Source of the DNA: Candidatus Latescibacterota bacterium
GTDB taxonomy: Bacteria; Latescibacterota; UBA2968
NCBI GenBank assembly: GCA_022821275.1
Contig: JAJEDY010000087.1
Span: 1 to 64,000 of the forward strand
Direction: 5' to 3'
DNA length: 64,000 bases
The notes below the pieces were generated by a model. The model saw nothing but the letters and a program-made list of their open reading frames with translations, was not told the origin of the DNA and did not search any database. Positions 1-64,000 of the stretch are shown here, in pieces; the stretch's first letter is position 1, and each line of letters opens with the position of its first letter. Made by a program: the position numbers and the translations under genes.

Positions 1-13
1 GCCATATAAGGGC

Positions 14-98
14 TGTCACTCCTGCGGAGGCAGGAGTCCAGTCTGGCAAGGTGGCCTATGGATTGCGGCTTTAAGCATGCCGAAATGACAATCGCAAG
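14..98. repeat. Dispersed palindromic repeat, family A (diverged copy)
   Basis: The stretch begins with a short hairpin (CTCCTGCGGAGGCAGGAG) and continues with GGATTGCGGCTTTAAGCATG and CCGAAATGACAATCGCAAG. The second part matches the ends of the longer copies at 2838-2906 and 20011-20100, which share GGAT(T/C)GCGG...AAGCATG at one end and a CGC(A/G)ATGAC-like other end. It lies downstream of the YgiT gene and does not code. It resembles the small non-coding palindromic repeats common in large environmental bacterial genomes. Confidence 0.55.
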
Positions 99-165
99 TA
101 AGATTTGATATGGATAGCTTCTTTTGCCGTGATGCACTAGAGATTGATACGTAGCTCACCTCGCA

Positions 166-393
166 TTATGCAAATGCAGCGACCGCTACGGTGCGTTTAG
201 TTGCAACTCCTTCTCGCTCGCGCTTAATGCGATCAACTTCATGCAGGGTTTGCGCTGTCAAATAGCTCTCGCCACAATGAGGACAACTCATCACAGGCAC
301 ACCCTCAATGACAAGAAGAGATGCGCCTTTCCCATAACTACGTGAAACGTAACGCTGACGCACCCCCGCTTTCCCACATATATCGCACACCAT
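166..393 (-). CDS. YgiT/MqsA-type zinc-finger protein (antitoxin-like)
   Basis: A 75-residue protein with two CxxC pairs, CDIC near the N terminus and CPHC about 30 residues later, followed by the ESYLTAQ segment typical of the YgiT-type zinc finger found in MqsA antitoxins and orphan relatives. MqsA's C-terminal HTH is absent, so only the zinc-binding half is present. The start ATG at 393 was chosen over one ten codons upstream because AAGGAG lies seven bases before it; this also removes an overlap with the DUF4258 gene. It is the last gene of a leftward three-gene unit behind DUF433 and DUF4258. DUF4258-YgiT pairs are a known toxin-antitoxin-like arrangement; the role here is inferred. Confidence 0.8.
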   Translation of the reverse strand: MVCDICGKAGVRQRYVSRSYGKGASLLVIEGVPVMSCPHCGESYLTAQTLHEVDRIKREREGVATKRTVAVAAFA

Positions 394-412
394 GGCTTGA
401 CTCCTTGTTATT

Positions 413-694
413 TTACTCAACATAAATGGTAATGATAACCAATTTTCCAGTTAAACTCAGCTTGGTCACGACGATGACGACATCCGAACCAGGTGTTCGA
501 CCTTCTACGAGATATTTCCACTCGCCTGTTCGATAGTCTTTCTGCCTCTCGACTATTTCCCCAGTGAGCAGAACGTGTTCTACGTCAAAAATGGTTAGTT
601 CGTCATCATCCATTTCCTCTTCGGCATGGATTGACATCACATATTCAAGCGTCCGAACTTTTTGTTGAATTCGTCTGAGAATCCGATCAAACAT
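413..694 (-). CDS. DUF4258 domain protein (RelE-like toxin candidate)
   Basis: A 93-residue protein with the DUF4258 pattern: an N-terminal helix with HAEEEMDDD, a central segment (DVEHVLLTGEIVERQKDY), and a C-terminal beta region containing VVIVVTKLS and LVIITIYVE. The family is distantly related to RelE/BrnT-type ribonuclease toxins and often sits beside a YgiT zinc-finger partner, as here 19 bases downstream. Six bases separate it from the upstream DUF433 gene, so the three are probably cotranscribed. Toxin activity is inferred from the family and context. Confidence 0.75.
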   Translation of the reverse strand: MFDRILRRIQQKVRTLEYVMSIHAEEEMDDDELTIFDVEHVLLTGEIVERQKDYRTGEWKYLVEGRTPGSDVVIVVTKLSLTGKLVIITIYVE

Positions 695-700
695 AGGCGA

Positions 701-913
701 TCATCTCGAAGGTATTTCTTCGACCCGCGCATAAGCCAAAGCTTGATCGATATCTTCTCGTTCAAGATAAGGATAGGATTTCAGAATTTCTTCATGTGTC
801 CGACCAGTTGCCAGAAGCCCCACGACAGTTCCAACCGTCACTCGTAGCCCCCGAATACATGCCTTACCGCCCATGACAGCGGGATTGAACGTAATCCGTG
901 TCAATTTTTCCAC
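701..913 (-). CDS. DUF433 domain protein (antitoxin-like)
   Basis: A 70-residue protein matching DUF433: ITFNPAVMGGKACIRGLRVTV, then EEILKSYPYLEREDIDQALAYA. DUF433 proteins are small winged-helix antitoxin-like proteins, often upstream of PIN-like DUF5615 toxins; here the next gene is DUF4258 instead. The start is GTG at 913 with GGGAG upstream. It is the first gene of the leftward unit and has a well-formed promoter at 973-1000, giving a leader of about 50 bases. Confidence 0.8.
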   Translation of the reverse strand: MEKLTRITFNPAVMGGKACIRGLRVTVGTVVGLLATGRTHEEILKSYPYLEREDIDQALAYARVEEIPSR

Positions 914-972
914 ACGCTATCTCCCACTATATCCACACTGTTCAGTATAAAAACGATTCCTAACTACCAAAA

Positions 973-1000
973 AATGTAGCAACAACCGCGATATTGTCAA
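973..1000 (-). promoter_or_regulatory. Sigma-70-like promoter for the DUF433-DUF4258-YgiT unit
   Basis: On the minus strand TTGACA (1000-995) is followed by a 16-base spacer and TACATT (978-973). It faces the DUF433 gene, and transcription would begin near 966. It lies back to back with the XRE promoter in the same divergent gap. Confidence 0.55.
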
Positions 1001-1033
1001 CTGCATTTCAAAATATATCAAGGCAAGTTGGAC

Positions 1034-1062
1034 TTGCTACATACGTCATTTTGACGTATAAT
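1034..1062 (+). promoter_or_regulatory. Promoter with embedded operator dyad for the XRE gene
   Basis: TTGCTA (1034-1039), a 17-base spacer and a perfect TATAAT (1057-1062) form a strong sigma-70-like promoter. The spacer and -10 box hold a perfect inverted repeat, ATACGTCA (1041-1048) and TGACGTAT (1052-1059), around TTT. A dyad overlapping -10 is the usual place for a repressor, so autoregulation by the XRE protein is likely. Confidence 0.65.
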
Positions 1063-1087
1063 CTGGAAGTTGAGGAGATCAATAAAC

Positions 1088-1390
1088 ATGACTACTAAAG
1101 CACAATATGGAACTTCTGAACTGGAGAGAGACTTTGGATGTCTCACATTCGGGAATGCCCTATCCAGCTATCGAACAGGAGAAGAAAAAAACCAAAGAGC
1201 GTTTGCTGATTTTCTGGGGATTTCTCCTCAAAGCCTTTGTGATATAGAAAAAGAAAGAAGAATCCCAAGCCCCAGCAGGGCAGCCAAAATTGCCAGACAA
1301 CTCGGCGAGCCAGAGAGCTTCTGGGTTCAGCTTGCACTACAGGACATGCTACGAAAAGAAAACTTGAACCTCGTCGTCTCTGTCGATTGA
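1088..1390 (+). CDS. XRE-family HTH regulator (HigA-like)
   Basis: A 100-residue protein with a central helix-turn-helix: QRAFADFLGISPQSLCDIEKERRIPSPSRAAKIARQLGEP, closest to XRE regulators and HigA-type antitoxins. ATG at 1088 was chosen over an in-frame TTG at 1070 because GAGGAG at 1072-1077 is well placed for it. No toxin gene is adjacent on the same strand; the facing DUF433/DUF4258/YgiT unit is the only nearby partner. It probably binds the ATACGTCA/TGACGTAT dyad in its own promoter. Confidence 0.8.
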   Translation: MTTKAQYGTSELERDFGCLTFGNALSSYRTGEEKNQRAFADFLGISPQSLCDIEKERRIPSPSRAAKIARQLGEPESFWVQLALQDMLRKENLNLVVSVD

Positions 1391-1408
1391 AATCAGCCCA
1401 CCTGACCC

Positions 1409-1711
1409 CTATTCTTTCAGTTCCACAATAATATTCCGCCAGGGTCCATTACCCACATTGATGGCCTCGTGAACATCTTCGCCATCGACATCTCGCCACT
1501 GCACCTGCCCATCCTCCATATCGCGGGCCTCGCGTTTGACGCCATCTGACGAGACGCCCTGTAGTTTCCCGCCGCCGATAACCACGTACAAATAGTCATT
1601 CTCGTGCCGATGCATCCCCGTACTCTCGCCCGGGGCAAGCGCGAGATCCCAAACGCGCACGCGATCATTTTCAAAGAGCAACCTGGTCCCAATATCTTCA
1701 GATATATTCAT
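1409..1711 (-). CDS. Small cupin-domain protein
   Basis: A 100-residue single-domain cupin. The motif around GESTGMHRHENDYLYVVIGGG supplies the first metal-binding His pair and Glu-like position (HRHENDY), and the second half holds the DVHEAINVGNGPWRNIIVEL strand pattern. Such small cupins are often metal-dependent isomerases, dioxygenases or sugar-binding proteins; the substrate cannot be read. It lies 26 bases downstream of the methyltransferase gene on the same strand and could share its transcript. Confidence 0.7.
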   Translation of the reverse strand: MNISEDIGTRLLFENDRVRVWDLALAPGESTGMHRHENDYLYVVIGGGKLQGVSSDGVKREARDMEDGQVQWRDVDGEDVHEAINVGNGPWRNIIVELKE

Positions 1712-1737
1712 AGCTTTGATCTCCTGTAAAAAAAATG

Positions 1738-2805
1738 TTAGACCGCAAATTTCTGCGCGACAAAAATATCGGCGCGCCGGCCCAGCACCGCGATATCCTT
1801 GATATGTTCAATCAGCGTCAAATTGGTCCGCGCCAGCGCACGCTTAATCGCATTCCACTCGCTCGAAAGAATCACGACAATGCCATTGGGGCGCAAAACC
1901 CGGTCAATCTCCGCAAAAGCAGACTCATAGAGTGCGCGAAGTTCAAAAACAGACCCCACCTGACGGCCCCAGGGCGGATTGGTCGCAACCTTGTCAACGG
2001 ACTGATCGGGCAGAGGCAATTGGCGCGCATCCCAGTGAAAAACATCGCGCGGTTTGTGGCGACTGCCAAAATTTTCCAGCGTATCCGCAACAGCTTGCTC
2101 GTCGATATCCCCACCTTGAACCAGAGCATAGCGACCCGCAAGCGCGCGCTCAATCATAACCGTACCCGCACCGCACATCGGATCCAGAAAAACATCGCCG
2201 TCTTCCGGACGGGTAAGCTGAACGAGTGCCCGCGCAATCGTGGGACGCAGCGACGCCGGACGATTAGCCGTCTTATACGTGCGATGGCGCATCGTGCGAT
2301 CCGTAAGGCGCAACCCCAGACGCACCTGCCTGCCGGTCTGTTGCAACCACAGCTCCAGATTGGCATCATCGGGCACAAGACGCCATTTGGGAAACCGGCG
2401 ATGTACAGCCCGTTCAACCGCCGCCTGCATCTGGTTGCGACGGTAAAATTGCCAGCCCTGCATAGATGCCTGAACAATAACGCGATAGCTCGTCCGCCCT
2501 CTGGGCAACCCATTGAATTGCCTGTGAATACTGAGTGCCGGAATCAGATCGGGTATCTCACCTATGGCATTGAGATCCTCGCGTTCCCCGCTCAGCGGCA
2601 CATCCGCAAGATGTAAAAAAACATCCTCCACAGTGCCCAGTTGGCGCAACGCGAGCGGATTGCCCCGCCAGTTGAACTGCACCAGATCGTAATCTCGCAC
2701 GCGGTCTGTACGCACACTGGAAAGGCGATCCCCAAAACAAAACCGCAACTCCCGCACCGCAATCTGCCCAATGCCCCTGAATGACGTAGTATATAAAGTC
2801 GTCAC
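1738..2805 (-). CDS. THUMP-domain class I methyltransferase (RlmL/Trm14-like)
   Basis: A protein of about 355 residues with an N-terminal THUMP-type RNA-binding region (TTSFRGIGQIAVREL) and a C-terminal Rossmann methyltransferase. The SAM-binding motif is FLDPMCGAGTVMIERALAG and the catalytic motif is TNPPWG, as in N2-guanine methyltransferases of the RlmL/TrmN/Trm14 group that modify rRNA or tRNA. GTG at 2805 was chosen: a longer frame to 2886 exists, but its first 27 codons read through the family A repeat and do not look like protein. AAGAAAG lies just upstream of the GTG. The exact RNA target cannot be told. Confidence 0.8.
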   Translation of the reverse strand: MTTLYTTSFRGIGQIAVRELRFCFGDRLSSVRTDRVRDYDLVQFNWRGNPLALRQLGTVEDVFLHLADVPLSGEREDLNAIGEIPDLIPALSIHRQFNGLPRGRTSYRVIVQASMQGWQFYRRNQMQAAVERAVHRRFPKWRLVPDDANLELWLQQTGRQVRLGLRLTDRTMRHRTYKTANRPASLRPTIARALVQLTRPEDGDVFLDPMCGAGTVMIERALAGRYALVQGGDIDEQAVADTLENFGSRHKPRDVFHWDARQLPLPDQSVDKVATNPPWGRQVGSVFELRALYESAFAEIDRVLRPNGIVVILSSEWNAIKRALARTNLTLIEHIKDIAVLGRRADIFVAQKFAV

Positions 2806-2837
2806 AATATCTTTCTTATAAATGACAAACAAAACCT

Positions 2838-2906
2838 CTGGATCGCGGCTCAAGCATGTCCTTGCATGATTTAAGCAGGGAACCATGCCGCGATGACGAG
2901 CGCAAG
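2838..2906. repeat. Dispersed palindromic repeat, family A
   Basis: This copy runs from CTGGATCGCGGCTCAAGCAT to CATGCCGCGATGACGAGCG and has GGATCGCGGC...GCCGCGATGAC ends. The central TGCATGATTTAAGCAGGGAA is shared with the copy at 20011-20100. It lies between bioD and the methyltransferase gene and extends the latter's open frame spuriously. Confidence 0.75.
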
Positions 2907-2913
2907 CACGACT

Positions 2914-2950
2914 CTGTGTTCATCCGTGTTTATCTGTGGTTGCTTTTCTG
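2914..2950 (+). repeat. Dispersed repeat, family B (TTCATCCGTGTTTATCTGTGG type)
   Basis: TGTTCATCCGTGTTTATCTG followed by TGGTTGCTTTT. The same sequence with few changes is at 32415-32451, inside the ATP synthase operon, and a diverged copy is at 20596-20630. It directly follows the family A copy and ends just short of the bioD stop codon. Similar sequences recur in intergenic regions of many environmental bacteria. Confidence 0.75.
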
Positions 2951-2953
2951 TTT

Positions 2954-4997
<2,044 letters not shown>

Positions 4998-5007
<10 letters not shown>

Positions 5008-5030
5008 CGCTCATCGTCCATCGCTCATCG
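4998..5030. repeat. 14-bp tandem duplication at a gene junction
   Basis: CATCGTCCATCGCT is present twice head to tail (4998-5011, 5012-5025), followed by a partial third unit. It spans the stop codon of the membrane-protein gene and the start of bioA. Because 14 is not a multiple of three, a change in copy number would alter the upstream protein's last residues and the spacing to bioA. Confidence 0.8.
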
Positions 5031-5997
5031 CCGCGCCAACCTCCCGCGCAACCCGGGGACGACGCAGCTTCCAGATCATGCCATCGTAAATAAAATGCAT
5101 AAACGACGTCCCATACGTAAAAACCAGAAAAACCGGAAGAAAAAGAAACTTGAGGCCGTATAACAAGATGCTGACCACCACAATAAAACCCGCAGTATAA
5201 GGAATAATATGCTTTCCCGCGCGCGTCAACACAGGCGACGCAAACGCATCGAGCCTCGCCTTATTGTGAACCGTAAGCGCGACAAGCGCGATATATTCCG
5301 CGGCATGGCTAAAACTGGTCGCAATAAAAAGCGCGTCCGACGACAAAATGGGCACAACGCCATACATGAACGCGACAGAACCAAAAAAAAGCAATTTGGG
5401 CCAGTTGATCTGCGCGCCCCGAAACTCGTAAATAAGCCAGGCAATAGTAACAGCAATAGCCGCGACATATATTCCTTGCGCCCCCACCTGGGGAAGCGGC
5501 GTCCCGATAAGTGTATGCAAATAATGCATAACGCGACCTTCGACATCGGCCTGAAAAGCAAACAGATACCCAAAACCCGCAATGCCCCAGAGATATGAAA
5601 CCGACGCATCGAGCTGTTTGTGTCCCCATTGTCCCTTGCCGGAATAAATCCGCAAAATGCCGTACTTCTGACGGACAAAATGGAAATAATTAAAAAGATA
5701 CCAGAACGCGAACATCTCGGGCTCTTCAACGCGAAAATAATAACACAGCGCGACAAACCCCAGACACAGCACCGGAGTAATGAGGTAGATCAGCCGCCGA
5801 CGTTCAAATTCAATGCGATCGAGATAAACGAGGGGAAAAGTGAAATACCGGTGGGCAACAAATGACGTGACCGCAATGAGACGGAATGTCTCACTGAGGT
5901 CAGGGAGCAGATAAGGAACGGCAAAAAAGACCAGCCATCCGAGCGAAATACAGCACAAATCGACAGATGGGGAAATAATCCAGTGAGATTTTTTCAT
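5011..5997 (-). CDS. Polytopic membrane protein of unknown function
   Basis: A 328-residue protein with about eight hydrophobic segments, starting MKKSHWIISPSVDLCCISLGW. A polar, conserved-looking motif, NYFHFVRQKYGILRIYSGKG, lies after the third or fourth segment, and another His pair is in TSFSHAAEYIALV. His residues at membrane borders could bind a metal or cofactor, but I do not recognise the family. It lies between a formamidase-like gene (six bases upstream) and bioA (three bases downstream) in a tight leftward operon, so expression with biotin genes is likely, though a biotin-related role is only a guess. No strong ribosome-binding site is seen at ATG 5997. Confidence 0.7.
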   Translation of the reverse strand: MKKSHWIISPSVDLCCISLGWLVFFAVPYLLPDLSETFRLIAVTSFVAHRYFTFPLVYLDRIEFERRRLIYLITPVLCLGFVALCYYFRVEEPEMFAFWYLFNYFHFVRQKYGILRIYSGKGQWGHKQLDASVSYLWGIAGFGYLFAFQADVEGRVMHYLHTLIGTPLPQVGAQGIYVAAIAVTIAWLIYEFRGAQINWPKLLFFGSVAFMYGVVPILSSDALFIATSFSHAAEYIALVALTVHNKARLDAFASPVLTRAGKHIIPYTAGFIVVVSILLYGLKFLFLPVFLVFTYGTSFMHFIYDGMIWKLRRPRVAREVGAAMSDGR

Positions 5998-6003
5998 CGC
6001 ACA

Positions 6004-6978
6004 CTACGCGCGGGACGCGCCCAGGGTTTCGAGGACTTGCTTGGGAATTTTACAAACAAAAGTATATGCGGGATCGTACATATTGCCCATATCGTATTCA
6101 ACCGCCTCACCCAGCAACACATGAACGGTGCGCTCATCCAATCCAAAATCCGACACGAGCCAGCGGATCATTTCAGTGGTCGCGTGCTCCACGCACTGAT
6201 CGAGCGGACGGGCATTGCCCACCGTAAAAATATGCGTATCGTTTTCACCCCGCGGCCAATTGATCGTCTTGCCCTTGTGCACATGAACCGTAAAACGGAC
6301 ATCAAAAGAAATTTCAACACCCGTACCCACAATCTCACCATCGCCCTGAAGCGCGTGTCCATCGCCAATGTGAAAAAGCGCGCCCTCGACAAAAACCGGC
6401 AAATAAACCGTCGTGCCCTCGTTGAAGCGCTTGTAATCCATATTCCCACCGTGCGTGGATGACGTCGCGGTCGAAATCGCCTGCCCCCGCGGCGGCGCAA
6501 CCCCAAAACATCCGGGATGCGGATTGAGTGGCAAAATTAGATCGCCCAATGGACGGGTAGCGGGACTGCCATAACCGGGCGTGGTATGATCGCGGTCGCG
6601 AGAAACCTCTACCGGGCGTGCCGTGCGGTTCTCAAAATCAATCCCCCATAACACCCGCGAAATATCATCCTCAAACCTGGGCACATAACCCGGATCGAGC
6701 ACATTGGGCGCAACGCGCGCAGACGTATAGCCATGCGAGCGATTGGGCATCAAATAATCAAACACAACCGAAATCGAATCCCCCGGCTCTGTACCCGAAA
6801 TATAAAAAGGACCCGTCTGGGGATTGCCGCCCTCCGTCACCTGCTCACCCGTCATATCCCTGCCACCTGCACAAACCGTCGTCGTCGAAAGCGTATCGCC
6901 ACTGGCAATAGTGAGAACCGGATCGTGGGATCCGATAGTCGTGTGGTAATGCGTGGGGGTAAAATTGTGATGTGCCAT
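6004..6978 (-). CDS. Acetamidase/formamidase family protein
   Basis: A 324-residue protein of the FmdA/AmdA family, zinc-dependent hydrolases that release ammonia from short amides. Features are the N-terminal HDPVLTIASGDTL, the substrate/metal region HPGCFGVAPPRGQAIST followed by HGGNMDYKRFNEGTTVYLPV, and GALFHIGDGHALQGDGEIVGTG, all typical of the family. Length is normal. AGGAG lies nine bases before ATG 6978. It is the second gene of a leftward series after the propeller gene. The natural amide is unknown. Confidence 0.9.
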   Translation of the reverse strand: MAHHNFTPTHYHTTIGSHDPVLTIASGDTLSTTTVCAGGRDMTGEQVTEGGNPQTGPFYISGTEPGDSISVVFDYLMPNRSHGYTSARVAPNVLDPGYVPRFEDDISRVLWGIDFENRTARPVEVSRDRDHTTPGYGSPATRPLGDLILPLNPHPGCFGVAPPRGQAISTATSSTHGGNMDYKRFNEGTTVYLPVFVEGALFHIGDGHALQGDGEIVGTGVEISFDVRFTVHVHKGKTINWPRGENDTHIFTVGNARPLDQCVEHATTEMIRWLVSDFGLDERTVHVLLGEAVEYDMGNMYDPAYTFVCKIPKQVLETLGASRA

Positions 6979-6999
6979 AGATACTCCTGAAAGATAATG

Positions 7000-7911
7000 T
7001 CATGCAATCATCCGTATTTTCTCCGGTGCCTCCCAAACATGCACCCATGACCTACCCCGATCCTCACTCGTATAAAGCGTCCGCCCCACAGCAGCCCATG
7101 CACACCCATCCTTTGAAAACGCAATGTGAAAGGTATCGATATTGTGCGGAACTGTTCCTGGAAAACCCGCTGTAACGTGTTCCCATGTACCACCCGCATC
7201 ATCCGATCTGTAAAGCTGCCCTGAAGCCTCTCCGTGTGGCCCCTTGCTCACCGTAGCCAACACGCAATCCGGATCATCGGGATGCACGGCAATCGCGCGA
7301 CCGTAATAATAGGGAAAACCCTCAGACCGGTGGGACCACGACCTCCCGCGGTCATCGCTCACAAATACCGCACGCGCCGTATTTGCATACACGCGGTCAT
7401 CGTCACGGGGCGAAGTCGCCACCTGATGTACGTCATCGTGCAAATCCGGCGTCACAGGCTCCCAGGTCTCACCGCAATCTGCCGAACGCATAACACTACC
7501 CACGTGAATATCGGCATAAACCCAGCCATCTGTTGTCCTGGCAAAACTGCGCACATCGGGCGGACCACCCCAGGGCGTGTACCACTTATCGCGCACCGAA
7601 AGCTGGTCAAAAGACTCGACGCGATGCGTCTTCCCATCGTCATAACAATAAATATGGGACTCGCCCGTACCGATAAGCAAACGCAGAGGCTCTTCGTCAA
7701 CAATGATCAAGCATTCGATATCCTGCTCAATACCCGTGGCAATTGTCTGGGACCCTGTTTCGGTACATACAAACAAATCGCCATTCTTGAGAGCAACAAC
7801 GCGATAAACCTCGCCTTTGGCAAGCGCGGCAACATCGCCTTCCAGAATCTGCACAGGAGCGTCCTGCTCCTCAAAACCCGTATGCACTGTTCGCGATGTA
7901 GCAATCAACAT
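7000..7911 (-). CDS. Asp-box (BNR/sialidase-type) beta-propeller protein
   Basis: A 303-residue soluble protein without a clear signal peptide. At least four Asp-box repeats of the SxDxGxxW type occur in its second half: SADCGETW, SDDRGRSW, SDDAGGTW and SEDRGRSW. These mark a BNR/Ycf48-like propeller fold. Such proteins in environmental bacteria are annotated as glycosyl hydrolase-like or photosystem II assembly factor-like; no catalytic residues can be pinpointed. GGAGG lies six bases before ATG 7911. It leads the formamidase-bioA-bioD run and diverges from the PhyH gene at 8070. Confidence 0.8.
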   Translation of the reverse strand: MLIATSRTVHTGFEEQDAPVQILEGDVAALAKGEVYRVVALKNGDLFVCTETGSQTIATGIEQDIECLIIVDEEPLRLLIGTGESHIYCYDDGKTHRVESFDQLSVRDKWYTPWGGPPDVRSFARTTDGWVYADIHVGSVMRSADCGETWEPVTPDLHDDVHQVATSPRDDDRVYANTARAVFVSDDRGRSWSHRSEGFPYYYGRAIAVHPDDPDCVLATVSKGPHGEASGQLYRSDDAGGTWEHVTAGFPGTVPHNIDTFHIAFSKDGCAWAAVGRTLYTSEDRGRSWVHVWEAPEKIRMIA

Positions 7912-8002
7912 AACGCACCTCCATGTTTAAGTTTAAAAACAATTTAACGGATCGCCCGACCACTGTAAACCCCAAAATCCATAGCCTGACAATTCTAAAA
8001 AC

Positions 8003-8032
8003 TTGACAAACTCAGAAATGTCGGATTATTTG
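8003..8032 (+). promoter_or_regulatory. Possible promoter for the PhyH-permease-PhyH unit
   Basis: TTGACA at 8003-8008 is followed after 18 bases by TATTTG (8027-8032), in the gap between divergent genes and 38 bases before the start at 8070. The -35 box is consensus and the -10 weak. Confidence 0.4.
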
Positions 8033-8069
8033 TATTGTCTTTCCATTCTACATAAAGGAGATCAATACC

Positions 8070-8921
8070 ATGAATAATTGGAAACCCACCGACGAACAAA
8101 AACACCAATGGGAAGAAACGGGATTCTTTGTCGAGCGCAACGTCTTACCAGAAGGCATTGCTTTTGACATGCGCGGCGTCATAAAAAACGAATTGCTCAA
8201 ACCCGAGCCAAGTGGCAACCCCAATGCAGACCCCATGGACCCCATGGGCGACACCCCTGAAGCGCGCGCCCTGAGATTTCGAAAACTCGGCAATTTCTGC
8301 GTCGAATCCCCCCTCATCTGGCATACATTTCACACCGGACGAGAAATGCTCGCCATGGCCCGATATTTCCTGGGCAACGACATCATCGTCAAATTCAACA
8401 GCGTATTTGTAAAACCCGCCAAAACGGGCAGCGCAACACCCTGGCACCAGGACAACGGCCTCTGGCGCGACGGAGAAACCGAACCCTTTAATGCGTGGAT
8501 GGCACTTGACCCGGCAACCCGCGAAAATGGGTGTATGCAATTTGTTCCGGGCAGTCACAAAGGTGAGATAGTACAACATGTCATGTACGAAGACAGCATT
8601 CACGGTGAACTGCCCCGCGACCTCGTAAAAACGCGCATAGAACAATGCGGCACAGAACACATCGAACTCAACCCGGGCGACGTGGTCTGCTGGCACAGCA
8701 GCCTGTGGCATTACAGCCCGCCAAACCCCAGTCCAAACAGCCGCATAGCCATTGCGGGCGTATGGACAAACCCCAAAATCAACGCCGGACGCATGCGTCC
8801 CCTACACCGCTGGGGCATGAAAAACGGTGAAATATGCACCGCATTTCCCCCCGAATTCGTCCAGAACGAAAACGGCAAGCCCCACCACCCAGGAGACTTT
8901 CCCAAAGCAATAAAACCATGA
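8070..8921 (+). CDS. Phytanoyl-CoA dioxygenase (PhyH) family protein
   Basis: A 283-residue Fe(II)/2-oxoglutarate-dependent oxygenase. The metal triad is visible: His126 and Asp128 in WHQDNG and distal His214, with 2-oxoglutarate-binding Arg225 ten residues beyond it (SPNSRIAI). FVPGSHKGE is the usual sheet motif before the distal half. The family hydroxylates diverse small molecules, so the substrate is open. AAGGAG precedes the start. The stop overlaps the permease gene as ATGA, implying coupled translation, and another PhyH gene follows: a substrate taken up by the permease may be hydroxylated by one or both enzymes. Confidence 0.9.
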   Translation: MNNWKPTDEQKHQWEETGFFVERNVLPEGIAFDMRGVIKNELLKPEPSGNPNADPMDPMGDTPEARALRFRKLGNFCVESPLIWHTFHTGREMLAMARYFLGNDIIVKFNSVFVKPAKTGSATPWHQDNGLWRDGETEPFNAWMALDPATRENGCMQFVPGSHKGEIVQHVMYEDSIHGELPRDLVKTRIEQCGTEHIELNPGDVVCWHSSLWHYSPPNPSPNSRIAIAGVWTNPKINAGRMRPLHRWGMKNGEICTAFPPEFVQNENGKPHHPGDFPKAIKP

Positions 8922-11134
8922 ACAAACAGGGAACCATAGACCGCTCCATCGGTCTGGCAGGCGCGACAGGCGTGGGTATTGGTGCCATTGTCGGAGGCGG
9001 CATACTCGCACTTGCAGGCGTGGCCTATGCGACCACTGGACCGGCGACACTGCTCGTCTTCGCAGCCAATGGTGTAATCGCAGTACTGACCGCATTGAGC
9101 TTTGCCGAGATGTCAACCGCATTTCCCCAGTCCGGTGGCACCTATACATTTGCCAAAAACGTATTATCCGTACGCGCGGCTTTCGCTTTTGGATGGGTGG
9201 GCTGGTTTGCATCCATCGTCGCCGGCGTACTCTACGCCCTGGGATTTGCATCCTATGCTGCAATAGCACTGCAAGAATGTGCGCGTCTTCTCTTTGGCGT
9301 TGCACCAGAATGGCTCGTTGGACATGCAATGGTCGCAACACTGGCCATCTGCGCGACAGCCTATTATACCTTCGGCCTCATTCGCACGAGCGGAGGCGGG
9401 GACAACTGGATCAATTTTGCAAAAATGATCGTCTTTGCCGTGCTTATCGGCGGCGGTCTATGGGCACTCACGGGCCGTAGCTTGGGGGCCATACACGCCA
9501 GCTTGACACCATTTCTTACCCATGGTACAGCCGGATTTTTTAAAGCCATGGGATATACCTTTATCGCCCTCCAGGGTTTTGACCTCATCGCCGCCGTTGC
9601 AGGCGAAGTACGCACCCCCGAACGCACATTGCCGCGGGCCATGCTATTATCTCTGGCAGCGGCTCTGGGCGTCTATTTGCCCCTGCTCTTTGTCATCGCG
9701 ACTGTAGGTGTGCCACCCGGACATACGATAGGTACCCTGAGCGCCAAACATCCCGAAGTGGTAGTGGCTCTCGCGGCGCGACATTTCTTAGGTGAAACGG
9801 GTTTCTGGCTCGTACTGGTCGCCGCCATCTTGTCCATGCTATCGGCACTACAGGCCAATTTGCTGGCGGCCTCCCGCGTGGCCCTCACCATGGCGCAAGA
9901 TCGCACCCTTCCCGCACCCATCGGCGAAGTACACATCCGCCATAAAACGCCCATAACCGCAATCTGTGTCAGTGCCCTGACAATGGCAATCCTGCTGATG
10001 GTCGTACCAAATGTAGCGGCTGCTGGCGCTGCGGCGAGTTTGATTTTTCTCATCTCCTTTGCCATGACGCACTGGACCAGCATTCTGGCCCGAACGCGAC
10101 GGCGAACACCTGCACCATTCCACACGCCACTATTTCCGCTCATACCCGTCACAGGTGGTCTGTGTTGCGCTGGATTGGCACTCTTTCAGGCCCTGTCCGT
10201 GCCGACCGCCGGTTTGATCTCGGCAGTGTGGCTGGGACTGGGCGGATTGTTGTACTGGGCATTATTGGCGCGGCGCGCGCGCGTTGTAGATGCCTCTGCC
10301 GAAGCACTCGATCCACAACTGCTCCAAATGCGCGGGCGCAGCCCACTGGTCCTCGTACCCGTGACCAATCCTCAAAATGCTTCTGCCATGGTCGCAGTAG
10401 CCCACGCACTCGCACCGCCGGGCGTGGGACGCGTATTGGTATTATCCGTAGTAGCTACCCCAGAAGAGGGATGGCGCGAGGAAGAACCACCTCATACCTT
10501 GCGCGACACACAGACAGTAATCAGAGAAGCCGTAACAGCCTCGTTTGCCGCTGGAATGGCACCCGAAGCACTGATGACCATCGCACCACAACCCTGGCCC
10601 GAGATTGTGCGGGTTTCTCGCGCGCACCGCTGCGAGAGTTTGTTATTGGGTTTGAGCGACGTCAACAGTGCCCATCTGGAAGAACTCATCAGTTCTGTGG
10701 CCTGTGATGTCGTGGTGTTACACGCGCCACCGGGCTGGCACTTAAAGAACGTACATCGCGTACTGGTGCCCACGCGAAGTCTCGGTGCCCACGACAAATT
10801 TCGCGCCCGCTTGCTGGGCAGTCTGTGCCGCACGGGCAAACGCGAAGTCACATTTTTGCAGGTATTGCCCGAACACATGAGCGATTTTCAGTGTGACCGC
10901 GCACAGCGCAGACTGACGCAATTTGCAAATGAAGAAGTACCCACCAGAGCCGATGCCCTGGTCGTGCGCCACAACAAACCCCTCGAAGCAATTACGGATA
11001 TGGCAAATAATCACGACCTGACGATTTTGGGATTGGAGCGCATTGACAAAAACCGCAGACAATTTGGACAACTCGCACCGGTTCTCGCACAAAATATCAC
11101 CTGCGCCACCATCATGATCAGCAGGCGAGGATAA
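8918..11134 (+). CDS. APC-family amino-acid permease fused to universal stress protein domains
   Basis: A 738-residue fusion. Residues 1 to about 430 form a 12-helix APC permease; GATGVGIGAIVGGGILALAG is the characteristic first helix and FAEMSTAFPQSGGTY follows. The C-terminal half is soluble and looks like tandem USP domains, with LVLVPVTNPQNASAMVAVA opening the first and HRVLVPTRSLGAHDKFRARL the second, ending in NHDLTILGLERID. Permease-USP fusions are known, and the USP part may bind nucleotide and regulate transport. The start at 8918 uses the ATGA overlap; a longer frame upstream lies within the PhyH gene. Substrate unknown. Confidence 0.88.
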   Translation: MNKQGTIDRSIGLAGATGVGIGAIVGGGILALAGVAYATTGPATLLVFAANGVIAVLTALSFAEMSTAFPQSGGTYTFAKNVLSVRAAFAFGWVGWFASIVAGVLYALGFASYAAIALQECARLLFGVAPEWLVGHAMVATLAICATAYYTFGLIRTSGGGDNWINFAKMIVFAVLIGGGLWALTGRSLGAIHASLTPFLTHGTAGFFKAMGYTFIALQGFDLIAAVAGEVRTPERTLPRAMLLSLAAALGVYLPLLFVIATVGVPPGHTIGTLSAKHPEVVVALAARHFLGETGFWLVLVAAILSMLSALQANLLAASRVALTMAQDRTLPAPIGEVHIRHKTPITAICVSALTMAILLMVVPNVAAAGAAASLIFLISFAMTHWTSILARTRRRTPAPFHTPLFPLIPVTGGLCCAGLALFQALSVPTAGLISAVWLGLGGLLYWALLARRARVVDASAEALDPQLLQMRGRSPLVLVPVTNPQNASAMVAVAHALAPPGVGRVLVLSVVATPEEGWREEEPPHTLRDTQTVIREAVTASFAAGMAPEALMTIAPQPWPEIVRVSRAHRCESLLLGLSDVNSAHLEELISSVACDVVVLHAPPGWHLKNVHRVLVPTRSLGAHDKFRARLLGSLCRTGKREVTFLQVLPEHMSDFQCDRAQRRLTQFANEEVPTRADALVVRHNKPLEAITDMANNHDLTILGLERIDKNRRQFGQLAPVLAQNITCATIMISRRG

Positions 11135-11145
11135 AGGAAAATACC

Positions 11146-11976
11146 ATGGACGCGAAAAAATGGTTGCAACACTGCGCGACAGAAGCGCAACTCAAGCAAT
11201 TTAATGACGAGGGATTTTTGATTGTCGAAGACGCTCTATCCCCCGACTTGCTCGCGCGATTGAATGACGCCGTCAATCGGGTAGAAGCAAAGGAGCGCGA
11301 GGCAAAGGGACTGAAGTCAGATGCATTGTTGAGCAAATTTCGAACCGTTGTGGAAGACGATGCCTTTCTGGAATTGCTCGATAATCCCAAAACATTCCCC
11401 TTATTATGGGATATTTTGGGATGGAATATCCAGCTCTACATTTCCCATCTAATCGTATATCCACCCGAGAAAAATAAAGACGAGATACGCCAGGGCGGCT
11501 GGCATCAAGACGGGGGGCGACCCGTACCCGAGATGGAGCGCCCTCACCCGCGCTTATCCCTGAAAATCAGCTACTGGTTAAGCGATGTTGACACCCCAGA
11601 ACACGGCGCAATGCAAATTGTGCCGCGCAGCCATAAACGCGACACAAAACCCGAAGAATGCGATGTAATGCCCGTATGTGTCAAAGCGGGAACAGCCGTC
11701 CTCTTTGACCGCAGAATGTGGCACCGGCGGGGGATTAACACATCCGACGTCACGCGCCGCGTGCTATTCTTTGGCTACAGTTATCGCTGGCTGCGGGGGC
11801 TGGATTACAACCTCATGCCCGAAAACATACTCAGCAAATGCGACCCCATCCGCCGCCAGCTACTCGGCGATGGCATAGACGTCAAAGGATGGTGGCAACC
11901 CACAGAAGCCGACGTTCCCCTCAAAAGCTGGCTGCGCGAACACAAAGGCGAAGAATATATCGAAGCATTGGGATAG
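11146..11976 (+). CDS. Phytanoyl-CoA dioxygenase (PhyH) family protein
   Basis: A 276-residue Fe(II)/2-oxoglutarate oxygenase, a distant paralogue of the gene at 8070. Metal ligands are His120 and Asp122 (WHQDGG) and His193 (MWHRRG), with Arg204 in DVTRR as the likely 2-oxoglutarate anchor. MQIVPRSHKRD is the motif matching FVPGSHKG in the first paralogue. It starts 11 bases after the permease with AAAGGAAA upstream and ends before a strong terminator. Substrate unknown. Confidence 0.9.
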   Translation: MDAKKWLQHCATEAQLKQFNDEGFLIVEDALSPDLLARLNDAVNRVEAKEREAKGLKSDALLSKFRTVVEDDAFLELLDNPKTFPLLWDILGWNIQLYISHLIVYPPEKNKDEIRQGGWHQDGGRPVPEMERPHPRLSLKISYWLSDVDTPEHGAMQIVPRSHKRDTKPEECDVMPVCVKAGTAVLFDRRMWHRRGINTSDVTRRVLFFGYSYRWLRGLDYNLMPENILSKCDPIRRQLLGDGIDVKGWWQPTEADVPLKSWLREHKGEEYIEALG

Positions 11977-11992
11977 CGTGACCGAATAACAG

Positions 11993-12030
11993 AAAGAGCC
12001 ATAACAAATAAATGTTATGGCTCTTTTATT
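11993..12030 (+). terminator. Rho-independent terminator
   Basis: A 13-bp stem, AAAGAGCCATAAC (11993-12005) with GTTATGGCTCTTT (12014-12026), has an eight-base loop and a T-rich tail. It ends the PhyH-permease-PhyH unit and lies between convergent genes, so it may also act on the other strand. Confidence 0.85.
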
Positions 12031-12051
12031 TTGAGAGAACTTCCACCGTTA

Positions 12052-12876
12052 TCAAACCCCTGAATTAAAAGACCACAGCTTGAGAATCGTCTTACACAAA
12101 ATCCATTCGAGATCGTCATCGTTAAAGAACATATGGTCGCGTATCAAATCCAGAGACCCTCTGTACCCGCAACTCCTGAACACATGGGGAAAATCCGTAC
12201 CCCACATCAAACGCTCGGGACCGTACACATCGTAAATGCGCTTGATCATATCGTGCGTATCGCGGTGCGGATAGGGCATATTGGATCGCTGACCCACATT
12301 GGAAATTTTCACATACACATTGGGATATTGTCCCCAATTGAGCAAATTGGTCAGCAAGGGTTTGGGATCGGGTTCATCTACGGGAATACCGGCAATGTGA
12401 TCAACCACGACATTGACCTCGGGAAACCGGGCAATAATGGATTCGATGGGCTGATGATCCTCAGCCCCGCCAAACAGATTGAAACACAGGCCCAGATCCC
12501 GGGCACGCGCCCACAGCGGATCCTTGTCTCTATCAGCCAGACCCGCGGGATCTCCATAACGCGACAGATGAATGCGCATCCCGCCAAAACCCTCTTCCCT
12601 ATGCAAACGCTCCAACTCATCTGCGGCATCGGGTGATGTGGGATCCACAAGCGCCTGCGCCGCGAGCTTATCTGGATACCGCTTGAGACAGTCTGCCACA
12701 TAGCGATTATCAAAAAGATAGTGAATCGGCTGAACAATAACCGCTTTATCCACCCCTGCGTCCGCCATCGTCTCAAACAAAAGCTCGACCGAACCCGCCT
12801 CATGGGGTCGGCTGGGACCATAGGGATAGGCTTCCTCGTCATCGCTCCACACGTGGAGATGGGGATCAATAATCAT
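12052..12876 (-). CDS. Amidohydrolase 2 family metal-dependent hydrolase
   Basis: A 274-residue TIM-barrel hydrolase starting MIIDPHLHVW, where His6 and His8 are the HxH metal pair. VVDHIAGIP carries a further His, and MWGTDFPHV near the end holds the catalytic Asp. Relatives hydrolyse lactones or decarboxylate aromatic acids (the 2-pyrone-4,6-dicarboxylate lactonase-like group). ATG 12876 has AGGAGG seven bases upstream, overlapping the aldo/keto reductase stop. Cotranscription with the reductase suggests a shared catabolic route. Confidence 0.88.
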   Translation of the reverse strand: MIIDPHLHVWSDDEEAYPYGPSRPHEAGSVELLFETMADAGVDKAVIVQPIHYLFDNRYVADCLKRYPDKLAAQALVDPTSPDAADELERLHREEGFGGMRIHLSRYGDPAGLADRDKDPLWARARDLGLCFNLFGGAEDHQPIESIIARFPEVNVVVDHIAGIPVDEPDPKPLLTNLLNWGQYPNVYVKISNVGQRSNMPYPHRDTHDMIKRIYDVYGPERLMWGTDFPHVFRSCGYRGSLDLIRDHMFFNDDDLEWILCKTILKLWSFNSGV

Positions 12877-12886
12877 AATAAACCTC

Positions 12887-13798
12887 CTAAAAGCCGTTCG
12901 GCGTATCTTGCAAAATTTTTTCAATCCGTTCCAATTCATCATCCGAAAACGCGACATCTGCCGCGCCGACGTGTTCCTGGACCTGATCGGAATTTTTTGC
13001 ACCAACGAGTACACATGTGACTTCCTCGCGGCGAAGAAGCCAGGCAATAGCGAGTTGGACCATCGTAATATTTTTATCGGCAGCAACGGATTTTAACTGA
13101 TCTGCCACTGCGAGATAACGGGCAAATAAATCGCCTTGAAAACGGGGTGAATTCGCGCGCTCGTCGTCTTCGGAAAAGACGTGACCGGGCGCGTACTTGC
13201 CCGTGAGCAAACCTTTCCCCAGGGGACTATGGGCGAGAATACCAATACCCGTTTGTCTGCAAAAATCCAGATCCTCGGCTTCAATATTGCGGTCAAACAT
13301 ATTGTAACGCGGTTGATTCGAATGAAATGGAGCAATATCGTACGCCTGTTGCATCTGTGCCGCATTGAAATTGGAAACCCCGATAAAGCGCGTTTTGCCC
13401 TGTTCTTGCAGCCGGGCCATGGTTTCCATACTCTCTTCAATGGGATATTGCGGATTCCAACTGTGGATTTGATACAAATCTACGTAATCGACGTCGAGAT
13501 TTCGCAGACTATTTTCAATGGCGCTTTCAATATCCCCGCGAGAATACTGACGACTGACTTTTGTGGCGAGAAAGCACCGCTCGCGATAGCCATCTTTGAG
13601 TGCCCTGCCCAACGTGGCTTCGCTGGTGCGATATGCCTGTGCAGTGTCGAGCAGAGTAATACCGCTGTCAATAGCAGTACGCACAGTATCAATACAATCC
13701 CTATCATCCATATTGCCCATACCGCCGCCAATGGGCCAGGCACCCAGGCCAAGAACCGGGATGTCGGCACCGTCTTTACCTAATTGTCGATAGTTCAT
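12887..13798 (-). CDS. Aldo/keto reductase
   Basis: A 303-residue NAD(P)H-dependent reductase. The catalytic tetrad is visible: Asp51 and Tyr56 in DTAQAYRTSE, Lys80 in FLATK and His112 in YQIHSW. IGVSNFNAAQM and GILAHSPLGKGLLTGKY follow as in the AKR5/AKR13-like groups. The start at 13798 (MNYRQLG) has AAAAGGAG upstream and matches the family N terminus; a frame 20 codons longer is not supported. It precedes the amidohydrolase on the same transcript and diverges from RNase D. Confidence 0.9.
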   Translation of the reverse strand: MNYRQLGKDGADIPVLGLGAWPIGGGMGNMDDRDCIDTVRTAIDSGITLLDTAQAYRTSEATLGRALKDGYRERCFLATKVSRQYSRGDIESAIENSLRNLDVDYVDLYQIHSWNPQYPIEESMETMARLQEQGKTRFIGVSNFNAAQMQQAYDIAPFHSNQPRYNMFDRNIEAEDLDFCRQTGIGILAHSPLGKGLLTGKYAPGHVFSEDDERANSPRFQGDLFARYLAVADQLKSVAADKNITMVQLAIAWLLRREEVTCVLVGAKNSDQVQEHVGAADVAFSDDELERIEKILQDTPNGF

Positions 13799-13879
13799 AC
13801 AGACTCCTTTTTCTCTGCTTGATATTAAGCGCCTGATGTGATACCTTGATCTCAACATGTTAATCAGAATGGATTTTAA

Positions 13880-15046
13880 ATGCCACTAATCAACACACCC
13901 GACGCGCTCGAAACCCTTGTCAACCGCGCCCTGGACGCGCCCTGCGTGGGCATTGACACGGAATTTGTCTGGGAGCAAACCTATTATCCGCGCCTGGGCA
14001 TTGTACAGGTGGGGCTTGCAGAAAATGATAGCCACCTGATAGATGCCGTCACATTATCGGATCTATCGCCTCTGGGCACCTTATTATCAGACCCCCACAC
14101 CGTTAAAATTTTACACGATGCCCAGCAAGACCTCTGGATATTGAGACGCATAACAGATGCTATCCCCCGCAATATATTTGACACGCGTTGTGCAGCGGGC
14201 TTCATAGGTTTGAGTTCAAATCTATCGCTGGGCAATTTATTGCGCCAGTGTCTCAATATACAATTGCCCAAAACAGAAACGCGCACAAACTGGTTGCGGC
14301 GACCATTATCGGACAAACAACTCGCCTATGCCATAGATGACGTGCGACATTTGCCCGCCCTGCGCGAACATCTCCTGACCGACATTCATCGACGAAACCG
14401 AGAAAACTGGTTGGCAGAAGAGATGCGTCAGTACGATATTGCCAAATTGTACGACGACCGCGCCCCCGAAGAACAATATACGCGCGTAAAAGGCACGGGA
14501 CGGCTTTCGAGACGCGATATGGCCATCGTGCGCGAACTGGCCACCTGGCGCGAACAAAAGGCGCGACAGGTAGATCGACCCAGAAACCGCGTGATAAGCG
14601 ATGACGCCATCGTGCAAATTGCCCGGCGCAAATCGCGATCAATCCGATCGCTGAAACAATTGCGGGGTATCCCAAGATCAACTGTAAATCAGTACGCCAA
14701 CAGCCTCCTCAACGCTGTGCAGCGCGGATTGGCAATCGACGAAAAAAATTGCCCGCCCATATCCCCACCTGTGCGCCCCAATCCCTTTGAAGATGCGCGT
14801 CTCGATCTCGCCATGGCATTTCTGCGCGGACAATGTCTATCAGAAGGCATCGACATCGCAATGGTAGCATCTCGAACAGAAGTTAAAGCATACATCTCTT
14901 CAAAAAAAAATGCAACGGATAATCCATTGCACACGGGTTGGCGACACGAATTTTTAGGCGCAGACCTCACCGCCCTCTTAAATGGCAAACACGCCATCGG
15001 CATCAACCCCAACACGCGCTTGCCCAGATTGCTGCGGCATGCGTAA
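13880..15046 (+). CDS. rnd: Ribonuclease D
   Basis: A 388-residue 3'-5' exoribonuclease for tRNA 3' maturation. The DEDDy active site is present: Asp26 and Glu28 in GIDTEFVWE, a second Asp in LHDAQQDLWIL, and YAIDDVRHL with the Tyr and final Asp. An HRDC domain follows (RRDMAIVRELATWREQKARQ to SIRSLKQLRGI), with a further C-terminal helical region as in E. coli RNase D. Length is typical. No strong Shine-Dalgarno is seen before ATG 13880. Confidence 0.93.
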   Translation: MPLINTPDALETLVNRALDAPCVGIDTEFVWEQTYYPRLGIVQVGLAENDSHLIDAVTLSDLSPLGTLLSDPHTVKILHDAQQDLWILRRITDAIPRNIFDTRCAAGFIGLSSNLSLGNLLRQCLNIQLPKTETRTNWLRRPLSDKQLAYAIDDVRHLPALREHLLTDIHRRNRENWLAEEMRQYDIAKLYDDRAPEEQYTRVKGTGRLSRRDMAIVRELATWREQKARQVDRPRNRVISDDAIVQIARRKSRSIRSLKQLRGIPRSTVNQYANSLLNAVQRGLAIDEKNCPPISPPVRPNPFEDARLDLAMAFLRGQCLSEGIDIAMVASRTEVKAYISSKKNATDNPLHTGWRHEFLGADLTALLNGKHAIGINPNTRLPRLLRHA

Positions 15047-15085
15047 ACGACCACTCAGGTAGTGCACCCATTACGAGCGGTTTAT

Positions 15086-15442
15086 TTATTCTCGATCTGT
15101 AACAGCATCTGTTCCAAAAGCGTTACGAAGGGCACCGAGCCCTGGGCCGAATGCATTTTCGTGGTCGAGAACCGCTACCTTGCGAGATGCCATTTCCTCT
15201 AAAAGAATAGCCACAGGTAGATGGGCGAGTTTTGCGGCAGTCCGCAGGTCAATATGATTTTCCTGATAAGCACGGACAGCTTCTGAAATTCTGAATTGTT
15301 TCATACCATCCAATACCCACTGTCGCATAAGTGCGGCTTCAGAATAAGCGGTTTCTCCAACCAGTTCAGACAATTGCTCGGCTTCCTCTGACGTTAGACG
15401 AACGGATTTCGTTATCCGTTTAGGAGAAGATATAGTATCCAT
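15086..15442 (-). CDS. UPF0175-like ribbon-helix-helix antitoxin candidate
   Basis: A 118-residue protein with an N-terminal RHH-like segment (KSVRLTSEEAEQLSELVG, then SEAALMRQWVLDGM) and a UPF0175-like helical part, ENHIDLRTAAKLAHLPVAILLEEMASRKV. UPF0175 proteins are antitoxin-like DNA-binding partners of PIN-type toxins, and a PIN-like gene lies just eight bases upstream. Both probably come from one transcript starting at 15960. The pair interrupts an IMPACT gene. Confidence 0.78.
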   Translation of the reverse strand: MDTISSPKRITKSVRLTSEEAEQLSELVGETAYSEAALMRQWVLDGMKQFRISEAVRAYQENHIDLRTAAKLAHLPVAILLEEMASRKVAVLDHENAFGPGLGALRNAFGTDAVTDRE

Positions 15443-15450
15443 TTTTTTCT

Positions 15451-15960
15451 TTACCTTTCATCGCGATTTTGAGCCGCCAGCAATGCCTGTCGGGCAACTT
15501 GCATGACATAATGTCCAGTATTAGAAGCAATAGCATCCAGTTTACTTGAAGCACTGTTGTAGGACAGAATATGTGCATCATAAAGATAAACCACAAATTC
15601 AGGTACAGTAACTGCTTTGATGTTATGTTGCCGTGCAAATGTGAGTGCGCGTTGCTCGTTTATAAGCAGCCACCAATTCATTTCTTGTGCTAATGCAATC
15701 GCAGACGCCTCACCATCATGGAATTGAGGCAAAGGCCTGGCGGGATTACGAACTGAAAGCAAGCCCTCATCTTCTAAAATAGTGAACATTTCCTGATAGC
15801 CATAAACTCGTTGTGGATAGCGAAGATCAGGGGCAAGTACTTCGGAACGAACCTCTTCGGGAACGAAAAGATTAAAAAAACGGAAAAGGTAAGACAGAAC
15901 ATCAATGCGATGTCCCAAGACCCAGAATGAGGTTTCCATAATTGCTGATTGTTTCTCCAT
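15451..15960 (-). CDS. PIN-like toxin candidate (VapC/DUF3368-like)
   Basis: A 169-residue protein with PIN-type acidic positions: METSFW near the N terminus, Glu35-like residues in VPEEVRSEV, GEASAIALAQE in the middle and INEQRALTFARQ near the end. The order matches DUF3368/VapC-like ribonuclease toxins, though the usual first Asp appears as Glu or is shifted. ATG 15960 was chosen; a strong promoter puts the transcription start at about this base, so the message could be leaderless. It pairs with the UPF0175-like gene eight bases downstream. Confidence 0.7.
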   Translation of the reverse strand: MEKQSAIMETSFWVLGHRIDVLSYLFRFFNLFVPEEVRSEVLAPDLRYPQRVYGYQEMFTILEDEGLLSVRNPARPLPQFHDGEASAIALAQEMNWWLLINEQRALTFARQHNIKAVTVPEFVVYLYDAHILSYNSASSKLDAIASNTGHYVMQVARQALLAAQNRDER

Positions 15961-15966
15961 GAAGCA

Positions 15967-15995
15967 AATGTAAACATATGCATCATATATGTCAA
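15967..15995 (-). promoter_or_regulatory. Promoter and dyad for the PIN/UPF0175 module
   Basis: On the minus strand TTGACA (15995-15990) is 17 bases from TACATT (15972-15967). The spacer holds an inverted repeat, ACATAT and ATATGT around seven bases, a plausible operator for the RHH antitoxin. Transcription should start near 15960, the first base of the toxin ATG. Confidence 0.6.
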
Positions 15996-16011
15996 TGACC
16001 TTCTTGTGGCA

Positions 16012-16226
16012 TCGCTCATTCCCACATTGCCCGTTGTACCTGGCGGCCCCACCAAAAAAGCCCAGCAATTGTGTGAAGCGTCTGCAAATTCAGCGCGAAT
16101 TTGATCGATAAATATCAGAGCGTCTTCTCGTGCCGGTGTATGCGTCAGAGTAGTGATAAATCGACCGCGCTTGATTTCATCTTCCACGCGGCATGTTTCC
16201 GCGGGAATGGGATAACGGTCAGACAT
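16012..16226 (-). pseudogene. Truncated IMPACT/YigZ-family gene (N-terminal fragment)
   Basis: The first 72 codons match the IMPACT (UPF0029, YigZ) family: VEDEIKRGRFITTLTHT, then IRAEFADASHNCWAFLVG and NVGMSD. In intact members GMSD/GFSD is followed by DGEPxGTAG and a long second half; here homology stops at GMSDAT and the sequence runs straight into the promoter of the PIN/UPF0175 module. The rest of the gene is not found between the module and RNase D, so insertion was accompanied by loss of the 3' part or the remainder lies elsewhere. An open frame continues to 15774 but that tail is not family-like. Confidence 0.8.
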
Positions 16227-16243
16227 AGTGACGATTCACACCT

Positions 16244-16326
16244 CCTGGATCGCAGCCCCGTATTACAACCCCTGCTTAGACCATGCAGGGGCAGCGATGA
16301 CGGGCGAGGCATGCCTCGCCCCTACG
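16244..16326. repeat. Dispersed palindromic repeat, family A-like
   Basis: The copy opens with CTGGATCGCAGCCCCGTAT and continues through CCCCTGC...GCAGGGGCAGCGATGACGGG, giving GGATCGC...GCGATGAC-like ends as in 2838-2906. It closes with GGGCGAGGCATGCCTCGCCC, itself a near-perfect palindrome, and CTACGG. It lies between the IMPACT fragment and a DUF6785-type gene. Confidence 0.6.
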
Positions 16327-16350
16327 GTTATTCCTCCTTCACACTTCACA

Positions 16351-18327
16351 TCACCACCCGTGAACAGAATGCCCTTCTTCTGGAAAAAAGGTAAAATCGA
16401 CAACCGAAGACACGCCCACACCGACGACATAACCGATCACAAGGCCAAAGAACAAAGGGATACAGCACCGATAGAGCGAAATGCCACCAATGCGCAGAAT
16501 AATGAGTTTAGACGCCCATGTCAGAAAAATACTGAAAGCATAGACCCGAGAACCCGACATCTTTTGAAAAGCCAGACCCAGGGGATGCAAGGGCCACCAC
16601 GGGATGCGATTGCGAAGGAGCATAAGCAGACCAGCTTGCCCAAACCCAAAAATCCAGACCGCTATTTTACCCGGATCAAAAACCGTTTTATCTGCGCCAA
16701 CAATAGCGGCAACCATGCGATCGTACGTGCGAATATTGGACCCGCTAAAACCCGACAGCCCCAGATTCTGACCCGCGTAATTATATCCCAAATGCACAAT
16801 AAAAAGACACGACCCGAAGAAACCCGAGGCAAAAGCCAGCAGAACGATCCAGAAAACCCATCGGCGGCGCACATCATTCCCCAAAAGTTTGAGATGATGG
16901 GGTAGCGCGGGCCATGCGGGAATGCGCGAGTTGCCAAAAAAAGCACTCGAATTAATCACCCCCAACGCAACGGTATTTTGTTGCGTAAGCGTTGCCGTCC
17001 CCGTAAAAATCTCGACAATTTGCCCCCCTTTGCCCCCAACCGGAAAAAGATAAGAAAAGCCGCTCGCCGCGGTGTATTTTGCCACGGTAAAATACGCTGC
17101 ATAAAGCAGTAAAAGGTGAAAAAGGGCGAGAAAAGGAGACAAACCCACCGCGACGAACCAGCCAAAAACAAAAATAGTCGCCGCAATAAAACCGAGCAGC
17201 GCCAGACGATAAGACACCAGACCGTCATCTGCCTCTCCCGTCACGGCTGCGCGAAGAACATCTCGCAAATGGCCGCGCGCGACCCATATTGCCCACACCG
17301 CCAGAAAGATGAAAGCACCATGAGATTCTAAAATCAAAATCTCACTCGCCTCTGCCTGTTGCCCGGAAAGGCCCACATTAAATCCCGTGCGAGCCATCAC
17401 CCCTTCTTTGACAATAGCGATAAGACGAAAAGCCCAGAAACTGAAGAGGATGTCCAGATTACACATATAAGTAAGGCCCAAAACAGGAGGCAAAATACGC
17501 AAATAAAACGAAGGAAAATTGCGCGCAATGGGCACCTCTTTGGTCAGATAACCGTCGTAAATGCCAATCCGAGGCAAACTGATGGCAAAATAACCGAGAA
17601 TATTCCAGGCAAAAACACCGAACACAACAAAAAAACCCACCCAGAAGAGCTTATTCCGAAAAATACCGGGTATAACGCGGCCCGGTTCATCAAACCCCTC
17701 GGTCAATGCAATGGGAAAAGCCGCAAGTGGAAAAGTGAGACGCTCGTTCTCTTCCCATTGCTTTTGAAAAATGACCGCAAGGCACAATCCAGCAACAACA
17801 AGAGCAATAGACACGGCGAACCACCAGTGCAGAGAAGCCAGCCAGCCGCGCCAGGGAATGCTCGCGCCATCGGGAAGGCCCTCGTAATACGTGCGAATAA
17901 TCTCGGGCGTTGCCTGGGGCAAACACCACCACGGCAAAAAGTCAAAAAGGACTTCTTCCCATCGATTTTCGGGCGAAGCATAATAAAACGGCGTACTGAC
18001 AACACCGCCCCAGTAAGTCGTCCATCCACTTGCCGAAACCGTACCCACAATCCACGACATACTGTAAATAACCAGAAGCTCTGTACTGCGCAAAGCCATG
18101 CGCGGCCATGCGAGCTTTAGAATGAGATTGATCACGAGCCACGCGACAAAGGGCAAAAGCATAGCCATAGACAACTGTGACTTGACCAGCGAAGCAGACC
18201 CCAAAATCATGCCCGTATAATCGCTGTAAATATTGAGCAACGCCGCAGTGATCGTACCCAGGACAATAGATCGAACAGTAATACGCCGCGGGCGCGCAGG
18301 TTCGGGTTGTGGTTGTGCAAGTGCCAT
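16351..18327 (-). CDS. DUF6785/DUF6784-type polytopic membrane protein
   Basis: A 658-residue protein with about 14 hydrophobic segments. It is a paralogue of the gene at 27509-29494: both start MALAQP, share the WWxxHPxGLA/VGFA region late in the protein (WWPLHPLGLA here), a KLIILRIGGISLYR segment and the same C-terminal end GHSVHGW. I assign both to the DUF6785/DUF6784 group of membrane proteins abundant in Planctomycetes and Latescibacterota; a transporter role, perhaps OPT-like, is inferred from topology only. Start 18327 is chosen because MALAQP matches the paralogue. It is divergent from the UGSC operon. Confidence 0.75.
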   Translation of the reverse strand: MALAQPQPEPARPRRITVRSIVLGTITAALLNIYSDYTGMILGSASLVKSQLSMAMLLPFVAWLVINLILKLAWPRMALRSTELLVIYSMSWIVGTVSASGWTTYWGGVVSTPFYYASPENRWEEVLFDFLPWWCLPQATPEIIRTYYEGLPDGASIPWRGWLASLHWWFAVSIALVVAGLCLAVIFQKQWEENERLTFPLAAFPIALTEGFDEPGRVIPGIFRNKLFWVGFFVVFGVFAWNILGYFAISLPRIGIYDGYLTKEVPIARNFPSFYLRILPPVLGLTYMCNLDILFSFWAFRLIAIVKEGVMARTGFNVGLSGQQAEASEILILESHGAFIFLAVWAIWVARGHLRDVLRAAVTGEADDGLVSYRLALLGFIAATIFVFGWFVAVGLSPFLALFHLLLLYAAYFTVAKYTAASGFSYLFPVGGKGGQIVEIFTGTATLTQQNTVALGVINSSAFFGNSRIPAWPALPHHLKLLGNDVRRRWVFWIVLLAFASGFFGSCLFIVHLGYNYAGQNLGLSGFSGSNIRTYDRMVAAIVGADKTVFDPGKIAVWIFGFGQAGLLMLLRNRIPWWPLHPLGLAFQKMSGSRVYAFSIFLTWASKLIILRIGGISLYRCCIPLFFGLVIGYVVGVGVSSVVDFTFFPEEGHSVHGW

Positions 18328-18462
18328 GATATTCTGAGTAATGATATATCGCCCATTTGTCAAGGTTGTTGTGGCGCGCCCTGTATTTTTGTCTTTCCTG
18401 AAAACGAGGTACCGTTTACATTCATGAAAACGCAGAACCGTATGTTCAAAGGAGAAGAATAG

Positions 18463-19482
18463 ATGAGCACACAAATTGAAATCGGCTCTCTCGAAGACGA
18501 AATAGAAACCTGTTTTGCACGCGGCTGGAGCGACGGTCTGCCCGTCGTCCCCCCCACCGAAGAACGCGTATTGCGCATGCTATCGGGAACAACCCGCTCC
18601 CCCGACGAATTGGTAGGCATTGTCCCTCCCAACTACAACAAATGTACCGTTGAAAAAGTCGCCATCAACGCTGTCCTCGCCGGATGCAAACCCGAATATC
18701 TCTCCGTCGTCCTCACAGCGGTTGAAACCGCACTCACAGAGGCCTTCTGCATGCACGGACTGCTCGCCACCACATTTTTTGCAGGCCCCATGATCGTCGT
18801 CAACGGACCGATCACACGCGAAATCGGCATGAATGCGCGGGTCAATGCGCTCGGGCAGGGCAACCGCGCCAACGCGACCATTGGACGCGCCCTTCAACTC
18901 GTCATCCGCAACATCGGCGGCGGCGTCCCCGGTGGCATTGATCGCGCCATGCTCGGCAACCCGGGCAAATACACCTTCTGCTTTGCCGAACGCGAAGACG
19001 ATTCCCCCTGGGAATCCCTCGCCGTCGAAAGGGGATTCTCACCCGACGCATCCACAGTCTCGCTCTTTGCAGCCAGCGGCGTCACCCCCATCATGGATCA
19101 GACATCCCGAGATCCCGACGCACTGTGCCGATCCTTCGCCGCCTGCCTCAAAGCCGACGGCCACCCCAAACACGCAAACAGTCCGCCTCCCGTACTGGTC
19201 ATATCGCCAGAACACACCCACCGATACGCAGATGCAGGCTGGTCAAAAACCCGATTCCGCGACACATTAAATCAGTACCTCCAACTCCCCGTCGCAGAAC
19301 TGCTCGAAGGCGCGGGCGGCATCCCCGAAGGCATTTCAAAACAGCGGACAAAAGACACACTACCCAAATTTCGGAACAACACATTGCACATCGTCCGCGC
19401 AGGCGGAGACGCGGGCTTATTCTCTGCCCTCATCAGCAGTTGGGGTGGCAGCCAATCCCTCACAAAGGAGATTACACCATGA
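18463..19482 (+). CDS. UGSC-associated protein (partner of the selenoprotein)
   Basis: A 339-residue soluble protein. It opens with GWSDGLPVVPPTEERV and has a conserved-looking core, NGPITREIGMNARVNALGQG followed by NRANATIGRALQLVIRNIGG. I recognise this from proteins found with or fused to UGSC-family selenoproteins, but no biochemical role is known to me. AAAGGAG lies before ATG 18463. The stop overlaps the next gene's start as ATGA, so the two are translated together and probably form one functional unit. Cysteines at KCTVEK, AGCKPE and FCFAE might exchange with the Sec residue. Confidence 0.75.
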   Translation: MSTQIEIGSLEDEIETCFARGWSDGLPVVPPTEERVLRMLSGTTRSPDELVGIVPPNYNKCTVEKVAINAVLAGCKPEYLSVVLTAVETALTEAFCMHGLLATTFFAGPMIVVNGPITREIGMNARVNALGQGNRANATIGRALQLVIRNIGGGVPGGIDRAMLGNPGKYTFCFAEREDDSPWESLAVERGFSPDASTVSLFAASGVTPIMDQTSRDPDALCRSFAACLKADGHPKHANSPPPVLVISPEHTHRYADAGWSKTRFRDTLNQYLQLPVAELLEGAGGIPEGISKQRTKDTLPKFRNNTLHIVRAGGDAGLFSALISSWGGSQSLTKEITP

Positions 19483-19997
19483 AAACAACCTTACTCGACC
19501 CCACATCCGAGCAAAAACCAGCACAGAGAGAACGGGTAAAACGCCCGCAATCACTCGACGGACTGACCATCGGGCTTCTCGACATATCCAAAAGCCGGGG
19601 CGACGTATTCCTCGACCGCATCGAAACGCATCTCACACAGCGCAACCTCAAAGTCAACCGCTACATCAAACCCACATTCACGCGCCCGGCACCCATCGAA
19701 CTCCAGCAACAAATCGCCACCGAGTGCGATGTCGTCGTCGAAGGCTTAGCCGATTGAGGGTCCTGTACAACGTGCAGTGTGCACGACACGACCAACCTGG
19801 AAACGCGCGGCATACCAACCGTCTTTGTCGCATCCGAGCCGTTCCGCGAAGCAGCCGATGCCCAATCGACCGCCCTGGGATTTAACCCCGCTCGCGTCTT
19901 TGTAGGCCATCCCATCCAGGATCGCACCGACGAAGAAATGCAGGCACTCGCCGATGACGCTATTGAACGCATCATGAAAAGGATTCGCGCAGAATAA
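19479..19997 (+). CDS. UGSC-family selenoprotein (in-frame UGA as Sec93)
   Basis: Read with TGA 19755-19757 as selenocysteine, this is a 172-residue protein. Before the codon it reads VVVEGLAD and after it GSCTTCSVHDTTNLETRGIP, so the motif is U93-G-S-C96-T-T-C99, the hallmark of UGSC-family proteins. The frame then stays open for 79 codons to a TAA, with good protein-like sequence (PTVFVASEPF, FVGHPIQDRTDEEM). Without readthrough the product would be a 92-residue fragment. A hairpin directly after the UGA fits a bacterial SECIS. The U-x2-C arrangement suggests redox chemistry; the substrate is unknown. Translation is coupled to the upstream partner. The Sec machinery (selA, selB, selC, selD) must lie elsewhere. 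Confidence 0.88.
19755..19793 (+). promoter_or_regulatory. Candidate bacterial SECIS hairpin after the UGA
   Basis: Bases after TGA 19755-19757 fold as GGTC (19759-19762) with GACC (19790-19793), TGT (64-66) with ACA (86-88), a one-sided ACAA bulge, then CGTGCA (71-76) with TGCACG (80-85) around the loop GTG at 19777-19779. The apical loop begins 20 bases after the UGA, and has G at its start, both as expected for SelB-dependent SECIS elements. Confidence 0.75.
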
Positions 19998-20010
19998 AAA
20001 TCAAAACATT

Positions 20011-20100
20011 CTGGATTGCGGCTCAAGCATGTCCCCCGTATAAAAACACTACGGGGCAGGCTCTGCATGATTTAAGCAGGGAACCACGCCGCAATGACAG
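20011..20100. repeat. Dispersed palindromic repeat, family A (with internal insert)
   Basis: The ends match 2838-2906: CTGGATTGCGGCTCAAGCAT and TGCATGATTTAAGCAGGGAA, finishing ACGCCGCAATGACAG. Between them is an extra segment with its own arms, CCCCGTA...TACGGGG. It lies between the selenoprotein and msrB. Confidence 0.75.
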
Positions 20101-20142
20101 CTTTCGTTTACAGTATATAACTGATAGAGGAAATATCCCTCA

Positions 20143-20550
20143 ATGAACGACGAAAAAATCACCAAAACAGACCGAGAATGGCGAGAGGAACTCACACCCG
20201 AACAATACTACGTCTGCCGTCAAAAAGGCACGGAACGCGCCTTCACCGGCATGTACTGGGACTGCCGTGAGGAAGGCGTATATCGCTGCGTATGCTGCAA
20301 TGCCGAACTCTTCCGCTCAGACCAGAAATTCGACTCGCACTGCGGATGGCCCAGCTTTTTTGACGCCATTGACCCCGACCGAATCAACCAGCACGAAGAC
20401 CTGAGCTTTGGCATGCGCCGCATCGAAGTCACCTGCGCCCGCTGCGACGCCCACCTGGGCCACATCTTCGACGACGGACCCGCCCCCACGGGCCTGCGCT
20501 ATTGCATCAACTCCGTAGCCATTGATCTGGACCGCGATGAGGAATCGTAA
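20143..20550 (+). CDS. msrB: Peptide-methionine (R)-S-oxide reductase
   Basis: A 135-residue MsrB that reduces methionine-R-sulfoxide in proteins. The catalytic residue is Cys121 in RYCINS (Cys, not Sec), the resolving Cys67 is in [10 protein letters not shown], and the structural zinc site is Cys49-x2-Cys52 and Cys98-x2-Cys101. GHIFDDGP carries the conserved His. GAGGAAA precedes ATG 20143. It follows the selenoprotein after a repeat and is followed by the kinase gene. Confidence 0.95.
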
Positions 20551-20595
20551 CAAGCGATCAGGCGTAGCCAAAGGATGGTTGTCTCTGACTTTCAT

Positions 20596-20630
20596 CTGCT
20601 TTTATCTGCGTTCATCTGCGGATACTTTTT
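20596..20630 (+). repeat. Dispersed repeat, family B (diverged copy)
   Basis: CTGCTTTTATCTGCGTTCATC followed by TGCGGATACTTTTT aligns with the copies at 2914-2950 and 32415-32451 but with CTGCG in place of CTGTG/CCGTG. It abuts the start of the PfkB gene, so the 5' untranslated region of that gene is essentially repeat sequence. Confidence 0.6.
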
Positions 20631-21629
20631 ATGACCCTCAAAACCCTGAACCAAATCCTCTCCAAATTCCAAAATCTCGCCATCCTCGTCATCGGCGACT
20701 ACTTCCTCGACCGCTATCTCATCACGGACCCCGACCTCGCCGAAACATCCATCGAAACCGGCCTTGAAGCGCACCAAATAGTCGCCATTCGCAACCAGCC
20801 CGGCGCAGCCGGCACCATCACCTCCAACCTCTGTGCCCTCGGCATTGGACACATCTATGCCCTGGGCATAATCGGTCGCGACGGTCAGGGCTATGACCTC
20901 AAACAGGGACTGCGCGCCACGGGTGTAGATATCACCCACCTCATCGAAACGCCCGACCGCTTTACCCCCACCTATACCAAACCCATAAACAAAAAAACAG
21001 GCGTTGAAATGGAACGCCTGGACATAAAAAATCGAACGCCACTACCCCGCGACCTCGAAAACCAACTCATCAAAACCCTGCACAACCTCTTCCCCAAAGT
21101 AGATGGCGTCATCGCCCTCGACCAGGTACAGGAACCCAACTGCGGCGTACTCACAGATCGCGTCGTAGCCGAACTCGCAAAACTCTCCAAAACCCATCCC
21201 AACACCGTCTGCTTCGCCGACTCTCGCACCCGCATCACCAGCTTCAAAAATGTCATACTCAAATCCAACCGCGACGAAGCCATTCACGCCATTAGAGAAC
21301 GCGACCTCAACCAGTGTGCCCGCATCTTTTCTCAGCGCACCGGCAAACCCGTCTTCATCACCCTTGGACCCGACGGCATTCTCGTTGCCAACAACGAAAA
21401 CCTCACGCATATTCCCGGTATAAAAGTTCCGCCCCCCATCGACATTGTAGGCGCAGGCGACAGCGTCTCGGCATCTGTCGTCTCCGCCCTTTGTGCCAGC
21501 GCATCACTATCCGACGCCGCCCAAATAGGCGTATTGGCCTCATCCATCACCGTACAACAAATCGGCACAACCGGCACAGCCTCACCCGAACAGATCGCAA
21601 AACGATTTCGAGAAACCCAAACGTCTTAA
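20631..21629 (+). CDS. PfkB-family carbohydrate kinase (RfaE/HldE-like)
   Basis: A 332-residue ribokinase-family kinase. The N-terminal VIGDYFLDRYLI with its substrate Asp and the GAAGTITSNLCALG glycine motif resemble the RfaE/HldE (heptose-7-phosphate kinase) branch. The catalytic base is in VGAGDSVSASVVSALC near the C terminus, and VFITLGPDGIL precedes it. The second (nucleotidyltransferase) domain of HldE is absent. The sugar cannot be fixed; the sulfatase and enolase-superfamily genes nearby point to sugar catabolism. Confidence 0.85.
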   Translation: MTLKTLNQILSKFQNLAILVIGDYFLDRYLITDPDLAETSIETGLEAHQIVAIRNQPGAAGTITSNLCALGIGHIYALGIIGRDGQGYDLKQGLRATGVDITHLIETPDRFTPTYTKPINKKTGVEMERLDIKNRTPLPRDLENQLIKTLHNLFPKVDGVIALDQVQEPNCGVLTDRVVAELAKLSKTHPNTVCFADSRTRITSFKNVILKSNRDEAIHAIRERDLNQCARIFSQRTGKPVFITLGPDGILVANNENLTHIPGIKVPPPIDIVGAGDSVSASVVSALCASASLSDAAQIGVLASSITVQQIGTTGTASPEQIAKRFRETQTS

Positions 21630-21639
21630 AAGGAACCCC

Positions 21640-22911
21640 ATGTCTGACAAACCCAACTTCATTGTATTCATGAGTGACGACCAGGGACACCGCGACCTCT
21701 CTTGCATGGGCGCGACCGACTTCCAAACCCCCAACTTTGACCGCATAGCCTCTCGGGGTGCCAAACTCACCCGCTGGTATTCCAATGCCCCGATCTGCTC
21801 GGCCGGGCGCTGCGGCATCCTCACCGGACGCTATCCCATTGCCGCGGGCATTCCCGGCAACGTAGGCGTAACTGCCGACGGCCTATCGCCGGACCTACCC
21901 ACCATACCCAAAGCACTCAAAAAACTGGGCTATCAAACTTACATGTCGGGCAAATGGCACCTGGGCAACCGCGAACCCTTCTTGCCGCACAACCACGGCT
22001 TTGACCACTGGTTTGGCTTCACCAACGGCTGCATCGACTACTACTCCCACATCTTCTACTGGGCACTATCCTCAAAAAACCAGGCGCGGCACGATCTCTG
22101 GGAAGACGGCAGAGAAGTGTATCACAACGGCACCTACTTCGTCGATCTCATGCGCGACAAAGCCATTGAATACATCCAAAAAGCCAAAAACGATGGACGA
22201 CCGTTCTTCATGTATGTCCCCTTCAACACCCCGCACTATCCCCTGCACGCGCCAGAAGAATACATGGAACGCTTTGCCCACTTACCCCGCTCGCGACAAC
22301 TCATGACCGCCATGCTCACCGTCATGGACGACGCCATCGGCAAAATCCTCGACGAACTCGAGCGATTGGACCTCTTTGACAACACCTGTATCTTCTTTCA
22401 ACCCGACCACGGACCCTCGCGCGAACCGCGCAACTGGACCGACGGCACAGACCTTCCCTATCCCGGCGGCGACACAGGTGGCCTGCGCGGACACAAAGGC
22501 ACCCTCTGGGAAGGCGGCATCCGCGTCCCCACCCTCATGAGTTGGCCCGCGCGCGTACAGAGCGGAAAAACCATCGACGAAATCGGCATCGGCATGGACA
22601 TTTTCCCCACCATCCTCACCGCCGCAGGAGGCGACCCCGAACAATACGAGCTCAACGGCACAGACATTCTGCCAATGATCGCCGACAACGCCCCCTCACC
22701 CCACGGCGACCTCTTCTGGACACAAGGTCCCAGAGGCAACACCCGTGTAATTCAAAGCGACCGCTACAAACTCCTGCTCGACGGCAACGAAATACACCTC
22801 ACCAACCTCAACACCGACCCCAACGAAACCACCAACATCGCAGGCGACGAACCCGACCTGACCAGCGACCTCCTCACCCGCCTCAACGAATGGCATGCCT
22901 CTGTAACCTGA
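21640..22911 (+). CDS. Sulfatase (type I, formylglycine-dependent)
   Basis: A 423-residue alkaline phosphatase-fold sulfatase. The formylglycine site is Cys53 in CSAGRCGILTGR, with Ala in the usual Pro position of C-x-P-x-R. Metal ligands are seen in FMSDDQGH near the N terminus and FFQPDHGPSRE in the middle; KWHLG carries the conserved Lys/His. No signal peptide is evident. Cys-type sulfatases need a maturase (FGE or anSME). AAAGGA precedes the start. It probably removes sulfate esters from carbohydrates, consistent with the following sugar-acid enzymes. Confidence 0.92.
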   Translation: MSDKPNFIVFMSDDQGHRDLSCMGATDFQTPNFDRIASRGAKLTRWYSNAPICSAGRCGILTGRYPIAAGIPGNVGVTADGLSPDLPTIPKALKKLGYQTYMSGKWHLGNREPFLPHNHGFDHWFGFTNGCIDYYSHIFYWALSSKNQARHDLWEDGREVYHNGTYFVDLMRDKAIEYIQKAKNDGRPFFMYVPFNTPHYPLHAPEEYMERFAHLPRSRQLMTAMLTVMDDAIGKILDELERLDLFDNTCIFFQPDHGPSREPRNWTDGTDLPYPGGDTGGLRGHKGTLWEGGIRVPTLMSWPARVQSGKTIDEIGIGMDIFPTILTAAGGDPEQYELNGTDILPMIADNAPSPHGDLFWTQGPRGNTRVIQSDRYKLLLDGNEIHLTNLNTDPNETTNIAGDEPDLTSDLLTRLNEWHASVT

Positions 22912-22914
22912 TCC

Positions 22915-23673
22915 CTACCCTCTCCCCCCCTTCACACTCCACACCGAACCCGACGTATAAGTATTGCGCTCAGAACACAAAAACTCGATCACCTCGGCCA
23001 CCTCCTCCGGATCCGAATACCGCCCCATCGGCTGACCTGGAGGATTGGCAACATACTCGGGCGAAAACCTCGGCACCACCATATCCGTCAACGCCCGCCC
23101 CGGCTCCACCCCATTGACAAAAACACCCTGTTTGCAATACGCATTGCCCAACGCGCCGATAAATGAATACACAGCCCCCTTTGACACCGAATACGGCACC
23201 TGATTGGGACTGCCATTGCGCGCACCCGAAGTAATCGTCACACAGCGCCCCCAACCCCCTGCGAGCATATGGGGAATAGCTGCCTGGTGAAAATGATAAA
23301 CCCCGTACACATTGATCCGCATCACCTTATCAAACTGCGCCACAGGCTGCTCAAAAAACGGCTTCTCCCACCCCAAAATACCCGCACAACACACCAGAAT
23401 ATCCAATCTCCCAAAACGCGCAACCGCTTGTGCCACACACGCCTGAACAGCGGCCTCATCCGTCACATCGGTCGCCACAAACATCGCCTCCTGTCCCAGT
23501 GCCTCAATCCTTTCAACCGTCTCCGCCCCCTCTTTTGCCAGAACATCGGCAATAACAACATCCCGCCCCTCCTCCGCAAACCGAACCGCCGTTGCCCCAC
23601 CAATACCCCGCGCACCCCCCGTAACAAGCGCAACCCGCCGTTCCTTCTCTGCTGCAAAACGCAAATTCGACAT
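22915..23673 (-). CDS. Short-chain dehydrogenase/reductase
   Basis: A 252-residue classical SDR. The NAD(P)-binding motif is TGGARGIGGA, an NxAG-like position is LVCCAGILG, catalytic Ser is in TITSGARNGS and the YxxxK pair in PYSVSKGAV. Length is standard. GAGGAGGG precedes ATG 23673. It converges with the sulfatase gene, three bases apart, and diverges from the enolase-superfamily gene, so the three may form a sugar or sugar-acid oxidation set. Substrate unknown. Confidence 0.92.
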   Translation of the reverse strand: MSNLRFAAEKERRVALVTGGARGIGGATAVRFAEEGRDVVIADVLAKEGAETVERIEALGQEAMFVATDVTDEAAVQACVAQAVARFGRLDILVCCAGILGWEKPFFEQPVAQFDKVMRINVYGVYHFHQAAIPHMLAGGWGRCVTITSGARNGSPNQVPYSVSKGAVYSFIGALGNAYCKQGVFVNGVEPGRALTDMVVPRFSPEYVANPPGQPMGRYSDPEEVAEVIEFLCSERNTYTSGSVWSVKGGRG

Positions 23674-23768
23674 CTTACCCTCCTCGTATTCTATTGCTCA
23701 TTATCGTTCCATCGTGTAATATAACCCAAGTTGCGACCAATTCCATACCAGAATACAAGGAGTAGAAT

Positions 23769-24896
23769 ATGAAAATCGACCAGGTCGAACACTTCCTCCT
23801 CGGCAACAGCTATGTCGTCCGCCTCACAACCGACACCGGCATCTCCGGCATCGGAACCTCTGCCTGCTGGGGCTATCCCGAAGCCATCCAATCCATCGCG
23901 AAAGTCTTCAAAGAATACCTCATCGGACAAAACCCCATGCGCATCGAACACCACTGGCAGCACCTCTACCGCATGGCACCCTTTCGCGGCACCGCGCTCT
24001 GCGGCGCAGTCAGCGCAATGGACATCGCCCTGCACGACATCAAAGGCAAACACTTCCAGGTCCCGGTCTGGGAACTCCTCGGCGGCAACTGCCGCGACAA
24101 AATTCGCCTGCACCTCCTCGCGGGCGGACCCACACCCGAACAAATGTATAAAAACGCAAAAGCCGCCGTTGCCGAAGGCTTTACCGCCATCAAATTTGAT
24201 CCCATCACAGGCGGATACCAGAACCAGGCGCAATCGCGCATTATAAAAAACGCCATCGAAATCGTCGCCGCTGCCCGCGAAGGCGCCGGACCCGATGTGG
24301 ATCTCATCGTCGAAGTCCACCGCAAACTCACCCCAATGGTCGCCGTAGCCCTGGGTGAAGCCCTCATTCCCTATCACCTCTACTTCATGGAAGACCCCAT
24401 CCAGATAGACACCATCACAACCCAGGCAGAAATCGCCAAACGCATCCCCGTACCCCTGGGCAACGGCGAGCGCTTCACCTCAATATGGGAATTCCGCGAA
24501 CTCCTCGAACACGGCGGTCCCCAGTACGTGCGCCCAGACATTGCCCTGGCAGGTGGCCTGACCCACTGCAAAAAAATCGCCGCCATAGCCGAATCCTATC
24601 ACTGCGCGGTCGTCACCCACAACTTTCTCAGCCCTCTGGGCACAGCCGCATCCCTGCACCTCGACGCCAGCATCCCCAACTTCATCACGCAGGAATACTC
24701 CAAAAACGACGAAGCCGAACACAACGCCGTGTACAAATGCGCCCACAAACGCGAAGGCGGCTATATCCCCCTTCCCGAAGCACCTGGCCTGGGCGTTGAA
24801 CTCGACGACGCCAGAATCCCCGACACCCCCTTTGCCCCCTTGACCAAAGTCAGTACACCGAGACGAGAGGACGGATCAATCGCGTATGCGGTGTGA
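23769..24896 (+). CDS. Enolase-superfamily dehydratase (mandelate racemase/galactonate dehydratase-like)
   Basis: A 375-residue MR/MLE-type enzyme. It has the N-terminal capping domain and a barrel with VEVHRKLTP, YFMEDPIQID and LGNGERFTS as metal-ligand strands, and a likely general base His in VVTHNFLSPLGTAAS. The pattern is close to D-galactonate or related sugar-acid dehydratases, but the substrate cannot be proved from sequence. AAGGAG precedes the ATG. The 3' end overlaps the methyltransferase gene by 11 bases. Confidence 0.88.
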   Translation: MKIDQVEHFLLGNSYVVRLTTDTGISGIGTSACWGYPEAIQSIAKVFKEYLIGQNPMRIEHHWQHLYRMAPFRGTALCGAVSAMDIALHDIKGKHFQVPVWELLGGNCRDKIRLHLLAGGPTPEQMYKNAKAAVAEGFTAIKFDPITGGYQNQAQSRIIKNAIEIVAAAREGAGPDVDLIVEVHRKLTPMVAVALGEALIPYHLYFMEDPIQIDTITTQAEIAKRIPVPLGNGERFTSIWEFRELLEHGGPQYVRPDIALAGGLTHCKKIAAIAESYHCAVVTHNFLSPLGTAASLHLDASIPNFITQEYSKNDEAEHNAVYKCAHKREGGYIPLPEAPGLGVELDDARIPDTPFAPLTKVSTPRREDGSIAYAV

Positions 24897-26064
24897 AACA
24901 AATTACAAAACCGCCATTCTCAATGCGGTATCAAACCCCGAAACCTTTCTCAGGCTTACCCTGAGCCATCCGCGTCGCGGCATAATCTGGAACAAAGTCG
25001 CCGTCCGCATGGTCCAGATCAAAAACGCGCCCCACCTCCAGATCGCGCGATACAGCCGCACGCAAGACATCACGGAAAACATCCCCTTGACCGACGCGAA
25101 CGCCGCACTCGACGAACTCCTCGCCTTGCCCTTCGCACAAATCCACGTACAAAATAGTCACGAAGACCTGCACATTCGCATCACAAAAAAAGGCCGCGCA
25201 CTATTCAAACGCGCAAAACCCTCGCGTCCAGATACCCAACCCGCCCTATCGCACAACCGCGTCAAACACCACCCCCTATCCGACAACCGCCCCGACGCCT
25301 TCCTTCAGGGCCTCGGCATCATGGATCAAAACGGACGCGTACGCGCCTCCATGCGCGACAAATTCAAACAGATCAACGCCTTTCTCCACCACTTCCAACC
25401 CGTCATACCATCATCGAAACGCCCCCTCACCCTCATAGACTGCGGCTGCGGCAACGCGTATCTCACATTTGCAGCGTATCACTACCTGAACAACATCCAG
25501 AACATCCCCGCACAACTCATCGGCATCGACCACAACCCATCCCTCATCGCCAAATGTCGCACCCTCGCCCGTGATCTCGGCTGGACAGACCTCGCATTTC
25601 ACAATTCCAGCATCGCCGACTTCACACCCCAAACACCGCCCGACATCGTCTTTAGCCTGCACGCCTGCGACACAGCAACCGACGATGCCATTGCCCGCGC
25701 CGTACAGTGGAACAGCCCCGTCATCCTCGCAGCGCCCTGCTGCCAGCACGAACTGCGCCCACAACTCGACGCATCCGTCTTCGCACCCGTAATGGCGCAT
25801 GGCATCCTCAAAGGACGCACCGCCGACATCCTCACCGACGCCTGCCGCGCACAAATCCTGCGCATACTGGGCTATCGCACCGAACTCATAGAATTCATCG
25901 ACTCCAAACACACGCCCAAAAACATCCTCATCCGCGCAAAAAAAACCGCCCGAACAAGTGATCCAACCCTCGTTCGGGAATATCGCACCCTGCGCGACTT
26001 CTGGCACATCAACCCCAGCCTCGAACGCCTGCTTGCCCGCGAACTCGCGCCCCTTTTATCTTGA
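24886..26064 (+). CDS. Methyltransf_32-type SAM-dependent methyltransferase
   Basis: A 392-residue protein. The C-terminal half is a Rossmann methyltransferase with LIDCGCGNAYLTFAAYHYL as the SAM-binding loop, then FSLHACDTATDDAIA and APCCQHELRP, a combination typical of the Methyltransf_32 family (related to eukaryotic METTL25/RRNAD1). The N-terminal 130 residues are a separate domain of unknown fold. RNA or protein could be the target. The start overlaps the enolase-superfamily gene. Confidence 0.82.
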   Translation: MRCETNYKTAILNAVSNPETFLRLTLSHPRRGIIWNKVAVRMVQIKNAPHLQIARYSRTQDITENIPLTDANAALDELLALPFAQIHVQNSHEDLHIRITKKGRALFKRAKPSRPDTQPALSHNRVKHHPLSDNRPDAFLQGLGIMDQNGRVRASMRDKFKQINAFLHHFQPVIPSSKRPLTLIDCGCGNAYLTFAAYHYLNNIQNIPAQLIGIDHNPSLIAKCRTLARDLGWTDLAFHNSSIADFTPQTPPDIVFSLHACDTATDDAIARAVQWNSPVILAAPCCQHELRPQLDASVFAPVMAHGILKGRTADILTDACRAQILRILGYRTELIEFIDSKHTPKNILIRAKKTARTSDPTLVREYRTLRDFWHINPSLERLLARELAPLLS

Positions 26065-26086
26065 TCTTCCAAATTGGAGAACCCGC

Positions 26087-27484
26087 ATGAAATACCTTAT
26101 CCTGATCTGTATCTTGAGCCTATTACATCACCCGGCATTCGCACAAGACGGAAAAGCTCTGTACGCGACATATTGCGCGCAGTGTCACGGACCCGACCTG
26201 AGAGGGGGCAATGCACCGAGCATGGTCGATGGCATCTGGAAATACGGAGACGGACGCGGCTATCGCATCCGCAACATCAAAAACGGACTCACCGATTTAG
26301 GCATGCCGGGCTATGAAAAACAACTCACAAACAGACAGATCGCGATGATCGTGGATTTCATCGAACAACAAGAAAAAGAAGTGGGACAACCCAAACCCCC
26401 GCCACCCGACTTCATACAAACACTCGACTACGACATCAATGTCGATATCTGGGTCCAGGACCTGAAAATCCCCTGGGGAATCGACTTCATCGACCCACAA
26501 ACCGCATTGATCACCGAGCGTCCGGGCACATTGCGAATGGTAAAAAATGGCACACTCCTCCCCCCCGTCGCGGGAACACCTCAGGTCGTCCATGAGGGCC
26601 AGGGCGGATTAATGGACGTAGCAATAGACCCAAATTACGCTGAAAATGGCTGGATCTACCTCGCCTACAGCCATGAAATCGCCCACATAGAAGGGCAGCG
26701 CAGGTCCCCTGCAATGACCCGCATCGTACGTGGACACATCGAGAACAACGCCTATGTCAACCAGCAAGTAATCTATGAAGCCCCACATGAAACCTATCTC
26801 ACCACCCGGCATCACTACGGCACCCGCATCGTATTCGACGCGGACGGATACCTCTACTTTGCAATAGGAGACCGGGGCATACAAAACCAGGCGCAGGACC
26901 TGACCCGACCAAACGGCAAAGTCCACCGCATCCACACAGACGGCCGAATCCCCAAAGACAATCCCTTTATGAGCCAGGAGGGCGCCCTCAAAACCATCTA
27001 TTCCTATGGCCATCGCAATCCCCAGGGCATGGCAGTCAATCCCGTCACGGGAAAAATATGGGACGGCGAACACGGCCCAATGGGCGGTGACGAACTCAAT
27101 GTCGTTGCCAGAGGAAAAAACTACGGCTGGCCTGAAATCACCTACGGCCTCAACTACAACGGCACAATCGTATCCGACCACACGCACCACCCCGGGATGG
27201 AACAACCAACCCTGTATTGGAGACCATCAATCGCCATCTGCGGCATCAACTTTTACCAGGGCAACATGTTCCCCAAATGGCAAAACAAATTGCTCGTAGC
27301 ATCCTTAAAATACGAAGACGTGCGCGTCCTCTCCATTAATGGGGACCGCGTCCTCCACGAAGAAGTCATCCTGAAAAACGCGGGACGGGTTCGCGAAGCC
27401 ATATCCGGACCAGACGGCGCAGTGTACGTGGTCCTCAACCAGCCTGATATAATTTTGCGCTTAACGCTGAGTGAAGAGCGATAG
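26087..27484 (+). CDS. Cytochrome c-fused sorbosone/glucose dehydrogenase
   Basis: A 465-residue secreted protein. A signal peptide (residues 1-19) ends in HPAFAQ; a class I cytochrome c domain follows, with the heme site Cys30-x2-Cys33-His34 (CAQCH) and a distal Met in LGMPGYEKQ. From about residue 115 it is a GSDH-type beta-propeller (LKIPWGIDF, ITERPGTLRMV, GEHGPMGGDELNVV), the fold of PQQ-dependent soluble sugar dehydrogenases. Electrons would pass from the sugar to the fused heme in the periplasm. ATG 26087 with TTGGAGA upstream gives the correct signal peptide; a longer frame overlaps the previous gene. Confidence 0.9.
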   Translation: MKYLILICILSLLHHPAFAQDGKALYATYCAQCHGPDLRGGNAPSMVDGIWKYGDGRGYRIRNIKNGLTDLGMPGYEKQLTNRQIAMIVDFIEQQEKEVGQPKPPPPDFIQTLDYDINVDIWVQDLKIPWGIDFIDPQTALITERPGTLRMVKNGTLLPPVAGTPQVVHEGQGGLMDVAIDPNYAENGWIYLAYSHEIAHIEGQRRSPAMTRIVRGHIENNAYVNQQVIYEAPHETYLTTRHHYGTRIVFDADGYLYFAIGDRGIQNQAQDLTRPNGKVHRIHTDGRIPKDNPFMSQEGALKTIYSYGHRNPQGMAVNPVTGKIWDGEHGPMGGDELNVVARGKNYGWPEITYGLNYNGTIVSDHTHHPGMEQPTLYWRPSIAICGINFYQGNMFPKWQNKLLVASLKYEDVRVLSINGDRVLHEEVILKNAGRVREAISGPDGAVYVVLNQPDIILRLTLSEER

Positions 27485-27508
27485 ATTCATTCAGGAGCAC
27501 GGCATCTC

Positions 27509-29494
27509 ATGGCACTCGCGCAACCCGTAAACAACACCGAAGCCCTGCCCAACCGCGACCGCGTAACCGCGCGTTGTGTCCTGCTGGGACTGGGACTCGT
27601 CATAACCGTAAACACCTGGCCCATCTACGGACTCTATGTAATCCACATCAACCAGATGGTCTTCAGCTACATGGCGATGGCACTCATGATCCCATTTGTA
27701 CTGCTATCCCTGGGGCTGAACGTACTCTTGCGAAAATTCTGGCCCCGCGCCGCATTTTCTCCCCTCGAAATGGCCGTGGTCTTCTCCATGGGACTGGTAG
27801 GCGCATTATTCCCCCTCATGAATTTCACCGGCCTGATCATGGGGCACCTCGCGACCCCCTATTATTTTGCCTCCGCCCAAAATCGGTGGTCCGAATTCCT
27901 GCACCCCCACCTGCCGCACTGGTTATTCCCCACAGATGACAACGGGGCCATGCGCCTCTTCTTCGAAGGCCTGCCACCCGGCCATGCAATACCGTGGGAA
28001 GTCTGGATCGTACCCCTATTCTGGTGGTTTGCATTTGCAGGCGCAATCACCTGGACCTGCCTGTGCATTGCCGTAATCTTGCGACGGCAGTGGTCCGAAC
28101 ACGAAAAACTGCCATTTCCCGCGGCACAGGTCGCGCTGGAACTCGTACGAGAAGAAAACAAAAAAATATGGCCTCCTCTCGTGGGACGCCCGGCATTCTG
28201 GATCGGCATGGCAATACCACTCACCGTAATCTGCTGGAATATCCTGTCGTATTTCATGCCCGACTTCCCCAAAATACCCATCACGCGAGCGGGCGAAGGC
28301 GTCACATTCTTGCACATCAGCCGATATATTCCAGATCGGTACTTCTATATCGGAATACAATTCTTCATCGTGGGCTTTGCCTACTGGACCAGCCTGGATG
28401 TATTGTTCTCAATCTGGTTCTTTTACTTACTCGTCGTAGCCGAAGTCTATACCTTTAACCGCATCGGATACACCATTGGAACACCCGGCTTGTGGTCCTC
28501 CACACACGCAGCCAATGCCTGGCAGGCATTTGGCGCACTCGCCTGCATGCTATGCTGGGGACTGTGGATGGGACGCGAACACCTCAAAGGCGTCTGGCAC
28601 GCCATCAGAGGACGAAAAAAATTAGACGACGCCGAAGAACTCATGTCCTACCGCACAGCCGGCATAGGTGGCCTGGCCGGGTTGTTATTCATCATCGGAT
28701 GGCTACACACCGCGGGCATGGCTTGGTATGTGATCATCCCCTTTCTAATCGGCATGGGCATATTGTATATCGGCATCGCCCGGGTCATTGCCGAAAGCGG
28801 ACTCGTGTATTTGCGCGGCTCCATGATGCCCCCAACCTTCGCCCTCTACACCCTCGGCTCGGCGAATATCCCGGCCGCGAGCATGGCAAATTTTGCATTC
28901 TCTTTCGCGTATTTTACAGACGCCAAAAGCCTCGCCATGGCCAGCATGGCGCATTGCTCGTGGATCACAGCAGCCATAAAAGGACGCAAACGCATGGTCG
29001 CAATTGCCCTGGTATTAGCCGGCATAGCAGCGGCCATCTCATCAGTCGCATTCACACTATATCTGGGCTATGAAACAGGCGCGTATAACTTCAGAGCATT
29101 TGAATTTCGCACGCACCCGCGGATCTTCGACTACTGGATTCGACAGATGCAAACCTTTAACCCACCCGACTGGAAGCGAATTGGCTTCTTCGGCTTTGGC
29201 GCAGCCGGAATGGCACTCTTGACATTCTTGCGGTATCGCGTATCCTGGTGGCCCTTGCACCCGGTTGGATTCGCCATCATGGAAACCCAGGCCGTGCGGG
29301 GAACGATCTTCACAATCTTTCTCGTATGGCTGTGCAAACTGCTCATCTTGCAAATCGGCGGCATCGCCCTATACCGCAAAGGCCAGCCCTTATTTCTCGG
29401 CATCCTCGTCGGATTCATCCTCGGCGTGGCAATCTCGGCAACAGTAGATACCATCTGGTTTCCCGGCAGCGGGCATTCGGTTCACCATTGGTAA
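27509..29494 (+). CDS. DUF6785/DUF6784-type polytopic membrane protein (paralogue)
   Basis: A 661-residue, about 14-helix protein, a paralogue of 16351-18327 with the shared MALAQP start, RWSEFLHPHLPHWL (RWEEVLFDFLPWW in the other), WWPLHPVGFA, KLLILQIGGIALYR and GHSVHHW end. AGGAG precedes the ATG. It lies between the dehydrogenase and the first ATP synthase gene (six bases), so readthrough into the atp operon is possible. The transport substrate is unknown. Confidence 0.78.
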   Translation: MALAQPVNNTEALPNRDRVTARCVLLGLGLVITVNTWPIYGLYVIHINQMVFSYMAMALMIPFVLLSLGLNVLLRKFWPRAAFSPLEMAVVFSMGLVGALFPLMNFTGLIMGHLATPYYFASAQNRWSEFLHPHLPHWLFPTDDNGAMRLFFEGLPPGHAIPWEVWIVPLFWWFAFAGAITWTCLCIAVILRRQWSEHEKLPFPAAQVALELVREENKKIWPPLVGRPAFWIGMAIPLTVICWNILSYFMPDFPKIPITRAGEGVTFLHISRYIPDRYFYIGIQFFIVGFAYWTSLDVLFSIWFFYLLVVAEVYTFNRIGYTIGTPGLWSSTHAANAWQAFGALACMLCWGLWMGREHLKGVWHAIRGRKKLDDAEELMSYRTAGIGGLAGLLFIIGWLHTAGMAWYVIIPFLIGMGILYIGIARVIAESGLVYLRGSMMPPTFALYTLGSANIPAASMANFAFSFAYFTDAKSLAMASMAHCSWITAAIKGRKRMVAIALVLAGIAAAISSVAFTLYLGYETGAYNFRAFEFRTHPRIFDYWIRQMQTFNPPDWKRIGFFGFGAAGMALLTFLRYRVSWWPLHPVGFAIMETQAVRGTIFTIFLVWLCKLLILQIGGIALYRKGQPLFLGILVGFILGVAISATVDTIWFPGSGHSVHHW

Positions 29495-29500
29495 AATAAA

Positions 29501-29755
29501 ATGAAAGACCCCAATACTCACAAACCCTCATCACTCGGCCAGGCCTATCGCAGCGTCGGACCCTATTTAACCCTGGGTATTCAATTTATCGTGACAATAT
29601 TGCTATGTGTAGTTGCGGGACACTGGGCAGATGGTAAATTTGACACATCGCCCATATTTATCCTGATTGGTAGTCTGGTAGGCATTGCCGCGGGATTTTA
29701 CAACTTTTTTAAAGTCGTCTTAAAAATGGACCGCAAATCGGAGGAAGATGAGTGA
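29501..29755 (+). CDS. atpZ: AtpZ/AtpI-like ATP synthase assembly protein
   Basis: An 84-residue membrane protein with two helices, LGIQFIVTILLCVVAGHWAD and FILIGSLVGIAAGFYNFF, as in AtpZ/F0F1-ATPase subunit family proteins that lead atp operons. It overlaps the next gene as GTGA. The start context is weak, so translation may be coupled to the upstream gene. Confidence 0.8.
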   Translation: MKDPNTHKPSSLGQAYRSVGPYLTLGIQFIVTILLCVVAGHWADGKFDTSPIFILIGSLVGIAAGFYNFFKVVLKMDRKSEEDE

Positions 29756-30141
29756 GTTCTTTTATCAAACAAATTGCCGTAGTCCTGCTGGTATTATGGA
29801 TCCTCGGAGGATACCCGCTCTACCTGTGGCAGGGAACAAATGTCCTCATTGCCGCAGGGATTGGTTGTGCGATTTGCACCTTGAATGCACTCGCTGGCGC
29901 CTATCTCGCAATATGGGGTATGCGTCGGGACAACCGCACATTTATGACCGTCGTATTTGGCGGAATGGGGATTCGCCTAATTATTGTACTCATTTTCTTT
30001 TTTGTCGCCTTAAAATTAGTCAAACTTCACGTTTTTAGCTTGACTCTTTCACTATTTTTATTTTACGTAGTGTTTCAGATTTTAGAGATTCGGTTCTTCG
30101 TCGGGCGCCCGCCCGACAAAGCCAATAATTCAGGAGTCTGA
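29752..30141 (+). CDS. atpI: ATP synthase protein I-like membrane protein
   Basis: A 129-residue, four-helix protein in the position of AtpI. GTG 29752 overlaps the AtpZ stop and has GAGGAAG upstream. The third and fourth helices (IRLIIVLIFFFVALKL, LFLFYVVFQILEIRFF) fit the ATP synthase I chain family. It is thought to help c-ring assembly or ion supply. Sequence identity to AtpI is low, so the symbol rests largely on position. Confidence 0.7.
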   Translation: MSSFIKQIAVVLLVLWILGGYPLYLWQGTNVLIAAGIGCAICTLNALAGAYLAIWGMRRDNRTFMTVVFGGMGIRLIIVLIFFFVALKLVKLHVFSLTLSLFLFYVVFQILEIRFFVGRPPDKANNSGV

Positions 30142-30144
30142 CGG

Positions 30145-30948
30145 ATGGCAGCACAGGCAGAGGAGCAGCAAAGCGGCGGCAGTTTCATCCTCGAGCATAT
30201 CATAGACCATCACGAGCTTCACCTCGGTCCACTCCATATCCCCCTTCCTCATATTGAGCTTTTTGGCGTTGATATGTCCATTACCGGACACCTCGTCATG
30301 ATGTGGGTCGCCTCTCTATTACTCATTCTCACCCTGATCATTTCCACAAAACGACGCGGACTCATTCCCTCGGGCTTTGCCAATGCGATTGAAGCCATCG
30401 CCATATTTATCCGCGACGATATCGCCGTGCCCAATTTTGGAGAGCGGGACGCGTCGAAATACATGCCGTTCTTAATGACGGTCTTTTTCTTCATCCTCTT
30501 CTGCAATCTATTGGGCTTGATACCCTTTGGACAAACCGCAACCGGCAATATCAATGTCACGGCCACACTGGCGGGTATTTCGTTTGCAATGATGCTCGGC
30601 GCCGGAATCAAACACAACGGCTTATTCGGTTTTTTCAAAGGCCTGATTCCCCCTAATTTGCCCATTGCATTGCTACCGCTCATGATCCCGCTGGAATTTC
30701 TGGGCCTCTTGACCAAACCATTTGCACTGTGCATTCGACTCTTTGCCAATATGCTGGCCGGTCATGTCGTAATATTGTCTTTTATTGGCCTTATCTTTAT
30801 TTTTAAAACAATTTTTGTTGCTCCCTTTTCTATCGCTTTTGCACTGGCAATGTACTTGTTGGAAATTTTCATAGGTTTTCTTCAAGCTTATGTATTCACG
30901 CTCCTGACCGCCCTGTTTGTGGGCCTGTGTATTCATCAGGAGCACTGA
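30145..30948 (+). CDS. atpB: ATP synthase subunit a
   Basis: A 267-residue integral membrane subunit forming the ion half-channels. The essential Arg198 is in ALCIRLFANMLAGH, preceded by LEFLGLLTKPF. LGLIPFGQTATGN is another family hallmark. An amphipathic, His-rich N terminus precedes the first helix. AGGAG lies before ATG 30145. Confidence 0.96.
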   Translation: MAAQAEEQQSGGSFILEHIIDHHELHLGPLHIPLPHIELFGVDMSITGHLVMMWVASLLLILTLIISTKRRGLIPSGFANAIEAIAIFIRDDIAVPNFGERDASKYMPFLMTVFFFILFCNLLGLIPFGQTATGNINVTATLAGISFAMMLGAGIKHNGLFGFFKGLIPPNLPIALLPLMIPLEFLGLLTKPFALCIRLFANMLAGHVVILSFIGLIFIFKTIFVAPFSIAFALAMYLLEIFIGFLQAYVFTLLTALFVGLCIHQEH

Positions 30949-31221
<273 letters not shown>

Positions 31222-31310
31222 CAATACTGCAGTGGCATTGTTTAGCGTATTGTTGGTGTTTAAGTAAAATAAACCGCGCGAACCAAACGCGGTGAAAGAG
31301 AGACATAACA

Positions 31311-31805
31311 ATGGATTTGTTGAGTCCAAACCCCGGCTTGATCATCTGGACGCTCATCACATTTGTGCTCGTCTTGCTCGTCTTGAAAAAATTTGTTTGG
31401 GGACCGTTATTATCGGCACTTGACCAGCGAGAAACGCGCATCCGCGAAGCACTTGAGCAAGCCGAAAAAGCGCGTGCCGAAGCTGAAAAGTCCGCCGAAG
31501 AGAACAAGCAGGCACTCGCACAGGCGCAGGCAGAAGCTCAGGCTGCGATTAACAAAGCGCGCGAAGACGCCGAACAGGTCGCTCGGGACGTGCAAGCACG
31601 CGCCGAAGCCGAAGCCCAACAGCTTCTCGAACAGGCGCGTCGCACCATACAACAAGAGCGCAATCAGGCCCTTCAGACATTGCGTCAGCAAACAGCCGAA
31701 CTGGCGATTCTCGCTGCCGGACAATTGCTGGAGGAAAATTTGGACGACGAGCACAACAAAAAAATCGTAGATGATTTCATCAACCGCATGCCAGAACATT
31801 CCTGA
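31311..31805 (+). CDS. atpF: ATP synthase subunit b
   Basis: A 164-residue stator subunit. One N-terminal membrane helix ([19 protein letters not shown]) is followed by a long Ala/Glu/Gln-rich coiled coil from about residue 40 to 140. Only one b-type gene is present, so the stator should be a b2 homodimer. AtpH follows 15 bases downstream. Confidence 0.95.
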
Positions 31806-31820
31806 GTTCGGGAGTCTTTT

Positions 31821-32360
31821 GTGAGCCAGTCAGCCGTTTCCATCCGATATACCAGCGCACTGATCGACGCCGCGCAAGAAAGCGGAGTACTGGATCGGGT
31901 TGAAGCCGATGTACAGGCATTATTGGACCTATTGCACGCCTCGGAAGACCTGCGGGAATTTGTCGCAGACCCGATGATACAATCCGAACAAAAGCGCGCG
32001 GTATTGAACAATCTGCTCGCCGGAAAAATCGAGGACGTAACCCTCAGATTTTTGCTCTTACTGTGCGATAATCGCCGCGAGCGCGTACTGCCCGAATTGC
32101 TATCGGATTTCCTATCCGTATTGGAAGACCGGCGCGGTCAGGCCACGGCGCAAGTGACGGTTGCTGCGCCCCTATCGGCCGAACAGGAAACGCAATTAAT
32201 TGCAAAACTCTCGACCTATTCTGGCAAGCAGGTGCGATTGGAAACCACAATAGACGAACAATTAAAGGCCGGGTTTGTGGTGCGACTCGGTGACCGTGTA
32301 TTTGATGGCACATTGGCGACGCAACTCAACCGGTTGCGACAGCGCCTCGTGTCTGATTAA
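31821..32360 (+). CDS. atpH: ATP synthase subunit delta
   Basis: A 179-residue peripheral stalk subunit. The helical N-terminal domain ([20 protein letters not shown]) binds alpha, and the C-terminal part has the [19 protein letters not shown] pattern typical of delta. GTG 31821 with GGGAG upstream is the start. A family B repeat follows before atpA. Confidence 0.94.
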
Positions 32361-32414
32361 CTTGCTAAAGCAGTACATCCCTTGCAGATATTTCGGGATG
32401 TGCAAAATCGCAAC

Positions 32415-32451
32415 CATCCGTGTTCATCGGTGTTTATCTGTGGTTGCTTTT
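32415..32451 (+). repeat. Dispersed repeat, family B, within the ATP synthase operon
   Basis: ATCCGTGTTCATCGGTGTTT followed by ATCTGTGGTTGCTTTT. It is nearly the same as 2914-2950 and fills most of the 109-base gap between atpH and atpA, where other junctions in this operon are mostly tighter. Confidence 0.75.
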
Positions 32452-32469
32452 AGAGAAGGCAGGCAAAAC

Positions 32470-33987
32470 ATGGCGACGAATTTACAGATTCGCCCCGACG
32501 AAATTTCGGCACTGCTCAAACAGCAGATCCTGGATTCCAGGACTGAAATAGATGTCTATGAAAGCGGCACCGTACAGCAGGTGGGCGACGGCGTGGCCCG
32601 CGTGCAGGGGCTGGGCAATGTGCAGACCAGTGAACTGGTCGAATTTCCCAACAATATCATAGGAATGGCACTCAACCTCGAAGAAGACAACGTGGGCTGT
32701 GTGTTATTTGGCGATGACACATTAATCCGCGAAGGCGACGAGGCCAAACGCACCGGACGCATTGCCGAAGTGCCCGTGGGCGAAGCCCTCCTGGGCCGCG
32801 TGGTAAATCCACTCGGCATGCCAATAGACGGCAAAGGCCCAATCAACCCCGAAGCAACCCTGCCCATTGAACGCAAGGCACCCGGCGTCATTGAGCGACA
32901 GCCCGTAACCGAAGCCCTGATGACCGGATTAAAAGTAATCGACTCAACCGTGCCAATCGGACGGGGACAGCGCGAACTGATCATCGGCGACCGGCAAACG
33001 GGCAAGACGGCAATTGGCGTCGATACCATCATCAACCAGAAAAACAGCGACGTAAAATGCATCTATGTCGCCATCGGACAAAAAGCTTCAACAGTGGCCA
33101 AAGTCGTGGCCGAACTGGAAGCCAATGGCGCAATGGAATACACCATTGTCGTATCGGCCACAGCCAGTGAACCCGCTCCGCTTCAATTCCTATCACCCTA
33201 TTCGGGCTGCTCAATGGGCGAGTATTTCCGCGACAAGGGCGAACACGCGCTGATCATTTACGACGACCTGTCCAAACAGGCGTGGGCTTATCGCGAAATG
33301 TCTCTGGTATTGCGCCGCCCGCCGGGCCGCGAAGCCTATCCCGGCGACGTATTTTATTTGCACTCGCGCCTGCTCGAGCGCGCCGCCAAAATGAGTGACG
33401 AACAGGGCGCGGGTTCGCTCACCGCATTGCCCGTCATTGAAATTCTGGAAGGCGATGTATCGACCTTTGTGCCCACCAATGTGATATCGATCACCGATGG
33501 GCAGATCCTGCTCAAACCCGAATTGTTCTACGCGGGTATCCGCCCTGCCATGGACGTGGGCGCGTCCGTATCGCGCGTGGGCAGTTCGGCACAGACGAGC
33601 GCGATGAAAGCCGTTGCCAGAACCATCAAAGCCGACATCTCGCGCTACAACGAAGTCAAAGCCTTTGCGATGTTCGGCACAGAGGGCCTGGATGCCTCAA
33701 CTCAAAATTTGTTGAACCACGGCGAAAAACTAATCGAAATCCTCAAACAAGACCAGTATTCGCCGATGTCACTGGAAGAACTCACCGTGGCACTTTTTGC
33801 CGCCAACCTGGTCGATGATCTGCCCACCGAAGACGTGCGGCGCTTCGAGCGAGAATTGCTGGCGCACATAGGCCACAGTGAGTTGATGGAAGAAATCCGC
33901 GAAAGCGAAGACTTGAGCGACGAAAATGCCGAAAAGCTCACAGAGATAATTGAGAACTTCAAACGCGGCTTCCGCGTTTCGGTATAA
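32470..33987 (+). CDS. atpA: ATP synthase subunit alpha
   Basis: A 505-residue non-catalytic nucleotide-binding F1 subunit. Walker A is [10 protein letters not shown], the start [20 protein letters not shown] is canonical, and [18 protein letters not shown] is the family signature. AGAAGGCAGG precedes ATG 32470; a longer frame reads through the family B repeat and the atpH end. Confidence 0.97.
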
Positions 33988-34005
33988 GAGAACAAAGGAC
34001 CGGAT

Positions 34006-36242
<2,237 letters not shown>

Positions 36243-36247
36243 CAAAA

Positions 36248-36652
36248 ATGGCCACTTTTCAATTAGACATCGTAACACCCGAAAAAACCGTGTACTCCGG
36301 TGAAATTGAGCATTTTCAAGCACCGGGCGTTGACGGCAGTTTTGGCGTACTGGCGCGCCACCAGCCCCTGCTGGCCGCACTGGGCATTGGACGAGTCGGC
36401 TTCCGGGAAGCAGACGGCACCGAGCGCATCCTCGCCATCAGCGGTGGCTTCGCCAATGTGTCGGGGGACGGCGCAACAATCCTCGCAGAAGCCGCTGAAT
36501 TTAGCGATAAGATCGACATAGAACGCGCCCGCGCTGCGCGAGACCGGGCACAAGAGCGATTGGGCAACCGCACGCCCGATGTAGATGTAGAACGCGCACA
36601 AGCTGCACTGGGACGGGCATTTATACGCCTGCGCGTGTCAGGTGTTGAATAG
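36248..36652 (+). CDS. atpC: ATP synthase subunit epsilon
   Basis: A 134-residue subunit with the beta-sandwich N terminus (LDIVTPEKTVYSGEIEHFQAPG) and the C-terminal helical hairpin (DIERARAARDRAQERLG) that can inhibit ATPase activity. It closes the operon, five bases after atpD, before a strong terminator. Confidence 0.95.
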   Translation: MATFQLDIVTPEKTVYSGEIEHFQAPGVDGSFGVLARHQPLLAALGIGRVGFREADGTERILAISGGFANVSGDGATILAEAAEFSDKIDIERARAARDRAQERLGNRTPDVDVERAQAALGRAFIRLRVSGVE

Positions 36653-36674
36653 TATTTTTAAAAATAGAAATAAG

Positions 36675-36708
36675 AAAGCACGCTCTGTTTAGAAGCGTGC
36701 TTTTTTTT
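36675..36708 (+). terminator. Rho-independent terminator of the atp operon
   Basis: Stem AAAGCACGCT (36675-36684) with AGCGTGCTTT (36694-36703), nine-base loop, then a run of T to 36708. Confidence 0.93.
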
Positions 36709-36783
36709 CACAGGATGACTATTTTTCTGTATATAAATCCCAAACCTGTGCATTCACCGCGATTGAAAGGATAAGAATTAAAC

Positions 36784-37809
36784 ATGACTAATGCTGCGCG
36801 ACGCGTACTCGTAACAGGTGCTGCGGGATTTATTGGATTTCATCTCTCCAGACGACTGCTCGAAATGGGTCATTCGGTAGTCGGATTGGACAATGTAAAC
36901 GATTATTACAACACCCAACTCAAAGAAGACCGCCTATCTATTCTAAAGCGGGAAAGCGGATTCAAGTTTGTTCGCATGCACCTCGAGGACGAAGAGGGAA
37001 TAGCAAACCTCTTCCGCGCAGAGAACTTTTCTCACGTCATCAACCTCGCGGGCCAGGCGGGTATGCCGTATAGCCTGAAAAATCCCCAGGCCTTCGTCAA
37101 AAGCAATGTCATGGGCTTCCTCAACATCCTGGAAGGATGTCGCCACTACGGCATCGAACACCTGGTCTATGCATCCTCCAGTTCTGTTTATGGCTTGAAC
37201 ACCACCACACCGGCTAACATCCACCAAAATGTCGATCATCCCCTCAGCTTGTACGCTGCGACCAAAAAAGCCGATGAACTAATGGCGCATTCGTATAGCC
37301 ATCTATACGATATTCCCACGACGGGATTGCGCTTTTTCTCCGTCTATGGACCCTGGGGACGGCCGGATGGGGTTGCCTATCTGTGGACCAGAGCCATCCT
37401 GAAAAATCGACCGGTCAAAGTCTATAATCACGGGAAAATGCGTCGGAGTTTTACGTACGTCGGCGACATTGTCGAAGGCGTAGCTCGCGTCTTGTCAAAT
37501 CCCGCAGTGCCAGACCTCGAATGGACGGGACAATGCCCCGACCCAAGATCGAGTTCCAGTCCCTATCGCATTTACAATATCGGCAATCCCAATGTCATAG
37601 AATTAGAGTATTTCCTTTCGCTATTAGAGGACTTGCTGGGCAAAAAAGCGATCCGAAAAGATATGCCCATAAGGCTTGGGGACTTCCCGGATAGTGCAGC
37701 AGATGTATCGGATCTCATGCGAGATGTGGGGTACAATCCCTCAATACCCATAGAAACGGGACTTGCAAATTTTGTCGCGTGGTACAGGGACTATCACAAC
37801 GTGAAGTGA
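36784..37809 (+). CDS. NAD-dependent epimerase, UDP-glucuronate 4-epimerase-like
   Basis: A 341-residue extended SDR. The NAD-binding motif is TGAAGFIGFH and the YxxxK pair is in LYAATKKADE. GRPDGVAYLWTRAIL and GKMRRSFTYVGDIVEGVARV align with the UDP-glucuronate 4-epimerase (CapI-like) branch, which supplies UDP-galacturonate for surface polysaccharide. AAAGGA precedes ATG 36784. It is a single-gene unit between two terminators. Confidence 0.88.
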   Translation: MTNAARRVLVTGAAGFIGFHLSRRLLEMGHSVVGLDNVNDYYNTQLKEDRLSILKRESGFKFVRMHLEDEEGIANLFRAENFSHVINLAGQAGMPYSLKNPQAFVKSNVMGFLNILEGCRHYGIEHLVYASSSSVYGLNTTTPANIHQNVDHPLSLYAATKKADELMAHSYSHLYDIPTTGLRFFSVYGPWGRPDGVAYLWTRAILKNRPVKVYNHGKMRRSFTYVGDIVEGVARVLSNPAVPDLEWTGQCPDPRSSSSPYRIYNIGNPNVIELEYFLSLLEDLLGKKAIRKDMPIRLGDFPDSAADVSDLMRDVGYNPSIPIETGLANFVAWYRDYHNVK

Positions 37810-37833
37810 ATCGGATAACGAAAAATGAAAAAA

Positions 37834-37862
37834 CACGCTCTAATCTGAGCGTGCTTTTTTTT
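37834..37862 (+). terminator. Rho-independent terminator of the epimerase gene
   Basis: Stem CACGCTC (37834-37840) with GAGCGTG (37847-37853), six-base loop TAATCT, followed by eight T. Confidence 0.9.
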
Positions 37863-37985
37863 GGGAGGGTGAAGTATGCCTTTTATTTTTATTTTTTGTT
37901 CTACAAAATAAGCGTATCATGTAATGCCCCGCAATTCAAGACAAAAATGTACCTGTCCATCAAGCCAAAATCCCGAGGTAAGATA

Positions 37986-39077
37986 ATGAACGCTCGTGAC
38001 GAACCACAGAGTAACAGGCATGTCCCTGCGGGTGTAAGCAGGGATGGACACAGAGACCAAATCCTCACATCCCTTGAAGAGACGGCAAGCCATTACAAAG
38101 CGATTTTAGAAACCACCGTTGACGCGATTATCACGATTGACTGTCAGGGAATTGTACAAACATTCAATGCTGCTGCTGAGAAAATATTTGGCTACCGCGC
38201 TGAGGAAGTGATCGGAAACAAGGTCAACATGCTGATGCCCGAACCCTACCGCAGTGAACACGATGGCTATATCGGCAGATATCTCAAAACCGGCGTACCT
38301 AAAATTATCGGAACAGGACGTCAAGTGAACGGCCTGCGTAAAGATGGGACTGAGTTTCCAATGGATCTGGCTGTCAGTGAGGTACCCTTAAAAGACAAGC
38401 GATTATTTGCTGGCATTATCCGCGACGTGACAGAGCGCATACTTTTGGAGGAGCAATTGGTACAATCAACCAAACTCGCAGCCGTGGGTAGATTGATTAG
38501 CGGGATTGCACATGAGGTGAACAACCCCGTGAGCATTATCAAACTCCATATCGCCAGTGTGATGCAAAATATCGAAAGTCAAAAATTGCCAGAGGACCTG
38601 ATCGAGACGCTGAAGGTCATTCAACGCCAGAACAATAAGATCGGGCAGATCATATCGGGGCTACAGGCTTTTTCTCGGCAGGGATCTTTCAGCCCTGACT
38701 GGATCAGTGTCAACCAGACCGTACATACTGCCTTGAGACTGGTTGAAAACACGCTGCAAAATCAGGACATTGTGTATCAGGCCGAATTGGAAGAGAGTTT
38801 GCCCAAAGTGTTTTTGGATCCCATACGCATTGAGCAAGTGTTGTTGAACCTGTTTAACAATGCGATTGAAGCGATGCCCGGTGGCGGTGTTTTGACCGTA
38901 TCAACGACACTGGAGACAGACCAAACAGATGAAGATTGGGTGGTGGTCCGGATAAGAGATACAGGCACAGGCATTGAGGAAGAACATCTCACCCAGCTAT
39001 TTGATCCTTTTTTTACAACCAAAGAAGTGGGTGAAGGAACCGGCCTGGGTCTTTCGGTCAGTTATGGTTTGATCTAG
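37986..39077 (+). CDS. PAS-domain sensor histidine kinase, FixL-like, ended early by amber codon
   Basis: A 363-residue soluble kinase without membrane segments. The PAS domain (about 35-150) closely follows FixL: VNMLMPEPYRSEHDGYIGRY and IIGTGRQVNGLRKDGTEFPM. His92 matches the heme ligand His200 of Bradyrhizobium FixL, Arg98 matches Arg206 and Arg112 the O2-switch Arg220, while His214 is Lys106. The HisKA box is GIAHEVNNP with His176; the N, G1 and G2 boxes are NLFNNAIEAM, DTGTGIEE and GEGTGLGLS. An in-frame TAG at 39075-39077 stops the protein after YGLI; the next 26 codons, up to TAA 39156-39158, read EHGGRIEVSSQRGKG and would complete the ATPase fold. The NtrC-type gene follows five bases beyond. 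Heme binding is inferred. Confidence 0.85.
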   Translation: MNARDEPQSNRHVPAGVSRDGHRDQILTSLEETASHYKAILETTVDAIITIDCQGIVQTFNAAAEKIFGYRAEEVIGNKVNMLMPEPYRSEHDGYIGRYLKTGVPKIIGTGRQVNGLRKDGTEFPMDLAVSEVPLKDKRLFAGIIRDVTERILLEEQLVQSTKLAAVGRLISGIAHEVNNPVSIIKLHIASVMQNIESQKLPEDLIETLKVIQRQNNKIGQIISGLQAFSRQGSFSPDWISVNQTVHTALRLVENTLQNQDIVYQAELEESLPKVFLDPIRIEQVLLNLFNNAIEAMPGGGVLTVSTTLETDQTDEDWVVVRIRDTGTGIEEEHLTQLFDPFFTTKEVGEGTGLGLSVSYGLI

Positions 39078-39163
39078 GAGCACGGAGGCCGGATTGAGGT
39101 AAGCAGTCAAAGAGGTAAAGGTACCGAGTTCCAGATTTATCTTCCCATAACAGAGTAAGAGAT

Positions 39164-40552
39164 ATGCAAAAAGAGAAAATCCTCGTAATAGATGACGAGC
39201 CGGATATGTTGCGCGGTTGCCAGAAGTTTCTGGAGGCAGCGGGATATGCTGTTGTCATAGCAGAATCGGGTGAGGATGGTCTCGAATTGTTCGAGACAGA
39301 AAACCCCGACCTGACCATTGTGGATTTGAAAATGCCCAAAATAGACGGCATGGCTGTGCTTCAAAGCATTATGGCACGCGATCAAGAGGCTATTGTGATC
39401 GTCTTTACCGGGTATGGAACCATTGAAAGTGCAGTGAAAGCGATCAGAGCAGGCGCGTTCGACTTTGTTCAGAAGCCGTTTGAGACAGATGCATTTTTAA
39501 TCGTCATAGAACGGGCATTGAAACTGCGGCGTGTGAAGATGGAGAACAGAGCACTGAAGCAAATGCTGGACACGCGGTTTCGATTCGAAAACATCATCGG
39601 GAATAGTGAAGCGATCACTCAGGTCTTTGATTTGATACGAAAAATCAGTAATACATCTGCCAATATCCTGATCACAGGAGAGAGCGGAACGGGAAAAGAA
39701 CTGGTGGCGCAGTGTATTCATGCAAATAGCAATCGGAGCCATAAGCCGTTTGTACCTCTCAACTGCGGGGGCCTACCAGAGAATCTGGTTGAAAGCGAGC
39801 TATTTGGTCATACGAAGGGGGCATTCACAGATGCGAAACAGAACCGCGTCGGGTTAATCGAACACGCCAGAGGTGGGACATTTTTCCTCGATGAAATCGG
39901 GGAATTGCCCATGCCCCTTCAGGTGAAATTCTTGCGCGTTTTGGAAGATCACAAAATTCGCAGGCTGGGAAGCAATGAGGAGATAGAAATCGACATCCGT
40001 CTCATCTCAGCGACCAATCAGCATATTGAAGCGTTGATTAAAGAAGGCAAGTTCCGAGAAGATTTATTTTATCGAATCAACACATTTGAGATTCACTTGC
40101 CACCTCTCAGGGAACGGCAGGGAGATATTCAACTTCTTGCTCATCACTTTTTGAACTACTTTGCTGAGACCTCTGAAAAAGCGGCTCAAGGTATTTCCAC
40201 TGAGGCGATGGATGTATTGTGCGAATATAATTGGCCGGGCAATGTGCGAGAATTGATGCATGTGATGGAGCGGGCTGTCGCCCTGTCAGATGCAGATACA
40301 ATAAAGCTCGAGGATTTACCTGAAAATTTGGTCACACAGACCGCAGATAACATTGTTTCCGTGCAGACCGATTTGCCTTTTCAGGAAGCCAAAGACGCTG
40401 TGATTGAGAAATTTGAGCAAACTTTTATTGATCGTCTCCTCAAAGCGCACAACGGCAATGTATCCCGTGCAGCCAGACAGAATGGAATGAATCGGCACAG
40501 GCTGCAACGGTTAATCTCCAAATATGCAATAGATGTATCTACTTACAGATAG
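39164..40552 (+). CDS. NtrC-family sigma-54-dependent response regulator
   Basis: A 462-residue activator: receiver with phosphoacceptor Asp54 (TIVDLKMPKIDG), AAA+ domain with Walker A GESGTGKEL, the sigma-54-contacting GAFTDA loop (GAFTGA in most relatives) and Walker B GGTFFLDEIGELP, then a Fis-type HTH at the C terminus (NGNVSRAARQNGMNRHRLQRL). It is paired with the FixL-like kinase directly upstream. A sigma-54 promoter with two dyads lies just downstream, so the nearby radical SAM gene is its most likely target. Confidence 0.95.
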   Translation: MQKEKILVIDDEPDMLRGCQKFLEAAGYAVVIAESGEDGLELFETENPDLTIVDLKMPKIDGMAVLQSIMARDQEAIVIVFTGYGTIESAVKAIRAGAFDFVQKPFETDAFLIVIERALKLRRVKMENRALKQMLDTRFRFENIIGNSEAITQVFDLIRKISNTSANILITGESGTGKELVAQCIHANSNRSHKPFVPLNCGGLPENLVESELFGHTKGAFTDAKQNRVGLIEHARGGTFFLDEIGELPMPLQVKFLRVLEDHKIRRLGSNEEIEIDIRLISATNQHIEALIKEGKFREDLFYRINTFEIHLPPLRERQGDIQLLAHHFLNYFAETSEKAAQGISTEAMDVLCEYNWPGNVRELMHVMERAVALSDADTIKLEDLPENLVTQTADNIVSVQTDLPFQEAKDAVIEKFEQTFIDRLLKAHNGNVSRAARQNGMNRHRLQRLISKYAIDVSTYR

Positions 40553-40682
40553 CGGTCAACTCCTACCCAACCAGCCTTCAATCTTCAGTAGTCATTCCCT
40601 AATTTCACATATCCATTCCCAATCTCCCGTATCCAGCCTCTCGCTTTTTAGCGGTCATGGTTGGTCAACGGACAGCCACAAG

Positions 40683-40722
40683 TGCTACATGAATGTTCCA
40701 AAAGTGTAACATAAATGTTGCA
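40683..40722 (+). promoter_or_regulatory. Two enhancer-like dyads (candidate NtrC-type UAS)
   Basis: Two related 18-bp dyads lie in tandem: TGCTACATGAATGTTCCA (40683-40700) and TGTAACATAAATGTTGCA (40705-40722), consensus TGYWACAT-N2-ATGTTSCA. Their centres are 22 bp apart, two helical turns, and about 143 and 165 bp before the predicted start from the sigma-54 promoter. That is the usual place and phasing for sites of a sigma-54 activator dimer pair. Confidence 0.7.
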
Positions 40723-40781
40723 CGCAATTCCTTTTGCTCTTATAGCACTTAAAACATAAGAATTTTATCTTTTTGTTTTTC

Positions 40782-40814
40782 AAGCACTTGATCGTTTTCA
40801 AGTGCTTTTTTTTT
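40782..40814 (+). terminator. Rho-independent terminator of the two-component operon
   Basis: Stem AAGCACTTGA (40782-40791) with TCAAGTGCTT (40798-40807), six-base loop, and a T run to 40814. It lies between the enhancer-like dyads and the sigma-54 promoter, so it shields the radical SAM gene from readthrough. Confidence 0.9.
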
Positions 40815-40829
40815 GCGTTAGATAATTTA

Positions 40830-40845
40830 TGGCACGCATCTTGCT
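40830..40845 (+). promoter_or_regulatory. Sigma-54 (RpoN) promoter
   Basis: TGGCACGCATCTTGCT matches the -24/-12 consensus TGGCACG-N4-TTGCW at every position. GG is at 40831-40832 and GC at 40843-40844, spaced correctly. Transcription should start near 40856, about 42 bases before the radical SAM ATG. Confidence 0.9.
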
Positions 40846-40897
40846 CTATAAAACGTGCAGAGACAATAACAACAATCAGATTTTACTGAGGTGACTG

Positions 40898-42265
40898 ATG
40901 ACTGCTCAAACACAAATACAAAAACGCGATCATGTGGCCTATCTCGCCTTGCTCTATACCATCGCCGAAGATGGAGCACACCTGTTGTTCAATGGTTTTA
41001 AGGCATCTTTTCTTGCTTTCTCAAGCGACGAGATCGAAGAGGTGCAACATCTCTTGACCGATGGATTTGATGAAGCAACAGAGCAAAAAACAGAAATATG
41101 TGGAGCCTTGATAGATCAAGGTTTTCTCATTGAAGCAGATACAGATGAAATAGAACTCATCAAAATGGGACATTATTCGGCGCGTTATAGAACAGATATT
41201 CTCCCATTGACCATTTTGCCAACGCTAAAATGCAATTTCCGATGCGTTTATTGCTACGAATCATTTCCCAATGCGACGATGGATGATGAAGCTGAGGATC
41301 GTCTGATAAAATATGTTGCCAATCGCATTCATCGCGTTAAATCGATCCCGATTAGCTGGTTTGGCGGCGAACCCCTCACCCAATTTGATCGCATGTATCG
41401 CGTGACGCGGCGGATTCAAAATCTGATCAAGGAATCAGGTAGGGATATCAAACAAACGACCAGTTTTACCTCCAATTGTTATTTGTTAACGCCAGAAAAA
41501 TACGACAAGCTCAAAGAGATGAATGTTACCAGTTTTCAAGTCACAATAGATGGTACAGAAGAATCCCATGATCAGTTGCGTGTTTTGGCTAATGGAGGAC
41601 CAACCTACGAGAGAATTGTCTCAAATCTTATTGCGTTTTCCGAATCTGATTTGGCCCCTCACGTTAGAATCACGATGAGGATGAACTGCAATAAAACAAT
41701 GATAGAAAGCGTCACCAAATTTTTAAATGAATTTCCAGAAAGTCTGAAAAAGATCACAAATGTTTATTTTCGGGATATTTGGCTCGTAGAGGACCGGGGC
41801 GTGTGGAAAGAAAAAGGAATGGGTAAAGATCCAAAACTTACAGCAGAAGCTACGACAGAGTTACATCGTCGGGCAAGTGTGGAACGAGATATCTCAAGTG
41901 GCGATTTGACCCTGTTAAACCGGAGTATGCCCTGTGTTGCTGCTGACAACAAAAATCTGATTATAGGGCCAGATGCAGAGATTTACAAGTGTACGCTGGA
42001 ATTGGACCCTGGAGATCATGTGGGCAGATTAAATGAGGACGGAGAACCTGAATTTGATACCAACAAATACATGAGATGGGCCGGACATGATATTTTTAAG
42101 GACAAGGAATGTCTGGATTGTAAGAATTTGCCTACCTGTATGGGAGGATGTTTTAGATACCGACCTCAGTCTAAAGTATGCACTATGGATACTGATATAG
42201 CAGGCGCAATGAAAAACAAATACAATGCATACATAAAAAATGCTGATTGTAACGTTTTGCAGTGA
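40898..42265 (+). CDS. Radical SAM/SPASM-domain protein
   Basis: A 455-residue enzyme. A roughly 90-residue N-terminal domain (LLFNGFKASFLAFSSDEI) resembles the leading domain of peptide-modifying radical SAM enzymes. The [4Fe-4S]-SAM site is Cys112-x3-Cys116-x2-Cys119 (CNFRCVYCY), followed by SWFGGEPL. A C-terminal SPASM region binds auxiliary clusters: PCVAADNKNLIIGPDAEIYKC, then CLDCKNLPTCMGGC and a final VC. This layout fits RiPP maturases and anSME-like enzymes; no precursor peptide is evident nearby. GAGGTGA precedes ATG 40898. Expression should depend on RpoN and the NtrC-type regulator. It could mature the sulfatase at 21640, but that is a guess. Confidence 0.9.
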   Translation: MTAQTQIQKRDHVAYLALLYTIAEDGAHLLFNGFKASFLAFSSDEIEEVQHLLTDGFDEATEQKTEICGALIDQGFLIEADTDEIELIKMGHYSARYRTDILPLTILPTLKCNFRCVYCYESFPNATMDDEAEDRLIKYVANRIHRVKSIPISWFGGEPLTQFDRMYRVTRRIQNLIKESGRDIKQTTSFTSNCYLLTPEKYDKLKEMNVTSFQVTIDGTEESHDQLRVLANGGPTYERIVSNLIAFSESDLAPHVRITMRMNCNKTMIESVTKFLNEFPESLKKITNVYFRDIWLVEDRGVWKEKGMGKDPKLTAEATTELHRRASVERDISSGDLTLLNRSMPCVAADNKNLIIGPDAEIYKCTLELDPGDHVGRLNEDGEPEFDTNKYMRWAGHDIFKDKECLDCKNLPTCMGGCFRYRPQSKVCTMDTDIAGAMKNKYNAYIKNADCNVLQ

Positions 42266-42410
42266 TAAAATAACATTCTGTCTTTTAACGATTTATATTT
42301 TTTTCCATCAATTTAACATGGGATATGAGCCCAATATATATGCGCTTTGACATTATAGTCAGAAAAAATGAAATGGTTGTTGCATAATTAAAGGCTCTAA
42401 AGGGAAGATC

Positions 42411-44801
42411 ATGTTCAAAAATTACTTTGTCGTTGCGATTCGTTATTTGATGCGGCACAAACTCTACACCTTTATCAATCTGTTTGGCCTTGGGCTGGGG
42501 CTTGCCTGTTGTCTCATGATGGCTTTGTTTGTCAAACACGAATGGGCTTATGACCGGTTTCACGAAAACGAAGGAGAATTATTTCGCGTGGTGAAGCAAC
42601 GGTTTCTCCCAAATGGCGAAGCAGACGCCTTCGACTTATTTGATACGTTGTATCCGCCCTGGGTTGTCAATGAGTTGCAAGACGAAATTCCGGGTGTAAT
42701 ACACACCAGTCGGTTTATGAAAGCTACGGGAAGGATTAATGTTAAAGAAAAAACATTTTGGAGACAGGTCGGATTTGTGAGCACTGATTTCTTCAAGATG
42801 TTCACCTTCCGATTTCTGGTGGGTGATCCAACAACAGCTCTCGCACGTCCCGATGGCGTAGTGCTGACCGAAAGCCTTGCGCGACAGATTTTCGGTGATG
42901 TCAACGAGAATTACAGCCATGTTCTGGGACAATCCCTGACACTCCAGAAAAAGCCTTTTGTGGTGACAGGTGTTATGGCGGATGTGCCCAAAACATCGAG
43001 TCTTCAGTTTCAAGCATTGGTCTTGGCTGAAGGCACTGAAAGCGTTGCTGGTTTTAGCGGTTTAGCGACATCTGGAGAGGATAGATATGGATCTCTCTAC
43101 ATGCAAATAGGCAAAGGACAATTGCCCGGCATGCTTGAAAAGCTCAATCATTGGGACGGAAAAAGCAGATTGCGAGATGATGACTTTCGACTCCTATTGC
43201 AGCCCTTGAAAGATGTGTACTGGAATGATGAGCTTCCCAATAAATACGAATCCAAAGGTAGCCTGACAGGGGTTTATATCATCTGGGGAATTGCCTGGAT
43301 TGTATTGCTGATTGCGTGTAGCAACTTTGTTACACTCTCTGTAGCCGGGGCATCGGGAAGAATCATAGAAGTGGGGTTGCGGAAAGTATTGGGTGCTAAT
43401 CAAGGCCAGATTATGCGCCAGTTCTGGAGCGAAGCTCTCTTGTTGAGTTTTATGGGGTTATTGTTGGGCATTGCACTTGCCGAAGTGTTTTTGCCTGTCT
43501 TCAATGGGTTTGTCCAGCGCAACTTACAAATTGTCTATTTTGAGGATGTCGCATTCCTGCTCTTATTATTGGGCACTTTGTTTGTTGTAGGGCTTGTCGC
43601 TGGCAGTTATCCAGCCCTGGTGCTGTCCCGGTTACAGCCGACGGCAGTCTTGCAGAGAGGAGGCAAAATTAAAAGCCAAAATCGTTTAACCCGCATGTTG
43701 ATCGTTTTGCAATATACAGCGTCTATTGTCCTCATCATCGGTACAGGTGTTATCGTCCAGCAGCAAGATTATCTGCAAAACAAAGACCTGGGGTATAACG
43801 AAGAACAAATCCTCATCGTTGACGGGCCTGGAAATTGGGAAATGATTCAACGGTATAAACAGGAAATTTTACGGAATTCCCGTATCGCAGGTGTCACCAT
43901 AAGTGATCGCACTTTTACCAATGGCTGGTCTTCAAGGGGTTGCCATTTGCCAAATGGCTCGACATTTATGGTACGCATTATTGGGGTGGATGTCGATTAC
44001 CTCTCCACATTAGAAATCTTTCTGCTCGAAGGCCGCAATTTTTCCGAAGACCGTCCTCAAGACCGCAATCAAGCCATTCTCATCAACGAAGTATTGGCAA
44101 AGCGGTTAGAGACACATGGTATCTCGGTGGGGCAAATACTAAACATTGAGGGCGCGAACCTGACAGATCCCGTGATCATCGGTGTGATGCGTGATTTCCA
44201 CACTGATTCTCTGTACGAACCCATTCAACCTGCGGTCTTGCAGATGCGCCAATTCAATAGTTCGCCAGCGTTTTTGGTTCGCATCTATACCGATAAAATA
44301 CCCGAAACCATAGCTATGCTGAAAGAAACCTGGGAAGCCGTTGTGCCTGATGTGCGTTTTCGATTTTCATTTCTCGATAAAAATCTGCACCAACAATATC
44401 ACAAAGAAGAAAGATGGCGTGAGATAGTTAGCTATTCAGCTTTGTTTTCTATCATCATATCGTGTTTGGGCTTGTTCGGGTTGGCGTCACTGGCGGTTGC
44501 TCGGCGAACGAAGGAGATCGGCATTCGCAAAGTGTTGGGTGCTTCAGAGGGGACTTTGGTCTGGTTGCTATCCAAAGAATTTGCCAAATTGCTTTTGGTC
44601 GCCAATGTAATTGCCTGGCCTGTGGCCTACTGGTTCATGGACGAGTGGTTGACCACCACTTTTGTCTATCACATAGATCTGGGCCTGGGCGTTTTTATTT
44701 TTGTTAGTTTCTTAACATTTTTCTTTGCACAGGTGACAATTTTGGGACACATATTCAAAGTGATTCGCCGCAATCCTGTGGATGCACTCAGGTATGAGTG
44801 A
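42411..44801 (+). CDS. FtsX/MacB-type ABC transporter permease
   Basis: A 796-residue permease of the duplicated FtsX type common in the FCB group. It begins MFKNYFVVAIRYLMRHKLYT with a first helix, then a periplasmic MacB-like core domain, a three-helix FtsX block (residues about 290-420, with VGLRKVLGANQGQIMRQFW), a second periplasmic domain and a second FtsX block with IGIRKVLGASEGTLVWLL. No ATPase gene is adjacent. It lies 145 bases after the radical SAM gene without a terminator, so it may belong to the same transcript and export or sense a product. AGGGAAG precedes the start. Confidence 0.88.
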   Translation: MFKNYFVVAIRYLMRHKLYTFINLFGLGLGLACCLMMALFVKHEWAYDRFHENEGELFRVVKQRFLPNGEADAFDLFDTLYPPWVVNELQDEIPGVIHTSRFMKATGRINVKEKTFWRQVGFVSTDFFKMFTFRFLVGDPTTALARPDGVVLTESLARQIFGDVNENYSHVLGQSLTLQKKPFVVTGVMADVPKTSSLQFQALVLAEGTESVAGFSGLATSGEDRYGSLYMQIGKGQLPGMLEKLNHWDGKSRLRDDDFRLLLQPLKDVYWNDELPNKYESKGSLTGVYIIWGIAWIVLLIACSNFVTLSVAGASGRIIEVGLRKVLGANQGQIMRQFWSEALLLSFMGLLLGIALAEVFLPVFNGFVQRNLQIVYFEDVAFLLLLLGTLFVVGLVAGSYPALVLSRLQPTAVLQRGGKIKSQNRLTRMLIVLQYTASIVLIIGTGVIVQQQDYLQNKDLGYNEEQILIVDGPGNWEMIQRYKQEILRNSRIAGVTISDRTFTNGWSSRGCHLPNGSTFMVRIIGVDVDYLSTLEIFLLEGRNFSEDRPQDRNQAILINEVLAKRLETHGISVGQILNIEGANLTDPVIIGVMRDFHTDSLYEPIQPAVLQMRQFNSSPAFLVRIYTDKIPETIAMLKETWEAVVPDVRFRFSFLDKNLHQQYHKEERWREIVSYSALFSIIISCLGLFGLASLAVARRTKEIGIRKVLGASEGTLVWLLSKEFAKLLLVANVIAWPVAYWFMDEWLTTTFVYHIDLGLGVFIFVSFLTFFFAQVTILGHIFKVIRRNPVDALRYE

Positions 44802-44843
44802 TTGGCGGTTAAAGTGTACACCACTTCAGATTAGGAGACGAAA

Positions 44844-45551
44844 ATGAAAATTTGCATGGTTACTTTTCAATATCCTCCCTTGGTGAATGGTGGCGTTGCA
44901 AGTGCGGTTCATCGAATTGCACGGAATTTGGCAAAGGCGGGAGAAGTCGTTCATGTTGTTTCACCTGGTTCCTTAAGTGTAGATACACCCATCAGTGCCG
45001 TTGAGGAGGAAGATGTAGTTATCCATAGAACATTTCCGAGTTTGGGCAATCATTTTGCTGATCCAGCACAAGTGAGAATTGTGGGCGAATATATCGTTGA
45101 TTTGCATAATCAAGTTGGTTTTGACCTTTTGCATGGGGTTTTTTTGATTCCCGCCGGGTTTCTGGCAACCATTGTATCAAAACAGATCAACCGACCTGCC
45201 GTGGTCAGTATTCGCGGTAGTGATATAGAGTTGATGCGTCATACACCAGCTTTGTTTGGTTCTTTGCGCTGGACGCTTGAAAATGCTGCTTTAACCACGT
45301 CTGTTAATTCTATGCTTTTAGAAAAAGCAACACAAATTGCGAAAATTCCAGAGAAACGCGTTATTCTCAATGCTTTTGATCCATCAATCTTTGACCAAAG
45401 ATCCATTGACGAAATTATAACGGACCTTCAAAAACGCAAGAATGCAACAGGTATGAGGCTAAGAAATGTGATACGCCAGAACCGCGCGAAGTTAAAAGGA
45501 CGAAAATCAAGGGGTGCCGGGTTAAAGGGTGTAACGCCTCAGTGGACTTGA
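44844..45551 (+). pseudogene. Glycosyltransferase family 4 gene, N-terminal half only
   Basis: The first 190 codons match the N-terminal Rossmann domain of GT4 enzymes: MVTFQYPPLVNGGVASAVHRI, VVSIRGSDIELM and KRVILNAFDPSIF. The C-terminal nucleotide-sugar domain is missing. The last 40 codons are basic, unlike the family, and run into an IS3-end-like sequence at 45543. A deletion, possibly linked to that element, is the simplest explanation. It would not be active as a transferase on its own. Confidence 0.72.
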
Positions 45552-45567
45552 CCCGTTTTAGTGGACA
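45543..45567. mobile_element. Possible IS3-family terminal repeat remnant
   Basis: The sequence TGGACTTGACCC...TAGTGGACA resembles the terminal inverted repeat of some IS3-family elements. No transposase frame or second end is seen, so only a remnant could be present. It lies at the truncated 3' end of the glycosyltransferase gene. Confidence 0.35.
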
Positions 45568-45699
45568 GATGTCTATCTGACAGGTGGGTGGGGCGACAAA
45601 CTCACACCCGCTATGTCTAAAACTGCAATGATAGAGATACAACACTGGTGATACGTAAAAATAGGGAACAAGCGGATCCCTGAACTCAAGGGAGGAGAT

Positions 45700-46356
45700 A
45701 TGAGATACTTTATGGGTATTCTGATATTTGCGGTCCTGTCCTATCCCGCCTCGATTCTTGGGCAACCGACACTCTCTGTTAGGGAGGGCCTGAATCTGGC
45801 AACCCTGAGCGGAGAGATAATGGATGGGCGTCCAGTGAATGCACGCACCACCCTCAAGATGGGTGTTTCCGGGACTTTTCCAGTACGGGGCAGATTTGGC
45901 TTTCAACTCAATGGTGACTATGTGCAAAAGGGCGCTCATGACTCCTTATACGATTTCATCATAGAAGTTGACTATATTGAGTTTTCCGGGCTAGTCAATA
46001 TCACACTTATCTCCCCCTATCATGCACCTTCTTTATTTATACTCGCAGGGCCATCAGTGGCATTCAAAGTTAGGAGCGAGGGCGAAGGTCAGTTAGCGAG
46101 AAGACACTCGAGAGACCGCTTTGAGTTCAAGACCACAGACTTTGGTATCATTGTAGGACTTGGCACGCAAATGACATTTTCTGAAGCGATGGTAATCAAG
46201 GTAGAATTGCTATACACCGAGGGCATTCAATCTATTAACAAAACCATTTTCGATGATCCCAACTATAGAATGGGAAAAACCAATAGTATTAGAAACCGAG
46301 CGCTCTCCGTCTGTGTCGGCCTCGGTTTTCCTTATGGGAGAAGAACGGGAGGTTAA
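45700..46356 (+). CDS. Outer-membrane beta-barrel protein (PorT/OMP_b-brl_2-like)
   Basis: A 218-residue protein with a signal peptide ending SILGQ. The rest alternates in the way of an eight-strand barrel (VSGTFPVRGRFGFQLNGDYV, PSLFILAGPSVAFKV, FGIIVGLGTQMTF) and ends with ALSVCVGLGFPYGRR. It fits the small porin-like families of the FCB group. GGGAGGAG precedes the ATG. It overlaps no neighbour and may share a transcript with the dockerin-tailed gene. Confidence 0.8.
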   Translation: MRYFMGILIFAVLSYPASILGQPTLSVREGLNLATLSGEIMDGRPVNARTTLKMGVSGTFPVRGRFGFQLNGDYVQKGAHDSLYDFIIEVDYIEFSGLVNITLISPYHAPSLFILAGPSVAFKVRSEGEGQLARRHSRDRFEFKTTDFGIIVGLGTQMTFSEAMVIKVELLYTEGIQSINKTIFDDPNYRMGKTNSIRNRALSVCVGLGFPYGRRTGG

Positions 46357-46369
46357 AATAAAATCTGCC

Positions 46370-47671
46370 ATGTCAACATATATTCGCAGGATCCTCGTGT
46401 TAGCAATAGCCACTGGTGTGATGGGGAGTACTGGATGGGGGCAGGAGATAAAGCCGGCTGTAACCTCATTTGTGATAGGCGGCGTAACACTCCAGGAAGA
46501 TGTGAAGAATCCACCCGTACCGAGTGGGATGCAAAAGTTTGAGATTACATATAACACGCTCATAACGCGCGAGCAGGAGGAGGAGAAATTCAGGTACGGG
46601 ATTGCGGGTTTGCAGATTCACTCATATCCTTTTGAGTTTACCATATCGCTTTACAATGCCACGCAAGGGACAGGTGTGGCGGTCAGTGAAGACCGCATGA
46701 CATTGACAGGGATGGTTGACCTGCCCGCAGGTGCGACCTATCAGATGCTGATAAGCCGCCATGATTCAGATCCTATTGATGAGCGACAACAATACTTTTG
46801 GGGCACGGCAGAATTGCCAGATGCCATAATTTCTGGTAAGGCTACTTTGCCAGAGGGTGTTGTGCCGCTTACAATGGGAGAGGGTGGGGTTGCCCTGATT
46901 GATTCTGAACGATATTTAAAAGCTCTGGCGAGTGAACAGGACTTTGACCTGTTTGAGCTTGCCATTTTTCGCATTACAGATTTCAATGAGCATTTGGAAT
47001 ACAGGTTGAAGCATGTGCCTGACGGGGCTTATGCGATGATTGCGTTTCAAGAGGTGCTTGATGCGCAGGGAAACAGGAAAGATGTGGGCATTTTGAAAGG
47101 GATAAACGCCCTGACAGGCGGTGTTGATTCCACAGCACTTGTAAGGGTTGTCGATGGTCAAAGCGTAACGGATTTGCAAATCATGTTGGAGGGAGAGCCA
47201 GAAGCCATTGATTTCTCAGAAGTCCGCATTGATAGCGTCGATGCTGAAAGCCATTCATTTTCTGTCCAGGTCTCTCGTCGCCCAAATATGATCGTGGATG
47301 CGTCACAGGCTCTCATCGTCAACATCCCAAAGCATATTCAGGATATTGTCCCGGTATTTCTGTCTGGTAACTTCGATGACTTTCTCAATTTTGTTATCCC
47401 TTTTTCCGACTTGGAGAAAGGCGATATTATCTCCATTTTTGGCACATCTATTTCCGATACTGAAATGCAAGCGATACTGGTGATACGCCACAGGAAACGC
47501 TCTGATTTCAATGGCGATGGCAATGTCGATTTTACCGATTTCTTATTTTTCGCTGAGGCCTTCGGCACAAGAGACATATTTTCCGGCTACGTCGCTGAGG
47601 CTGACTTAGATGGCGATGGTCAGGTTGCGTTCCCAGACTTTTTAATCTTTGTCAGTGACTTCGAGGGGTAG
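46370..47671 (+). CDS. Secreted protein with dockerin-like EF-hand tail
   Basis: A 433-residue protein with an N-terminal signal peptide (LVLAIATGVMGSTGWGQ). Most of it is of unknown fold, probably beta-rich. The C terminus holds two dockerin-type calcium loops, DFNGDGNVDFTDFLFFAEAFG and ADLDGDGQVAFPDF. Similar tails are frequent in Latescibacterota and Poribacteria secreted proteins. ATG 46370 was chosen to place the signal peptide at the start; a frame 39 codons longer overlaps the barrel gene. It ends before a strong terminator. Confidence 0.78.
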   Translation: MSTYIRRILVLAIATGVMGSTGWGQEIKPAVTSFVIGGVTLQEDVKNPPVPSGMQKFEITYNTLITREQEEEKFRYGIAGLQIHSYPFEFTISLYNATQGTGVAVSEDRMTLTGMVDLPAGATYQMLISRHDSDPIDERQQYFWGTAELPDAIISGKATLPEGVVPLTMGEGGVALIDSERYLKALASEQDFDLFELAIFRITDFNEHLEYRLKHVPDGAYAMIAFQEVLDAQGNRKDVGILKGINALTGGVDSTALVRVVDGQSVTDLQIMLEGEPEAIDFSEVRIDSVDAESHSFSVQVSRRPNMIVDASQALIVNIPKHIQDIVPVFLSGNFDDFLNFVIPFSDLEKGDIISIFGTSISDTEMQAILVIRHRKRSDFNGDGNVDFTDFLFFAEAFGTRDIFSGYVAEADLDGDGQVAFPDFLIFVSDFEG

Positions 47672-47791
47672 AAATATTCTGAACTTACCCCTAAATTGCA
47701 CAAACAAATTGCACATAAAAGCCGCCTGAACGCTTCCCGCCCGACGCCCCCAGGATCGTCCTATGTGACCTTCTCAAGAATCACAAAAATG

Positions 47792-47826
47792 AAAAGAGCG
47801 AGTCCTTTTTGGCTCGCTCTTTTTTA
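47792..47826 (+). terminator. Rho-independent terminator
   Basis: Stem AAAAGAGCGAG (47792-47802) with CTCGCTCTTTT (47813-47823), ten-base loop and T tail. It ends the barrel/dockerin transcript. Confidence 0.9.
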
Positions 47827-47919
47827 ACATTAAAATACTCCGTCGTGCTGCGCGGAGCATAATTCAAGACGGCTCATTGACACCCTTTTCGATTTGGGCT
47901 ATATGGACACCTTTTGCAA

Positions 47920-48322
47920 CTACTGAGTCTTTACTGGCAATATGAGTTGCATCCTGAATGTGGTGCTTTTGTCTTCAACGCTGAGATCCGTGCGGATTTT
48001 TGGATTGGCTTTATTTTTAATTGATATATTGCAAGGGGCTGTAAATATCACCTGTCGGTGGGCTTGTTGGTTGATCTCAACGAGACCGGGAAAAATATTA
48101 ATCACTGCGCGTTGATTAATCTCGCGAACACTGTCAAAGGAACCGTACTCGCTTATGACGCCCTCAGCCAGGCCACCCACTCGCCTACAGGTCTCGACAG
48201 CGGCTTTCACAGAGGAATATTGCTGATTAACAGTAAATTTGACAAACTTTTGATCATTTTCAAACCTTGCAAAAGCATCCAAAAGAAACATAGCGTTGCT
48301 AAAATCACACGGGTCTTCATAG
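47920..48322 (-). pseudogene. Small secreted protein gene with an apparent frameshift
   Basis: ATG 48322 begins MKTRVILATLCFFWMLLQG, a good signal peptide with GAGGG upstream, but that frame stops within 40 codons. The second frame, one base back, carries on from ENDQKFVKFTVNQQYSSVKA to ILPVKTQ at 47920 and looks like the mature domain. A single-base change near the A runs around 48265 would restore one protein of about 128 residues. Whether it is a true mutation, an assembly error or programmed shifting is unknown; the mature part is not recognised. It lies directly after the NAD synthetase gene. Confidence 0.6.
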
Positions 48323-48333
48323 CACCCTCGCAC

Positions 48334-50061
48334 CTAATATTCCCTGCATCGATTCGTAATCGGCAAGCGCCTATCGCGACCGAATGCGCGGGGTGTAATC
48401 TTGATACCTGGCGGCGCCTGACGGCGTTTGTACTCGTTGATATCCACCGTGTGGATAACCCGCGTGACGAGTTCCTCGTCATAGCCCAGCGCGATAATAT
48501 CTTGCAAACTCGTATCGTCCTCCACATACGCTTTGAGAATCGGATCCAGCACCGGATAAGGAGGCAAACTATCCGTATCCTTCTGATTATCGCGCAACTC
48601 AGCCGTGGGCGGTCGCTCGATAATCGAAACGGGAATAACGGGATGATCCGACAGACCATTGCGATAATGCGCCAGATCGTAAACAAGCGTCTTATAAATA
48701 TCCTTAATCACCGCAAACCCACCCGCCATATCCCCATAAAGCGTGGCATAGCCCATACTCAACTCGCTCTTATTCCCCGGCGCCAACACGAGCGCGCGGA
48801 ACTTATTGGCAAGCGCCATCAGCAAAGTCCCCCGAACGCGCGGCTGGATATTCTCCTCCGCAGTATCAGAAGGCAAATCGCCAAACTCATCGGCAAGAAG
48901 ACCGAGATACTGGTCAAACAACTTCTGAATCGGCAACGTCAGAATGCGAATATCGAGATTCCCCGCCATCTGCAGGGCATCGTTAAACGTACCCTCTGAC
49001 GAGAACTGGGTCGGCATCGTCACACACACCACATTCTCTCTCCCCAGCGCATCGTGTGCAACAGCCGTAACAAGCGCCGAGTCAATCCCCCCGGACAATC
49101 CGATAAAAACCTTCTCAAACCCATTCTTCACAACATAATCGCGCGTACCCAGAACCAGTGCATCGTAAATATTCTCGAGACGCTCATCTGGACGCGGAAA
49201 ATCCGGCCTCTCAGACGGAGAAAGACAGACAGATTTGGGATTCAAATCGGGCAAATCAATCGCGACAGGCGCAGAAACATCGCGCTTCTCCTTGCGCCGA
49301 CGCGAATCGTGCAGACGATTGCGAAAAACAGCCTCAACATCAACATCCGCCACCAGCAAATCTTCCTCAAACCGGGGAGACCGCGCAACAACGCGCCCTT
49401 CCTGATCGACAACCAGACTACCCCCATCAAAAATCAACTCATCCTGCCCGCCGACGAGATTGCAAAAAGCCAGAACAGCACTGTTATCCGTCGCGCGCGT
49501 AGCAATCATCTGCTCGCGCAACAACTCTTTGCCATCGTGGAAAGGAGAGGAAGAAATATTGATCAGCACCTCGGCATCGCCGGCAAGTGCTTGCTCCCGG
49601 GCGGGACCGCCGGGATACCAGATATCTTCGCAGATCGTAACCCCAAACGTGATGCCATTGAGGCGGTACACCCCTGCGGTCTTCCCAGATTGGAAGTAAC
49701 GGTCTTCGTCAAAGACGCCGTAATTGGGCAGGTAAGTCTTGTGATAGACATCGATCAAGCGCCCATCGCAAGCAACCGCCGCGGCATTGTAGATATCGTC
49801 GTGACGATCCACAAAACCGAAAATCGCAGCAATACCCTGCGTCGCCCGAACGAGTTCATTCAACACATCGAGGTTGGATTGGATAAACCGGGGCTTAAAA
49901 AGCAAATCTTCGGGCGGATAGCCCGGAATCGCGAGCTCGGGAAAAGCGACAACATGCGCCCCCAGATCGCGTGCCCTGTGAACGTGGTCGAGAATTTTTT
50001 CCCGGTTGCCCGCAAGATCACCTACGGTGACATTAATTTGCGCCAAGGCAAGGCGAATCAC
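48334..50061 (-). CDS. nadE: Glutamine-dependent NAD+ synthetase
   Basis: A 575-residue two-domain enzyme amidating deamido-NAD. The N-terminal glutaminase (nitrilase fold) has the Glu in FPELAIPGYPPEDL, Lys in YHKTYLPNYGVFDE and Cys in VTICEDIWYPGG. The C-terminal synthetase has the PP-loop LSGGIDSALVTA and the substrate motif GNKSELSMGYATLYGDMAGG. GTG 50061 is the start. It follows the PPIase gene by 12 bases and is followed by the frameshifted secreted gene. Confidence 0.95.
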   Translation of the reverse strand: MIRLALAQINVTVGDLAGNREKILDHVHRARDLGAHVVAFPELAIPGYPPEDLLFKPRFIQSNLDVLNELVRATQGIAAIFGFVDRHDDIYNAAAVACDGRLIDVYHKTYLPNYGVFDEDRYFQSGKTAGVYRLNGITFGVTICEDIWYPGGPAREQALAGDAEVLINISSSPFHDGKELLREQMIATRATDNSAVLAFCNLVGGQDELIFDGGSLVVDQEGRVVARSPRFEEDLLVADVDVEAVFRNRLHDSRRRKEKRDVSAPVAIDLPDLNPKSVCLSPSERPDFPRPDERLENIYDALVLGTRDYVVKNGFEKVFIGLSGGIDSALVTAVAHDALGRENVVCVTMPTQFSSEGTFNDALQMAGNLDIRILTLPIQKLFDQYLGLLADEFGDLPSDTAEENIQPRVRGTLLMALANKFRALVLAPGNKSELSMGYATLYGDMAGGFAVIKDIYKTLVYDLAHYRNGLSDHPVIPVSIIERPPTAELRDNQKDTDSLPPYPVLDPILKAYVEDDTSLQDIIALGYDEELVTRVIHTVDINEYKRRQAPPGIKITPRAFGRDRRLPITNRCREY

Positions 50062-50073
50062 GTTTCCGACCCT

Positions 50074-51897
50074 CTAATAGTTGGAATAGAAGAAGTGACG
50101 GTAATCGACAATCTCGGCATTCTCGCGCAAATCGGCAAACCAGGCAGTGAAAACCTCCTGGCGTTTTTGTGAAAGCACCTGCTGCAACAAAGCCACTTTT
50201 GCCGACTCTAAACCCGTCTTATCAACAGACTGTTTTTCATCCACGCGCAAAATATAAGCCCCGCGGTCCGTCTTGACGACCTCGCTGGTCTGACCCGTTG
50301 ACAAACGAAATGCCGCACCCACAAAAGCATTGCGACTACCCACATTGGGAACAAAGCCCGTGCGCGCAAAAGCCTGCGGCGTCTGAACCGCGAGATTGAA
50401 AAACTCGGCTGCCTCCTCGAGTGATTTGCCCGTCTTGATCTGTCCCATCACCTCGGCCAGCCGACCAGCGGCAACCTCGGCCTTCTTTTTATTCTTCAAA
50501 CGCGCCTCAATCTGCGGTCTAACCTCATCCAGAGGCTGGGGACCCGCCTCTCGGATCTCCCGCAAAGCGAAAACGTGAATACCCTGGTCATTTTCATAAA
50601 CACTGGAAATATCCCCCGGAGAACCGCGCAGGAACTTGTTGACCAACCCCGACGTACTATTGCCCAGCAAAGGGAAAAAGCTACCAGCGGTAATAAACTC
50701 CGAGTCCTGACTCCGCAAATCTCTCTGATTGATAGCTGCGTCAAACCCGATATCCTCGGCTATCTCTGCAAACTCTTCGACAAGCACGCGCAAACTATCG
50801 AGCGTATCGCGCCCGGGGCGCACCTCGACGAGAATATGCCGCGCGTGAACCTCAAGGCTATCACCTGCGCCGCGCTGCGCCTCCACCTTAATAACATGCC
50901 AGCCAAACTGCGTTTTGACGGGATCGGATATCTCCCCCTCACTGAGCGCGAAAGCCGCATCTTCAAACGGCTTAACCATGCGTCCCCGCCCAAAAAAACC
51001 GAGATCGCCACCGCGCGGGCCACTTGGCCCATCGGAATACGCCCTGGCAAGCTCGGCAAAATCCTCACCGGCTTTGGCCTCGGCAAAAACCCGATCAATC
51101 TCGGCTTTGGCCTCGGCCTCATCGCGTGCGGTCGCTGTTTTGGAAACCGAAACAAAAGCTGCGCGTATGGCGGCATCTTCCTCGTATTCGTCCCGATGGC
51201 CTTCATAATAAGTTTGAATCTCAGCATCTGCGACCAGAGCGAGCGAGTCGGGAATGGCATTGACATCAAACCCGACATAAGACACGCGCACTTTTTCGTT
51301 GCGATCGATATACGCCTGCGCGACCTCAGCATCGGTCACTTTAACCGAACCAACAATAAGGGTCTCGAGCTTCTGCGAAAGCAGCTGGCTTCGCGCATTC
51401 TCTTCGGCAAACAAAACAAACTGCTTCATTCGGGGATCGCTATACGTACCGGGATCGTCGAGAAACTGATTGTATTTGGCGGGATCAAATGAGCCGTCAG
51501 TCTGGAAAAATTCCTGCTGTTGGATCCACTCAGCGGGTTGTGTGCGGTTGATGTGATTGACCTCAGCATCGGAAACCACAATACCGTATTTCTCAATTTG
51601 TTGCCCAAACAGGGTTTGCGTAACCACGCGCTCCCAGGTCTGAGAAATAACCTGACTGACATCTGGCTCCTGATTGCCCTGCGCCTTGGCCTGCTGAAGG
51701 TCATTTCGGATTTCGGCTTCAAATTGCTTGACAGAAATATCCTGACCATTCACAGAACCGACATTATCACCAACAGCGGCAAAACCCCGACTGCTAAAAT
51801 CAGCCCCCCATTCAAACACCATAAGACCGACAAAAGCAACCGCAACAATAATCATCATCGCCTTGATAAAAGTAGCACTACGCATTTGAGCGAGCAT
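50074..51897 (-). CDS. PpiD/SurA-like peptidyl-prolyl isomerase
   Basis: A 607-residue membrane-anchored periplasmic chaperone. One N-terminal helix ([21 protein letters not shown]) precedes a SurA_N-type helical region with [18 protein letters not shown] and a parvulin domain ([21 protein letters not shown] to [10 protein letters not shown]), as in PpiD. A second, degenerate parvulin-like repeat follows. GGAGGAAAG precedes ATG 51897; a longer frame lacks support. It shares a divergent promoter region with the M23 gene. Confidence 0.9.
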
Positions 51898-51956
51898 TGG
51901 GACTTTCCTCCAGATAGGATCAGGATTAAAGGATTGTGCAAAAACACCAGTTTTGT

Positions 51957-51985
51957 AATCTACATGTTGGACTTTGTACTGGCAA
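51957..51985 (-). promoter_or_regulatory. Possible promoter for the PPIase-nadE unit
   Basis: On the minus strand TTGCCA (51985-51980), a 17-base spacer and TAGATT (51962-51957) precede the PPIase start by about 60 bases. Confidence 0.45.
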
Positions 51986-52018
51986 GATTTTTTTCTAAAA
52001 TACGGGCGCTTCCCTTTC

Positions 52019-52047
52019 TTGACGAGGCTGGACAAAAGCCCTATACT
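52019..52047 (+). promoter_or_regulatory. Sigma-70-like promoter for the M23 peptidase gene
   Basis: TTGACG (52019-52024), a 17-base spacer and TATACT (52042-52047) face the M23 gene. Transcription should begin near 52054, about 40 bases before its ATG. Confidence 0.6.
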
Positions 52048-52092
52048 CAATGCGACAAAAATTAAAACCCAATCCCTAATGCCCAATTTTTT

Positions 52093-54102
52093 ATGCGCCG
52101 TATATCTGCCATAACTTGTATCTTCCTATCCCTCATCACCACGGCACACGCAGAAAATTATCACTGGCCCATGGATGCCCCCCCGGCATTGACATCGACC
52201 TTTGGTGAATATCGGGGTGGGCGATTACACGCGGCCATCGACTTAAAAACCTATGGCAAAGAAGGGTATCCCGTAACAGCGATTGCCGATGGATACGTCT
52301 GGCGGGTCCGCACATCGCCCTGGGGATACGGCCGGGTGGTATATGTCCAACTCCACAACGGCAAGTTCGCGCTCTGGGCGCACTTATCCGGATTTTCCAA
52401 ACACATCGAAAAATACGTCCAGCAAGAACAAGACCGCCGCGGAACATACAGCGTAAACCTGTATTTTCGCCCCGATCAAATCCCCGTCAAACGCGGAGAA
52501 GTGCTGGGCTATTCGGGCAGCACGGGCATTGGCGTACCCCATTTGCATTTTGAAATACGCGACGCGAAACACCGCCCCATCAATCCCCTGCTCCATGGAT
52601 TTGACATCAAAGACACGATACCCCCAACCATACAGGCGATCGGCCTCGCGCCCTTAAACGCAGACGCACGGGTCAAAGGCAGACACAAACCCGTGTCATA
52701 TCGCCTCGCCTATCGAAAAAAAGAAAAGATCTTCACACATCCCGACACCATAACAGTCTGGGGTCTCATTGGTATTGGCCTGAAAACATTTGACCGCGCA
52801 AATGACTCTCAGCTAACAAATCGATTGGCCCCTTATCGCATGCGACTCCTCATAAATGGCGAAGAGATATTTCAAAAAACCTGTGGCCTATTTGGATACG
52901 ACGTAACGCGCCACGGAGAACTCGCCTATGACTTTTACATGAGCCGTCGCGGCCTGGGGCGATTTCACAGTATGTATCGCAAACCGGGCAATCGCCTGCC
53001 TTTCTACGGCGATCACAAAGTGGGCGCAGGCGTATTATTTGCGGGCACAAAAACCGATGGCATCGGGCATGAACTCTCCCCGGGCGTACATCGCCTGCAA
53101 ATTATAGCCGAAGACGTAAAGGGAAACCACGCAAAAGCGGTCTTATTTCTGCGGGTACAGAACGCGGATAGAATATTTCCCAAAAAAAATTCACCACAGC
53201 AAAGCAGATCCCCAAAAATAACCAGCAAAATATCGTATTTCCCCACCTTTGCAGTTATCGACATCGCAACAAATCAGACACTGATAGAAAAGCCAACCGT
53301 GCGAGCACAACTCGCCAAACAATGGACGCGATCCCTCGCGGTTCAACAAACAGGTTTGAAAACATATCAAATTGTCATACCATTTGATGAAAAACACGCC
53401 GACGACATCGATGTACAAATTGAAACAACCGGACAAACGCAGAAACTGCGAATCATCCAGCAAACCGTCACACAAGACGGCGGAGAAATGCGCTCGGATG
53501 ACGGATTGGTGCGGGTGAGATTTGAGAAAGCGGGCGTTTACGAAACCCTGTATGGACGCATCGTGTCCGAAAGCCAGATAAAGGACAAACGCATGGTGGG
53601 AACCGCGTTTCGGATCATGCCCGGAGATGTCGCAATCAAAGGGGCGGAAATAGCGTTTATCTATCCTCCCGATCATCCCAATATAGACAAACTCGGCATT
53701 TATAAATGGAACGGAAGAAACTCCTGGACCTTTGTCGATAAGGGCCGCGACGCAAGTACTATAACGGGAAACGTGCGAAATTTTGGCGTATTTGCATTAC
53801 TCGCCGACACTGTACCCCCCAGAATTTCCGGAGTGACCCCTGCCAACGGCACAGTACTCGCAGACCGTCAACCCAGAGTTGCAGCTTCTGTATGGGATGC
53901 ATCTTCGGGTATTTGGCGAGAAGAGGATATGGTGATGCGTATCGACGGCAACGCGCTAATTGTGGAATACGACCCGGAAGAAAATCGCATCTTTGCCAAA
54001 CCGCGAAAACCCCTGCCCCCCGGATCGCACAAACTGGAAGTCGTCGTACGCGACATCTGTGGCAATGAATCGCGGCGCACCACGGCATTCAGGGTACAAT
54101 AG
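52093..54102 (+). CDS. M23-family (LytM) metallopeptidase
   Basis: A 669-residue secreted peptidoglycan hydrolase or amidase activator. A signal peptide ends TAHA. The LytM domain has Zn ligands His46 and Asp50 (RLHAAIDL) and His152 in HLHFEIRD, with His97 and His150 as catalytic candidates. A long C-terminal region of beta-rich repeats ([29 protein letters not shown]) suggests Ig-like or FN-type domains. The rhomboid gene starts three bases after its stop. Confidence 0.9.
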
Positions 54103-54104
54103 CC

Positions 54105-54806
54105 ATGATGATCCCCCTCAAAGACGAACACCCCTCGGGAAGCGTGCCCATATTGATGATCGGCATTTTGCTGACCAATGTGGGCATCTATGTGTACGCG
54201 TGGTTATTGGGCGACATCGGATTTCATGTATTCACCGCGCGATATGGGGCAATCCCCTTTGAAATAATGCAAAGCACCGACGCAATCTCTCCCACACCCA
54301 TCCCACTATATCTCACGCTATTATCGTCGATGTTTATGCACGGCGGCATATTACATCTGGGCGGCAACATGCTGTATTTGTGGATATTTGGGAACAATAT
54401 AGAAGCCGCACTGGGGCATGCGCGGTTCTTGTTCTTCTATCTATTTTGCGGCGTGATCGCAACACTATCACATGTGATATCCGAACCGGAATCCACCATA
54501 CCAATGGTGGGCGCCAGCGGCGCAATAGCGGGAATATTGGGAGGCTATCTGGCGGCATTTCCCGGCGCGCGGATTCTGGTACTCGTATTTTATTTCATCC
54601 TTCGCATACCAGCACTAATCGTACTCGGTGGATGGTTTGTCATTCAATTGCTCAACGCCTCAAATGCCAGCAGCGCAAGCGACGTCGCGTGGTTCGCCCA
54701 CATAGCCGGATTTGTCGTGGGCTATGTGCTCATGCGCCAATGGAAGAACAAAATCCCGGTCAAAAGAATATATGAGCAGTGGGAGATTGAAAGCGAATCA
54801 GGATGA
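54105..54806 (+). CDS. Rhomboid-family intramembrane serine protease
   Basis: A 233-residue six-helix protease. Catalytic Ser138 is in GASGAIAG and His199 in WFAHIAGF. HLGGNMLYLWIFGNNIE is the conserved N-containing loop-helix. It follows the M23 gene with almost no gap and shares its promoter. The substrate is unknown. Confidence 0.93.
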   Translation: MMIPLKDEHPSGSVPILMIGILLTNVGIYVYAWLLGDIGFHVFTARYGAIPFEIMQSTDAISPTPIPLYLTLLSSMFMHGGILHLGGNMLYLWIFGNNIEAALGHARFLFFYLFCGVIATLSHVISEPESTIPMVGASGAIAGILGGYLAAFPGARILVLVFYFILRIPALIVLGGWFVIQLLNASNASSASDVAWFAHIAGFVVGYVLMRQWKNKIPVKRIYEQWEIESESG

Positions 54807-54827
54807 TCGGGATATTTCTCAGGAAAA

Positions 54828-54850
54828 AAAAAAGAGGCGTGCTCTTTTTT
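54828..54850 (+). terminator. Rho-independent terminator
   Basis: Stem AAAAAAGAG (54828-54836) with CTCTTTTTT (54842-54850) and loop GCGTG. An alternative GGCGTG/CACGCC stem overlaps it. It ends the M23-rhomboid transcript. Confidence 0.75.
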
Positions 54851-54883
54851 GAGACACGCCACTCGTCGTAATATTTGGATTCA

Positions 54884-54981
54884 ATTGTCGTATCAGTGAT
54901 ACGACAATCTCGGATTGCCAAACGCTTCAATCAATTGTCTCTACACTGTGGAGACAATAGTTGCGACAATGTAGCAACTAT
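54884..54981. repeat. Cluster of three 25-bp dyads with identical geometry
   Basis: Three inverted repeats of 25 bp lie at 54884-54908, 54934-54958 and 54957-54981. The outer arms are ATTGTCGT/ACGACAAT, ATTGTCTC/GAGACAAT and ATAGTTGC/GCAACTAT. Each has one base or near-pair inside (A-T, T-G, G-A), then a 3-bp inner stem (TCA/TGA, ACA/TGT, ACA/TGT) and a single central base. The sequences differ but the complementarity is kept. The cluster lies between convergent genes, past the terminator. No T run follows, so these are not ordinary terminators. Function unknown. Confidence 0.85.
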
Positions 54982-54991
54982 TTCTCCGGAA

Positions 54992-57508
54992 TCACTCATC
55001 CAGCCCTGCCTCTTGCAGAGCACCCAGCAAATAGGGCACCCCAAAAAACAGCAAACTCAAATACATAGGACTCAGCCCCACGGCACCGCGTTTTTTGGGA
55101 TCGTCGCTCCAATCCTGCGACCGGGCCAACCGGGCCAGCAGATGCCGTCCCACCTCCAAATATCCCTGTTCACCCGTCAGTCGGTACGCATAGCCCAAAT
55201 GGCGACACAGCACCCCGCCGTAGCGCTGTTTCCACGCCATCTCGGCATCGAAAACTTCGGGACCGCCACAAAACCAATCCACCGCGCGCCGGTAGCACTG
55301 GGCCACATCGTCCCGTCCGGTCAACCGGTGCAACAACTCGAGTCCAACCATTAAATAATGCGTCTGGTAGCCCTTTTGCTCGGCATAGGGCAACACCTGC
55401 GTACCGCCAGCAGAAGAACCGCCCAGCGCACGGCGCTCAGCCGGGGTAAAAGGCGCGGCAGTGCCCATCTCCACAGACAGGGTCGTACCTTCGGTCGCCA
55501 TGCTGTAGGGACCCTGGTCGGGCAACCGGTCAGGAGTAGAAACCTGGAAGCGCTTATGCCAACTGCCATCGTCGTTTTGGCCTCGGGCAATAACCTCAAA
55601 AACTTCTTCGGCACGCTGTTTGAAACGCGCCTCGCCCGTTAATTCCCACAAGTACAGGAGACCGCGCAAGGCATTGGCAATACTGCGCAGACTAAAGGAA
55701 AAACGGGGATCTTCGCTCCAGCGGTAACGCAGAAAAAACTCCCCAGCTTCCCCGAGCACCTCCAGCGTCCGCAGATCGCCCGTCAAATAGTAGTAATCGA
55801 TCCAATTATCGATAAAGGTATGCGACGCACAAGGCTCGTCGCCAAAATGGTCAATACTGTGGCGGAAACAGCCACCCACCATATAGGGTCTGAGGGGATG
55901 GTAGTGGCAGGTATCGACATCCATCGAATGTCGGGTCATAGCCTCGCCCAGGCGGAACCAGCGCCCATCACCGCTGCGGGCGTACTGGATCCACACCCCG
56001 TGGCGCGGATCCCACTCGCTGTTGCACCAGCCCCAGCGCCCGCGAAAACGCCAGTCACCGGTCGATTCCTCCCAGGCCACCAGCACATCGCCCCAGTCAA
56101 AAAAACCGTACCAGCGATTGACCTCAATGCTACGTGCCATCCAGTCGAGAAAGCCATCGAGCATCCGCTCGGACCGCGGAAAAACGGCTGAATTGAGCGG
56201 AGCAAAACCGCCTGTGACCTCGCAGTGCGCCATCCACAGAGGATCGACCGCCACCTGCGGCCAATTGAGTAACGCCTGCAACCGCGCCTCTTCACCACTT
56301 GCACTGCGAAAATAATCGATGAAAAACTCCGACGTCTTGGCCGTCCCCAGGCCATCGCTGTACACCCCTTCCCCCTCGTGCCATGCCACGTCCTCGGCAT
56401 AGCGCCTGAAATCCAACCGCCCGCCATCGGGATCTTTCCACAAAAACACATCAATGCCACCCCCATCTACGCCCAGAGCCTTGGGGTACTCCTCGACAAT
56501 ATGGCGCAAAGCCACCCCGACCCCGGCCTCCTCGCCCGCCAGCACCGCCCAGCCGCCAGCCCGTTCGCCCTCTGCCACCACCTCCGAGCGCCCACCGCGC
56601 CGCCGCGCCAGGCGAAAATGGCGATCCTGGCGCTGAGCCAGCAGCAGACCCTCATCCGCGTCCAAAACGCCGGTCATGGGTCGATTCCCTCCCACCTGGT
56701 AGCACCGTTTTCCATCCCCATCCAATGGGATCCGCACGGCCAGTTCTCGCAATTCGGTCTGCCCCGGGTCGCAGGCCACCACGATCGTGTGCAACACCCG
56801 CAAAAAGGTGTGCCCGGCAAAAGCATAGATCCGCGTCACCAGACGGAAGGGCTGGTACCCGCCATAATGGTGCATAGGAGCCTCGGCCTGTAGGGCACCC
56901 TCGCAGCGAATCACCGCCCGCAAGGGACCGGCTTCCTCCACCTCAACGCGGTACGCCTCATCCCCCAGCGACGCCCGGCATACCCCGCCCATACCGTATA
57001 TCCGCCGCTGGGTCTCCCTCCCCTCAAAAGCCTCGCAAATATCCGCCCAGCTATCGCCCCCCTGAGACGCCACGGCGACCTCCTCGACAAAATCGCCCGC
57101 TTCCTGCCGCCCCAACCCCACCGCTTGCACCAGGCCGTAGCACTGCTTGCTCACCGCAAAGCGCAAGGGACCGGTACTCACCACCAAACACGCATCATCC
57201 TCGCTTATTTGCAGCCGAACCGCCGGAGGCGCATCGCGCCTCTCGCCACCGCAGCACAGGTAGTAAACCGCCTGTCCAGCCGCGGGCACATCGGCCTGAA
57301 AATCGACCAGAACCCACTTGATACTGCCGTCGGGCCACCGGCTCATGGGACGGCTCTGCAGGGACACGCCCTGGCCCTGAGCATCCGCCAACCACAAAGC
57401 CTCCGGCTCAGCCGCAACACCTCGCGGCAGGGGCACACCCCGGGTCACCGGCCAGGCTCTGCGCTCAAAACCGACTTCTTCTTGCACCGTCAAAGCGATG
57501 CGTTGCAT
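54992..57508 (-). CDS. PcRGLX-like (PL26-type) polysaccharide lyase candidate
   Basis: An 838-residue protein with no signal peptide visible. It opens with FERRAWPVTRGVPLPRGVAA, typical of the RIFT-barrel first domain of the exo-rhamnogalacturonan lyase family (PcRGLX), followed by a beta-sandwich region and a C-terminal (alpha/alpha) toroid-like part (SIDHFGDEPCASHTFIDNWI, RFSFSLRSIANALRGLLYLW). The gene is clearly more GC-rich than its neighbours, which may indicate transfer. ATG 57508 was chosen with GAGGAGG ten bases upstream. Lyase activity is inferred from the family. Confidence 0.68.
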   Translation of the reverse strand: MQRIALTVQEEVGFERRAWPVTRGVPLPRGVAAEPEALWLADAQGQGVSLQSRPMSRWPDGSIKWVLVDFQADVPAAGQAVYYLCCGGERRDAPPAVRLQISEDDACLVVSTGPLRFAVSKQCYGLVQAVGLGRQEAGDFVEEVAVASQGGDSWADICEAFEGRETQRRIYGMGGVCRASLGDEAYRVEVEEAGPLRAVIRCEGALQAEAPMHHYGGYQPFRLVTRIYAFAGHTFLRVLHTIVVACDPGQTELRELAVRIPLDGDGKRCYQVGGNRPMTGVLDADEGLLLAQRQDRHFRLARRRGGRSEVVAEGERAGGWAVLAGEEAGVGVALRHIVEEYPKALGVDGGGIDVFLWKDPDGGRLDFRRYAEDVAWHEGEGVYSDGLGTAKTSEFFIDYFRSASGEEARLQALLNWPQVAVDPLWMAHCEVTGGFAPLNSAVFPRSERMLDGFLDWMARSIEVNRWYGFFDWGDVLVAWEESTGDWRFRGRWGWCNSEWDPRHGVWIQYARSGDGRWFRLGEAMTRHSMDVDTCHYHPLRPYMVGGCFRHSIDHFGDEPCASHTFIDNWIDYYYLTGDLRTLEVLGEAGEFFLRYRWSEDPRFSFSLRSIANALRGLLYLWELTGEARFKQRAEEVFEVIARGQNDDGSWHKRFQVSTPDRLPDQGPYSMATEGTTLSVEMGTAAPFTPAERRALGGSSAGGTQVLPYAEQKGYQTHYLMVGLELLHRLTGRDDVAQCYRRAVDWFCGGPEVFDAEMAWKQRYGGVLCRHLGYAYRLTGEQGYLEVGRHLLARLARSQDWSDDPKKRGAVGLSPMYLSLLFFGVPYLLGALQEAGLDE

Positions 57509-57523
57509 GTCTCTCAAACCTCC

Positions 57524-59896
57524 TCAATATGGCATCACAGATTTCATACTATCTGTTTCTTCGGGTACGATTCCGGATTTCCATCTGTCTATAAGCCTGC
57601 GTATATCTTCGGGATTTTCAAGCCGCGGACCAAGGCGGAGCAGATTCTCAAGCGAAGAGACAGCACGGGTTATATCACCCGACTCGTAAAAATAGAGAGC
57701 CAGAGCGCGATAATGTTCGCCAACAAATTGCCATGTCTCCGGAAAATCGAGCGCGTAGGGAGGCACGCGTTTTTCGACCTCCACGAGAACATCATAAGCC
57801 TCTTCGTGCATACCCATTCGAATGTACGCGCGGACAAGGCCATCAAAAAGAATCAAATAATTGCCGAGCAGGCGACGCGCAACCGGGTCTTTGTGAACCG
57901 TACTATCCGCAACGCCGGTGTACCGATAGACCTCGAGCAAATTGCGCCTGATCTTTTCTTCTTCAAACTGCTCGTATCCCCGGGTCCTGACCAGCTTATA
58001 CGCCATACCCTCCATAGACAAATAGGGCTTCAAACCCGCCATATTGATATCGGGCACAGTCACGGCAAAATAAATGGGCCGCTTTTCCCAGTTGTCTCTC
58101 ACAACGCGCCATATCATCAAAGTATGGGGTTCCAGAACGGGCACCGTCTCTCTGCCTCTGCCCGTGGGATACCCGACGATGGGAAGATCCCCCGCCTCGA
58201 GTTTAAGACCTGCTATTTCCACGCTTCTGTCGTAATCCCAGGGGAGTGCCCCAAGCCAATCTTCAATCTCATCATCCTCGAGACCCACTTCAACACCGAG
58301 CCTCTTCAATTGTTTAATATACCACGAGGTCTTAATCAGACTGAGATTGACAATTTGAATATCCGTTCGCACGCCCTCAACGCCCTGCAAAAACCACAGA
58401 GGATACGTATCGTTATCCCCATTGGTAAACAAAATGGCATTCGGCTCACAGGTTGCCATAATATTATACGCATAATCATAGGGCACAAAATCACCCGTGC
58501 GATCGTGCGCGTGATAATTCTTGACCAGAATACCCGATGGCACCAGAAGCATGAGAGCCGCCGCCAGAATCGCCAGCGACTTGTTTTGCATCCAGGCAAT
58601 AACACCCGCTGCACCAATACCCATCCATATACCGAAAAATGTATAAGCCCCCACAAAAATATATTCGCGCTCGCGGGGTTCTGGATCGGGCATATTGAGA
58701 TAGAGCACGAGACCCATGCCCATCAGGGCAAACATGGCAAAAAGGGAAGCAAAGCGTTTCCAATCCTTACGCAGATGATACACGGCACCGCCAATACCGA
58801 GCGCGAGTGTGATCAGAGAATATTGAATGATCTGATATCGGCTCATATAAACATCTACGGCGCGGCGAAAAGATGCGGAAATACCATCAAAAAAAGGAAA
58901 CTGCTGAAGAAAATATTTGACGTGAATATTAAACTGAAAAGCCCAGGGTTCGGCGCGGCGAGGAAAAACAAGATGCGTACCGTATTGCTGACGCCCCATA
59001 AATGCTTTGAAATTTTCCCAGGTCTCGGGATCGTTCATATCGATCATGGGATTGAGACCCGACCGAATAAAAAGGGCGAAGTACGTGGAAAAACCCAGCG
59101 CACCGATAACAATTCCCAAAAGCCAGAATTGGGGATTGCGCCACGCAGGTCTCAAAATGAGCAACCCGATGATAATAGCACCCGTCAGAAGTGCAGCAAC
59201 CGAGAGGGGAAAAACAATCGACAAAAACGGATAGAGAGTCAGCCCCACGACCACGAGCACCTGATGCTGGAGTGGCCGATCTTCCATCAAATCGGTAAAA
59301 AGCAGAATGAGAATACCGGGAATGGTGAGCAAGCACTGGAGATGTACACCTGCGCCGAGTCCAAAAAGATAGGCAATGAACAACAAGAGACGATCGCTAT
59401 TGTGGTCTTTGTGCGCGTCATCCCAGCGCAGAGCCACCCACACCGCCAGCATAGTAATACACATCGACAGACCATAAACCTCGGCTTCGATGGCATTATT
59501 CCAAAAAGAAAAAGAAAAAGCCGTGCTAAGAGAAGCAACCACACCACCGACAAGGATAGCGACTTGTTGGATGGTATTTTCGCGGTCCAACCATGTGGAG
59601 AGCAAACGAACAGTACACAAATAGATGAGAACAACTGTGGCAATGCCAGCAGCAGCCGACAGGAGATTCACGCGAAAAGCGATTTCTCCAAAAGGCAACA
59701 TGGAAAAGATACGCCCCAGCAAAGTATAGAACGGCGCGCCGGGGGGATGGGGAATGCCAAGAGTATAAGCAGTGGTAATAAACTCGCCACAGTCCCAAAA
59801 TGCAACAGTAGGTGCCAATGTCGAGAGATAAATAACAGTCGTGACAAAAAATACCAGACCAGCGACGATCTTGTTGCGCTGTCCAAATTCGTTCAT
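57524..59896 (-). CDS. DUF2723/TMEM260-like membrane glycosyltransferase (GT117)
   Basis: A 790-residue protein with about 12 membrane helices in its first two thirds and a soluble C-terminal region with TPR-like helices. The signature LAPTVAFWDCGEFITTAYTLG, then HPPGAPFYTLLGRIF, identifies DUF2723, the family of human TMEM260, an O-mannosyltransferase. The Asp in FWDCGEF is the catalytic candidate. It would glycosylate envelope proteins at the outer face of the inner membrane. It lies between the small repeat protein and the lyase-like gene on one strand. Confidence 0.88.
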   Translation of the reverse strand: MNEFGQRNKIVAGLVFFVTTVIYLSTLAPTVAFWDCGEFITTAYTLGIPHPPGAPFYTLLGRIFSMLPFGEIAFRVNLLSAAAGIATVVLIYLCTVRLLSTWLDRENTIQQVAILVGGVVASLSTAFSFSFWNNAIEAEVYGLSMCITMLAVWVALRWDDAHKDHNSDRLLLFIAYLFGLGAGVHLQCLLTIPGILILLFTDLMEDRPLQHQVLVVVGLTLYPFLSIVFPLSVAALLTGAIIIGLLILRPAWRNPQFWLLGIVIGALGFSTYFALFIRSGLNPMIDMNDPETWENFKAFMGRQQYGTHLVFPRRAEPWAFQFNIHVKYFLQQFPFFDGISASFRRAVDVYMSRYQIIQYSLITLALGIGGAVYHLRKDWKRFASLFAMFALMGMGLVLYLNMPDPEPREREYIFVGAYTFFGIWMGIGAAGVIAWMQNKSLAILAAALMLLVPSGILVKNYHAHDRTGDFVPYDYAYNIMATCEPNAILFTNGDNDTYPLWFLQGVEGVRTDIQIVNLSLIKTSWYIKQLKRLGVEVGLEDDEIEDWLGALPWDYDRSVEIAGLKLEAGDLPIVGYPTGRGRETVPVLEPHTLMIWRVVRDNWEKRPIYFAVTVPDINMAGLKPYLSMEGMAYKLVRTRGYEQFEEEKIRRNLLEVYRYTGVADSTVHKDPVARRLLGNYLILFDGLVRAYIRMGMHEEAYDVLVEVEKRVPPYALDFPETWQFVGEHYRALALYFYESGDITRAVSSLENLLRLGPRLENPEDIRRLIDRWKSGIVPEETDSMKSVMPY

Positions 59897-59923
59897 AGGG
59901 TTTCTACTCGCAAGTATGGGTTC

Positions 59924-60592
59924 TCACTCCGGAAGGTCTTCGGGGCGCTCAATTTCAATATCGACAAATGTGCCATCAACCCGGGCCATAACATAAAAAA
60001 CCTCATTGCCCCGCAAAACCCATACTGAGCTACCTGTGCCGTGCATAAGAACGGGTTCAGAGGGACCATAGGTATTGGGAGGCAAGTCTTCGGGTCCATA
60101 AATCTGCACGCTTCCATACGTGGGATCCCATTTCAAAAAAAAGAGACTATCGGCCTTCAAAACCCAGGCTCTGGACCCACCACCAGCCATCATAACCGGT
60201 TCCGATCCATCTGAATCCGGAAGTTCTTCAGGACGCTCGACCTCCAGCGTGACAAATGTGCCCTCGCGCTTAGCAGTGGCAAAATAGACATCGTCGCCCC
60301 GCAGTATCCAGGCGAAATCGCCCGTACTCTGCATGAGCAAGACTTCTTTGACCTCCTCGCCACCGATCTCTCGGGGACCATAAATCTGCGCTTGTTCAAA
60401 TTTCCTATCCCATTTGAGATAGTAAAGCTTATTCCCTTTCAAAATCCAGGATGTCACCCCGCTACCGCCTATCATAGCGGGTTCTGACTCTTCTTCATCC
60501 TGGGCAAAAACAAGCGCGGGTTTAGAAAGTGGTAAGCTTGTGCAAGCAGTGGAAAGTAAAAACAGAGCATAGATAAAACGTCGATTAAACAT
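59924..60592 (-). CDS. Exported protein with two A-B repeat pairs
   Basis: A 222-residue protein. After a signal sequence (FNRRFIYALFLLSTACTS, possibly a lipoprotein site at the Cys but with a poor lipobox, or cleavage near VFAQ) come four units of about 46 residues in A-B-A-B order. A units carry WILKGNKLYYLKWDRK and WVLKADSLFFLKWDPT with QIYGP; B units carry WILRGDDVYFATAKREGTF and WVLRGNEVFYVMARVDGTF with E-ERPE(E/D)LP. This looks like an internal duplication of a beta-rich module. ATG 60592 with CGGAGAA upstream was chosen. Function unknown. Confidence 0.72.
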   Translation of the reverse strand: MFNRRFIYALFLLSTACTSLPLSKPALVFAQDEEESEPAMIGGSGVTSWILKGNKLYYLKWDRKFEQAQIYGPREIGGEEVKEVLLMQSTGDFAWILRGDDVYFATAKREGTFVTLEVERPEELPDSDGSEPVMMAGGGSRAWVLKADSLFFLKWDPTYGSVQIYGPEDLPPNTYGPSEPVLMHGTGSSVWVLRGNEVFYVMARVDGTFVDIEIERPEDLPE

Positions 60593-60771
60593 TTGCGATT
60601 CTCCGGTTGAGATAAAAAAATTTTTAGAAGGACAAATGTATGGGTTATGGAAGAATCCGTCAAGAAAGTAGCGGTCAGTCAACCAGTCCCTTTCTTCATA
60701 TTTCGCTGAACAGCTCAAATTATTCGCTATCTCCTGTAACTATACACGCGAGCAAAGTAAACGTTCTAAAA

Positions 60772-60810
60772 AAATAGGCCACAGCGGGCGAACCCGTTTG
60801 TGGCCTATTT
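60772..60810 (-). terminator. Rho-independent terminator of the rpoD operon
   Basis: On the minus strand a 12-bp stem (AAATAGGCCACA with TGTGGCCTATTT), with a smaller CGGG/CCCG stem in the loop, is followed by seven T. It lies 15 bases after the rpoD stop. Confidence 0.88.
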
Positions 60811-60825
60811 GAATAGCAATCCGTA

Positions 60826-61683
60826 TTAATGCAAATAAGATTTTAGCGGACGGCTGCGCGAGGTATGGCGCAATCGCCGAAGTGCTTTCTCTTTAATCTG
60901 ACGCACGCGCTCTCGAGTCAATCCAAAACGTTCGCCAATCTCCTCGAGGGTAAGAGGCTGTTCGCGATTGATGCCAAAATAAAGTGTAATAACTTCGGCT
61001 TCACGGGGGGTGAGGGTAGCGAGGGCTTTTTCTATTTCTCGTCTGAGTGCATCATCGAGAAGGGGGTCGTCGGGAGGGGGTTGCATGCCGTCTTCGAGCA
61101 CATCGAGCAGATTATTGTCTTCGCCATCTTTAAATGGCGCATCCAGTGAAAGATGCCGGCTCGAAATTTTGAGCGTATCGCGCACTTCAAAATCATTCAT
61201 GCCGAGTTCATCGGCAATTTCACCCGGACTGGGTTCGCGCCCGTACTCCTGTTCGAGACCGCTCGACGCCTTGCCAATTTTGTGGAGCGCGCCAACCCGA
61301 TTCAGCGGCAGGCGAACAATGCGAGATTGCTCGGCCAGAGCCTGTAAAATCGCCTGTCGGATCCACCACACGGCATAAGAAATAAATTTAAAACCCTTAG
61401 TTTCATCAAAACGTTTGGCAGCTTTGATGAGTCCGAGATTTCCTTCATTTATCAGGTCGCCCATCGAAAGGCCCTGATTCTGATATTGTTTGGCGACACT
61501 TACCACAAATCTCAGGTTGGCTGTGGTCAACTCTTCCAGGGCACCTTGATCGCCCTTCTTTATCCGTTTGGCCAGCACGACTTCCTGATCTGCTGTAAGC
61601 AACGCAACTTCGCCAATTTCCTGCAAATACTGATCCAGTGATTCATCTTCGCGAGCATAAGGTCTTTTAGATAGTCTTGGCAC
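60826..61683 (-). CDS. rpoD: RNA polymerase primary sigma factor, short FCB type
   Basis: A 285-residue sigma factor lacking region 1.1. Region 1.2 is [22 protein letters not shown], region 2 has the core-binding and -10-reading [23 protein letters not shown] and [16 protein letters not shown], and region 4 the [23 protein letters not shown]. The length and sequence follow Bacteroidetes/FCB SigA. GTG 61683 with AAGGAGAGG eight bases upstream is the start; a frame reaching 62157 passes through the leader and the coiled-coil gene and is rejected. Confidence 0.95.
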
Positions 61684-61860
61684 TTCGTCAACCTCTCCTT
61701 CTTTGCACAGGGGATTTGCGCAGGTAAATAACACCTGCAAGGATAAAGGACAAAGGTCTGTGAAACGACAAAGGGAGAATCTTACATGAATACCTCCTAT
61801 CTTTACCCGATTGCCAGTGATAAATCCCTTCCTTTTCTCGACACGGCAACGAGGCTCTAA

Positions 61861-61879
61861 CTTCTGGTGGGGCCAGAAG
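61861..61879. other. Hairpin in the rpoD leader region
   Basis: CTTCTGG and CCAGAAG around five bases form a hairpin just after the coiled-coil gene stop at 61886. No T run follows on the minus strand. The remaining 61684-61860 holds no gene that I can support. Confidence 0.4.
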
Positions 61880-61885
61880 AAGTTT

Positions 61886-62203
61886 CTAATCTTCTCTATC
61901 TGATTCTTGTAATGTTTTGAATTGCGCTTCCTGGTTTTGTAATTGCTCTTCGAGTTTGCCAATGGTCGCGATCTGGTCTTGAACCGCTTCTGTCTGTGCT
62001 TGAACGGCGGCTTCATGATCTTTGAGTTCATCGTATATTTGTCCGCCAAGCTCAGTAAATGCATCGTGAATGGCGTGGCGAGTGCGCGCAATATCGAGAC
62101 GTGCGCGGCCGAGCCTACCCAAATATTCGGCTTTTTCCGCTGCTGTAGCTGCGCCATCGCGAAGACCTTGCTTGATCTTTTCCCAAAGAGTTTCGGTATT
62201 CAT
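61886..62203 (-). CDS. Small coiled-coil protein of unknown function
   Basis: A 105-residue hydrophilic protein. The first half is helical ([20 protein letters not shown], then [20 protein letters not shown]) and the second a likely coiled coil rich in Gln and Glu ([19 protein letters not shown]). ATG 62203 has GGAG upstream and follows the BMC gene by 16 bases. No membrane helix or known domain is seen; it could be a scaffold or stress protein. Confidence 0.7.
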
Positions 62204-62219
62204 TGTGGTTGCTCCAACA

Positions 62220-62675
62220 TTAAGCGTCGGTTTGGTTTCTTTGTGCTCTGCGAAGTTCGGACAGCAACTGCGCGCGATTTGCGCGTGAAATTTCCCGCCC
62301 CTGAATAGCAATACCCGGCGTTTCACGAGCAATCTGGCGCAGGCGATGTACGGGCAGACTTTCGAGATCCCCTTCGTCTGTTTCGCCTACTTCATCCGTT
62401 TTTTCCATCAACCCAAAAACATCGACGAGGTCCTCATGTGGATTGGGAATCACATGATATGCCACCAGAGTACCCACCTGTTGCGCTGCATGCACACCGG
62501 CTTCAACCGCAGCCTGCACCGCGCCAACATCGCCTAAAACGCGAATCGAAATAATACCACCTTCTATTTGTTCAACAGCAGACAACTCAACGGCCGCGGC
62601 TTTGGTTGCTGCATCGGCCGCTTCTGTAACGCCGACAAAACCCAGCGTTTCAATGAGTCCGAGGGCAGGTTTCAT
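62220..62675 (-). CDS. BMC-domain shell protein with C-terminal extension
   Basis: A 151-residue protein. Residues 1 to about 85 are a BMC hexamer domain: ALGLIETLGFVGVTEAADAATKAA, GGIISIRVLGDVGAVQAAVEAG and VAYHVIPNPHEDL, as in PduA/EutM/CcmK shell proteins. After an acidic linker comes a helical segment, LESLPVHRLRQIARETPG then ISRANRAQLLSELRR, resembling Rho-N/SAP-like or PSBD modules. No other microcompartment gene is in the window, so the encapsulated pathway is not known. It begins a transcript with the coiled-coil and rpoD genes. Confidence 0.88.
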   Translation of the reverse strand: MKPALGLIETLGFVGVTEAADAATKAAAVELSAVEQIEGGIISIRVLGDVGAVQAAVEAGVHAAQQVGTLVAYHVIPNPHEDLVDVFGLMEKTDEVGETDEGDLESLPVHRLRQIARETPGIAIQGREISRANRAQLLSELRRAQRNQTDA

Positions 62676-62975
62676 AAATGCTTATTTCCAAACAAAGAAA
62701 AACGGCCACTCAAAACGCCATGTGCGTATGAACAGCCGCTGAACGAATCAACTCAACGGTGTGTATTTTTGGCAGAAAAAATGAAAATGATGGTATGATC
62801 CAACGGAAGGTTCATTAGACTTGCCAATCTACTAATGTGTCGATTTATATGGATACCGCGAGAGTCAAAAGTAACAAATTTAAGAGCGGATGTCACGCAT
62901 TTTTTTGCATATGAAAGGTGTTCTAATGTTATGTATTGTAATATAGTTATACACCTTATAAAGGATACTCATGAC
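62676..62975. other. Intergenic region without a supported gene
   Basis: The 300 bases between the BMC gene and the propeller gene are AT-rich. They should hold the promoter of the BMC-rpoD transcript, read leftward, but no clear -35/-10 pair is assigned. No hairpin with a T run, RNA gene or repeat copy was found. Confidence 0.5.
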
Positions 62976-64000
62976 TCACCTGCGAAAACGACTCAGCCCC
63001 TCAGCAGTGCCAAACCAGACATACCCGCCATCTCGAAGAACAACCTGTACCCGCGTGTGTGCAAGACCATCGTACATCGTGTAATGTGTCCACAGGTGGC
63101 GCGGCACATCTAAAAGAAAAGCCCCTGCACTCGTGGCAACCCACACCTCATTGCTATCGGCCTCAATTGAGATGTCGTCTCTCCCGCCTATCTCGGCGAG
63201 GGGATACTCGCGCCAGGTATTATCTTCCGGACGGTATCGCACGGCTGCTGATGGGGCTTCTGTAGCAAGCCATAGATCGCTGTTGTGCATAGCCAGCGCG
63301 CGTACCCTTCGTTTGGCCATATTATGGGCCACAGGCCGCCAGGTGCGATCCCCCCGGGCACATTGAAAAAGACCGCTCTCAGTACCTGCCCATATATAAT
63401 CGGGACCTGTGACCAGGGCGTGAATAATCGCGTACTCGCTACCCTGCACATAGTCGAGCGAATCAGCTTTAATATCCAGCATAGCCAAACCGCGCTCCGA
63501 GCCGATCCAGAGGATATTGTCATCGCGTGCCAACGCCTGCACCCGTCCCCAAAGGCGCGTGTCGCGATAAGTAAACCATTGCCCCGTGCGTCTGTAATAT
63601 CGCATCAGACCATTGTGGGTACCAAACCACACACTCTCACCCCCGGGTAATATCGTGACAATCTGGGGATCGTCGAGACCGATGATGCGGTTGGCTTCAA
63701 AATATTCCCACGTACTTGTACCGGGACGATAGCGGGTAATACCGCGCGCAGGTGCGCGATAGGTATCCGCACCCCCAATCCACAAAACATCGCCATCGCG
63801 TACAATAGCAGTGACATTTTCTTCCAGCGGACCATAAGTGAGAAACGAAAGCTGACCATCGAGGAGTTCGGCCTGTCCCACGCCCAGACCCCATGTGGCG
63901 ATCCAGAGGTGGCGCCAGGAATCAATCAACACATCTGTAATCGCATAATTGCGCCGGGGACCTATGACCTGGTGTGCGTCGAGATAATACCCAAAAGGCG
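62976..64000 (-). CDS. Two-component-regulator-type propeller protein (5' partial)
   Basis: The frame is open to the window edge: bases beyond 63932 read PFGYYLDAHQVIGPRRNYAI without a stop, so the N terminus is missing. It consists of at least seven propeller repeats with the WIGT/WFGT-x2-GL motif: LWIATWGLGV, VWFGTHNGLMRY, LWIGSERGLAML, IWAGTESGLFQC, LWLATEAPSAAV, VWVATSAGAFLL and VWFGTAEGLSRF. This is the Reg_prop type of periplasmic sensor propeller, but here the protein ends with the propeller and no kinase domain follows. Confidence 0.85.
   Translation of the reverse strand, partial: PFGYYLDAHQVIGPRRNYAITDVLIDSWRHLWIATWGLGVGQAELLDGQLSFLTYGPLEENVTAIVRDGDVLWIGGADTYRAPARGITRYRPGTSTWEYFEANRIIGLDDPQIVTILPGGESVWFGTHNGLMRYYRRTGQWFTYRDTRLWGRVQALARDDNILWIGSERGLAMLDIKADSLDYVQGSEYAIIHALVTGPDYIWAGTESGLFQCARGDRTWRPVAHNMAKRRVRALAMHNSDLWLATEAPSAAVRYRPEDNTWREYPLAEIGGRDDISIEADSNEVWVATSAGAFLLDVPRHLWTHYTMYDGLAHTRVQVVLRDGGYVWFGTAEGLSRFRR

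Follow-up and report, generated by a model that had tools for sequence, protein, structure and literature searches.

Three 25-bp palindromes stand side by side at positions 54,884 to 54,981 of a 64,000-nucleotide stretch of DNA from a Candidatus Latescibacterota bacterium (the whole stretch is hereafter the window), and they raise the question of whether they form an element in their own right or are part of something else. A preliminary description did not take them for parts of a gene, suggested that structure rather than sequence was kept, and proposed checks for a small RNA and for a linked transposase or hairpin-end recombinase.

Here, we trace the dyads to the coding sequence of a nuclease family, YhcG/DUF1016, and find the same palindromes in intact members of that family. 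Our overall explanation, to which we give a probability of roughly 0.8, is that the dyads are relics of yhcG, that intact yhcG genes carry such palindromes as features of their DNA, and that these would have a role in cis as folded DNA.

Three dyads between convergent genes

All 12 pairs of the first dyad, D1 (54884..54908, minus strand; ATTGTCGTATCA-G-TGATACGACAAT), are complementary. D2 (54934..54958, minus strand; ATTGTCTC-T-ACA-C-TGT-G-GAGACAAT) and D3 (54957..54981, minus strand; ATAGTTGC-G-ACA-A-TGT-A-GCAACTAT) each form 11/12, with T.G and G.A as the respective odd pairs, and overlap by 2 bp as originally described. The triplet is real: Markov shuffles give 2.3 sites per 64-kb window at ≥10/12 pairs and 0.10 at ≥11/12, a triplet within 98 bp arose in 0 of 40 such shuffles, and a scan of the window returned only one further 25-mer with at least 10/12 pairs. 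Folding of the dyad stretch gives z = −5.5. The dyads do share a shape, as was claimed, but their sequences are less independent than they had seemed, since all three fit the consensus AT[T/A]GTY...RACaAT with the centre C-[A/G]-N-T-G.

The dyads lie beyond a terminator-like hairpin (54827..54861) that follows a rhomboid-family gene (54105..54806, plus strand), the left marker of the locus, whose orthologues in the genus are 83–93% identical. The GC-rich gene on their other side (54992..57517), before which they had been placed, runs on the minus strand, which puts the dyads between two convergent genes. It is PcRGLX/GH127-like (Pfam PF21346, PF21345, PF19501, PF07944), is inserted between the dyads and a TMEM260-like mannosyltransferase gene (57524..59896, minus strand; PF11028, E=3e-55) that serves as the right marker, and occurs at this locus in the window genome only, being absent from the congener stretches examined. 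The earlier judgement that the dyads do not look like terminators, attC sites or CRISPR repeats stands. Their stems are AT-ended and lack a T run, which rules out an intrinsic terminator, the terminator-like hairpin at 54827–54861 being separate.

The 8-1-3-1-3-1-8 pattern, searched for as covariance models, led to the same spacer in related genomes and to nothing else at home: the dyad model found no copy in the window's own genome beyond the window's dyads, and the feature is thus not a dispersed one in this genome. The simpler pattern TTGTC-N-GACAA occurs 72 times in that genome against 58 in the control, a difference that carries no information. A REP-, RPE- or MITE-like dispersed repeat was dropped as a candidate after genome searches without many dispersed copies.

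The dyads are homologous to codons of YhcG/DUF1016 genes

Read on the minus strand, D3 encodes GEIVATLSQ, D2 IVSTV*RQLIEAFG and D1 EIVVSLIRQL. The translation of D2 matches the motif 1 sequences, of the IVSTLSRQLVEEFG type, of intact YhcG/DUF1016 genes; the spacer between D1 and D2 (54909..54933, minus strand), which encodes IEAFGNP after motif 1, derives from the same gene relic. D3 corresponds to motif 2 of the family and D1 to a palindromic coding segment of the same kind. The succession of motif 2, motif 1 and motif 2′, with its frameshifts, marks a rearranged pseudogene relic. In a sister species (G006), the counterpart of D2 reads IVSTPSR*LVEEFG and that of D3 GEEIVATLSQQL; in another (G007), D1 runs on into LRWIH, equivalent to the DUF1016 motif 'LSWSHF'. 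With DUF1016 proteins as queries, tblastn recovers matching pieces from the locus in G004 (E=1.6e-6), G007 (E=0.004) and G006 (E=0.03).

At the same rhomboid/TMEM260 spacer, a further congener (G010) has two dyads, both lying within one open frame of the minus strand, GKEIVSTLSRQLTSEFGRGY...EGEIVATLSQQLGWSHF, and D3 of the window has the same codons. Pfam assigns DUF1016_N and YhcG_C domains to this gene (L078, 8262–9074); about 65 residues are missing between the two domains relative to its relatives, and it may already be impaired. Because the gene at this spacer holds two dyads in frame, those of the window are very probably non-coding remains of one or more YhcG/DUF1016 genes that once stood here, a point that the preliminary description missed. 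A binding site for a palindromic regulator of the NtrC type was abandoned as a candidate when G010 showed the dyads to be coding.

The codons of DUF1016_N motifs 1 and 2 are present in the window by minus-strand reading, sister loci and tblastn, the stretches that identify D1 and D2 being short and broken by frameshifts and stops. Neither DUF1016_N nor YhcG_C is intact in the window, which retains only about 100 bp, interrupted by stops and frameshifts. The window's genome lacks an intact yhcG and keeps no more than a weak fragment, so the relics cannot be under maintenance there now. A decayed gene, here of a family listed by PADLOC as the defence candidate PDC-S02, can thus leave structured scars that resemble new elements.

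The locus in related species

With the rhomboid gene as query we located the spacer in related genomes. In most other congeners the TMEM260-like gene follows the rhomboid gene directly, and in some a region with dyads or cargo lies between them. All three dyads are kept in G006, the terminator-like hairpin is common to G006 and G007, D1 is identical at 24–25 of 25 positions in the two sister species, and 23–24 of the 25 bases between D1 and D2 are the same there. The arms of D2 and D3 show compensating changes among the three species, including a G-C to A-T change at pair 4/22 of D2 between the window's genome and G007. Across six genomes of the genus, matches to the covariance model fall at the rhomboid/TMEM260 spacer, G010, G002 and G004 included; the single further match, in G009, is weak, lies elsewhere and looks unrelated.

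In the complete genome G007 the order is terminator, a first D1, 1.93 kb with three small open reading frames (ORFs), a second D1, D2 and D3. Its two D1 copies have a 32-bp core in common, and the single D1 of the window joins the left flank of one to the right flank of the other; the window therefore represents the deleted (or not yet inserted) state. Dyad relics also flank 1.6–1.9 kb on both sides in G002 and G004. The G007 segment (L062, 7099–8805) encodes a 333-amino-acid proteasome-fold protein (PF00227) and two small unassigned ORFs. The 8.5-kb spacer of G002 (L079, 5020–13600) has a 1279-amino-acid ORF and another with an Rpn-like repetitive tail, and this spacer has the look of a hot spot for insertions. 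In G016 (L022), which belongs to another family, a 23-bp palindrome with the same outer arms, AATTGTCGCATTTTGCGACAATT, lies about 165–187 bp after the rhomboid match and behind the rhomboid terminator, possibly an older relic or a chance occurrence.

These arrangements invite the reading that the dyads act like folded attC-type sites at which DNA enters and leaves. The recombined single copy in the window and the flanking relics of G002 and G004 would fit it, as would an E. coli B-type junction that falls at a palindrome end. Yet no recombinase was seen at the locus, R′/R″ core sites and a cassette series are lacking, and reading of the sister stretches turned up neither an integron integrase nor a series of cassettes. 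The same observations follow from ordinary deletion between direct repeats, and we regard a recombination site as quite unlikely. The transposase or hairpin-end recombinase first suggested was not found either. The protein linked to the dyads is instead a predicted PD-(D/E)XK nuclease of the Holliday-junction-resolvase type.

A palindrome at fixed codons of intact yhcG genes

We sampled 80 DUF1016 genes from GTDB species genomes and scored the 63, from many phyla, whose W[ST]H residues allowed motif 2 to be anchored. At the same codons, 53/63 genes have a motif 2 palindrome with ≥10/12 pairs, 18 of them perfect; examples are ATTGTCTCGACACTGTCGAGACAAT (IVSTLSRQL), ATTGTGCAGACACTGTCTGCACAAT (IVQTLSAQL), ATTGTCTCCGCACTGCGGAGACAAT (IVSALRRQL) and ATTTGCTCGACGCTGTCGAGCAAAT (ICSTLSSKL). 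Motif 1 lies exactly 36 codons (108 bp) upstream and is palindromic in about two thirds. The form is constant, a 25-bp palindrome of ATT, a variable arm, a CRNYG centre, the complementary arm and AAT, and its conservation extends from bacteria to archaea (Methanosarcina) and phages, with copies in a Salmonella phage record and in Wolbachia phage WO. Among DUF1016 genes of the class, L094, L095 and L100 have a third palindromic site farther downstream, such as AAAGTCTCAGCAGTGCTGAGACAAT (KVSAVLRQL).

An independent set chosen by Pfam domain only gave P≤0.007 for 14/30 genes, with encoded sequences as varied as ILQTVSAES, ILPTPLAKL and FVQQLAGQL. Several divergent DUF1016 clades in this set lack the palindrome, which is thus not needed for the domain as such.

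Could the protein alone account for this, the residues IVxTLSxQL merely happening to yield a palindrome? Both motifs do fall in predicted helices (residues 45–63 and 85–92) of an N-terminal domain that the model makes all-helical. Synonymous shuffling within each gene, however, gives about 5/12 pairs against the 10–12 observed (P≤0.001 for most genes), the encoded amino acids co-vary so that the arms stay complementary, and non-coding copies stay perfect. Protein constraint alone is refuted by the synonymous shuffles, unless codon usage there is special for another reason, and we give it practically no weight. The DNA is conserved beyond what the protein accounts for. Among 62 distinct copies there are 127 cells of double compensating change compared with 40.5 in shuffles, an excess that falls off sharply when the partners are slid by one position. 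The claim that structure rather than sequence is kept therefore holds far beyond the window, and we consider it highly probable, from these comparisons of sequence, that the palindrome is maintained at the level of DNA in intact genes.

Pairing rules point to DNA

A palindrome in a transcribed gene might be kept as an mRNA hairpin, one that regulates translation, stability or RNA cleavage of the yhcG transcript by autoregulation. The strand folds well as RNA, and the innermost pair, 12/14, is G.U in 33/104 windows, with C.U and U.U avoided. We examined third codon positions in 104 palindromic windows chosen for ≥8 pairs, a choice that raises the Watson–Crick count (711 pairs against 319 expected) and favours no mismatch type. 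Outside positions 9 and 12 (summed over positions 3, 6, 15, 18, 21 and 24), G.U/G.T mismatches number 6 against 92 expected and A.C mismatches 9 against 88. RNA should tolerate the former, whereas the stem excludes both equally, and the pattern at position 12 amounts to a purine preference beside the centre. This equal exclusion in the outer pairs points to DNA, rather than mRNA, as the conserved object, and leaves an mRNA hairpin improbable. The small-RNA reading of the preliminary description loses ground for the same reason, the conserved stem being intolerant of G.U pairs. A structured RNA element was also set aside as a candidate: G.U-tolerant covariation was absent outside the innermost pair, and an Rfam scan of the window gave no match.

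Palindromes in and beside E. coli yhcG

The yhcG gene of E. coli K-12 contains three palindromes 39 bp apart, encoding IHQTMSGEL, IPQTPSAEF and IWQTLSAKS, and a perfect non-coding palindrome lies 16 bp past its stop codon. This outer copy reads ATTCTGCAGACAGTGTCTGCAGAAT in K-12 and ATTCTCCAGACACTGTCTGGAGAAT in RM14516, GMF065 and F374, the two forms differing by a double change from G-C to C-G and by the base at the centre. In RM14516 and F374, where the flanks are unchanged, one complementary pair and the centre are thus the only differences. The second in-gene copy of ES7 and 2020N21 also differs by a complementary pair. Copy number varies within the species: the gene has a single copy in O157, two different copies in another lineage, and in O111 a single copy with a frameshift. 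In a widespread allele the match to K-12 stops precisely where palindrome 3 ends, and the replacement DNA of this allele occurs in 722 genomes. Extragenic palindromes 15–56 bp past the yhcG stop codon, as in E. coli, are also seen in Endozoicomonas and in a Desulfobacteraceae metagenome-assembled genome (L195, 2535–2600; L196, 2536–2560).

Copies in and just outside genes, in tandem in E. coli and variable in number, would fit a mobile palindrome, of the RPE, REP or MITE kind, that inserted in frame into yhcG genes and into the spacer of the window. Against such an element, an alignment (A4) shows that the palindromes at motifs 1 and 2 replace existing codons without insertion, no empty sites with target duplication were seen among the alleles here, and genome-wide searches revealed no dispersal away from yhcG loci. 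In 19 named genomes we counted 0–7 dyads per genome (both strands), mainly on the contigs that carry yhcG, with an extra match elsewhere in some. We hold a mobile element to be improbable too.

How the arms stay matched is a separate question, and its main rival answer is purely mutational: quasi-palindrome correction by template switching would perfect a chance inverted repeat without any function. Both arms do change together within E. coli while their flanks do not, and within one gene the arms of motif 1 are more like those of motif 2 than permutation predicts (10.6 of 14 positions alike against 8.7, P<0.0002). Such correction should, however, perfect palindromes in many genes, whereas the 123 palindromic sites at yhcG loci, against 17 in shuffles, lie nearly all at the motifs, and the remainder, in flanks and neighbour genes, is at about chance level. 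Nor does correction alone explain why the ATT/AAT ends and the C-R-N-Y-G centre are fixed, even in non-coding copies. We judge it unlikely, and continue to favour palindromes kept as folded DNA.

A possible role for the YhcG nuclease

The conserved object would then most likely be DNA folded in cis, as a hairpin or a cruciform. Such a fold could be a substrate or a docking site for YhcG itself, which PMC1189080 describes, by prediction, as a Holliday-junction-resolvase-like PD-(D/E)XK protein. According to PMC2672614, deletion of yhcG is synthetically lethal with alleles of dnaB, dnaN and parE. Given that prediction and the synthetic lethality with replication alleles, the simplest guess is that YhcG acts on its own palindromes, and we treat this as a possibility that falls short of an even chance. 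A PDB sequence search with DUF1016 proteins gave no match of note, and a fold search gave only weak nuclease-like and weak ParB/Noc matches (E ~0.1), too weak to name a fold.

Cleavage by YhcG followed by fold-back repair or copying might make both arms change together, spread copies within and beside the gene, and let palindromes outlive the gene as scars. We suggest, tentatively and as somewhat doubtful, that the palindromes in and beside yhcG fold into hairpins or cruciforms and that these are the DNA on which its product, a candidate phage-defence nuclease, acts; the gene would then have a structural address for self-control, for self-recognition or for spread by cleavage and fold-back repair. 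If so, E. coli K-12 has a cis nuclease–hairpin system, one that would have been overlooked because it lies inside coding sequence. The palindromes offer a testable substrate for YhcG, a listed defence candidate present in that strain, and they account for the hypervariable 'xxQTxSxE' stretches and the copy-number alleles of YhcG proteins as features of DNA rather than of protein.

Comparison with known systems

DNA hairpins that are read as structure, beside the gene of an enzyme, are known from REPtrons (RAYT/TnpA-REP with REP hairpins) and from integron attC sites. The yhcG palindromes likewise adjoin a gene whose enzyme product might act on them, but that product is a PD-(D/E)XK nuclease rather than an HUH transposase or a tyrosine recombinase, and the hairpins lie inside the gene and are not dispersed.

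Within the YhcG/DUF1016 family (PF17761 and PF06250, COG4804, PDC-S02), the dyads are parts of the genes themselves, and the genus keeps members, one of them at this locus, whereas the window holds relics only. We found no mention of in-gene palindromes in the passages on the family in open-access papers, PMC1189080 included, a result that does not prove absence; nor did the open-access searches yield an earlier report of a DNA palindrome feature of yhcG genes, those of E. coli included.

A palindrome kept in coding DNA against the encoded protein is almost never seen, and three known cases come near it. Rickettsia palindromic elements also occur both within protein-coding genes and in spacers, but they are insertions of about 100–150 nt dispersed over unrelated genes (PMC4316617), and yhcG motifs 1 and 2 show neither insertion nor dispersal. 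The coding palindromes of Nematomorpha mitochondria, up to 284 bp long with both arms coding for conserved regions (PMC6649704), are inverted repeats kept in coding sequence together with protein function, as in yhcG, but they are longer, belong to mitochondrial genes and have no nuclease link. PARCELs (palindromic amphipathic repeat coding elements) share with the yhcG feature dyad symmetry in coding DNA, variable sequence, horizontal spread and the possibility of tandem copies; they are, however, tandem repeats of 25 residues (75 bp) found in membrane proteins and in ORFs of no assigned function (PMC2996958), whereas the yhcG palindrome spans 25 bp and is tied to fixed codons in a single nuclease family.
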